Notes under the pieces: generated by a model
What the model was told of the DNA's origin: nothing
Databases searched by the model: none
The model's input: only the letters and a program-made list of their open reading frames with translations
Program-made: the position numbers and the translations under genes
Part shown: positions 1-25,773 of the stretch, piece after piece
Position numbering within the stretch: position 1 is the stretch's first letter
How the letters are laid out: the number at the start of each line of letters is the position of its first letter
Source of the DNA: a virus
Reading direction: 5' to 3' (one strand)
Length of the DNA: 25,773 nt
IMG/VR virus record: IMGVR_UViG_3300031758_000505
Span: 1-25,773 of that record

Positions 1-227
1 ATCACGGCAGCATCGTTAACACCATCGGGCAACGCATTTGCTGCAACCTGCAATGGCAAAAAGAAGAGAAAGCAAACGCATCTCTCATCGCTAACGCCCC
101 AACCATGCTGGAAGCACTCATCGACCTTGTCGCGCAGGTAGAAGACCTACCCAACGCACAAGACGCACAACCTTGGCTCGACAAGGCAAAGCAAGCAATC
201 GAAAAAGCAACCACTCCACAACCATGA
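1..227 (+). CDS. Partial small phage protein (C-terminal 74 residues)
   Basis: This reading frame is open from the left window edge (first full codon at position 3) and stops with TGA at 225-227, so only its C-terminal part is present. The visible protein contains NASLIANAPTMLEALIDLV. That resembles the 'NAxLIAxAPxLLEAL' signature common in small early phage proteins of unknown function, which I know from family recognition and have not searched. The rest is charged and probably helical. The stop overlaps the next start as ATGA, so the two are probably co-translated. Its own start is outside the window, and no function can be assigned. Confidence 0.7.
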   Translation, partial: HGSIVNTIGQRICCNLQWQKEEKANASLIANAPTMLEALIDLVAQVEDLPNAQDAQPWLDKAKQAIEKATTPQP

Positions 228-655
228 ACCTATACGAACACGCAGACGAACCAACACCGCCAAAACCCGACTATGACCCAGCAATGGACATAGACAACAT
301 CCACGGCATGGAACAACTAATCGACAATGCACCTGCACTGATCCAAGCCGCAGCGCATGTCATGCAGATCCAGCCCGACGACATCACGGGGAGACGCAGC
401 ACACAAGCTGTGTCCCTCGCTCGCAAGATCGTGATGACGCTCTGGTCAGAGTCTCATTCCCTCCAGGACTCATGCAAGATCGTCGGTAAGGCAAACCACA
501 CGAGCGCACACTATGCACGGCGCACAATCCATGAGAAACTCCTCCACTGTTCAAAGACCAGAGAGCGAGTCCGAAAAGTTTTGCAAAAATATTCAGAAAT
601 TATTCTTGCAGAGAGCAACAAAACCGAACAAAGTAACTCCAGCGCACCTTTCTGA
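224..655 (+). CDS. DnaA domain IV-like DNA-binding protein
   Basis: This 143-residue protein resembles the C-terminal DNA-binding domain (domain IV) of the bacterial initiator DnaA without the AAA+ ATPase part. Around residues 55-65 it has DITGRRSTQAVSLARKIVM, which parallels the basic loop and helix of DnaA (LLSKRRSRSVARPRQMAM in E. coli). Around residues 85-100 it has GKANHTSAHYARRTI, which parallels the DnaA signature GRDHTTVLHACRKI. The signature Asp is Asn here and the Val is Ala, so DNA specificity may differ. The N-terminal 40 residues are acidic, Pro-rich and probably flexible. An ATG at 224 overlapping the upstream stop was preferred over an in-frame upstream start at 173. It heads the recombination genes and may bind the phage origin or act as a regulator. 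The fold assignment is fairly secure; the role is inferred. Confidence 0.75.
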   Translation: MNLYEHADEPTPPKPDYDPAMDIDNIHGMEQLIDNAPALIQAAAHVMQIQPDDITGRRSTQAVSLARKIVMTLWSESHSLQDSCKIVGKANHTSAHYARRTIHEKLLHCSKTRERVRKVLQKYSEIILAESNKTEQSNSSAPF

Positions 656-685
656 GGTGCCACTATCACCAAACCATACATACAC

Positions 686-1273
686 ATGAACCTAGAACAT
701 AGCACACCCGAACTCTTCACAGCACTTGCCAAAATGCAAGGCGAAGTGGAGAACGCCACCAAGAGCAGCACCAATCCCCATTTCCGCAGCAAGTATGCGG
801 ATCTCGCGGAAGTGTTGAATACCGTTCGCCCAGTGCTGGCAGCAAACGGACTCAGCGTGATCCAGTCGCCATCTTTCGATGGCGCCGTCTGTCACGTTAC
901 CACCACCATCGCTCATAGCGGAGGCGGACACATCAGCGGCACAATCTCCTGCATTCCTGCCAAGCAGGACGGTCAGGGCATTGGAGCCGCCACCACCTAC
1001 CTTCGCCGCTACTCTCTCGCAGCACTTTGCGGAGTCGCCCAGGAGGATGACGATGGCAACACCGCAGCACACAACAAGCCAGCAGTGAATATCACCTCGG
1101 CAGAAGCTGCTCGCATCCGTGAGAACATCGAGAACCTCGGCATTGATGAGGCAGCATTCCTGAAGCACTACGGAGTCAGCGCAGTCGCAGAATTGACTAC
1201 TGACAAAGTCGCAGCGATCAACAAGGCATTCGCAGCCAAAGCATCCAAGAAAACCGAACAACCAAAAGCATGA
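686..1273 (+). CDS. erf: ERF-family single-strand DNA annealing protein
   Basis: This 195-residue protein matches the ERF (essential recombination function) family of phage single-strand annealing recombinases, which pair complementary single strands during recombination and genome circularisation. Family features seen are FRSKYADLAEVLNTVRPVLA near residues 31-52, followed by NGLSVIQS. Further on is the conserved GIGAATTYLRRYSLAALCGV block, ending in the acidic QEDDDGN near residues 118-137. The C-terminal 60 residues are a variable helical tail rich in Ala and Lys. The length is normal for the family. The leader has no Shine-Dalgarno sequence. The stop overlaps the start of the exonuclease gene as ATGA, giving the usual annealase-exonuclease pair. 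Confidence 0.93.
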   Translation: MNLEHSTPELFTALAKMQGEVENATKSSTNPHFRSKYADLAEVLNTVRPVLAANGLSVIQSPSFDGAVCHVTTTIAHSGGGHISGTISCIPAKQDGQGIGAATTYLRRYSLAALCGVAQEDDDGNTAAHNKPAVNITSAEAARIRENIENLGIDEAAFLKHYGVSAVAELTTDKVAAINKAFAAKASKKTEQPKA

Positions 1274-2076
1274 GACAAGCAACCATCGAATACAACCTCG
1301 GCAGAGCATATTATGCTCGATCCGCATCTCCTACTAACCTGAACGGACCAGTGAGTAAATCACTGTTGTGGGACTTCAATCAATCACCATACAAGTGGAG
1401 ACACTCGACAGGGAGAGAGTCCACTAAAGCTATGGATCTCGGAGTGTTAATTCACTCCGCGATTCTGGAGCCGAACATCCCCATCGACCAGGTGGCAGCA
1501 GTCTCTCCATTCTCAGACTTTCGCACGAAAGTGGCGCAAGAATGGCGAGATGATGCGCGAGCGATGGGTAAAATGATCGTCACAGATGCCGACATTCGGG
1601 CAGCTAGTGGATGCGAGGCAGTCTTCTCTGAGGACTACGCGCAACGCTTTGCTGGTGGCTACAAATCTGAGGTGGCAGTCTTCGCTACCATTGGAGCTAC
1701 TGAGATTAAAGGCATGATCGACATCGTGCCTGACAATCTCGACCTACTGGTGGATCTCAAGACCACTGCCAAAATCGGGAATCTTCGGAACATTACTTCC
1801 ACAATCATCGATCGAGGATACCACTGGCAAGCAGGTCTTTACCTCGACCTGTGGAACGCCGCAAGTGGCGAGAAACGCACACGCTTCGTCATCTGCTTCA
1901 TTGAAGTCGATGCGCCACACGAAACGGCATGGGTGGAGTTGAGCAAAGACCTCATCGATGCTGGTCGCGTTGGCTACATGAATGCTGTCGCTAAGTGGCA
2001 AGCATCATGCGCCATGGACTGCTGGTCACGCCAGCATGAGGGTATCACCACAATCGAGAAACCTGCCTACATTTAA
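1270..2076 (+). CDS. RecE/exonuclease VIII-like PD-(D/E)XK nuclease
   Basis: This 268-residue protein is very likely the 5'-3' exonuclease partner of the upstream ERF annealase, resecting double-stranded ends so that single strands can anneal. It shows the order of motifs expected for the putative exodeoxyribonuclease 8 PDDEXK-like domain. First is GVLIHSAILEP with His62. Then come Glu134 in YKSEVAVF, Asp151 in KGMIDIV, Asp162 and Lys164 in LLVDLKTTAK, and the YHWQAGLYLDL block near residues 184-194. All catalytic positions of the PD-(D/E)XK core appear intact. The gene starts with ATG in the ATGA overlap with erf and ends before a 40-base gap. Length is typical of phage RecE-like nuclease domains. 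Confidence 0.9.
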   Translation: MRQATIEYNLGRAYYARSASPTNLNGPVSKSLLWDFNQSPYKWRHSTGRESTKAMDLGVLIHSAILEPNIPIDQVAAVSPFSDFRTKVAQEWRDDARAMGKMIVTDADIRAASGCEAVFSEDYAQRFAGGYKSEVAVFATIGATEIKGMIDIVPDNLDLLVDLKTTAKIGNLRNITSTIIDRGYHWQAGLYLDLWNAASGEKRTRFVICFIEVDAPHETAWVELSKDLIDAGRVGYMNAVAKWQASCAMDCWSRQHEGITTIEKPAYI

Positions 2077-2116
2077 CAATTTGGGGGGAGCGCATCCCAC
2101 ACGCTCAATTTGACTT

Positions 2117-2353
2117 ATGAAAAAGAAATACGATGCAGTCGCCACCGTGGGCAAATACACGGCAAAGGATGGAATAGAGAAAAAACGCTACCTGACGGTG
2201 GGAACGGTCTTTGAAGGAGATGGTAAACTCTCCCTCAAACTCGATGGAGTGCCGGTATCTCCCGATTGGAGTGGGTGGATCTCCTTCTACGAACCAAAAC
2301 CAAGAGACGGTGGTGGTTCTCAGAATAGCGACGATTCTGAAATTCCGTTTTGA
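2117..2353 (+). CDS. Small protein with SSB-like acidic C-terminal tail
   Basis: This 78-residue protein is beta-strand-rich in its first 60 residues (DAVATVGKYT, KKRYLTVGTVFEG, KLSLKLDGVPV, WSGWISFYEP). It then has a Gly/Ser-rich linker and ends in DDSEIPF. That ending closely resembles the acidic tip of bacterial SSB (DDDIPF), the docking site for many repair proteins. It is too short for a full canonical SSB OB-fold, so I do not call it SSB. Similar small proteins with an IPF tail occur in phage recombination modules (recognised, not searched). Its place directly after the ERF and exonuclease genes supports a role in recombination or replication. The 40-base gap before it contains a G-run and a weak GAGCG/CGCTC inverted repeat. 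Confidence 0.8.
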   Translation: MKKKYDAVATVGKYTAKDGIEKKRYLTVGTVFEGDGKLSLKLDGVPVSPDWSGWISFYEPKPRDGGGSQNSDDSEIPF

Positions 2354-2362
2354 TCTAGCACC

Positions 2363-2605
2363 ATGAGCATCTTCGATGACACACCTCTGGAGATTGGCAC
2401 CACCTACTACGATAAGACAATTATCGGGTGGGACGCTGAGACACAGAAATATCTCGTTGCATCTCCTTCACACAAGAAAGACCTCTGGTTATCTAGAGAA
2501 AAAGTGGAATCTACTCACGCCAGCAGTTTGATGGAGGGAGTAGAGTTCCGCGAAGCTAAGCCAGGCAATAGTTACAACACACGATATTTCAGGAGTCGTT
2601 ACTAA
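2363..2605 (+). CDS. Hypothetical 80-residue protein
   Basis: This 80-residue soluble protein has no recognised family. It contains alternating hydrophobic and aromatic segments (TTYYDKTIIGWDAETQKYLVA, KDLWLSREKV) that look like a small beta-rich fold, and a basic C-terminus (NTRYFRSRY). It starts nine bases after the stop of the SSB-tail protein, with no Shine-Dalgarno sequence, so it sits in the same transcription unit. The reading frame has normal codon content and no competing overlap. It may be an accessory factor of the recombination module, but nothing in the sequence shows this. Confidence 0.65.
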   Translation: MSIFDDTPLEIGTTYYDKTIIGWDAETQKYLVASPSHKKDLWLSREKVESTHASSLMEGVEFREAKPGNSYNTRYFRSRY

Positions 2606-2607
2606 TC

Positions 2608-2636
2608 CTGACTGAGCTGCGACAGCACATTATACT
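2608..2636 (+). promoter_or_regulatory. Possible sigma70-like promoter
   Basis: CTGACT at 2608-2613 and TATACT at 2631-2636 are separated by 17 bases. They match the -35 and -10 consensus at four and five of six positions. The site lies in the 75-base gap after the 2605 stop and could start a transcript with a leader of about 38 bases before the ATG at 2681. The leader contains a GCCC/GGGC pair that could form a weak hairpin. Assigned by eye only. Confidence 0.35.
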
Positions 2637-2680
2637 CTCGCCCAGAGGTTCGCAGCAGGGCAAATTTTCCACATAACAAT

Positions 2681-2863
2681 ATGAAACCAAAATACTACAC
2701 AATACTAAGCAATGCGGTCGAGGCTGGATGCCGTCTTGGAGTCCATCGAGCGCACAAACACACCGACGATCCAACATTCGATGAGATCGAGCATCAAGTT
2801 CATGCAGCCATCATGCAGTGCATCGATGAGGTATTCAGCTTTGACGAGGAAGAGCATCCATGA
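2681..2863 (+). CDS. Hypothetical 60-residue protein
   Basis: This 60-residue acidic protein contains an apparent helix with GCRLGVHRAHKHTDDPT followed by a second helix EIEHQVHAAIMQCIDEVF and an acidic tail. The His-rich GxxxGxxRAHKH pattern recurs in small early phage proteins of unknown function, but I cannot name a family. The ATG follows a 75-base gap holding a possible promoter, in an A-rich leader (acataacaat) with no Shine-Dalgarno sequence. The stop overlaps the next start as ATGA, so it begins a coupled run of three small genes. Confidence 0.65.
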   Translation: MKPKYYTILSNAVEAGCRLGVHRAHKHTDDPTFDEIEHQVHAAIMQCIDEVFSFDEEEHP

Positions 2864-3060
2864 AAAACCCAACCACCTACACTATGAAGGAAGCCCAGGA
2901 GCTTGGTTTTGCATCCATCACCGTCCCATACTCCAAGAACTGCAAGGTCGAGCAGCGATACCTTGCCAATGTCCTTCGTGATATGGCTGGAGTCAGGCAC
3001 TGCCTCATCGAGACAGGGCATGGAACCGAAGTTGGACGACTCAAAATCGAACTGAAATGA
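2860..3060 (+). CDS. Hypothetical 66-residue protein
   Basis: This 66-residue protein of unknown family starts in an ATGA overlap with the preceding gene and ends in an ATGA overlap with the following one. That arrangement supports it as a real translated frame. It has a short amphipathic N-terminal helix (TMKEAQELGFASITVPY), a central basic helix (VEQRYLANVLRDMA) and a beta-like C-terminus (RHCLIETG, VGRLKIEL). It has no signal peptide or membrane segment. It could be a small regulatory or anti-host protein, but no motif indicates a function. Confidence 0.62.
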   Translation: MKNPTTYTMKEAQELGFASITVPYSKNCKVEQRYLANVLRDMAGVRHCLIETGHGTEVGRLKIELK

Positions 3061-3257
3061 ACCTATTCGATATGCCAGAGGAGTTATCTCCCCGACTACA
3101 GTGGATGGAGGAGCAGGAGATCCACACCATGAAGACAAGAGACAATCGATGGGTAGCATACAAAAGCGAGACATCGCATAACTACACCCACGATGACGAG
3201 ATCGACGCAGTGGTCGGTCTGGCGAAGAAACTCAAAATCAAACTTTGGAAAGAATAA
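3057..3257 (+). CDS. Hypothetical 66-residue protein
   Basis: This 66-residue charged soluble protein starts in an ATGA overlap with the gene upstream and stops three bases before the next ATG. The middle (NRWVAYKSETSHNYTHDDEIDAV) and the C-terminal amphipathic helix (VVGLAKKLKIKLWKE) suggest a small alpha/beta fold. No known family, metal site or DNA-binding motif is evident. Its position within a compact early operon is the only clue to its role. Confidence 0.62.
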   Translation: MNLFDMPEELSPRLQWMEEQEIHTMKTRDNRWVAYKSETSHNYTHDDEIDAVVGLAKKLKIKLWKE

Positions 3258-3260
3258 CAT

Positions 3261-3599
3261 ATGAAACCAGAACAACAACGAATTAAAATTGCTGAAGTTT
3301 GCGGGTGGACTGAAATATCAGAAAGATGCATGTGGGGATTGGCACCGAACGCGATTGACGACGGAACGGAAAATTGCTTGCGGCATTTTCCTAAATACGA
3401 ATCAGACCTAAACGCGATGCATGAGGCGGAGAAATCGCTAGATGACGATTTAGATTTAGACTATTCAGAAAATCTTGAGTCAGTCACTGGAACTAGGTGG
3501 GGTGCTAACAATTCTTACGATATGAGCAAATATAGATCAGCCACCGCCGCGCAACGCGCAGAAGCATTTCTGAAAACACTTAATCTTTGGACGGAATGA
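3261..3599 (+). CDS. Phage ABA-sandwich domain protein
   Basis: This 112-residue protein resembles the small 'phage ABA sandwich' family of unknown function. It opens with RIKIAEVCGWTE, continues with CLRHFPKYESDLNAMHEAEKSL (YxxDLNAMHEAE is the recognisable core) and ends with the ATAAQRAEAFLKTLNLW motif typical of these proteins. The gene is visibly more AT-rich than its neighbours (runs such as aattaaaatt and gatttagattta), so it may have been acquired separately. It ends in an ATGA overlap with the next gene. Family recognition is fairly confident; the biochemical role is unknown. Confidence 0.78.
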   Translation: MKPEQQRIKIAEVCGWTEISERCMWGLAPNAIDDGTENCLRHFPKYESDLNAMHEAEKSLDDDLDLDYSENLESVTGTRWGANNSYDMSKYRSATAAQRAEAFLKTLNLWTE

Positions 3600-3856
3600 A
3601 CTCAATCACCATTTACCTGATCTTCATCCGCCCCAGGGGATCACACATCTGGACGCAATGGATGAACAAGAATCGCAATCCGTGGAGATCCAGCGAGGCA
3701 GAGAAGGCAAACAAGGAAGCAGTGACCATCGCCAATACTACCGACTATTGTGCCAGAGTCGTGCCGATTCGCTTGCCAAAACTACCTGACAGCACAGGAA
3801 CAACAAACTATTCCGTCCTCGCAGATGGAGACACACTTTACACAACATTCGTATGA
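3596..3856 (+). CDS. Hypothetical 86-residue protein
   Basis: This 86-residue protein starts at the ATG in the ATGA overlap at 3596. A TTG nine bases upstream in the same frame is possible but less likely. It begins with a hydrophobic strand (ITIYLIFIRPRG) followed by a basic helical region (WMNKNRNPWRSSEAEKANKEA) and strands toward the C-terminus, suggesting a small alpha/beta fold. The N-terminal hydrophobic stretch is short and interrupted by Arg and Pro, so I do not call a signal peptide. The stop overlaps the resolvase start. No function is recognised. Confidence 0.62.
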   Translation: MNSITIYLIFIRPRGSHIWTQWMNKNRNPWRSSEAEKANKEAVTIANTTDYCARVVPIRLPKLPDSTGTTNYSVLADGDTLYTTFV

Positions 3857-4287
3857 CCATAATTGGAATTGACCCAGGCACTAATGGAGGCATCGCATGG
3901 ATCTGGCAGGGGAAACCGTGCGTAGAAAAAATGCCTGATACGCTCAAAGATTTATGGGAGCTATTAGACGAAATCGCAGATCATGATGATTGCAAAGCGT
4001 ACCTTGAAGCAGTCCACAGTTCACCTCAGATGGGCGTGAAAAGCGCATTCACCTTTGGTCAGGGACTTGGACAACTGGAGATGGCACTGACTGCTGCAAG
4101 AATCCCCTTTGAGCGTGTTCGTCCACAGGTATGGCAGAAAACCATGGGATGTATGTCAGGAGGGGATAAGAACGTCACCAAGCGCAGAGCGCAGGAACTC
4201 TTCCCATCGTTGAAGATCACCCACGCCACTGCCGATGCTCTGCTAATCGCTCAATACGGAATCGAGAAAGGAGGGAATCATGCCTAA
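3853..4287 (+). CDS. RuvC-like Holliday junction resolvase
   Basis: This 144-residue protein has an RNase H-like fold of the RuvC type, expected to cleave branched DNA made by recombination or replication before packaging. It opens with IIGIDPGTNGGIAW (catalytic Asp7), has Glu52 in AYLEAVHS followed by the conserved Phe/Gly-rich AFTFGQGLG near residues 66-73, then KNVTKRRAQELFP, and ends with HATADALLIAQYG carrying His124 and Asp128. The four acidic/His catalytic positions look intact and the length fits small phage RuvC-like enzymes. It starts in an ATGA overlap and its end overlaps the replication initiator start by eight bases, linking resolvase and replication genes. Confidence 0.88.
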   Translation: MTIIGIDPGTNGGIAWIWQGKPCVEKMPDTLKDLWELLDEIADHDDCKAYLEAVHSSPQMGVKSAFTFGQGLGQLEMALTAARIPFERVRPQVWQKTMGCMSGGDKNVTKRRAQELFPSLKITHATADALLIAQYGIEKGGNHA

Positions 4288-5008
4288 GCGATACACAGAA
4301 ACACAGAAATGGAGTGATCCATGGTTCCGATCCTTGTCACCCGATGCCAAGCTACTTTGGTTCTGGATGGTAGACAACTGCGACCAGGCGGGAATCATCG
4401 ATCCCGACTTCGCCCTCTGCGAGTTCCAGACAGGAATCAAACGAGCGTTTGAAAAGCTGCAGGAACTGGGTGATCGCATCGCCAGGATCGAGAATGGCAA
4501 ACTCATCATCGTTAAGTTCATCGACTTCCAGCAAGGACGTTTGTCTAGAGATTGCAAGGCGCACAATCCAGTCTTCCAATCCCTCGAAAAGAACGGAATG
4601 CTCGACGAGAATGGCGAAATCAAAGGGTATCCAAAGGGTATCCAAAGGGTATCGATAGGGTATCCATACCCTACTAGTAATAGTAATAGTAATATAAAGA
4701 GTAAATGTACTATTAAGAAAGAAGAGGACGAGACTCCACTCCCATACTGTTCAGATGAGTTCACATCGATCTGGAGCGACTGGGAGCGACATCTGAAAGA
4801 GAAGAAGAAGCCTCTCTCCCCGACTGCGAGGAAGATGCAGTTTGCCAAGCTGAGTGAGATGGGAGAGTCCAGGGCAATCATTGCGCTGAAATATTCGATG
4901 ACCAATGGGTGGCAGGGCATCTACGAGCCAGACAAGAGCAAATCGTCGGCAAGCACCTATGCCTCCCGACACAACGGCAGAGAACAGATCGAGATCCCAG
5001 ACCTATGA
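4280..5008 (+). CDS. Phage replication initiator (O/DnaD-like)
   Basis: This 242-residue protein has the layout of phage replication initiators. The N-terminal part is a winged-helix-like domain of about 110 residues (LSPDAKLLWFWMVDNCDQAG and IKRAFEKLQEL through LIIVKFIDFQQG). Next is a low-complexity linker of about 25 residues rich in Gly, Tyr, Pro, Ser and Asn. The C-terminal domain (IWSDWERHLKEKKKPLSPTARKMQ to YSMTNGWQGIYEP) resembles the tail of DnaD/O-type proteins that contact the helicase loader. The gene lies directly before a DnaC-like loader gene and overlaps it as ATGA. The linker is encoded by an iteron array and an AT-rich run, which is how phage lambda places its origin within gene O. 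The protein would bind these repeats and recruit loader and helicase. Confidence 0.82.
   Translation: MPKRYTETQKWSDPWFRSLSPDAKLLWFWMVDNCDQAGIIDPDFALCEFQTGIKRAFEKLQELGDRIARIENGKLIIVKFIDFQQGRLSRDCKAHNPVFQSLEKNGMLDENGEIKGYPKGIQRVSIGYPYPTSNSNSNIKSKCTIKKEEDETPLPYCSDEFTSIWSDWERHLKEKKKPLSPTARKMQFAKLSEMGESRAIIALKYSMTNGWQGIYEPDKSKSSASTYASRHNGREQIEIPDL
4622..4720. other. Probable replication origin: iterons plus AT-rich region inside the initiator gene
   Basis: Four consecutive 11-base units lie at 4622-4632, 4633-4643, 4644-4654 and 4655-4665: AAAGGGTATCC twice, AAAGGGTATCG and ATAGGGTATCC. The last unit forms an inverted repeat with ATACCC at 4666-4671. Directly after come three TAGTAA units at 4675-4692 and then AT-rich sequence to about 4720, a candidate unwinding region. 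The array lies in the linker-coding part of the initiator gene, as in the lambda O gene. Each unit also contains a 9-mer such as GTATCCAAA that matches the DnaA box TTATCCACA at seven of nine bases. Origin function is inferred from architecture. Confidence 0.65.
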
Positions 5009-5730
5009 ACGAAGAGCAAAAACAAGCAGCAAAATTCCTCGCCAATATCGACGAGATGATCGCAACCATGCCAGATGACGAAGAGACTCCAGCATTTGCA
5101 CAGAATTACCCCTCAGAGAGCGTTTCAGCGATTCCGAGGGTGGACACACCGCTAGTAGACTTCCCAGACCGTCACGGTCGAAATCTGGAGCTTTACGGAG
5201 AAGAATGGAAGAAGGCATACTTCAAGGCACTCGCAATCGCGGAAGCCGGCGGCATCATCATCGCCTATGGACTCCGAGGCACCGGCAAAACGCAAATCGC
5301 TTGCGAGATTGCTCGCAATGCCAAGTTCCAGAATCCGCACCTTCCCAAAAAGCTGTGGAATATGTCACATGTTCCTCTTTATCGGTCAGCAATCTATGCA
5401 AAGGCGATGGATATCTTCATCGATCTCAAAAACGGATTCAATCGGAAGAATGAACCAAGCGAGAAAGAAGTCATCCATCGATTAGTGGAAGCTGTGTTCC
5501 TCGTCATCGATGAGGCACATGTTCGTGGCGAGACGAAGTATGAGGACGATAAACTCACTCACATAATCGATAAGAGATACGATTCAATGCGCCCGACCAT
5601 GCTCATCACGAATCTCGAGAAAAAAGATTTTGCCGCTACCTTATCACCGAGTATTCTTTCGAGGATCTCCGAGATCGGTGGAGGCATTGAATGCAACTGG
5701 CAATCCTACAGAACCAAGAAAACACTGTGA
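5005..5730 (+). CDS. DnaC-like replicative helicase loader (AAA+ ATPase)
   Basis: This 241-residue AAA+ ATPase probably loads the replicative helicase at the phage origin. It has Walker A GLRGTGKT at residues 89-96, Walker B VFLVIDEAH at about 164-172, a sensor-1-like ITN near 201-203 and an Arg-finger-like SRI near 219-221. The first 70 residues are acidic and likely form the helicase-contact region. The ATG at 5005 in the ATGA overlap with the initiator gene was chosen over an in-frame start at 4909, because that extra part only repeats the initiator's coding DNA in another frame. The stop overlaps the methyltransferase GTG start as GTGA. The phage would need a host or distant phage helicase, as none is in the window. 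Confidence 0.88.
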   Translation: MNEEQKQAAKFLANIDEMIATMPDDEETPAFAQNYPSESVSAIPRVDTPLVDFPDRHGRNLELYGEEWKKAYFKALAIAEAGGIIIAYGLRGTGKTQIACEIARNAKFQNPHLPKKLWNMSHVPLYRSAIYAKAMDIFIDLKNGFNRKNEPSEKEVIHRLVEAVFLVIDEAHVRGETKYEDDKLTHIIDKRYDSMRPTMLITNLEKKDFAATLSPSILSRISEIGGGIECNWQSYRTKKTL

Positions 5731-6773
5731 ACACAAAAACAAGAAACGAAAATGTTATACCACCTCAACAAAGACAACTCAGAACACTCCATCTCTTTGC
5801 AGGAGCAGGTGGAGGAATACTTGCAGACATACTTCTTGGACATCGACCAATCGGAGCCGTGGAGATTGAGAAATACCCAAGACGAGTATTGCTCGCCAGA
5901 CAACGAGATGGGATCTTGCCAAAGTTCCCAATCTGGGACGATGTCAGCACCTTCGACGGCAAGCCGTGGAGAGGACAAGTTAACATTGTTTGCGGAGGAT
6001 TCCCTTGCCAAGACATATCCAGCGCAGGAAAAGGTGCTGGCATCGAAGGCGAGCGCAGCGGAATGTGGAAACACATGGCACGAATTATCGGTGAGATACG
6101 ACCGAGATACGCATTCGTGGAAAACTCATCTTTGCTTGTGGGACGAGGACTTGCCCTGGTCCTTGGTGACCTTGCCGAAATGGGGTATGATGCGAAGTGG
6201 GGTGTGCTGGGAGCAGTCGATGCCGGTGCGCCACACAGACGAGACAGAATCTGGATTATGGCAGACTCCAACATGCACACAGATCGAACTACGTTCAGAG
6301 GAGGCGTGGGAGAAGAAGAAGGTCAGCAGGAACAAATTAGGCAGGAACAGTCTTCCGCCTGGGACGCTACAAGAACAAGTGATGATGAGCGGATCAACAC
6401 CGTGCTGGGATTGGAACAAATCACCAAAGAATCCCAAGACCTGGCCGACTCCGCAAGCGAGGGACTGGAAAGGGTCAAGTGGCCGCAGTATGAAGGGGAT
6501 GGAACTAGACTTGCCCACAGCGGTAAAAAAATGGCCGACTCCGATAGTCAACGATTCGCACAACTGCATGATGCCACCAAGTCAACTAACGAGGAACAAT
6601 CTTCCAGGTGCAATGTTGAGGGAAGGAGAGAAACCCAATGGTGGACATCTGAACCCAACGTGGGTCGAGTGGCTCATGGGGTGGCCGCTAGAGTGGACAG
6701 GCTTAAAGCAATCGGGAATGGGCAAGTTCCAGCGGTGGCTGCGCTCGCATGGAAAATTCTAAGCAATCAATAA
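5727..6773 (+). CDS. C5 cytosine-specific DNA methyltransferase (Dcm type)
   Basis: This enzyme of about 348 residues would methylate cytosine C5 in phage DNA, probably to evade host restriction. Motif I (LHLFAGAGGG) is near residues 21-30 and motif IV (GGFPCQDIS, catalytic Cys94) near 90-98. Motif VI ENS is near 132-134, motif VIII RRDRIW near 171-176 and motif X (RLKAIGNGQVPAVAALAW) at the C-terminus. The target-recognition region between VIII and X is low in predicted structure and repeats an ADS motif (MADSN, LADSA, MADSD). A GTG at 5727 in the GTGA overlap is the preferred start; an ATG at 5691 is the alternative. A second frame of 336 codons runs through almost the whole gene, which probably constrains both proteins. 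Confidence 0.9.
   Translation: MNTKTRNENVIPPQQRQLRTLHLFAGAGGGILADILLGHRPIGAVEIEKYPRRVLLARQRDGILPKFPIWDDVSTFDGKPWRGQVNIVCGGFPCQDISSAGKGAGIEGERSGMWKHMARIIGEIRPRYAFVENSSLLVGRGLALVLGDLAEMGYDAKWGVLGAVDAGAPHRRDRIWIMADSNMHTDRTTFRGGVGEEEGQQEQIRQEQSSAWDATRTSDDERINTVLGLEQITKESQDLADSASEGLERVKWPQYEGDGTRLAHSGKKMADSDSQRFAQLHDATKSTNEEQSSRCNVEGRRETQWWTSEPNVGRVAHGVAARVDRLKAIGNGQVPAVAALAWKILSNQ
5752..6762 (+). CDS. Overlapping-frame protein embedded in the methyltransferase gene
   Basis: This frame of 336 codons lies wholly inside the cytosine methyltransferase gene, shifted by one base. It resembles a conserved family of phage hypothetical proteins that I recognise from elsewhere. Family marks are EDSLAKTYPAQEKV near residue 83, WKTHLCLWDEDLPWSLVTLPKWGMMRSG around 128-155, WPTPQARDWKGSSGRS in the middle, and HLNPTWVEWLMGWPLEWTGL close to the end. 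The W-P/Q-T-P motifs are the shifted reading of the ADS motifs of the methyltransferase: one DNA word, (a/c)tggccgactcc, yields both. Trp-rich content and normal start codons argue for translation. The first 70 residues look unconserved and the ATG at 5752 has only an A-rich leader, so the true start could be later. Function is unknown; a methylation-linked role is possible. Confidence 0.62.
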   Translation: MLYHLNKDNSEHSISLQEQVEEYLQTYFLDIDQSEPWRLRNTQDEYCSPDNEMGSCQSSQSGTMSAPSTASRGEDKLTLFAEDSLAKTYPAQEKVLASKASAAECGNTWHELSVRYDRDTHSWKTHLCLWDEDLPWSLVTLPKWGMMRSGVCWEQSMPVRHTDETESGLWQTPTCTQIELRSEEAWEKKKVSRNKLGRNSLPPGTLQEQVMMSGSTPCWDWNKSPKNPKTWPTPQARDWKGSSGRSMKGMELDLPTAVKKWPTPIVNDSHNCMMPPSQLTRNNLPGAMLREGEKPNGGHLNPTWVEWLMGWPLEWTGLKQSGMGKFQRWLRSHGKF

Positions 6774-6791
6774 ACACAACAAATTAACACT

Positions 6792-6986
6792 ATGAATACA
6801 AGCACAACAGCAAAAATAGAGAAATGGCTAACCCGAGGACACAAGATCACGCCACTCCAGGCGTTGAAGAAGTGGGGATGTATGCGCCTCGCAGCGAGGA
6901 TCGCAGAACTCCGAGCAAGAGGGCTGAACATCAAAACGAAGTCCATCACACAGAACGGAAAAACCTTTGCCCAATACAGTCTATGA
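6792..6986 (+). CDS. Small helix-turn-helix protein
   Basis: This 64-residue protein resembles the short phage helix-turn-helix family with the pattern 'GxxITPxxALxxxGxxRLAARIxELRxxGxxI'. Here the core is GHKITPLQALKKWGCMRLAARIAELRARGLNI, followed by a beta-hairpin-like wing (IKTKSITQNGKTFAQYSL). It probably binds DNA as a regulator or replication accessory. The ATG has an A-rich leader without a Shine-Dalgarno sequence, 18 bases after the methyltransferase stop, and the stop overlaps the next gene as ATGA. Family call is confident; target is unknown. Confidence 0.82.
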   Translation: MNTSTTAKIEKWLTRGHKITPLQALKKWGCMRLAARIAELRARGLNIKTKSITQNGKTFAQYSL

Positions 6987-7267
6987 GAGCAAGCGACGAA
7001 GGATTCAGAATCATCGGTGGACGACCACGGAAAAAGCCATGGGAGCAGAAGGCGACAATCGTCCTGCGACTGGAGCAGGAAACGTATCAGCGCATCAGGA
7101 GACTGGCAGCGAAGCGGAGATGCAGCGTGAGTCAGGCAGCAGAGTTGTTGATACGCACTCAGGAGTCGGAGAAGATTGAGCCGACACTGCCGGTGGACTA
7201 CTCCCACCTGCTGAATAAACACGCTACCTACACGGTTTCCCAAATTCTTAACGAACCACTGAAATAA
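6983..7267 (+). CDS. Ribbon-helix-helix-like small DNA-binding protein
   Basis: This 94-residue basic protein starts at the ATG in the ATGA overlap with the upstream HTH gene. A longer in-frame start at 6824 would only overlap that gene and is rejected. Residues about 13-55 (GRPRKKPWEQ, then ATIVLRLEQETYQRIRRLA and SVSQAAELLIRT) follow the CopG/Arc-type ribbon-helix-helix plan: a strand, a helix, then a second helix after a Ser-rich turn. The C-terminal part (TYTVSQILNEPL) may be a partner-binding tail. It is likely a transcription regulator. A good promoter match follows it at 7271-7298, which it might control; that link is inference. Confidence 0.7.
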   Translation: MRASDEGFRIIGGRPRKKPWEQKATIVLRLEQETYQRIRRLAAKRRCSVSQAAELLIRTQESEKIEPTLPVDYSHLLNKHATYTVSQILNEPLK

Positions 7268-7270
7268 TTC

Positions 7271-7298
7271 TTGTAATTTTTGCGTAACGCAATATAAT
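7271..7298 (+). promoter_or_regulatory. Sigma70-like promoter
   Basis: TTGTAA at 7271-7276 and a perfect TATAAT at 7293-7298 are separated by 16 bases, in the only sizeable gap of this part of the early region. Transcription from about 7305 would give an almost leaderless message for the ATG at 7308. Between the hexamers lies the inverted repeat TTGCGTAACGCAA, a possible operator for a nearby regulator such as the ribbon-helix-helix protein. Assigned by eye. Confidence 0.6.
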
Positions 7299-7307
7299 CC
7301 ACCGCAC

Positions 7308-7460
7308 ATGAACATGAACGAACTACAAGACAAGCTCGATGAGCTAGAATACAAGGAGATTGATGCGATCAGATATGGTCGTCTGGATCTGCTGCCATCA
7401 ATTCGCAAAGAGATGCAAAACATTCAAAATCAAATCGATGAAAATTCTAGTTGCCTGTGA
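7308..7460 (+). CDS. Small coiled-coil-like protein, 50 residues
   Basis: This 50-codon gene directly follows the promoter-like site. The protein (NELQDKLDELEYKEIDAI, then SIRKEMQNIQNQIDE) is almost entirely charged helix with heptad-like leucine and isoleucine spacing, so it probably forms a coiled coil or helical hairpin. The start has no Shine-Dalgarno sequence and lies only a few bases after the expected transcription start. Its end overlaps the second methyltransferase-like gene by 23 bases. It has no known family; the clear promoter in front and the clean frame make it plausible. Confidence 0.5.
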   Translation: MNMNELQDKLDELEYKEIDAIRYGRLDLLPSIRKEMQNIQNQIDENSSCL

Positions 7461-8142
7461 ATACAGTGGCGCAGTCCGCGATTCATTCATTGAATTAGGG
7501 CATGATGCTATGTCATGCGACCTACTCCCTACGGACACTCCAGGACCGCACTACCAAGGAGATGTTGCCGACTTGCTTGGTGAACATTGGGATATGATGA
7601 TCGCATTCCCGCCATGCACTTATCTTTGCTCGTCAGGGATGCACTGGACGACTAGAGGCATCCGTGATCCCAAGCTCACCGAGGATGCACTCGACTTCGT
7701 GCAGATGCTACTCAATGCGAACATCAAACACATTGCTCTTGAGAATCCAGTAGGATGTATCTCGTCACGGATTCGCAAGCCAGACTGCATTATTCAACCT
7801 TGGCAATTTGGGCATCCAGAATCCAAGACAACATGCCTATGGCTGAAGAATCTACCAAAACTCATTCCCACCAATATCTTGGAAAAGCCAGCAAGTGGAC
7901 GGTGGGAGAACATGACACCCAGTGGACAAAACAAACTACCACCAAGTAAAGACCGATGGAAAGAGAGATCGAAAACATACATGGGCATTGCCAAGGCAAT
8001 GGCGAAGCAGTGGAGCGAATACGCATTGTCTTCGCCGGTGAACTCCCAGAATGCGAATGCTGCGGAGAACCTTGGTGCGCTATTCACATGGAACACTACG
8101 CCGACTGCGACTGCATCGGACCTAGCAATGCTGAAGATCTAG
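7438..8142 (+). CDS. Second C5-methyltransferase-like phage protein
   Basis: This 234-residue protein belongs to a phage family that keeps a reduced Dcm-like catalytic core. It starts MKILVACEYSGAVRDSFIELG (SAM-binding motif I-like), then CDLLPTD and HYQGDV. The PPCTY motif around residues 58-62 carries the presumed catalytic Cys60, and IALENPVG (motif VI-like ENP, 102-104) and TTCLWLKNLP follow. It lacks a clear target-recognition domain and motif X, so activity is uncertain; members are often annotated as DNA cytosine methyltransferase. Start 7438 was chosen because homology begins there. The family normally ends near RSKTYMGIAKAMAKQW (about residue 192); the 40 further residues overlap the next gene and look like a non-conserved extension. 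Confidence 0.8.
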   Translation: MKILVACEYSGAVRDSFIELGHDAMSCDLLPTDTPGPHYQGDVADLLGEHWDMMIAFPPCTYLCSSGMHWTTRGIRDPKLTEDALDFVQMLLNANIKHIALENPVGCISSRIRKPDCIIQPWQFGHPESKTTCLWLKNLPKLIPTNILEKPASGRWENMTPSGQNKLPPSKDRWKERSKTYMGIAKAMAKQWSEYALSSPVNSQNANAAENLGALFTWNTTPTATASDLAMLKI

Positions 8143-8204
8143 AATACACAATTGAAGAAATCAACGGTATATTATACGCAACAAAATATGAACACACTAA
8201 TTGA
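7956..8204 (+). CDS. Cys-rich putative metal-binding phage protein
   Basis: This protein of up to 82 residues carries a dense Cys/His block, ECECCGEPWCAIHMEHYADC, followed by DCIGP, which is likely to bind zinc. The pattern CxCCGxPWCxxHxxHYADC recurs in small phage proteins (recognised, not searched). It ends with a conserved-looking EINGILYATKYE. The frame overlaps the last 187 bases of the methyltransferase-like gene in a different frame on the same strand. The conserved part begins near residue 24, so a GTG at 8010 could be the real start and the first 18 residues may be untranslated. Role unknown. Confidence 0.65.
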   Translation: MEREIENIHGHCQGNGEAVERIRIVFAGELPECECCGEPWCAIHMEHYADCDCIGPSNAEDLEYTIEEINGILYATKYEHTN

Positions 8205-8556
8205 AAACGTAAGGCAATGGTTCCACGACAAGGAAATCATTGAGAACAGCAATCCGCTCAAACAACTGGAGAAAACCCAGGAGGAGCTTACTGAGATCCG
8301 AGATGCAGCGGTAAAGCTGGATTGGCTCACTAACTATGAGAAATCAAGGGATATTACATCCTACACCTCTCATACAGCGATTGTGCAAAAACTCTCGCAT
8401 GAACTGAAAGACGGAATTGGTGACACCATTGTGACGCTGATTGGCGTATGCGAGATGTATGAGTTCACTCTGGAAGAATGCCTCCAGCAAGCCTATGATG
8501 TGATCTCTAAGCGCACAGGACGCATGGAGAACGGAGTATTCGTGAAGGATCAATAA
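8188..8556 (+). CDS. MazG-like nucleotide pyrophosphohydrolase
   Basis: This 122-residue all-helical protein resembles phage MazG-type NTP pyrophosphohydrolases, which hydrolyse (d)NTPs or alarmones and can tune host metabolism. The two acidic metal-binding motifs are present: EELTE at residues 32-36, and ELKDGIGDTIV with Glu72, Asp75 and Asp79. The family C-terminal ending is also present (YDVISKRTGRMENGVFVKD). About 25 residues lie between the motifs at 41-65, which is typical of phage versions. Start 8188 is preferred over an in-frame 8152, since the shorter form begins at the family N-terminus. It overlaps the Cys-rich gene by 17 bases. Confidence 0.82.
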   Translation: MNTLIENVRQWFHDKEIIENSNPLKQLEKTQEELTEIRDAAVKLDWLTNYEKSRDITSYTSHTAIVQKLSHELKDGIGDTIVTLIGVCEMYEFTLEECLQQAYDVISKRTGRMENGVFVKDQ

Positions 8557-8574
8557 ATCATCCAGGACATAAAT

Positions 8575-8733
8575 ATGAACACAAGCAAACCAATTAGCGT
8601 ATGGGATGGAGTTAAGATAGGATGCGGCATCTTCATTGTGCTGCCAACCATCATCATCATCGGCATCTTCCTCATATTGTTCGTGCCAACATGCGCGGCA
8701 ATCAAAGACCAAAAACAGAAAGCAAAACAATGA
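8575..8733 (+). CDS. Small single-pass membrane protein, 52 residues
   Basis: The product has a short N-terminus (MNTSKPISVWDGVK), one strong transmembrane segment at about residues 15-42 (IGCGIFIVLP, then an Ile-rich run and FLILFV) and a charged tail (IKDQKQKAKQ). An AGGA lies eight bases before the ATG, one of the few plausible Shine-Dalgarno sites on this strand. The positive C-terminal tail suggests N-out/C-in topology. It lies far from the lysis genes, so it is more likely an early membrane-acting or superinfection-exclusion protein than a holin; this is inference. Confidence 0.62.
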   Translation: MNTSKPISVWDGVKIGCGIFIVLPTIIIIGIFLILFVPTCAAIKDQKQKAKQ

Positions 8734-8762
8734 AACAGCAAATAACCGCCTCAGAAATATGA
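8730..8762 (+). CDS. Possible 10-residue leader peptide
   Basis: An ATG at 8730 overlaps the stop of the membrane protein gene (ATGA) and encodes only MKQQITASEI. Its stop overlaps the next ATG at 8759 (ATATGA). Ribosomes could step from the upstream gene through this mini-frame to the 68-residue gene, so it may exist for translational coupling only. There is no other support. Confidence 0.25.
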   Translation: MKQQITASEI

Positions 8763-8965
8763 AAACGCAACTCAGATGGATCAGCTACGGCAACAGCAAA
8801 AGCTATTACAGCGAAACCAACAAAAGGGGATACGCTGTCGAACACATCGACGAGATATGGAACGCTTATACGCCAACAGGCTTCTTAATCCGCAGCGGGG
8901 GTGAGCAAGAGTGTAAAGACGCTTGCCAACGTCACGCTGTAGGTGACACTACTTTCCATCCGTAA
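8759..8965 (+). CDS. Hypothetical 68-residue phage protein
   Basis: This 68-residue protein contains RWISYGNSKSYYSETN, then GYAVEHIDEIWNAYTPTGFLI, and a C-terminal Cys-containing block GGEQECKDACQRHAV. The combination 'Y-T-P-G-x-L-I ... ECKxACxxHA' recurs in small early phage proteins without known function. The ATG at 8759 follows the mini-frame; a longer in-frame start at 8636 would overlap the membrane protein gene and is rejected. The start has no Shine-Dalgarno sequence. The two Cys could pair or bind metal, but no role is known. Confidence 0.62.
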   Translation: MKTQLRWISYGNSKSYYSETNKRGYAVEHIDEIWNAYTPTGFLIRSGGEQECKDACQRHAVGDTTFHP

Positions 8966-8969
8966 ATTT

Positions 8970-9386
8970 ATGACTGAATCAGAACAATGGAATCTTACAG
9001 CACACAACGCTGCCAATGCGTATGCGGATGCGATGGGATACACCGAAGGTCACAATCAAAGATTTCTTGTTGTCTCATCCTTCATCTCAGGGCTTGCATA
9101 CATATATCCTGACAAAATGGCAAGCAGTGAATGCTCTACTTTGCAATGGTTGAGATTTACTGGAAACCTTGAACGCGAGCGCAACCAAGCGAGGCAGAAG
9201 CGCGATGAGTTGAAAGATGCGCTAGAGATAGCGGTTGAATATGTCCGAGAATCGCTTGCTGAATACGATGCACGATACGCCAGACATTTGACCGTAGATC
9301 CAGCGCGTCAATCTGTTTGTGACGATCTAGAAAAAATCGAATTGCTACTCGAAAAACTGAAAGAACCCAAATCAGAAATTCTATGA
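8970..9386 (+). CDS. Hypothetical coiled-coil protein, 138 residues
   Basis: This 138-residue protein has an N-terminal globular-looking half (WNLTAHNAANAYADAMGY, RFLVVSSFISGLAYIYPDKM). Its C-terminal half is strongly charged and helical (LERERNQARQKRDELKDALEIAVEYV, then DDLEKIELLLEKLKE), with coiled-coil character. ATG 8970 is preferred; an in-frame GTG at 8943 would overlap the upstream gene. The leader is A/T-rich without a Shine-Dalgarno sequence. It ends in an ATGA overlap with a small membrane protein gene. No known family. Confidence 0.65.
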   Translation: MTESEQWNLTAHNAANAYADAMGYTEGHNQRFLVVSSFISGLAYIYPDKMASSECSTLQWLRFTGNLERERNQARQKRDELKDALEIAVEYVRESLAEYDARYARHLTVDPARQSVCDDLEKIELLLEKLKEPKSEIL

Positions 9387-9583
9387 AACCAACAGCAATC
9401 ATGATACGGGCAATCGTCGCATTTATAATGGCATTTTGGTGCGCGATGGCGACTATTATCTTCGCTTGCCATGCCATTGGATATCTGGCAATCATCACAG
9501 GGATCGCTGCCGTCTTGGCAGCACTACTCTCCGTAATCGATTACAAACAAGCAGAGAGAGAATACGATAATCACACTCAATGA
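9383..9583 (+). CDS. Small two-pass membrane protein, 66 residues
   Basis: The protein has two hydrophobic segments, IMIRAIVAFIMAFWCAMATI (about residues 6-25) and IGYLAIITGIAAVLAALLSV (about 32-51), then a charged cytoplasmic-like tail (KQAEREYDNHTQ). It is probably an inner-membrane hairpin. ATGA overlaps join it to the genes on both sides, so it is likely translated with them. Size and topology would also fit a holin or exclusion protein, but it sits in the early region away from the endolysin. No family recognised. Confidence 0.65.
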   Translation: MKPTAIMIRAIVAFIMAFWCAMATIIFACHAIGYLAIITGIAAVLAALLSVIDYKQAEREYDNHTQ

Positions 9584-9756
9584 CTCCAGCAGAGAAGATC
9601 AAAAAAATGATGGCAGATGCCTACCAACGATACACTCAATCACTTAAAACACAAGACGATGCAAACAAATATCGCGCCAATTTCTGGAAAGGAAAATATG
9701 AAGGACACAGGGAATCGCTCACAGCTATCGAGTCAGAACAAAAACACGACAAGTAA
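9580..9756 (+). CDS. Small charged helical protein, 58 residues
   Basis: This short gene starts in an ATGA overlap with the membrane protein gene. The product (AEKIKKMMADAYQRYTQSL, then ANFWKGKYEGHRESLTAIES) is a charged, mostly helical peptide with no recognised family. Its 3' part overlaps the next gene by 59 bases in another frame. The ATGA junction and clean frame favour it as real. Confidence 0.5.
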   Translation: MTPAEKIKKMMADAYQRYTQSLKTQDDANKYRANFWKGKYEGHRESLTAIESEQKHDK

Positions 9757-9940
9757 GCTGAAGGGATTCATCATCGAGATCCCCCAGGAGAATGCGTATC
9801 TAGGGAGATCTCAGAATGTCTTCGTGACCAAGGATAAATCACAAGCCACACCGTATGGAAGTCTTAGTGCTGCAAAGGTGGCACTACGTCATGCCATGAG
9901 AAACCACCCACAACATGAGTTTGTGATTACAGAACTATGA
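9698..9940 (+). CDS. Hypothetical 80-residue protein
   Basis: The preferred ATG at 9698 is preceded by AAAGGA at a usable distance. In-frame ATGs at 9617 and 9659 are possible but overlap the previous gene more. The N-terminal 20 residues are polar and probably disordered (Ser/Asn/Lys-rich). The rest (LKGFIIEIPQENAYLGR, NVFVTKDKSQATPYGSLSAA, then a basic helix and HEFVITEL) reads as a small alpha/beta domain. It is resequenced into the operon by an ATGA overlap with the following HTH gene. No known function. Confidence 0.58.
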   Translation: MKDTGNRSQLSSQNKNTTSKLKGFIIEIPQENAYLGRSQNVFVTKDKSQATPYGSLSAAKVALRHAMRNHPQHEFVITEL

Positions 9941-10155
9941 TCAAAAAAGCATACAACTACATCGTCAGTATTATGAACCCAGCAAGTGAAATCGCTATAC
10001 GAAGAAAGCTCCAGAAACACTGTGAGATTAGAGGAAATGCCCAGGCGTTAGCCTTGAAGATGCACGTTGATCCAGCAACGATCTGCCGATGGAGGAAGGG
10101 GAAAAAGATTCCGTCTGCGATGCTGGCATGGTTAAATCAGAATCTTGAGCAATAA
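9937..10155 (+). CDS. Cro/XRE-like helix-turn-helix regulator
   Basis: This 72-residue protein (60 residues if the internal ATG at 9973 is used) carries a helix-turn-helix. The segment GNAQALALKMHVDPATICRWRKGKKIPSAMLAWL is the typical Cro/CI-like layout, in which the recognition helix is followed by W-R-x-G-K-x-I-P. The ATG at 9937 overlaps the upstream stop as ATGA and is chosen. It is the last plus-strand gene before the convergent junction and may repress early or late promoters. The family is clear; its operators are not identified here. Confidence 0.8.
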   Translation: MIKKAYNYIVSIMNPASEIAIRRKLQKHCEIRGNAQALALKMHVDPATICRWRKGKKIPSAMLAWLNQNLEQ

Positions 10156-10160
10156 GCAAA

Positions 10161-10204
10161 AAATCGCGCAAATTGGCACTGCAAGCTTCATTTTGCGCGG
10201 ATTT
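10161..10204. terminator. Hairpin between convergent operons (possible bidirectional terminator)
   Basis: AAATCGCGCAAA at 10161-10172 pairs with TTTGCGCGGATTT at 10192-10204 apart from one bulged base, leaving a loop of about 19 bases. A and T runs flank the stem on both sides. The hairpin lies just after the last plus-strand stop (10155) and next to the last minus-strand stop (10205), where termination from both directions is expected. Confidence 0.5.
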
Positions 10205-10477
10205 CTACGCCTTTGAATACAGGTTGGTGAAACGCGAGCCGATCATCATGAGACGCTTTTTTAGCAATCCGTTATGCACCATGTTATCCAGTCTACTTGT
10301 GGCAGTGCGTAAAGCTAGGTTAATGCCCTTTGCTCTCATGCCATCGATGTATTCTGCGATGGTAAACTCATCGTCTTGCTTTGGCTTGGTGTCGTCTTGC
10401 TGCAATGCTAGATCCAATGCGCTCAGAGTATTCCTTGTGGACTGATCCAGTCCCCGTGTTCCTTTGTCACTTGCCAT
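10205..10477 (-). CDS. Small winged-helix-like DNA-binding protein
   Basis: This 90-residue protein resembles a winged helix: a polar N-terminus, then FTIAEYIDGMRAKGINLALRTATSRLDNMVHNGLLKKR and a wing (MMIGSRFTNLYSKA). That is the usual order of helix, recognition helix, 'L-x-x-L-V-x-x-G-x-L' and wing. The ATG at 10477 is preferred because AGGAAG lies nine bases upstream; an in-frame ATG at 10486 is the alternative. It overlaps the metallophosphoesterase gene by about 55 bases and is the last gene of the late transcript. It may be a regulator; function is not shown. Confidence 0.65.
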   Translation of the reverse strand: MASDKGTRGLDQSTRNTLSALDLALQQDDTKPKQDDEFTIAEYIDGMRAKGINLALRTATSRLDNMVHNGLLKKRLMMIGSRFTNLYSKA

Positions 10478-11157
10478 CCTTCCCATCTTCCTGTTTTAGT
10501 GTTTATGATGCCGTAGAGAAATCCGTTCCGATGCCCTAGTTTTGCTGGCTGCCGGTCTGAATAAGACAGTTTTGACAGGTCTGCCATGCATCCGATCGAG
10601 AATGCTTTTCCACCATCGATGTGGCGAGCCGTATACTCATCTTTAGTATGGCAATGACCATGGAGACATTCGCCCCAGTTGTCATAGTGCGCTTTAGCTG
10701 GATACATGGTCGAGCGGAAGCCATGTATTAATTTTGGTCCACCTTCTGGCATCTGGAGATACTTGGTTACCTTATACTCGCAGAACGTAATCTTACGCCT
10801 CCTGAACTGCTGCTCTGCTGCCTGAACTAATTCCTCGCATCTTTCCCGAAGGATGCCGTCACCACAGTGAGTAGCGTGTTGGTAGATCCGATCGTCGTGG
10901 TTGCCTAGCGTAAGAAAATTAGGACGGAAATCGTCCAAAAACTCTAATCCCTGCACAAAATCATCGCTGATTCCGTCCGCTTTCTCCTCTTGGCTTGCAC
11001 CTCGGCGCAATGGTGAGAAATCCCATAGGTCGCCCAGGTGAATGCGGTAATGCGGTTGCCAAGTCTCGGCAAACGCCAACAACGTCTTTTTAGCGTCCTG
11101 ACACACAAGCGAGCCGTGATTGTCAGTGGCGACCAAGAACTTTTTGTATTTACTCAT
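10423..11157 (-). CDS. Calcineurin-like metallophosphoesterase
   Basis: This 244-residue enzyme has the metal-binding motifs of the calcineurin-like phosphoesterase superfamily in order: DNHG at residues 12-15, GDLWD at 42-46, GNHDDR at 85-90, and a late GHCH in CLHGHCHTKDEY near residue 167. It would hydrolyse phosphomono- or diester bonds, in nucleic acids or nucleotides; the substrate is unknown. A TTG at 11166 could extend the start, but the ATG at 11157 in the ATGA overlap with the lipoprotein gene is chosen. Its place after the lysis genes is unusual; it could help recycle host nucleic acid or act against a host defence, which is inference. Confidence 0.88.
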   Translation of the reverse strand: MSKYKKFLVATDNHGSLVCQDAKKTLLAFAETWQPHYRIHLGDLWDFSPLRRGASQEEKADGISDDFVQGLEFLDDFRPNFLTLGNHDDRIYQHATHCGDGILRERCEELVQAAEQQFRRRKITFCEYKVTKYLQMPEGGPKLIHGFRSTMYPAKAHYDNWGECLHGHCHTKDEYTARHIDGGKAFSIGCMADLSKLSYSDRQPAKLGHRNGFLYGIINTKTGRWEGWQVTKEHGDWISPQGIL

Positions 11158-11291
11158 TTTGAGCAATAAGGAATGGCGACAAAACCACTGGGATTAACGT
11201 GATGAACACGAAATTTCACTTTGCACTCTGTAGATGGAGCGCAAGAAGCAATTACTAACGCGACAGGAATTAGTAGTAGTTTAGTTTTCAT
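11154..11291 (-). CDS. Small phage lipoprotein, 45 residues (possible o-spanin-like)
   Basis: This short gene encodes a classical lipoprotein signal. The start MKTKLLLIPVALVIASC has a positive N-terminus, a hydrophobic core and a lipobox V-I-A-S-C, so Cys17 would be lipid-modified. The mature part is about 29 residues, with Cys23 and Cys43 that could pair with each other. Both ends form ATGA overlaps with the endolysin and the metallophosphoesterase. Position next to the endolysin suggests an outer-membrane lysis factor, like an o-spanin, but no inner-membrane spanin partner is evident and the mature part is very short. It implies a Gram-negative-type envelope. Confidence 0.7.
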   Translation of the reverse strand: MKTKLLLIPVALVIASCAPSTECKVKFRVHHVNPSGFVAIPYCSK

Positions 11292-11761
11292 ACGATTTTC
11301 TGCACATCGAAACCAACTGCTTCCATCTTAGCTTTAGCCTCTGCAATTGTCATTCCGAAGCGATTCTGAAAGTGTGGAGACTCAGTGAAGGTCTTCCATG
11401 TGCCAGCCCATTCGATGCCCATGGTGGCAGCGAGGGTGCCAAGTTCTTTATAGATCCGATCGGCACGTTTGGGGTCTGCGGAATCAAGATACTTGCCATT
11501 GGCGAAAAGTCCAAGATCGATCGCCAATCCGTAGTTGTGCCATGAGGAACCAGGGCGAGCTTTGGTGACGATAGCTCCAGGCTTGGTTCGTCCTTGGGCG
11601 TAGAGTGCTGCTTGTTGCTGCCATGAGCGAAGACCAGAGATCACTTCGATCGTGATGCCGGTGCGATCACAGATGGGTTGTGCAGCGATCAAGAACTTCT
11701 CAGCTTGCGCTTTGAATTTTCGATTCAGCCCAGCGAGATTCTCAATCGTGCGTTTTGTCAT
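11288..11761 (-). CDS. M15 peptidase endolysin (L-Ala-D-Glu / D-Ala-D-Ala peptidase type)
   Basis: This 157-residue enzyme should cut peptide cross-links of peptidoglycan at lysis. It carries the zinc-peptidase M15 features: ISGLRSWQQQAALYAQGRTKPG, then SWHNYGLAIDLG with His75 and Asp82 as zinc ligands, and IEWAGTWKTFTESPHFQ with His130 as third ligand and Glu127 nearby as candidate catalytic acid. The length is typical of single-domain phage M15 endolysins and no signal peptide is present, so it needs a holin. Both ends overlap neighbours as ATGA. The two small membrane proteins transcribed just before it are the holin candidates. Confidence 0.93.
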   Translation of the reverse strand: MTKRTIENLAGLNRKFKAQAEKFLIAAQPICDRTGITIEVISGLRSWQQQAALYAQGRTKPGAIVTKARPGSSWHNYGLAIDLGLFANGKYLDSADPKRADRIYKELGTLAATMGIEWAGTWKTFTESPHFQNRFGMTIAEAKAKMEAVGFDVQKIV

Positions 11762-11922
11762 AGTTTACGCATGTGATGCCAGAGACTCAGCAAGCCGACC
11801 AGCAAGCCTACGACTAGACCGCTGATCCTGAGCCAAAACTCGATCTGCTCTTGAAAGGATGTTACCACCGCAATCATCGGGGTGGCAAACCCCACAATGC
11901 CACTGAGATAGTCTTTGGTCAT
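11758..11922 (-). CDS. Putative holin (small membrane protein, 54 residues)
   Basis: The product has two candidate membrane segments: SGIVGFATPMIAVVTSF (about residues 7-23) and a second one, ISGLVVGLLVGLLSLWHH (about 33-50), with a basic end (MRKL). The segments are linked by QEQIEFWLR. Size, topology and the ATGA overlap with the endolysin start fit a class II-like holin. It has no recognised family, so the call depends on position. The second segment is the more hydrophobic. Confidence 0.6.
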   Translation of the reverse strand: MTKDYLSGIVGFATPMIAVVTSFQEQIEFWLRISGLVVGLLVGLLSLWHHMRKL

Positions 11923-12077
11923 TTCTTTTTAGCGTCTGCTGCTTTGATGAGTCCCACTCCTGCGGCTACAGCAGCAAATGCCGCAGCAAAATCTGGAGGA
12001 GTTCCTTTGATAACTTGGATGCCTACGTTGGATACGGTAGTGACGATGGTAAGGATGCCTAATACGGTAGTTTTCAT
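11919..12077 (-). CDS. Small membrane protein, 52 residues (second holin/antiholin candidate)
   Basis: The product has an N-terminal hydrophobic stretch (VLGILTIVTTVSNVGIQVI), a short loop (KGTPPD), an Ala-rich second hydrophobic stretch (FAAAFAAVAAGVGLI) and a Lys-rich end (KAADAKKK). Such small Ala-rich phage proteins ending in GVGLIKAADAK are familiar from lysis regions. It starts three bases after the tail spike stop, with no Shine-Dalgarno sequence, and overlaps the next small membrane gene as ATGA. Either protein could be the holin and the other a modulator. Confidence 0.6.
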   Translation of the reverse strand: MKTTVLGILTIVTTVSNVGIQVIKGTPPDFAAAFAAVAAGVGLIKAADAKKK

Positions 12078-12080
12078 AAT

Positions 12081-13796
12081 TTATGGGAGATTGGCTAGTA
12101 AATGCGCTCGTAATGCTGGTGCGTAAGTAGCATCGCTGATATGAACATCATCAGATCTAGTAAATGAGCGAGTATCAAAAAATGACGAGTTAGGTATGAT
12201 CGAGCAAATATCTCTTAATGCTTTTCTTACTTTTTCAATACCTTCTGTTCTCGTAAAAGTAAACGCTGGAGACACTGGATTAGATGATCCATCAACCCAA
12301 TTAAGAGCAATAGCTGGATGAAATATATTTGATCCTGTGCTTGAAGCTAAAACAGTAGATGTTACTGTATCAACAAATTCCCATGTTGAATTAGTAAGAC
12401 GAAGTTGGTAAATTCCTAGATTCCAAATATAAGGGTCATTGACTCCAGTTATTGTAACAAATGTCCAAACTCCATTAAGAACAGATAACCCGCCAGTAAA
12501 ACCACTGACTGTAAAATTAACACTAGAACCTGCACCAATTCCGCTTCGATATGCTGGAATATAATCGATAAGCGCAAAAACAAATCGCATTGATGGATCA
12601 ACATAATCTTCTTGAACCCAATTAAAAAGAGTGGTTAATCGCGTTAAATAAAGAGATGATGCAGTTGCATCTTGTGTATCAGATTCACCTTGGAACCAAT
12701 AAATAACATTTTGGTATCTTCCAGATTTTAACCACATGCTCTGCATTGGTGAAGGAGTTACATTATCCCAGAAATCTAATTTATATCTACTTGTTCTATT
12801 ATATGGTGCAACATTTGTCCATTGAGTTATAGAAACGCCACCAACACCACCAAAGTAAATTTCATTAGGACCAATTTGACTGCCAGCAACTACTTTTCTA
12901 ATATTAAGATTTTCTGAACCAGCATTTGATTGTCCAGTAATCAAAATTCTAGTATTCCCTCTGGTTGATATTCTGCTCAAAAATGTTTGAGTAATCAATC
13001 CTCGAAATAATCTCCAGATTGAATTGCCCAATGTTGTCATTGTATCATAATATAGAAAAGCCCCCTGAATTACGCCAGCTTGACCATTGGTATTGGTAGT
13101 TGGATAAAATGATAATTGACTAGAAGTAAAGCCAACAGCAGATGAATGGGTAATTGAACGTAAATTGTTTTCAACAAGATGAGCGCAAGACGTTGTGCCA
13201 TTTGTGCTACCAGCGTGCATTCTTGAAACGCGATAACTATTGACAATATCTGCATAATTACCACCAGTTGGTATTGTTGTTCCGACATTGCTATTTTGAC
13301 CTAACCAAAAAAGATTTTGTGATGGAGTTGCACCATAAGCGGCAGAACCAAGAACCATTGTGCTGGAACCAACTCTAGTAATCATTGATGAATTATTCAA
13401 CAAAGATTCATCAGCCACATCTTGGTAAGACATGTGTCCAAATGAAACGCCAGATGCGTCATTTCCATTCACTGTTTGATCTGTTCTCAAATAATTCAAA
13501 ACACCATTACGCACTATTCTTACTCCAGCAGTATCGTCAGTGGCATTGACTAACGCCCATGGAGTCGTAGTAAGTTGAGTTGCTCCACCAAGTTGATTGC
13601 GACCACCATGAGATGGCAAGCATGGGACATAAACTAATTTATCCCAGATACCTAATTGTTGGCATCCAAGAATAAATGTATTGATGTCTTGTTTCGCAAG
13701 AGGATCAGTAACACCAGCACGGGCGAAATATTCTAATGCTTCTGGAGTGAAAGAATTCACTCTGGGTTTTGCCAACGATAAAGAATATCCAAACAT
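12081..13796 (-). CDS. Tail spike/fibre with SGNH-type carbohydrate esterase domain
   Basis: This 571-residue protein is a probable receptor-binding tail protein. Residues 1-280 resemble beta-rich, ConA/LamG-like phage tail domains (WALVNATDDTAGVRIVRNG, FYPTTNTNGQAGVIQGAFLYYD). Residues about 283-565 carry the sialate O-acetylesterase/SGNH pattern: RILITGQSNAGS (nucleophile Ser290), GGVGGVSITQW, VIYWFQGESDT near 364-373, and the terminal Asp-His pair in DDVHIS (Asp550, His552). It would deacetylate host surface polysaccharide. A beta-rich stretch of about 95 residues (419-515) is inserted between the GESD block and the Asp-His pair and may be a binding module. The gene is visibly more AT-rich than its neighbours, suggesting recent exchange. 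Confidence 0.85.
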   Translation of the reverse strand: MFGYSLSLAKPRVNSFTPEALEYFARAGVTDPLAKQDINTFILGCQQLGIWDKLVYVPCLPSHGGRNQLGGATQLTTTPWALVNATDDTAGVRIVRNGVLNYLRTDQTVNGNDASGVSFGHMSYQDVADESLLNNSSMITRVGSSTMVLGSAAYGATPSQNLFWLGQNSNVGTTIPTGGNYADIVNSYRVSRMHAGSTNGTTSCAHLVENNLRSITHSSAVGFTSSQLSFYPTTNTNGQAGVIQGAFLYYDTMTTLGNSIWRLFRGLITQTFLSRISTRGNTRILITGQSNAGSENLNIRKVVAGSQIGPNEIYFGGVGGVSITQWTNVAPYNRTSRYKLDFWDNVTPSPMQSMWLKSGRYQNVIYWFQGESDTQDATASSLYLTRLTTLFNWVQEDYVDPSMRFVFALIDYIPAYRSGIGAGSSVNFTVSGFTGGLSVLNGVWTFVTITGVNDPYIWNLGIYQLRLTNSTWEFVDTVTSTVLASSTGSNIFHPAIALNWVDGSSNPVSPAFTFTRTEGIEKVRKALRDICSIIPNSSFFDTRSFTRSDDVHISDATYAPALRAHLLANLP

Positions 13797-13799
13797 AAG

Positions 13800-14414
13800 T
13801 TAATAACGCATCTGCATGTTCGCATTGGTAAATATCCGATTTGCAACCATTTGTAAAGTATGTTGTTCATCGATGCGGATCATCTCCTCTTGGAGCAATA
13901 GATCGGCTTCCTGATCGGCAGCTAGTGCTTTCTCTTGCTGACCTTCAGCCCGAAGGTAGTCAGCGTAGGTGCCGTGTGCCATGTATTGGAACCACTCGGC
14001 AGGAATGGCTGTGGTTTCTCCTGAAGCATCACCATAAGTATCGGCAAATTGCTTCTTGTAGGTTACATAGGCTTCCGTGGGATTAAGATCCCCAGCAACC
14101 AATGTAGCACCATCGGCGGTCACCATGATGTCATATTCTTGGACTGATCGGTTAAGCCATGGTGCTTGCTTATGAATACGGAGATATGTGTCGATAGCAT
14201 CTTTTCCAGACTCAGTGTATGGCACCACGCTATTCGTGACTGCTCTTTCTTCCCCGATCTTGAGATATCGAGTCCAGTAATTTGTTGAGCGATATGCTCG
14301 CAATGCTCGACGATTAATCAGTGCCTTGATTCGTCCAAGCTCCAATGTAGCGAAGACAACTCCGCATAATGACTGAATCAAAGATAGCAGTTCAGCGTAG
14401 GTCTTCGTTTGCAT
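13800..14414 (-). CDS. Head-tail connector/adaptor-like protein
   Basis: This 204-residue protein resembles phage adaptor proteins found between capsid and tail genes. Its start, TYAELLSLIQSLCG, and the long helical region with RIKALINRRALRAYRSTNYW are typical, as are AYVTYKKQFADTYGD, EWFQYMAHGTYADYLRAEGQQEKA and the final DEQHTLQMVANRI. It would bind the portal ring and link it to the tail. ATG 14414 overlaps the upstream stop (TGATG); a TTG one codon earlier is a weaker alternative. The gene lies between a small unknown and the tail spike, three bases before the spike start. Family recognition is by eye, without a search. Confidence 0.7.
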   Translation of the reverse strand: MQTKTYAELLSLIQSLCGVVFATLELGRIKALINRRALRAYRSTNYWTRYLKIGEERAVTNSVVPYTESGKDAIDTYLRIHKQAPWLNRSVQEYDIMVTADGATLVAGDLNPTEAYVTYKKQFADTYGDASGETTAIPAEWFQYMAHGTYADYLRAEGQQEKALAADQEADLLLQEEMIRIDEQHTLQMVANRIFTNANMQMRY

Positions 14415-14692
14415 CAAATGTTACCTGCTTTTAGGTGTGATTGTGATTTGAAGAAGTCTCGGACAAACTCTCGGTCGTCCCAGCACTCGGCTCCATATTT
14501 GTTTGCGAGTAGTAGATACTCACGTTGTGGAATCGCACCAACAGGTTTACCTGCGATGGATTTCACCTCTTTCATTCTCCTTGCTTCAGCAGCAGCTTCG
14601 ATCTCCCTACGTTTCTCCAAGCTCTCGACAAACTTGCGACCAGAGCATAGCTCACGGATCAAGGCAGCATTGATTTCTTCTTCAGCAATCAT
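14414..14692 (-). CDS. Hypothetical virion-region protein, 92 residues
   Basis: This 92-residue charged helical protein lies in the head gene block. The N-terminal helix (EEEINAALIRELCSGRKFVESLEKRREIEAAAEARRM) is long and probably coiled. The C-terminal part (GAIPQREYLLLANKYGAECWDDREFVRDFF) has a recurrent pattern seen in small phage head-region proteins. Its ATG directly follows the T-rich tail of a strong hairpin at 14702-14727, so its expression is likely lower than that of the capsid gene upstream. It overlaps the connector start by one base. Confidence 0.62.
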   Translation of the reverse strand: MIAEEEINAALIRELCSGRKFVESLEKRREIEAAAEARRMKEVKSIAGKPVGAIPQREYLLLANKYGAECWDDREFVRDFFKSQSHLKAGNI

Positions 14693-14701
14693 AAGAAAGA
14701 A

Positions 14702-14727
14702 GGAGAGGGAGTGTTACCTCCCCCTCC
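14702..14727 (-). terminator. GC-rich hairpin with T-rich tail (attenuator-like)
   Basis: Plus-strand GGAGAGGGAG (14702-14711) and CTCCCCCTCC (14718-14727) form a 10-pair stem with one G-T pair and a six-base loop. Read on the minus strand it is followed by TTCTTTCTT and then immediately by the ATG at 14692. It resembles an intrinsic terminator located after the capsid and decoration genes, and would allow partial read-through to connector and tail genes. It could also hide the ribosome site of the next gene. Confidence 0.65.
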
Positions 14728-14738
14728 TGAGTTTGGGA

Positions 14739-15155
14739 TTAAGGCGTGATGTCGAACGGATTGAGAATCGTCAAAGCGATCACAATCTCACCAGCAGTGA
14801 TGTTGGCAACAGTTCCACCAAGAGTCGCAATGATATTGACTGGCGATGTAGTGTTGTTGACATAACCAGGCTCTGTATCGAGCAAGGTGCCACTGTTGTA
14901 GGCAGTTGCTGTCAGACCATCAAGGTCAGTTGATGCAACGAAACCAGCAGCAGTTCCAGTAACACCAAGCGTAATGGTGATGTCACTTGCTCCTGCGATT
15001 GCAGTGATAACAGTTACACACGCATTGGTAACGATACCGCCGCGAGGCACTACTCCGACTACCCGTGCTGCCGTGCCTCCAGAAACAAGTTCAGAGGCTG
15101 CGATACGGAAGAAGTGGGTAAACCCACGCGATTCATTATTGGCTAATTGTGGCAT
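14739..15155 (-). CDS. Putative head decoration/virion protein
   Basis: This 138-residue protein follows the major capsid gene, the place of head decoration or auxiliary capsid proteins. It is beta-rich and Thr/Ala/Gly/Ile-rich (GTAARVVGVVPRGGIVTNACV, ASDITITLGVTGTAAGF, PVNIIATLGGTVANITAGEIVIAL) with few charges, which fits a compact beta-barrel on the capsid surface. It has no signal peptide. The start has no Shine-Dalgarno sequence, with a short duplicated CTAACACA in the leader. The strong hairpin after it suggests that it shares the high expression level of the capsid gene. Function is inferred from position and composition. Confidence 0.62.
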   Translation of the reverse strand: MPQLANNESRGFTHFFRIAASELVSGGTAARVVGVVPRGGIVTNACVTVITAIAGASDITITLGVTGTAAGFVASTDLDGLTATAYNSGTLLDTEPGYVNNTTSPVNIIATLGGTVANITAGEIVIALTILNPFDITP

Positions 15156-15180
15156 AATGTGTTAGTTTCTTGTGTTAGGA

Positions 15181-16176
15181 TTAGTAAGCGATTTTTCCGT
15201 GGGCTTGAGGATGCTTGACGCACAGTGTGCCAGCAACGTCTACGAAACCACGCTCACCACCACCTTGGTTCTCAAGGCGAGTAGCACCCATCGGAATCAG
15301 GGTGTTAAAGCCCAGATACTTAGGATTGAGGACGTAGCCTACGTTGGTCGAACCGGTTGGCATACAGCTTGGGTTGCCGTTCACGATCTTCACAAGACCG
15401 AAGTCGGAGTCATACAGGTTCACCGAGAGGGTGATTGCTTTGCTCGTAGCGTCTTGGTTAACGTGGTAGGTCACGCCAGCGTTGGCGGGTTGCGCACGGG
15501 TGAAGTTGCTGATCAACTGACGAAGTGCTACGTTAGCAACAAGCGTCAAGCTGTTCATCTCACCGTTACGAGCGAAGATCGAACCAATCAAGGAATTGAA
15601 CGAAGATTCGCTGATGGTGGACGAGATGATCGAACCCGAAGGAGTGCGGTAGTCAGCAGGAACTGGATTCGTAGCTTGTGCCGTGGACTGAATCCACTTG
15701 CCAAGACCACGCATACCGTAAGGAGTGCCAGCACCGTTCTCAACCGTCATCTCGTTGTCAGAGGCGATGGTTGCTTCGATGTCGCGTTTGATCTCACGCA
15801 TCGACTTAGCTTCAGCTTGTGCGACATTGGCAGGACCAACGCTCGTTACAGCTTGTTGCAGGTTCGATACGATGTAGTCACGGCGCATCAGTTGGATGTA
15901 GTTACCCAGGCGGGCGCGGTTAGCGAACTTGTCGGAGAACGAAGTCACATCCGAACCTTCGCTAATACCAGTGGTAGCTGGAGCAGCAAGAGAGTCAACA
16001 GTCCACTCAGAATAGGTGGCGCTGGCTTTACCTTTGCTGCAAAGCGAGAGGATGGGAGTTTCTTCAGGAGCCAGGATAGCAAGTTCATTGCTGAGATCCT
16101 CGCGGTTCGATACGGCGGAACCCTGACCAGTTTTTGCGGTCGGGGCAGATGGTTGATAAGTATTTGAGATAGGCAT
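15181..16176 (-). CDS. Major capsid protein (SU10/DUF5309-like)
   Basis: This 331-residue protein resembles the SU10-type major capsid family with an HK97-like fold. The N-terminal part has REDLSNELAILAPEETPILS, then ATYSEWTVDSL and the conserved RLGNYIQLMRRDYIVS region, followed by a long helix (AEAKSMREIKRDIEATIAS) and the GMRGLGKWI segment. The C-terminal half carries strands of the A-domain (DFGLVKIVNGN, KYLGFNTLIPMGATRLENQGG). The length and its place directly after a scaffold gene support the call. It assembles the icosahedral head. The start has an A-rich leader with no Shine-Dalgarno sequence, despite the need for high expression. Confidence 0.9.
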   Translation of the reverse strand: MPISNTYQPSAPTAKTGQGSAVSNREDLSNELAILAPEETPILSLCSKGKASATYSEWTVDSLAAPATTGISEGSDVTSFSDKFANRARLGNYIQLMRRDYIVSNLQQAVTSVGPANVAQAEAKSMREIKRDIEATIASDNEMTVENGAGTPYGMRGLGKWIQSTAQATNPVPADYRTPSGSIISSTISESSFNSLIGSIFARNGEMNSLTLVANVALRQLISNFTRAQPANAGVTYHVNQDATSKAITLSVNLYDSDFGLVKIVNGNPSCMPTGSTNVGYVLNPKYLGFNTLIPMGATRLENQGGGERGFVDVAGTLCVKHPQAHGKIAY

Positions 16177-16194
16177 AGTTTTGTGCGGTTGAAA

Positions 16195-17205
16195 TTATTT
16201 GTATTTGGCAATTCTAGCGGCAATCCATTCTTCTGGGCTTCCACTCTTTTCAAAGCGTGAATACGCATCTACAACTTTCGATTTGGAAGATGTCGAGGAC
16301 TTCGCGGCACCCGCTCCAAATGGGGAAGAAGATGGACTGATTTTCAGTTTATTCCCCACCGCAGGTTGTCTCTTAATCCTTGTCCCTCCGTTAATCGAGT
16401 TAGCAGCATGAGCCAAGATGTATTCAATTTGGTAGCCAATTTCAGGAACTTGTTTGCGTAGCTTTTCGATAAGTGGATCAGACACTAGATCCCTGAACTG
16501 CTTCCCAACAGGAGTTGATTCGTCCTTGATGTCAGGGACTTCCTCTTCTGCTGCTGCGATGTATTGACCTTTCAACTGCTCCATCTGAACGATCTGCTGG
16601 AGATGCGCTTGCTGGGCAGGTAGATACTTGGTTAATGCATCACGGGAATTACGGTTAGCTTTGCGGATCTGCTGCTTGGTGAACTCCTTGTCTCCTACGA
16701 GGATGATATCGTCTGCACGATAGTCTTCGTATTCTTCAAGAAGAGCATCTGTTGTCTCAAGTGTTCTCTCAAGTTCTTGATACTTCGCTTTCAAGTCATC
16801 GAATGACTGGATTTCACGAAATGGATTCTCCTCTTGAGGGACTTCCTTGACTTGCGGTTGAGATTGAATCTTTTCCTCCAGGGCTTTTTTCTGAGCAGTT
16901 AGCTCTCCGATGCGTTGCAGCAACCGGCTTTTACCCTTTTTGGCTAAGGCTTGAATCTGCTCCGTGGTCAACGACAGTAGATCAACTTCACTTTCCTCTT
17001 CCTCCTCTTCGGCTTCCTCCTCGGCTTCCGTTTCTTCAGACTCAGCAGGAACTTCTTCCTCTTCATCCTCGGAAACTTCCTCTTCGGATTGTTCCTCTGG
17101 TTCTGGTTCGGGGTTATGTTTTTCCATTCTCTGAGCTACAAGCTCTTCAAATGACAGGTTGGACACTGATTCAATAGCTTCAGCGGTAGCTTCTGGATTA
17201 CTCAT
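16195..17205 (-). CDS. Capsid scaffolding protein
   Basis: This 336-residue protein has the composition of a scaffold. There is a very acidic N-terminal tract (about residues 28-75, nearly all Glu, Ser and Asp), long charged coiled-coil segments (KGKSRLLQRIGELTAQKKALE, FDDLKAKYQELERTLETTDALL, NSRDALTKYLPAQQAHLQQIV) and a basic C-terminal region likely to contact the capsid protein. The ATG at 17205 was chosen; an in-frame TTG at 17256 would lie on the predicted promoter. The gene is transcribed just before the major capsid gene and appears to have its own promoter at 17249-17276. It would be lost or cleaved during head maturation. Confidence 0.85.
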   Translation of the reverse strand: MSNPEATAEAIESVSNLSFEELVAQRMEKHNPEPEPEEQSEEEVSEDEEEEVPAESEETEAEEEAEEEEEESEVDLLSLTTEQIQALAKKGKSRLLQRIGELTAQKKALEEKIQSQPQVKEVPQEENPFREIQSFDDLKAKYQELERTLETTDALLEEYEDYRADDIILVGDKEFTKQQIRKANRNSRDALTKYLPAQQAHLQQIVQMEQLKGQYIAAAEEEVPDIKDESTPVGKQFRDLVSDPLIEKLRKQVPEIGYQIEYILAHAANSINGGTRIKRQPAVGNKLKISPSSSPFGAGAAKSSTSSKSKVVDAYSRFEKSGSPEEWIAARIAKYK

Positions 17206-17248
17206 AACTGGGACGCCATTTACGCTCGGCGGTGCGATACGAAGGACA

Positions 17249-17276
17249 ATTAGCACAAAAGCACCAACTTTGTCAA
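17249..17276 (-). promoter_or_regulatory. Promoter for scaffold and capsid genes
   Basis: On the minus strand a perfect TTGACA (plus-strand 17271-17276) is followed after 16 bases by GCTAAT (17249-17254) with an upstream TG, an extended -10 form. Transcription would start near 17242, about 37 bases before the scaffold ATG at 17205. It lies just after the hairpin at 17313-17337, so the head-assembly genes can be expressed separately from the packaging genes. Confidence 0.62.
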
Positions 17277-17312
17277 TAGTAAATTTTTATTGAGTTTACC
17301 ACCAAAAGAATA

Positions 17313-17337
17313 CCCATAGAGGGATTTCCTCTATGGG
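17313..17337 (-). terminator. Perfect 10-bp hairpin after the packaging operon
   Basis: CCCATAGAGG at 17313-17322 and CCTCTATGGG at 17328-17337 form a perfect 10-pair stem with a five-base loop. On the minus strand it is followed by TATTCTTTTGG, a weak T-rich tail. It lies in the 196-base gap between the stop at 17402 and the scaffold start, the largest gap in the late half. It is a likely terminator or mRNA-stabilising element. Confidence 0.6.
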
Positions 17338-17401
17338 CATCTGAACATAAGCAAGCTGAAAACAAAACAGCGAGGGAATAAAAGCAGAATCTGATGAAAT
17401 G

Positions 17402-17614
17402 TCAACCCTGTTTTTTCAACAAAATCAAAAGCTCATCCAGGGTGGCAACACTGCCAACAATCTTCATGACTTCATTCTGCTCGACGCATTGACGCAGATC
17501 ACCGAAGAATCGCTCACGCTCATCCTGAATAAACTGGACGATTGTTTTGAACTCATCTCGATCTGAGAGTGCTTCGACAGCTTGCAGGATTGTTGGTTTT
17601 GGTAGTGGTGTCAT
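17402..17614 (-). CDS. Hypothetical helical protein, 70 residues
   Basis: This 70-residue protein is predicted all-helical (TILQAVEALSDRDEFKTIVQFIQDERERFFGDL, then QNEVMKIVGSVATLDELLILLKK). It is neutral to slightly acidic, unlike the very basic proteins encoded just before it. It starts in an ATGA overlap and is the last gene before the hairpin at 17313-17337. Small helical proteins of this type occur near the terminase and portal genes of several phages, but no function is known. It could be a head-assembly or packaging accessory protein. Confidence 0.65.
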   Translation of the reverse strand: MTPLPKPTILQAVEALSDRDEFKTIVQFIQDERERFFGDLRQCVEQNEVMKIVGSVATLDELLILLKKQG

Positions 17615-17865
17615 TTCAGTCGTCCTTTCGGTTTGTTCTTGGATGTGCGAGGGAATCCTCGGTTTTTACTTACTGGCACAGAGGCGATATTGCAAGCACG
17701 ATTGTCTTTGGGATTGTTATTCTTGTGATGAATATCTTTCCCATCACCTTTACATGCCATACCAAGTTTGACCGCTTTAGAACGAGCAGCATTACGCCCA
17801 GCCCGACGAGCAATCTGCTTCGGCTTGCTGTGGTATTCCTGATACTCTTTCTTGTAGTCTCTCAT
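17611..17865 (-). CDS. Small basic HNH-like phage protein
   Basis: This 84-residue, strongly basic protein starts with a Lys/Arg-rich helix (YKKEYQEYHSKPKQIARRAGRNAARSKA). It then has GKDIHHKNNNPKDNRACNI and SKNRGFPR, which resemble the core of small HNH-type phage proteins ('DxDHKxGNPxDNxxxNL'). The first Asp and His-His pair (DIHH) and the Asn are present, but the typical second His is not evident, so nuclease activity is uncertain. HNH proteins near terminase genes can assist DNA packaging. Both ends form ATGA overlaps with neighbours. The family resemblance is recognised by eye. Confidence 0.68.
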   Translation of the reverse strand: MRDYKKEYQEYHSKPKQIARRAGRNAARSKAVKLGMACKGDGKDIHHKNNNPKDNRACNIASVPVSKNRGFPRTSKNKPKGRLK

Positions 17866-18011
17866 TTCATTAGCTTGCGTTTGGCAGCTTTCTTAGGCAT
17901 ACGACCCATCTTGATCTCGATCTCGACGTAGCCTTTACCTTTTTTGCCGTTCTTCTCTTTGCCGTATTCTTTGCCTTCGTGACCGCAGCCACCTGATTTC
18001 TTGTTTTTCAT
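17862..18011 (-). CDS. Very small Lys/Gly-rich basic protein, 49 residues
   Basis: This 49-residue protein is Lys-rich and Gly-rich (KKSGGCGHEGKEYGKEKNGKKGKG), then has a short beta segment (YVEIEIKMG) and ends in a basic helix (PKKAAKRKLMK). It has no membrane segment. The C-x-H pair is too sparse to call a zinc site. The gene ends in an ATGA overlap with the HNH-like gene and starts three bases after the previous stop. It looks like a small nucleic-acid-binding or internal head peptide, but no family is recognised. Confidence 0.55.
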   Translation of the reverse strand: MKNKKSGGCGHEGKEYGKEKNGKKGKGYVEIEIKMGRMPKKAAKRKLMK

Positions 18012-18014
18012 AGA

Positions 18015-18182
18015 TTATTTACGTTTGGATTTTCCTGCTTCACTGAGAGCAATAGCGATTGCTTGCTTGCGATTCTTCACGACTGGTGCTTTACGAGGAC
18101 CTTGTGGATCACGACCAGAGTGCAACTTGCCAGCTTTGAACTCGCGCATGACTTTCTTGATTTTGGTTTGTGCTTTTTTCAT
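18015..18182 (-). CDS. DUF6496-like small basic protein
   Basis: This 55-residue basic protein matches the short family known as DUF6496. It has KKVMREFKAGKLHSG near residues 9-23 and VVKNRKQAIAIALSEAGKS near 35-53, with the typical 'VMxEFKxGxLxSG' and 'KQAIAIALSEA' motifs. Such proteins occur widely in bacteria and phages and have no established function; they are thought to be small nucleic-acid or ribosome-associated proteins, which is speculation. An A-rich linker (DPQGPRKAP) separates the motifs. It belongs to the small-gene cluster between portal and scaffold. Confidence 0.82.
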   Translation of the reverse strand: MKKAQTKIKKVMREFKAGKLHSGRDPQGPRKAPVVKNRKQAIAIALSEAGKSKRK

Positions 18183-18185
18183 AGA

Positions 18186-18428
18186 TTATTTCATTGATTT
18201 ACTTCCTCGGCACTTCCATTTACGACGAGAAAGATTGTTTGGGGAATTAGGATCAGATTTCCAATCGCCTTTGATCTTCGCGGAGCGAGCGCAGTATGCA
18301 TCACCCTTTGCAGTGCCAGGGCGAATGCGATCACCACCGTCCTTCGCGGCTCCAGCTTGCCCATACTTGATCGTGCGTGTGCGACCAGTCTTTGGATTCT
18401 TTACTACTTTCGTGAAACGCTTTTCCAT
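18186..18428 (-). CDS. Small basic Cys-containing protein, 80 residues
   Basis: This 80-residue protein is very basic and Gly-rich: VVKNPKTGRTRTIKYGQAG, DGGDRIRPGTAKGDAYCARS, then WKSDPNSPNNLSRRKWKCRG. The patterns NPxTGRxRxIxYG and GDAYCARSAxI...LSRRKWKC recur in small phage proteins encoded near structural genes (familiar, but no name is assigned). Two Cys are present. The ATG overlaps the upstream TAA by one base (TAATG). It may bind DNA or RNA in the head or packaging complex; this is inference from charge and location. Confidence 0.68.
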   Translation of the reverse strand: MEKRFTKVVKNPKTGRTRTIKYGQAGAAKDGGDRIRPGTAKGDAYCARSAKIKGDWKSDPNSPNNLSRRKWKCRGSKSMK

Positions 18429-18574
18429 TACTTCATCTTTCGCTTGATTTTCCGATCCTGCTTTAGCATCTCTTTTGTTGGCTTTTTACCAGAGCCTTTG
18501 GCATCGCGGATGTTATCCCACATTCCTCGCTGAGAGCGAGAACCGTCTGCGCGTTTGATTAGTTTCTTCATCAT
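18428..18574 (-). CDS. Very small basic protein, 48 residues
   Basis: This short gene encodes KKLIKRADGSRSQRGMWDN, then KGSGKKPTKEMLKQDRKIKRKMK, a highly basic peptide. The pattern 'RADGSxSQRGxWDNIR...GSGKKPTKEMLxQ' is familiar from small phage proteins next to portal genes, and its function is unknown. Two adjacent ATGs (18574 and 18571) could both be starts. It stops in a TAATG overlap with the next gene. It may bind DNA through its charge. Confidence 0.62.
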   Translation of the reverse strand: MMKKLIKRADGSRSQRGMWDNIRDAKGSGKKPTKEMLKQDRKIKRKMK

Positions 18575-18576
18575 TA

Positions 18577-18936
18577 CTACTTAACAAGCTTGCGAACAGA
18601 AGATGACTGAGTGCCGCGAGCTTTTAATAAGTTAGATCGTGAAGGAGATGAAGATTGCTGAATTTTTGGTTCTTGAAATTTTCGCGCTTTTGCGCTACGT
18701 GCTAATGCGCCAGGGTCAGGCAATGCAATTGTTTCAATTGTAGCTTTATTATTGTAAGGAGCATAAGACGAACCAAACTTTCCTTTTCCAGATGGATTAT
18801 ATAAAGGATCTATTTCCACTGATCGAGTTTGCGCTGATGCCGCATCTCCAAACTTTTTATATTTTGGTAGCCCTTTTAATTTAGGGTCTACTGTATAAGT
18901 TGAATATTTGATTACTTTTCTATTTTTTTCTGGCAT
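18577..18936 (-). CDS. Hypothetical basic protein, 119 residues
   Basis: This 119-residue protein is basic, Ser/Lys/Pro-rich and probably partly disordered (DPKLKGLPKYKKFGDAAS, DPLYNPSGKGKFGSSYAPYN, then SSSPSRSNLLKARG). It has no membrane segment or known domain. The gene is more AT-rich than the portal gene upstream and the tiny genes downstream. The start has an A/T-rich leader without a Shine-Dalgarno sequence. It opens the cluster of small basic proteins between portal and scaffold and might bind DNA or capsid interior surfaces; that is inference only. Confidence 0.65.
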   Translation of the reverse strand: MPEKNRKVIKYSTYTVDPKLKGLPKYKKFGDAASAQTRSVEIDPLYNPSGKGKFGSSYAPYNNKATIETIALPDPGALARSAKARKFQEPKIQQSSSPSRSNLLKARGTQSSSVRKLVK

Positions 18937-18972
18937 ATTTTTATTGAGTTAATTATTTGTTGTTGTTTGAAA

Positions 18973-21039
18973 TCACTGTTCCATTCCTTGAGTTGTTACG
19001 CCACCCATTTCAGCAGGTGCTGTTCCGATGCGTCCAATCTCAGCGTTCTGTGCCTGTTGTAGCTGGAATTGATACTGTCCTGCGTATTTCTGCAAGCGAG
19101 AAGCGAATGCCTCATCCTGCTGCGCTCTAGCGGCAACATCAGGTTGTTGGACATAGGCTTGCACCATCTGCATAGCGATCTGCGCTCCGTTTGGTTGAGC
19201 AGGGACTTCGATACCAGAGAAGATCTTGGAGAGGTCATCTGTGACGTTCTTAGCAATCTTCTGCTGGGCTTCTTCCACCGGTTGCAGCACGTAGTCAGCA
19301 AAGATCGGATTGATCGATGAAGCAGCGAACTCCAGTAGTTTATTCACATCAAGAATGCCATTGCGATCCAACTGGACAAGCGCAACCATGTTTTTCAGCT
19401 GAGTCTCTGCTGTATCAGGATCACTCGACAATGAGTCAAACGATACCATAATCGAGTAGTTCTCATCTGGGCTTCCCTTCGTCATCACTTGAGGATTAGG
19501 ATTGCCAGTCACTTGGAAGAAGATTTCATCAGGACCCATGCGCTGATACAACTTCCATGCCATCGTGAGAACGTCTTTAACGTGATCAAGGAACTTGCCA
19601 ATGTAATACTGTTGGCGAGCAGTCGAGAGAGGATTGGTAAGATCCAGACCGATAGCGCGATCGGCTTGTCCACGCATGGACATCTCGCTTTCAACGGAAC
19701 CGTCATCTCGCGGAGGAATCGGACCGAAGGCGATTTCGCCCAGACGACGATACGGGACTCTGCGCCCAGGACCCCAGTCCGATGGGGGGCGACCGGCAGG
19801 ATGCATGATCGGTGGCAATGTTGCCAGTGACGCACGATCGATGCGACTGTCTCTCTCGGTCTTAATCTGCATTTGGGGACCACGGAGAATATCTGAGAAG
19901 GTTTGCACCTCATACATGCGCTTCTGGTCGTTCGCCAGACGAGTTACCACGAATGGGTAGTCGTCGTAGCCATTGAGCAGTTCATGCTTGGCATAACCAT
20001 CGGATTGTGGATGGAACACCGTGCAGTAGATTCCCTCGGAACCATCTTCCTCATCGATGAGACGCTGGTAGGCATAGACCACCATAACCAGGTCATTATC
20101 GTCGGTGATCGGGAGGCGAGTCTGCGTTTTGACTTTCTCGCCATCGAGATACATCGAGTCTTTGCCACGAAGATTCTCAATAGCGTAGTCCACCCACTTA
20201 CGATCCCATCCTTCGTTGGTCACCTTTTTCTCAAGCTCCTGAGAAGTTAGGAATGTTCGCCAGAACATGTATGGTGCGCGTTGTGGATCTGAGATGTAGG
20301 ATGGGAACATAACTTCACCATCGGGAGCGCAGGAGTAGACGACAGGGCAGTCTACCGTTTGACGAGCAAGTGGGATCTCTGCGTTTCCTTTTTCGCGCAG
20401 AGATTTGATTGCTTTCTTTGCTCGCTTCTTGGAAAGATCAGGGAATGAACTTTGCAGCATTTCGATGAGCATCTCATCGTCTTGCTCGCTCAAGATCATC
20501 TCGACGAGTTCGGGGGATGCTTGTTCGATGTCGCGCAGGTTGACGCTTTGCAGGTAGGTTCGCTTCTCACGATTCCAGCCGACATAAGTCACCATGATTC
20601 CCTTCTCCATCAGGTAGTTCCCACCAAGCTCCATTTGACGCTTGAAGTCAGGAATGTATGACGAGCGCATCCATTTCAGGAAGCCAGAGACAACTGCTGC
20701 CTTGGGCATTGCTGCCATCGATGTCGGGAACGCTTTGATATGCGAGCGAGAAAGTGCTTGGTCGAATAGCGCGACATACAGATCAATGCGCTCACCGATG
20801 ACATTCACTTCCTGATCGGAAGCACCCTGCCACGGGAAAGCATTTGCGCCATTCTTGCGAAGGTCATCAGACTTGCCATCCCAGATGTTTCTGCGGTCAT
20901 TGTAAGAACGCAGACAGGATTCAAAGTAGTAATCAAGATCTACCAAGCAGGTGTCATAAGCATTGGATAACGCACCAATGTCGGGTTTCTTATCAAGGTA
21001 GATAAGTGACTCGTCTTCTATTTGTTGAACGTCATTCAT
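18973..21039 (-). CDS. Portal protein
   Basis: This 688-residue protein is called the portal, the dodecameric ring through which DNA enters and leaves the head. The N-terminal third contains the typical WDGKSDDLRKNGANAFPWQGASD stretch, and helices such as GFLKWMRSSYIPDFKRQMELGGNYL. The central part (VVYSCAPDGEVMFPSYISD, PYMFWRTFLTSQELEK, YDDYPFVVTRL) fits the wing/stem region, and the C-terminal helices (TMAWKLYQRMGPDEIFFQVTG, then a Gln/Ala-rich tail) fit the crown. The size is that of large podovirus-like portals. It lies after the terminase genes and starts in an ATGA overlap with the gene upstream. No single motif is decisive; position and layout support the call. Confidence 0.85.
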   Translation of the reverse strand: MNDVQQIEDESLIYLDKKPDIGALSNAYDTCLVDLDYYFESCLRSYNDRRNIWDGKSDDLRKNGANAFPWQGASDQEVNVIGERIDLYVALFDQALSRSHIKAFPTSMAAMPKAAVVSGFLKWMRSSYIPDFKRQMELGGNYLMEKGIMVTYVGWNREKRTYLQSVNLRDIEQASPELVEMILSEQDDEMLIEMLQSSFPDLSKKRAKKAIKSLREKGNAEIPLARQTVDCPVVYSCAPDGEVMFPSYISDPQRAPYMFWRTFLTSQELEKKVTNEGWDRKWVDYAIENLRGKDSMYLDGEKVKTQTRLPITDDNDLVMVVYAYQRLIDEEDGSEGIYCTVFHPQSDGYAKHELLNGYDDYPFVVTRLANDQKRMYEVQTFSDILRGPQMQIKTERDSRIDRASLATLPPIMHPAGRPPSDWGPGRRVPYRRLGEIAFGPIPPRDDGSVESEMSMRGQADRAIGLDLTNPLSTARQQYYIGKFLDHVKDVLTMAWKLYQRMGPDEIFFQVTGNPNPQVMTKGSPDENYSIMVSFDSLSSDPDTAETQLKNMVALVQLDRNGILDVNKLLEFAASSINPIFADYVLQPVEEAQQKIAKNVTDDLSKIFSGIEVPAQPNGAQIAMQMVQAYVQQPDVAARAQQDEAFASRLQKYAGQYQFQLQQAQNAEIGRIGTAPAEMGGVTTQGMEQ

Positions 21040-21296
21040 GCTAGGTATTGGTAGTAATCTTCAAGTTCGGAAGTAACGAGAATAACATCAACTTGCTTTC
21101 CGATCAAGCGTTTTGATATATTGGCAGGACATTTGACATTTACGCTAAATCCATCGATTCTTGCTCTCACCCATGTAGGATTATGGCAAACTCCGATAAT
21201 CATTGCTTTCAATGGCTCTTGGGGCAGATCCTCAATAATCGGTTTTGCGACTTTTGCTGGTCTGCCTCGCTTTTTTGGTTCTTTTTTCGCACTCAT
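21036..21296 (-). CDS. Small protein between terminase and portal, 86 residues
   Basis: This 86-residue protein has a basic, Lys/Arg/Pro-rich start (SAKKEPKKRGRPAKVAKP, an AT-hook-like GRPAK) and a beta-rich rest (LKAMIIGVCHNPTWVRARIDGFSVNVKCP, VDVILVTSELEDYYQYL). It may bind DNA through the N-terminal tail. The ATG at 21296 has a strong GGAGG eight bases upstream, inside the final codons of the terminase gene; a GTG at 21311 is less likely. This is one of the clearest Shine-Dalgarno sites in the window. It overlaps the portal start as ATGA. Function unknown. Confidence 0.68.
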   Translation of the reverse strand: MSAKKEPKKRGRPAKVAKPIIEDLPQEPLKAMIIGVCHNPTWVRARIDGFSVNVKCPANISKRLIGKQVDVILVTSELEDYYQYLA

Positions 21297-21297
21297 A

Positions 21298-22896
21298 TTA
21301 ATAACCTCCACCTCCTTGGATTGTAACTAGACTCACAGATTCATCAACGTGATCGATGCCAGAAATAGCAGCATAGCGCAAAACGTCAATAACATCTTTC
21401 CATGCCTCTTTTAGTCCGCCTTCACCGGTGTATTCTGACAATCCTTGAATGATGTTCTCGCACTCGGAGCTAACGTAGAAGTGGGGACGATTGACGGAAT
21501 CCAACGGTTTAGTTGTATCCCATGCCATTTTCCCGATCAGAGCTTGCAATCCGTCATCGATATCAAGACCTGGGGCTGGAATGCACACCATGCCAGCATC
21601 GTTCAAATCCTCGATGATCGATGAGGAACCATCTTGCACCTGATATTTGGCTGCACCAAGGCGAGGGTCGATTAGTCGTTCAAAAATCTCCTCTTCGCCT
21701 TCCATTTCCTCGATTAGTTCCACATAGTCTCGGATGCCATAACCTTTGCCCTTCGCTCCCTCTCCAGGCATCCACTTGCCAGATTTCCACTCTGCCCAGT
21801 CACCTACATCGACTCCAGGATATTCACGATACACCCACATTGTCCCAGACTCGTCCACGGCAATCCAGCACATAAACCAACTCTTGGCTCCAGCAGGATC
21901 GATAATGTGGTATCTGGTGACATTGTGCTTCGGAATCTTGTCGGGTTCGACCACGTTGACTACCTTGTTGAATTTCGGGAACTTGGTAGCGTGTGACTTC
22001 ATCGGCACACCATAGGCGCGGATAAGGATCTCCTCCCGACTCCTGCCTTGTAGCGTCTCCTTGATGCGCTCATATCCACCAAAGGCATTGTCTTTCGAGT
22101 GGAAGTAATGCACGGACGCATTCAGCTTCTTGGACTTCTGGACGTAGGGAACCAACTCATTATTGAGCAATTCTGCCTCACGACTTTCGATGGTGGTTGC
22201 ACCGTCAAGATATTCCTTGATGACTTCAGTCCATCCATCGATGGGTGTGAACGTCACAAGCATCTTGGAGTTACGAGTCGCCAGACGGAAGCGTAGGGTA
22301 GTGATTAGCTCAGGACCAAGAAGATACTCGTCCAGCCACACACCGATGTTGTGCCACACAGGGTTTCGAGATCCAAGCTCGGCACCCTCTAGAATTGTTG
22401 GGTTGTTCTGATACTGCGAGTAGGTCTTGAAGATGATCTGTGATCCATTTGGGAGGATCAGCGAGGAGTCAGTGAATCCTGTCTTCTTCTTGTAGGAGAT
22501 GTAAGCATTTGCGCTGGTGAACTTGGTCTTCAGATACTCTGGCAACCATGCCCAGACTGCGCTTTGTTGCTGACGGATCGACACCTCGGATGTCTGCGCG
22601 AAACAGAATATCTCAGAGTTTGGATTCTCGACTGCAGCACGGACTACGGAAAATGCGCCCCATTGAGTTTTGCCCGATCGGTTTCCACCAAGTGCCAAGA
22701 TCTCATTGACTTCCTTGAGTTGCTCCTCGGCTTTAATCCAGTGAGGAAGACGGAAGCCATATTGGTATGGGTCTTTTTCGGCATTCTCAATTGCTTCATG
22801 GTAGACGCGATGGATTGACAACAGTTCTTCTGGTGTCATCTCGGCAATCTCCTCATCTGTAGGAGGCTTGAGTATCTGATGTTGTCTCCAAATCAT
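21298..22896 (-). CDS. terL: Terminase large subunit
   Basis: This 532-residue packaging motor has an ATPase domain with Walker A GGNRSGKT at residues 70-77 and Walker B VWLDE at about 186-190. Its RNase H-like nuclease domain has acidic candidates in YHIIDPAG, the IDPRLGAAK block and the C-terminal DVIDVLRYA. It would translocate DNA into the procapsid and cut concatemers. It starts in an ATGA overlap with the small terminase candidate. The C-terminus ends in a Gly-rich GGGGY whose codons provide the ribosome site of the next gene. Length and motif order are normal for TerL. Confidence 0.95.
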   Translation of the reverse strand: MIWRQHQILKPPTDEEIAEMTPEELLSIHRVYHEAIENAEKDPYQYGFRLPHWIKAEEQLKEVNEILALGGNRSGKTQWGAFSVVRAAVENPNSEIFCFAQTSEVSIRQQQSAVWAWLPEYLKTKFTSANAYISYKKKTGFTDSSLILPNGSQIIFKTYSQYQNNPTILEGAELGSRNPVWHNIGVWLDEYLLGPELITTLRFRLATRNSKMLVTFTPIDGWTEVIKEYLDGATTIESREAELLNNELVPYVQKSKKLNASVHYFHSKDNAFGGYERIKETLQGRSREEILIRAYGVPMKSHATKFPKFNKVVNVVEPDKIPKHNVTRYHIIDPAGAKSWFMCWIAVDESGTMWVYREYPGVDVGDWAEWKSGKWMPGEGAKGKGYGIRDYVELIEEMEGEEEIFERLIDPRLGAAKYQVQDGSSSIIEDLNDAGMVCIPAPGLDIDDGLQALIGKMAWDTTKPLDSVNRPHFYVSSECENIIQGLSEYTGEGGLKEAWKDVIDVLRYAAISGIDHVDESVSLVTIQGGGGY

Positions 22897-23447
22897 ATGA
22901 TCTCTGCGTCAACTACTTTGCCTTTAGCAATACGAGACTTCGCCTCATTGATGAGCTTCGCGGCATCATCGAGACTTGCGCCTTTACGATGCTCGACCAC
23001 TGTGGTCGCCATGCCGGTCAACTGCGCAGCTTTATCGGTCAGGATGCCGACTGTGATTGCCAGCTTCTCAGGGGAGATCTTGGCAAGACTGTCTGGGTCA
23101 TCGAACAGTTGATTGGCACGTTCAAAGAGCAGATCGGTATATTCCTGAGCCGCAATCGCGTATCGCATGGAGAATTCCTTGCGCTTCGTCTCCAAGGTGT
23201 CGCTATGCCTCCACTCCAGTCCACGGATGACATCACGACCAGCACCTGTCTTCTTGGATATCTCAGAGATTCTAGCTCCCTGAGATAATAGGAACAATGC
23301 CAATGCCGCCTTGTGTGGAGCGTAATGCTCGATGTGATTACGAGGCAAAGACTTGGCACGTTCACGCACCTCTAGAAACCACTCACTCTTATCAGGACGA
23401 TCGTCGTAGTAGGTTTCTTTCAGTTTCTGTAGTTGTTCTTCGCTCAT
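22893..23447 (-). CDS. Terminase small subunit candidate
   Basis: This 184-residue helical protein lies directly before terL in transcription order and overlaps it as ATGA, the usual place of the small terminase. Residues about 47-80 (ALALFLLSQGARISEISKKTGAGRDVIRGLEWRH) form a helix-turn-helix that could recognise packaging sites. The middle is helical (TKRKEFSMRYAIAAQEYTDLLFERANQLF) and probably oligomerises. The C-terminal part (DDAAKLINEAKSRIAKGKVVDAEI) would contact TerL. The call is based on context and the HTH; sequence similarity to named TerS families is not obvious. Confidence 0.72.
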   Translation of the reverse strand: MSEEQLQKLKETYYDDRPDKSEWFLEVRERAKSLPRNHIEHYAPHKAALALFLLSQGARISEISKKTGAGRDVIRGLEWRHSDTLETKRKEFSMRYAIAAQEYTDLLFERANQLFDDPDSLAKISPEKLAITVGILTDKAAQLTGMATTVVEHRKGASLDDAAKLINEAKSRIAKGKVVDAEII

Positions 23448-23464
23448 AGCGATGGAATCAGAGC

Positions 23465-25773
23465 TTACTTTCTCACAGGAGGCAAGTTTTGTTTTTCTTG
23501 TTCTTCAAAGTCTTTTGCCGCTTGTTCAAGTTCAGCGGAAAACTCTGGGTCACCAGATGCCATCCTTGCAAGTGATGTAAGCCCTTGTCGAGTTTTGAAT
23601 GCTCCCTTGAACATTTTCATGTAAGCATCATTAACCTCTCCAGGCAGTGCGTTTCTGGCAAGAGAAGCACGCAAACCATATCTTTCGCTTCCATTTGCAA
23701 GTGACTCTGCCAAGAATCTATTTCTTGCAGAAGTAGTCATTTTGGCAATAGGAAACAGAACACTCAGTGCTTGAGTGCTTGCAACAGCTCTCAAATTAAC
23801 ATCCTTCTTGGAAAGCTCTTTAATGGTATTTCCTTGGTAAAGTTTTGCGATATCGTAAAGAAGAGTTCCAGTATCTGAGCCAAGAACTGTATTAACCTTC
23901 TTGCCTAGTTCAGTAGGTTTTCCAGGAGTGCCATAGTCAGCAAGAAACCTGTCTACATCAAATAATGGAGTATATGGTGCGCCAGCGGATGGCACTCCAC
24001 CATTGTATTTATCAAGAAAGATTCTTAGGAAGTCAGTTCGATAAAGATTTCTAGCAGGTGTTGACGATTTATTGAGTTGCGCCATTGCAATCTCAACATC
24101 CCGAATGGTGCTTGCATTGGAAAAAATAGAATTCGACAACAAATCTGGATCAATATTTTCAAAATTACCTTTTTTGGCAGCTTGAAATATTTCAGAAGTA
24201 ACTAACTGTTCTTCCAGTTTTTTGACTTTTTCTCTTTCAATAATTTGATCAGCAACTGCTTTTCTTTCAGCTTTACTTAAAGCCGATGCCAATTGTGTCA
24301 AATCACTTCTGCTGAGATCAGAAATGCTTACTCCCTGTATGGTGGAAAGTTTTTCATTCAAAGTATCTAATCCCCTAGAGATCTTTCCAGCATCAGCACC
24401 ATACAAGGTATTCAAGATTCCTTGGTCATACTCTAGTCGCGTAATGTTCCCTTGAGTTCCAATGCCAATATCTTTCATATATTGGGTCTGCATACCATCC
24501 CTGAGTTGTTGTGTGATCCCAGGAGTTGTTGCTTCTAGTCCCTGTGCCGCAGTCAAGACTCTGCTCATGGTGTCGGGATCTTTCATAGCAATCCTTACGA
24601 CATCTCGTCGTGTTGCAACATCCTCGCCTCCAACATCTCTCAGAATTCCACCTAAAGTTGTTTTTTCAAATGCATTTCTATTGCGAACAAGATCTGCAGC
24701 TTTTGTGAATTCATCACCTAATGTGCCGGTAGATCCGTCAGGACGGACAATTGGTGTTTGATTATAAATATCTCTCCTTAAAGCAGAAAGCTCATTGGAG
24801 ATTTGCAGACCAAATACATCTTTTGTTTGACCACCAACAGCACTGTCTGGTCTGGCATCATTGAATCTTCTGATATACGCATCAAAACCTTTGAAATCCA
24901 GTGGCTTATTAATTGCTTCAAGATCTCTGATTTGATTTGCTAGATCTTGTTTGCGACCTGAATTTTTTTCTCGGCTAAGTTGTTTGCGTAAATCTGCAAT
25001 CAGCACGGGAGCATCTCTGACTCGTCGAAGATCATCTTCTACTCGCGCAACTGCCGTTCTGTCAAATGCTCCTCCAGGATTGATTCTGGCTTTAATATCA
25101 GGAAGGAGATCAAGAAGCTCTCTTGCTTCTATTTGAAATCCCGCATCATCAGCAAGTTGTGCCATGAAGTCATATTGCTGAGTAGTATCTTCAATGGCTT
25201 TATCCTCTGCCTTTTTAATAGTGTCTCGCAAAAATCCACCCAGTTTGTCAATGTCAGCTACTTGCTTAGGCGCAAGCAATCGATTTACTGCTCCTTCAAC
25301 AATTGTTTTGTTCTGATTAGTATTGGCAGCAATTTGAGATGCAAGTGCGTCTCTTTGTTGTTTTTGTTTGAAAGCAACAGCAGCATAATCCCCTGGGCTT
25401 GTCGTGGCAGTTTTTGCTAAAGGATCAAAAATTTTACGAAGGTCTTGTTGTGCTGTGCGCAATCTGCCACCTAATCGAGATGAGGGGAAGTCTCCAGCAA
25501 GTTCCTGCGCTCCTTCTAGTCCTTTCGGACCAAATTGAACACCAGGAGGCACTGCTTCAGGCAAGCCAAGACGTTGTGCAGATTTAGCATACTCCTGCAT
25601 GAATTCATTAGCGAAACCACCAGGCATTCTTACTGCTCTCGCAGCAGGAATTGCCACATCACCAACTGCACCCAAAGCACCGCCAATTGCTGCCTGTGTG
25701 CCTCGGCGCATGACGTTCTCACCAATATTCTGAGGCATACCAAGTGCTGCACGGGTAATCATATCAGCAGCAG
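23465..25773 (-). CDS. Large helical virion-associated protein, N-terminus outside the window
   Basis: About 769 residues are visible; the frame is still open at the right edge (an ATG occurs at 25762, but codons continue upstream), so the protein is probably much longer. It is almost entirely helical and charged (LRKQLSREKNSGRKQDLANQIRDLE, RKAVADQIIEREKVKKLEEQL, EFSAELEQAAKDFEEQEKQ), with an Ala/Gly-rich patch near the left end of the visible part (GTQAAIGGALGAVGDVAIPAARAV). Such proteins resemble phage internal virion or ejection proteins or large polyvalent proteins. No catalytic motif is visible in this part. It is more AT-rich than the terminase genes and stops 18 bases before the small terminase start. 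Confidence 0.7.
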   Translation of the reverse strand, partial: AADMITRAALGMPQNIGENVMRRGTQAAIGGALGAVGDVAIPAARAVRMPGGFANEFMQEYAKSAQRLGLPEAVPPGVQFGPKGLEGAQELAGDFPSSRLGGRLRTAQQDLRKIFDPLAKTATTSPGDYAAVAFKQKQQRDALASQIAANTNQNKTIVEGAVNRLLAPKQVADIDKLGGFLRDTIKKAEDKAIEDTTQQYDFMAQLADDAGFQIEARELLDLLPDIKARINPGGAFDRTAVARVEDDLRRVRDAPVLIADLRKQLSREKNSGRKQDLANQIRDLEAINKPLDFKGFDAYIRRFNDARPDSAVGGQTKDVFGLQISNELSALRRDIYNQTPIVRPDGSTGTLGDEFTKAADLVRNRNAFEKTTLGGILRDVGGEDVATRRDVVRIAMKDPDTMSRVLTAAQGLEATTPGITQQLRDGMQTQYMKDIGIGTQGNITRLEYDQGILNTLYGADAGKISRGLDTLNEKLSTIQGVSISDLSRSDLTQLASALSKAERKAVADQIIEREKVKKLEEQLVTSEIFQAAKKGNFENIDPDLLSNSIFSNASTIRDVEIAMAQLNKSSTPARNLYRTDFLRIFLDKYNGGVPSAGAPYTPLFDVDRFLADYGTPGKPTELGKKVNTVLGSDTGTLLYDIAKLYQGNTIKELSKKDVNLRAVASTQALSVLFPIAKMTTSARNRFLAESLANGSERYGLRASLARNALPGEVNDAYMKMFKGAFKTRQGLTSLARMASGDPEFSAELEQAAKDFEEQEKQNLPPVRK

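Follow-up and report, generated by a model that had tools for sequence, protein, structure and literature searches.

A probable phage replication origin inside the gene of its own initiator, with an iteron class coupled to one residue of the N-domain

Phage replication origins have, to our knowledge, rarely been mapped. The locus described here lies in a 25,773-base virus record (the window, a 25.8 kb fragment) and raises the question of what a short array of direct repeats does in the middle of a gene for a putative replication initiator. We conclude that the repeats are very probably the place where this phage starts replicating its DNA, lying within the coding sequence of the very protein that reads them. 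A like arrangement of repeats and ladder is found again in phages whose bacterial hosts differ widely.

Array, ladder and initiator gene

We found four contiguous 11-nt direct repeats with the core GGGTATC at 4621–4664, at spacings of 11, 11 and 11 nt (Table 1). The end of the array forms a perfect 8-nt inverted repeat, TAGGGTAT (4656–4663) and ATACCCTA (4666–4673), with a gap of 2 nt, and the three TAGTAA units further on are followed directly by TATAAAGAGTAAATG. All the elements named in the original prediction (four 11-nt GGGTATC repeats, an inverted ATACCC, three TAGTAA units and an AT-rich run) are thus present, and their placement in the linker of an initiator gene, with a DnaC-like loader gene adjoining, is borne out as well. 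Elsewhere in the window GGGTAT or ATACCC occurs in single copies only, at 2040, 5873, 6183 and 17310.

Table 1. Features of the candidate origin and its surroundings (window coordinates)
Feature	Positions	Strand	Remarks
Initiator gene, 242 aa	4280–5008	+	Winged-helix N-domain, disordered linker with array, helical C-domain
N-domain, residues 1–112	4280–4615	+	Predicted winged helix, mean pLDDT 90
Cys92 codon	4553–4555	+	Residue varying with iteron class; immediately precedes helix 93–104
Iteron 1	4621–4631	+	CAAAGGGTATC
Iteron 2	4632–4642	+	CAAAGGGTATC
Iteron 3	4643–4653	+	CAAAGGGTATC
Iteron 4	4654–4664	+	GATAGGGTATC
Inverted half-site ATACCC	4666–4671	-	2 nt past the last GGGTAT
Hexamer ladder, TAGTAA x3	4675–4692	+	Six consecutive 5'-TA[GA]-3' trios; proposed to serve in unwinding or single-strand loading
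A+T-rich continuation	4693–4717	+	TATAAAGAGTAAATGTACTATTAAG
Helical C-domain, residues 159–209	4754–4906	+	O-like PHROG 678 match at residues 133–232
DnaC-like helicase loader gene	5005–5730	+	PHROG 50, E 4e-32

Linker residues 121–149 are predicted to be disordered (pLDDT < 50). The low complexity that had been claimed for the linker holds for its TSNSNSNI part and does not extend to the remainder. The match to the PHROG family 'replication initiation O-like' (E 7e-12) is confined to the C-terminal part of the protein, and since no Pfam family matches the whole initiator at E 0.1 or better, the lambda O domain is not recognised in it. The N-domain fold weakly resembles the N-domains of DnaD and RepA_N (Z 5.9–6.3; 4pql 6.3, 5kbj 6.0 and 4pta 5.9, over 79 residues), a score equalled by unrelated winged helices. 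No solved structure related by sequence was found, and a Foldseek search of the PDB gave no match at E 0.001. Among isolated phages, Pseudanabaena phage Pan5 comes nearest (39% identity over residues 1–116); at the corresponding place it carries another repeat and a ladder of the GATAAA type. Geobacillus virus E2 is a further cultured relative.

Two other reading frames of the window deserve mention. A 160-aa protein encoded at 173–652 (+) resembles only the C-terminal DNA-binding domain of DnaA, with 31.0 bits against a cutoff of 31.5 for Pfam Bac_DnaA_C and a match to positions 350–435 of the NCBIfam DnaA model; DnaA boxes are not in excess in the window (3 matches, 2.1 expected). The 336-aa open frame at 5752–6762 (+) overlaps a cytosine methylase gene (5691–6773) in another frame and is likely a by-product.

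Constraint on the DNA

The repeat unit is read in all three frames, giving the encoded protein GYPKGIQRVSIGYPYP, and because a period of 11 cannot be divided by three, the repetition in the DNA does not reflect one in the protein. We compared the array with 20,000 synonymous resamplings that kept the protein and drew codons at the frequencies seen in eight window genes. At a shift of 11 nt, the best self-match over 33 positions is 31; the resampled maximum is 29, so that none of the 20,000 draws reaches 31. Four GGGTATC copies arose in a single draw, and a run of 14 with a 6-nt period was reached in 23 of the 20,000.

The linkers of relatives contain 546 hexamer matches, compared with a mean of 225.5 and a maximum of 294 after synonymous shuffling. 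Codon choice in the ladder is biased for aspartate (GAT:GAC 104:22 in the ladder, 319:268 outside) and borderline for lysine, with AAG higher in the ladder in 16 of 21 genes when paired by gene (p 0.06). Hexamer excess and codon bias together indicate that the ladder is more than a protein tract. A stronger argument for a function at the DNA level comes from copies of iterons plus ladder that lie outside genes.

Distribution among relatives

An 18-base pattern, made up of a pair of GGGTAT sites at a spacing of 11 nt plus one ATACCC, is found in 89 viral stretches and in 17 stretches of bacterial genomes. By N-domain profiles, the array lies within an initiator ORF with a related N-domain in 77 of the 89 viral and 10 of the 17 genome stretches. 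According to their record titles, the ten genome cases belong to Gastranaerophilales, Romboutsia (two), PVC, Pseudomonas (two), Chitinophagaceae, Nitrospinota, Bacteroidetes and one lineage that we take to be Elusimicrobia-like; several of the ten are MAGs and possibly misbinned. The remaining 19 of the 106 pattern stretches include likely chance matches (for example, L104, L112, L115 and L119). Among records with unexplained arrays, 8 in one group of 10 and all 6 in another yielded no N-domain, but since most of these records are short fragments, this shows little.

Four further searches used the N-domain only, with no condition on repeats; of 318 genes taken from them, 177 were scored after redundant entries and those below 520 nt had been dropped. 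Since the search alignments had been seeded with array-bearing sequences, the resulting fractions carry a bias and cannot be extended to phages at large: a 6-mer recurs in the linker at a distance of exactly 11 nt in 45/60, 22/45, 10/38 and 26/34 non-redundant genes, compared with maxima of 15, 11, 9 and 12 after synonymous shuffling. In the first set the same score shows no peak in the N-part (8/60, shuffle maximum 9) or the C-part (9/60, maximum 11). The signal is weak in the A4 set (the 10/38 above), most of whose members have no in-gene array, and a GGGTAT palindrome is found anywhere in the record in 3 of 27 records of array-poor relatives tested. Among 599 candidate stretches listed in one scan, at least 559 are relatives. 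We also inspected 17 genes of isolated phages, including Pan5 and JQ, in which iterons were judged by eye and ladder runs were scored.

Lattice, polarity and ladder

The half-sites of 32 GGGTAT-class relatives form a regular lattice, in which neighbours on the same strand are 11 nt apart (26 pairs) and inverted neighbours 8 (27 pairs) or 14 nt (4 pairs). The array ends with an inverted site in 28 of these 32. Once identical arrays had been dropped (163 to 143), 66 of 143 arrays have a ladder of 6-nt period in the 100 nt on their 3' side, and none has one on the 5' side; applied elsewhere, the same detector responds once among 163 N-domain stretches and not at all among 163 gene ends. The sequence of the ladder is clade-specific (GATAAG, GAAAAG, GGTAAA, AGTAAT and others).

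The window's ladder, with its six perfect trios beside the presumed initiator sites, resembles the DnaA-trios of Bacillus subtilis oriC, and every third base of its complement is T, as in the DnaD recognition element 5'-TnnT-3' of that origin, as both are described in excerpts of the source (PMC10201434). The likeness to oriC holds in the window and is not general among relatives. As a general rule for the family, the DnaA-trio was rejected: of 60 linkers, 42 have A at every third base, and synonymous shuffling still leaves 40.1, so that amino-acid choice explains the pattern. Strict trio runs of at least five are present in 5/60, 1/45, 10/38 and 22/34 relatives, and GGTAAA (L002–L004), GCTAAT (Javan271) and the 7-nt and 5-nt ladders described next do not fit.

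Several relatives carry variants of this arrangement. In Krappator27, Javan271 and BUCT702 (L127, L128 and L130), the ladder, as judged by eye, precedes the repeats, the opposite of the usual order. Three initiators starting with MKTRI (L014, L056 and L072) have a 7-nt ladder (AAATCAT) in place of the 6-nt one, which in L072 extends beyond the stop codon. In L138, a 5-nt ladder (CAGGA/GGACA) follows a GGGTAT palindrome. Six relatives (L029, L046, L051, L088, L091 and L101) have a second array in the opposite orientation ∼171 nt upstream, within the sequence coding for the N-domain. In the initiator genes L156 and L184, and by eye also L154, an HNH endonuclease domain replaces the iteron/ladder linker between N- and C-domain.

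Residue 92 and iteron class

To relate the repeat sequence to the protein, we reduced the 177 genes to 143 (sets A1, A3 and A4, with A5 left out) and these to 85 with a clear majority half-site, to which the window was added. Iteron class was then compared with each N-domain column in 3,683 pairs matched by overall identity. Residue 92 is the top column, with an excess mismatch of 0.57 (next column, 0.28). Among disjoint pairs drawn from the three clear classes, the fraction with different residues at position 92 is 0.89, against 0.11 among same-class pairs; no other of the 112 columns shows so large a contrast, column 94 being next (0.78 versus 0.30). The tree used in the pair analysis was built with columns 88–97 excluded and is poorly resolved, and a sign test on its starred branches comprises 1–2 pairs and has no power. 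At residue 92, the GGGTAT class has Cys in 31 genes and Ser in 2, the GGGGCT class Asn in 16 and a gap in 1, and the ACAGTT class Val in 11 and Ser in 1.

For an out-of-sample test, GGGGCT and ACAGTT arrays were found by DNA alone, and residue 92 was read in new, non-redundant KRF-type genes, from which domains above 90% identity or exceeding 35 gaps had been dropped. Here, GGGGCT goes with Asn in 27 of 29 genes (one Asp, one gap), ACAGTT with Val in 3/3, and GGGTAT with Cys in 22 of 36 (Asn 8, Ser 5, Val 1). Asn versus any other residue separates GGGGCT from GGGTAT with a Fisher p of 7e-9, a value without correction for relatedness. By these comparisons, the coupling of residue 92 to iteron class is thus real, although it is no strict code because GGGTAT tolerates residues other than Cys. 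In the predicted model, residue 92 stands directly before helix 93–104 and outside the classical recognition helix (56–66). The original prediction had expected related phages to keep the repeats while repeat sequence and initiator N-terminus change together, and the check on relatives is positive: the repeats persist while their sequence and residue 92 of the N-domain vary in concert. The coupling amounts to a directly testable recognition rule.

The module outside the gene

Copies of iterons plus ladder occur between genes in L100 and, following a gene of 364–371 aa, in L021, L044, L050 and L059. Two of these intergenic modules (L021 and L044) share their records with initiator genes L324 and L326, which have neither array nor ladder. 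The modules lie at 27,396 and 9,697 and the initiators at 31,627 and 5,717, so that in both phages they are ∼4 kb apart, with the module upstream. As the two phages are close relatives, we count this as one relocation event and not two.

The phages with the relocated module (G001 and G002) also have single GGGTAT palindromes upstream of another gene (L454 and L457, at position 1500). The L457 palindrome directly follows a promoter-like sequence, presumably of the Bacteroidetes-like type, and is a possible operator.

Origin function and alternatives

Judged by sequence comparison, an origin within the initiator gene is well supported by DNA-level constraint, arrays in related initiators, the coupling of residue 92 and intergenic copies. 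From the features computed here (the array, its constraint as DNA, its recurrence in related initiators, its polarity, the residue 92 coupling and the copies outside the gene in relatives), we infer binding, unwinding and loading as follows. The winged-helix N-domain would bind the GGGTATC half-sites, a step with comparative support, and with one half-site per 11 bp the sites would all face the same side of the double helix. The polarity of the complex may be set by the last site, which is inverted. Strain could then open the adjoining hexamer ladder, and the C-domain, together with the neighbouring DnaC-like loader, would load the host's replicative helicase onto the strand thus exposed; both steps are modelled on lambda, SPP1 and pSK41 as excerpts of the respective sources describe them (PMC7466680, PMC6316719, PMC5703833). 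As the best explanation of the whole, we hold it highly likely that 4621–4717 is the phage origin, bound by the initiator's own N-domain, opened at the ladder and loaded with helicase. Cumulative GC skew is flat, with no turning point near 4.6 kb, and is uninformative in a fragment of this size; since the window is only a fragment, a second origin may exist elsewhere.

The array might instead be an operator, bound by the initiator to repress its own operon while replication starts elsewhere. The single palindromes upstream of another gene in G001 and G002, with L457 after its promoter-like sequence, would suit such a role. However, in the window and in 87 of the 106 pattern stretches, the array lies ∼340 nt inside the gene (median offset), and the purine-rich ladder is found on one side of it only; we regard the operator as unlikely. 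ParR-type proteins also bind 11-bp direct repeats, and a partition or centromere-like site would share unit length and tandem spacing with the array, but nothing else. We consider it extremely improbable, given that none of the ten window proteins scanned has a Par-family Pfam match, that the coupled residue belongs to the initiator's own domain and that a helicase loader gene comes next.

It could also be argued that the repeats have no DNA function and arose as a by-product of replication slippage and of a linker that is flexible and either charged or polar. Both the in-frame position of the ladder in most genes and the equal frequency, after synonymous shuffling, of runs with A at every third base fit this explanation. 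The iteron period of 11 does not, nor do the hexamer excess and codon bias of the ladder or the five intergenic copies of iterons plus ladder, and we judge the by-product very unlikely.

Returning to the origin, a bolder proposal is that a portable origin grammar is common to phages of several bacterial phyla. It would comprise half-sites on an 11-bp lattice, their sequence partly dictated by residue 92, with an inverted half-site at the end, and a short-period ladder of fixed strand polarity acting like the trio/DRE of oriC to direct unwinding and helicase loading, the unit residing in the linker or outside the gene. We put this forward tentatively, as rather doubtful in its full form; because the trio likeness is not general in the family, a trio/DRE role is kept within this bold reading only. 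If the grammar holds, the origins of hundreds of uncultured phages could be located from sequence, and the ladder would be a natural variant series for asking how strands open and how the helicase gets its direction.

Comparison with known systems

Origins within initiator genes are already established for lambda, SPP1, TP901-1 and pSK41. For an iteron shared across phyla, the ladder or the residue coupling, we found no description in the open-licence literature; partial descriptions may exist in older work outside it. The description of the locus as lambda-like stands for the layout, with iterons and then an A+T-rich stretch in the initiator linker and the loader adjoining, and fails for the parts: Pfam recognises no lambda O domain, and the units are 11-nt half-sites on a strict lattice. 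According to excerpts of the source, lambda ori likewise has iterons and an A+T-rich tract in the middle of initiator gene O, next to the loader gene, but the lambda iterons are longer, palindromic and separated by intervening sequence (PMC7466680); in the window, the half-sites abut and the last alone is inverted. The window also differs from lambda in that its loader is DnaC-like.

RepA_N initiators have their origin boxes centrally in the initiator gene, as in the window. The N-domain of pSK41 RepA_N binds boxes centrally within rep, and the central linker encoded by the ori is dispensable, according to a partial text that also ascribes a phage-like N-domain to pPR9 (PMC5703833), which suggests that such parts are exchanged. 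In contrast, the window protein has no RepA_N Pfam match and only the weak fold likeness given above (5kbj), and the iterons of pSK41 and pTZ2162 are described, in the portion of the source used, as having inverted sub-repeats of 8–9 bp (PMC7145576).

Excerpts on other replisome organizers describe proteins of TP901-1 and Tuc2009 that bind repeats in their own genes serving as ori (PMC8965321), and SPP1 gp38, which binds direct repeats in its own gene acting as ori, with a second origin 13 kb away (PMC6316719); the latter is a precedent for copies outside the gene. By these descriptions, the window shares with all three the direct repeats inside the organizer gene, whereas the same excerpts state neither a shared iteron nor a residue coupling (PMC8965321, PMC6316719). 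The window protein is not among the matches of PHROG 6251 (replisome organizers); its relative L191 matches this family over residues 4–60 (E 7e-4) and TN-type relatives match it at E 2e-48 to 4e-7. A viral fold search lists replisome organizers.

Follow-up and report, generated by a model that had tools for sequence, protein, structure and literature searches.

A phage C5-cytosine methyltransferase gene very probably encodes its specificity subunit in an overlapping +1 frame

Two reading frames in one methyltransferase gene

Two long reading frames that share one methyltransferase gene in a phage genome very probably encode the two chains of a single C5-cytosine DNA methyltransferase, the second frame providing the recognition and motif IX chain. 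The DNA analyzed, here called the window, is the complete 25,773-bp IMG/VR virus record. By PHROG profile matches its gene content is that of a tailed-phage fragment, with genes for Erf, exonuclease VIII, a Holliday junction resolvase, an O-like protein, a DnaC-like protein, the methyltransferase and MazG in that order, and with endolysin, major head protein and terminase genes on the opposite strand. Among the head and packaging genes, several long minus-strand ORFs (12081-14417, 16195-17256, 18973-21039 and 22893-25762), two of them of 688 and 765 aa, did not match any PHROG at E 1e-3. The methyltransferase region comprises the following features, in which the large-chain frame is called f1 and the frame nested in it f2.

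4909..5730, + strand: DnaC-like helicase loader gene, upstream (phrog_50, E 5e-32)
5727..6773, + strand: f1 (frame 1), C5-cytosine methyltransferase large chain; 348 codons, GTG start, motifs I-VIII and X
5752..6762, + strand: f2 (frame 2), proposed specificity subunit; 336 codons, ATG start, +1 to f1
5785..6270, + strand: catalytic core of f1, motifs I to VIII (FAGAGGG, PCQ, ENS, RRDR), from dN/dS and AF2
6258..6269, + strand: shared word ATGGCAGACTCC, read as MADS in f1 and WQTP in f2 (sequence)
6273..6640, + strand: middle region, where f2 appears to code for the variable/recognition region and f1 for a hydrophilic low-confidence linker (selection, pLDDT)
6441..6453, + strand: shared word CTGGCCGACTCC, read as LADS in f1 and WPTP (within WPTPQARDWK) in f2 (sequence)
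6531..6543, + strand: shared word ATGGCCGACTCC, read as MADS in f1 and WPTP in f2 (sequence)
6649..6705, + strand: motif IX-like block of f2, LNPTWVEWLMGWPLEWTGL, where f1 reads VGRVAHGVAARVDRL (conservation, ungapped pattern)
6699..6770, + strand: motif X of f1, RLKAIGNGQVPAVAALAWKIL; in split relatives f2 carries motif X

Both ORFs and their +1 offset, as described in an earlier note on this DNA, were recovered from the sequence, as were the three shared words with their ADS reading in f1 and WQTP or WPTP reading in f2. Over the DNA of the f1 catalytic core, f2 reads YDRDTHSWKT and LPKWGMMRSG, and the GMMRSG, WPTPQARDWK and LNPTWVEWLMGWP that the note had listed are all present in it. The GTG start of f1 at 5727-5730 shares bases with the stop codon of the DnaC-like gene (GTGA), which suggests translational coupling, and an in-frame ATG is also present upstream at 5691. 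The O-like gene (4280-5008) and the listed DnaC-like ORF (4909-5730) overlap by about 100 nt, and the real start of the latter may lie further downstream than 4909. No excess of promoters or terminators over shuffled sequence was found in a scan around the methyltransferase gene.

Family assignment and predicted structures

The f1 protein matched PF00145 above its curated cut-off (102.2 bits against 22, E 4.8e-29) and phrog_363 (E 3.6e-69), while its score against TIGR00675, the dcm superfamily, was 83.8 bits and thus under the curated cut-off of 100.65, as would be expected of a chain without motif IX. Its similarity to M.HhaI is confined to the catalytic domain, both by profile and by fold comparison. 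When f1 was modeled alone with AF2, pLDDT was mostly >90 over aa 31-193, with lower values near 100-120, and mostly <50 over aa 200-338, giving a confident catalytic fold and motif X helix with a low-confidence stretch between them. For f2, the match was to phrog_1008 ('DNA methyltransferase', E 1.9e-21), a family that was also matched by all 98 f2 homologues. No match to f2 was found in Pfam or NCBIfam, nor in Pfam for the f2 of split forms (see below), and a PDB profile search with f2 returned chance matches only. The single-chain model of f2 was poor (pLDDT 58.5), and BFVD structure matches, with TM-scores <=0.2 on this low-confidence model, were discarded.

Motifs IX and X in nested and split forms

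The f2 block LNPxWVEWLMGWP looks like motif IX. In the window, LNPTWVEWLMGWP corresponds to LTPRECARLMGFP by position and by length, ungapped over 13 residues, with an hhalign comparison that was not significant, and in about 60 of the 99 f2 proteins it was the window that scored best as motif IX. As hhalign of the f2 tail against one-chain methyltransferases gave no significant match, the assignment is based on position and on the ungapped 13-residue pattern. In f1, the best-scoring window after motif VIII is not a motif IX.

Motif X was assigned to f1 in about 196 of the 215 loci, the window included, and by profile to f2 in about 12, with 7 loci left without a profile assignment of form. 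In the nested form, to which the window belongs, f1 continues through motif X and the end of f2 is close by. In loci of the split form, f1 terminates after motif VIII (about 6-25 nt from it) or before GNGQVP, and f2 holds both LNPxWVEWLMGWP and RLKAIGNGQVP. By eye, the phages phiBT1, BellusTerra and Upyo also appear to have the split form, with f1 ending just after motif VIII. RLKAIGNGQVP thus occurs in f1 or f2 depending on the locus, i.e. the same motif is found in either chain, which is what two halves of a single enzyme should show.

In phiBT1 (L172, AJ550940), an unannotated +1 ORF at 1993-2922, containing PTP repeats, a motif IX-like block and motif X, overlaps gp9.1 and runs beyond it, and gp9.1 itself is labeled 'DNA methylase may be inactive'. 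BellusTerra gp80/gp79 (L168) and Upyo gp54/gp53 (L173) are adjacent 'DNA methylase' pairs of the split form in +1 register. One further locus, L263, has a C5 methyltransferase ORF with neither a recognizable in-frame motif IX nor a second frame of the f2 type, and is possibly another way to split the enzyme.

The split form also bears on the main rival reading, namely that a programmed +1 frameshift after motif VIII fuses f1 to f2 into one methyltransferase. Since f1 ends so close to motif VIII in these loci, and f2 then provides the recognition region, motif IX and motif X, such a fusion would show the standard motif order. A frameshift, however, leaves unexplained why f2 is stop-free and constrained upstream, over motifs I-VIII, why its start lies 4 nt after that of f1 in 66 of 99 loci (through the sequence NTGAATGAGY), and why f1 has a downstream motif X in most loci, and we consider it improbable. 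The preferred reading is that of two separate chains. Here motifs I-VIII of f1 would make up the domain for SAM binding and catalysis, and f1 would also contribute the closing motif X helix. Translation of f2 would begin at a start of its own, shortly after that of f1, and its product would form the target-recognition region with its WPTPxARDW repeats, as well as motif IX. With the catalytic motifs and motif X in one chain, and the other chain holding the variable repeats along with the block resembling motif IX, a heterodimer is the simplest reading. We infer that the chains would bind each other and that f2 would contact the DNA, the assembled product being an active orphan methyltransferase that presumably shields phage DNA from host restriction.

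Selection is divided along the gene

Purifying selection in both frames, which the earlier note had proposed as a check, was found, and it is partitioned along the gene. By employing single-site changes in 48 disjoint pairs, we obtained dN/dS values of 0.05-0.08 for f1 and 0.27-0.45 for f2 over motifs I-VIII, about 1.1 for f1 and about 0.11 for f2 in the middle region between motifs VIII and IX, and 0.15-0.41 for f1 and 0.11-0.30 for f2 over motifs IX-X, where both are constrained; sites silent in both frames are few, making the ratios based on them imprecise. None of the changes in the 48 pairs creates a stop codon. The value of about 1.1 means that the supposed recognition region of f1 is without detectable selection at the protein level. 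Symmetric codon-permutation tests concur with this partition.

Across 99 non-redundant genes, f2 was more conserved than the permutation null in each window between motifs I and X; the third frame also scored above the null in the same test. Conservation of f2 peaks at YDPDTSSWKT, LPKWGMMRN, WPTPTASD and LNPTWVEWLMGWPLGWTD, the motif IX-like block at 6649..6705 being the most conserved of all, and its constrained elements include the WPTPxARDW repeats and LNPxWVEWLMGWP; across motifs I-VIII the constraint is moderate. The number of WPTPxAxD repeats differs among relatives, e.g. in L224:2860-4374, and might track target specificity.

That f2 is constrained over nearly its full length, exceeding the recognition region, and is without a Pfam or PDB relative, would suit an independent phage protein that acts as a regulator, anti-restriction factor or inhibitor and whose gene was overprinted on that of the methyltransferase. 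Such a protein would nevertheless have to be one that is never seen apart from the methyltransferase and that is constrained exactly where f1 is unconstrained, and it would account neither for motif X switching between f1 and f2 nor for the missing motif IX of f1, making this reading improbable. Nothing was found in support of f2 as a counter-restriction factor, one of two roles raised in the earlier note. The other, that f2 might modify specificity, is near the mark: the evidence favors f2 as the specificity half of the enzyme itself rather than as an accessory.

The second frame is open far beyond chance

The openness of f2 was compared with a null in which synonymous codons were permuted within f1, leaving its protein and codon usage unchanged. 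The f2 of the window has no internal stop where 6.0 are expected, and none of 20,000 permutations was stop-free. In 84 loci retrieved with f2, five f2 stops were found against 412 expected, while the third frame of the same loci was not depleted (1440 against 1216 expected). To avoid search bias, another 80 loci were retrieved by the f1 catalytic region only, and f2 was open in all 80, starting at about motif I and running almost as far as f1 itself, with the leftover stops confined to about 20 codons at the beginning or about 25 at the end. The earlier note would have taken the arrangement as refuted by two things together, namely a lack of f2 homologues outside overlapping positions and stops in the f2 of relatives with an intact methyltransferase; the second of these is clearly contradicted by the 80 loci. 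One-chain C5 methyltransferases of the same genomes, with motif IX in frame (20 genomes), had many +1 stops and no f2, the number of these stops being 232 against 226 expected. Stop depletion and selection together lend strong support to the original proposal of a true gene-in-gene arrangement, in which the variable region of the methyltransferase is shaped by a second conserved protein.

Although shadow similarity does occur in shifted frames of conserved genes, and the third frame is likewise above the permutation null, the idea that f2 is a non-gene, open through base composition and conserved merely as a shadow of f1, is almost certainly wrong, being refuted by the stop counts (both the depletion in f2 and its absence from one-chain enzymes), the loci retrieved by f1, the dN/dS values and the codon-permutation tests, and since f1 is neutral in the middle region where f2 is conserved, there is no f1 conservation there to cast a shadow.

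Distribution

The arrangement was found in phages of Acinetobacter, Salmonella, Pseudomonas, Vibrio, Klebsiella, Paenibacillus, Mycobacterium and Bacteroides, and in contigs assigned to Proteobacteria, Verrucomicrobia, Planctomycetes, Chloroflexi, Myxococcus, Spirochaetes and archaeal bins. In every locus, f2 is in the +1 phase relative to the methyltransferase catalytic domain. Stand-alone homologues of f2, which had been suggested as a source of support, were not found, and neither were in-frame fusions of f2 to a catalytic domain, be it in the 80 genome loci or in the 215 loci overall; the nearest approach to a separate f2 is the split form in phiBT1, BellusTerra and Upyo. Most of the records examined annotate f1 alone as a DNA methyltransferase.

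Comparison with known systems

The nesting of f2 in f1 at +1 has a precedent in M.EcoHK31I, whose small chain is reportedly coded in another frame within the large-chain gene, an overlap that would produce the motif split described for that enzyme. M.EcoHK31I (YGGCCR) is a two-polypeptide C5 methyltransferase whose large chain carries motifs I-VIII and X and whose smaller chain carries motif IX alone, the recognition domain being predicted in the large chain (Lee, Kam and Shaw 1995, as cited in PMC3404938). The f1 chain is like that large chain in carrying motifs I-VIII and X. The present pair differs in that selection places the recognition region in f2, and in that the f2 of the window, with 336 aa, covers nearly all of f1. 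In M.AquI, another split C5 methyltransferase, the catalytic motifs I-VIII are on one chain and the remainder on a second (PMC3404938), which resembles the split form found here. The variable region of M.AquI is, however, split over both chains and its motif X is on the small chain, unlike in the window, where motif X is in f1.

The same arrangement is seen in Paenibacillus phage Shelly (KP296795), where gp56 is annotated as 'g55 internal gene' relative to gp55 and labeled hypothetical, in a record that offers no function or family-level reading. Another known overlap, the ShiLan element, is an out-of-frame HNH endonuclease within a mycobacteriophage methylase (PMC11855218). It is a mobile homing insertion of sporadic distribution that lies in the third frame and has nothing to do with methylation, unlike f2, which is in the +1 frame and integral in every homologue examined.

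Implications

Two-chain C5 methyltransferases are thus already known from M.EcoHK31I and M.AquI. In the open literature that we searched, we found no account of a second subunit encoded in overlap with a phage methyltransferase, and that literature does not appear to document how widely the arrangement occurs in phages and prophages, the placing of the recognition region in f2 or the changing of frames by motif X. These loci probably represent a large class of C5 methyltransferases, of ancient origin and found in phages and prophages across many bacterial phyla and some archaeal bins, that are heterodimers with a specificity subunit in the +1 frame and a motif X that can move between the chains. 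As only f1 is annotated in most of the records examined, the proposed specificity half is absent from the annotation. If the two-chain reading is true, the 'variable region' of f1 would be a neutrally evolving by-product of f2 and the annotated gene inactive alone, so that a cloned f1 gene would probably look inactive. Lastly, same-strand overlaps of kilobase length are rarely this clear and, as both products seem to belong to a single enzyme, it would become possible to test directly how overlapping genes arise and are maintained.
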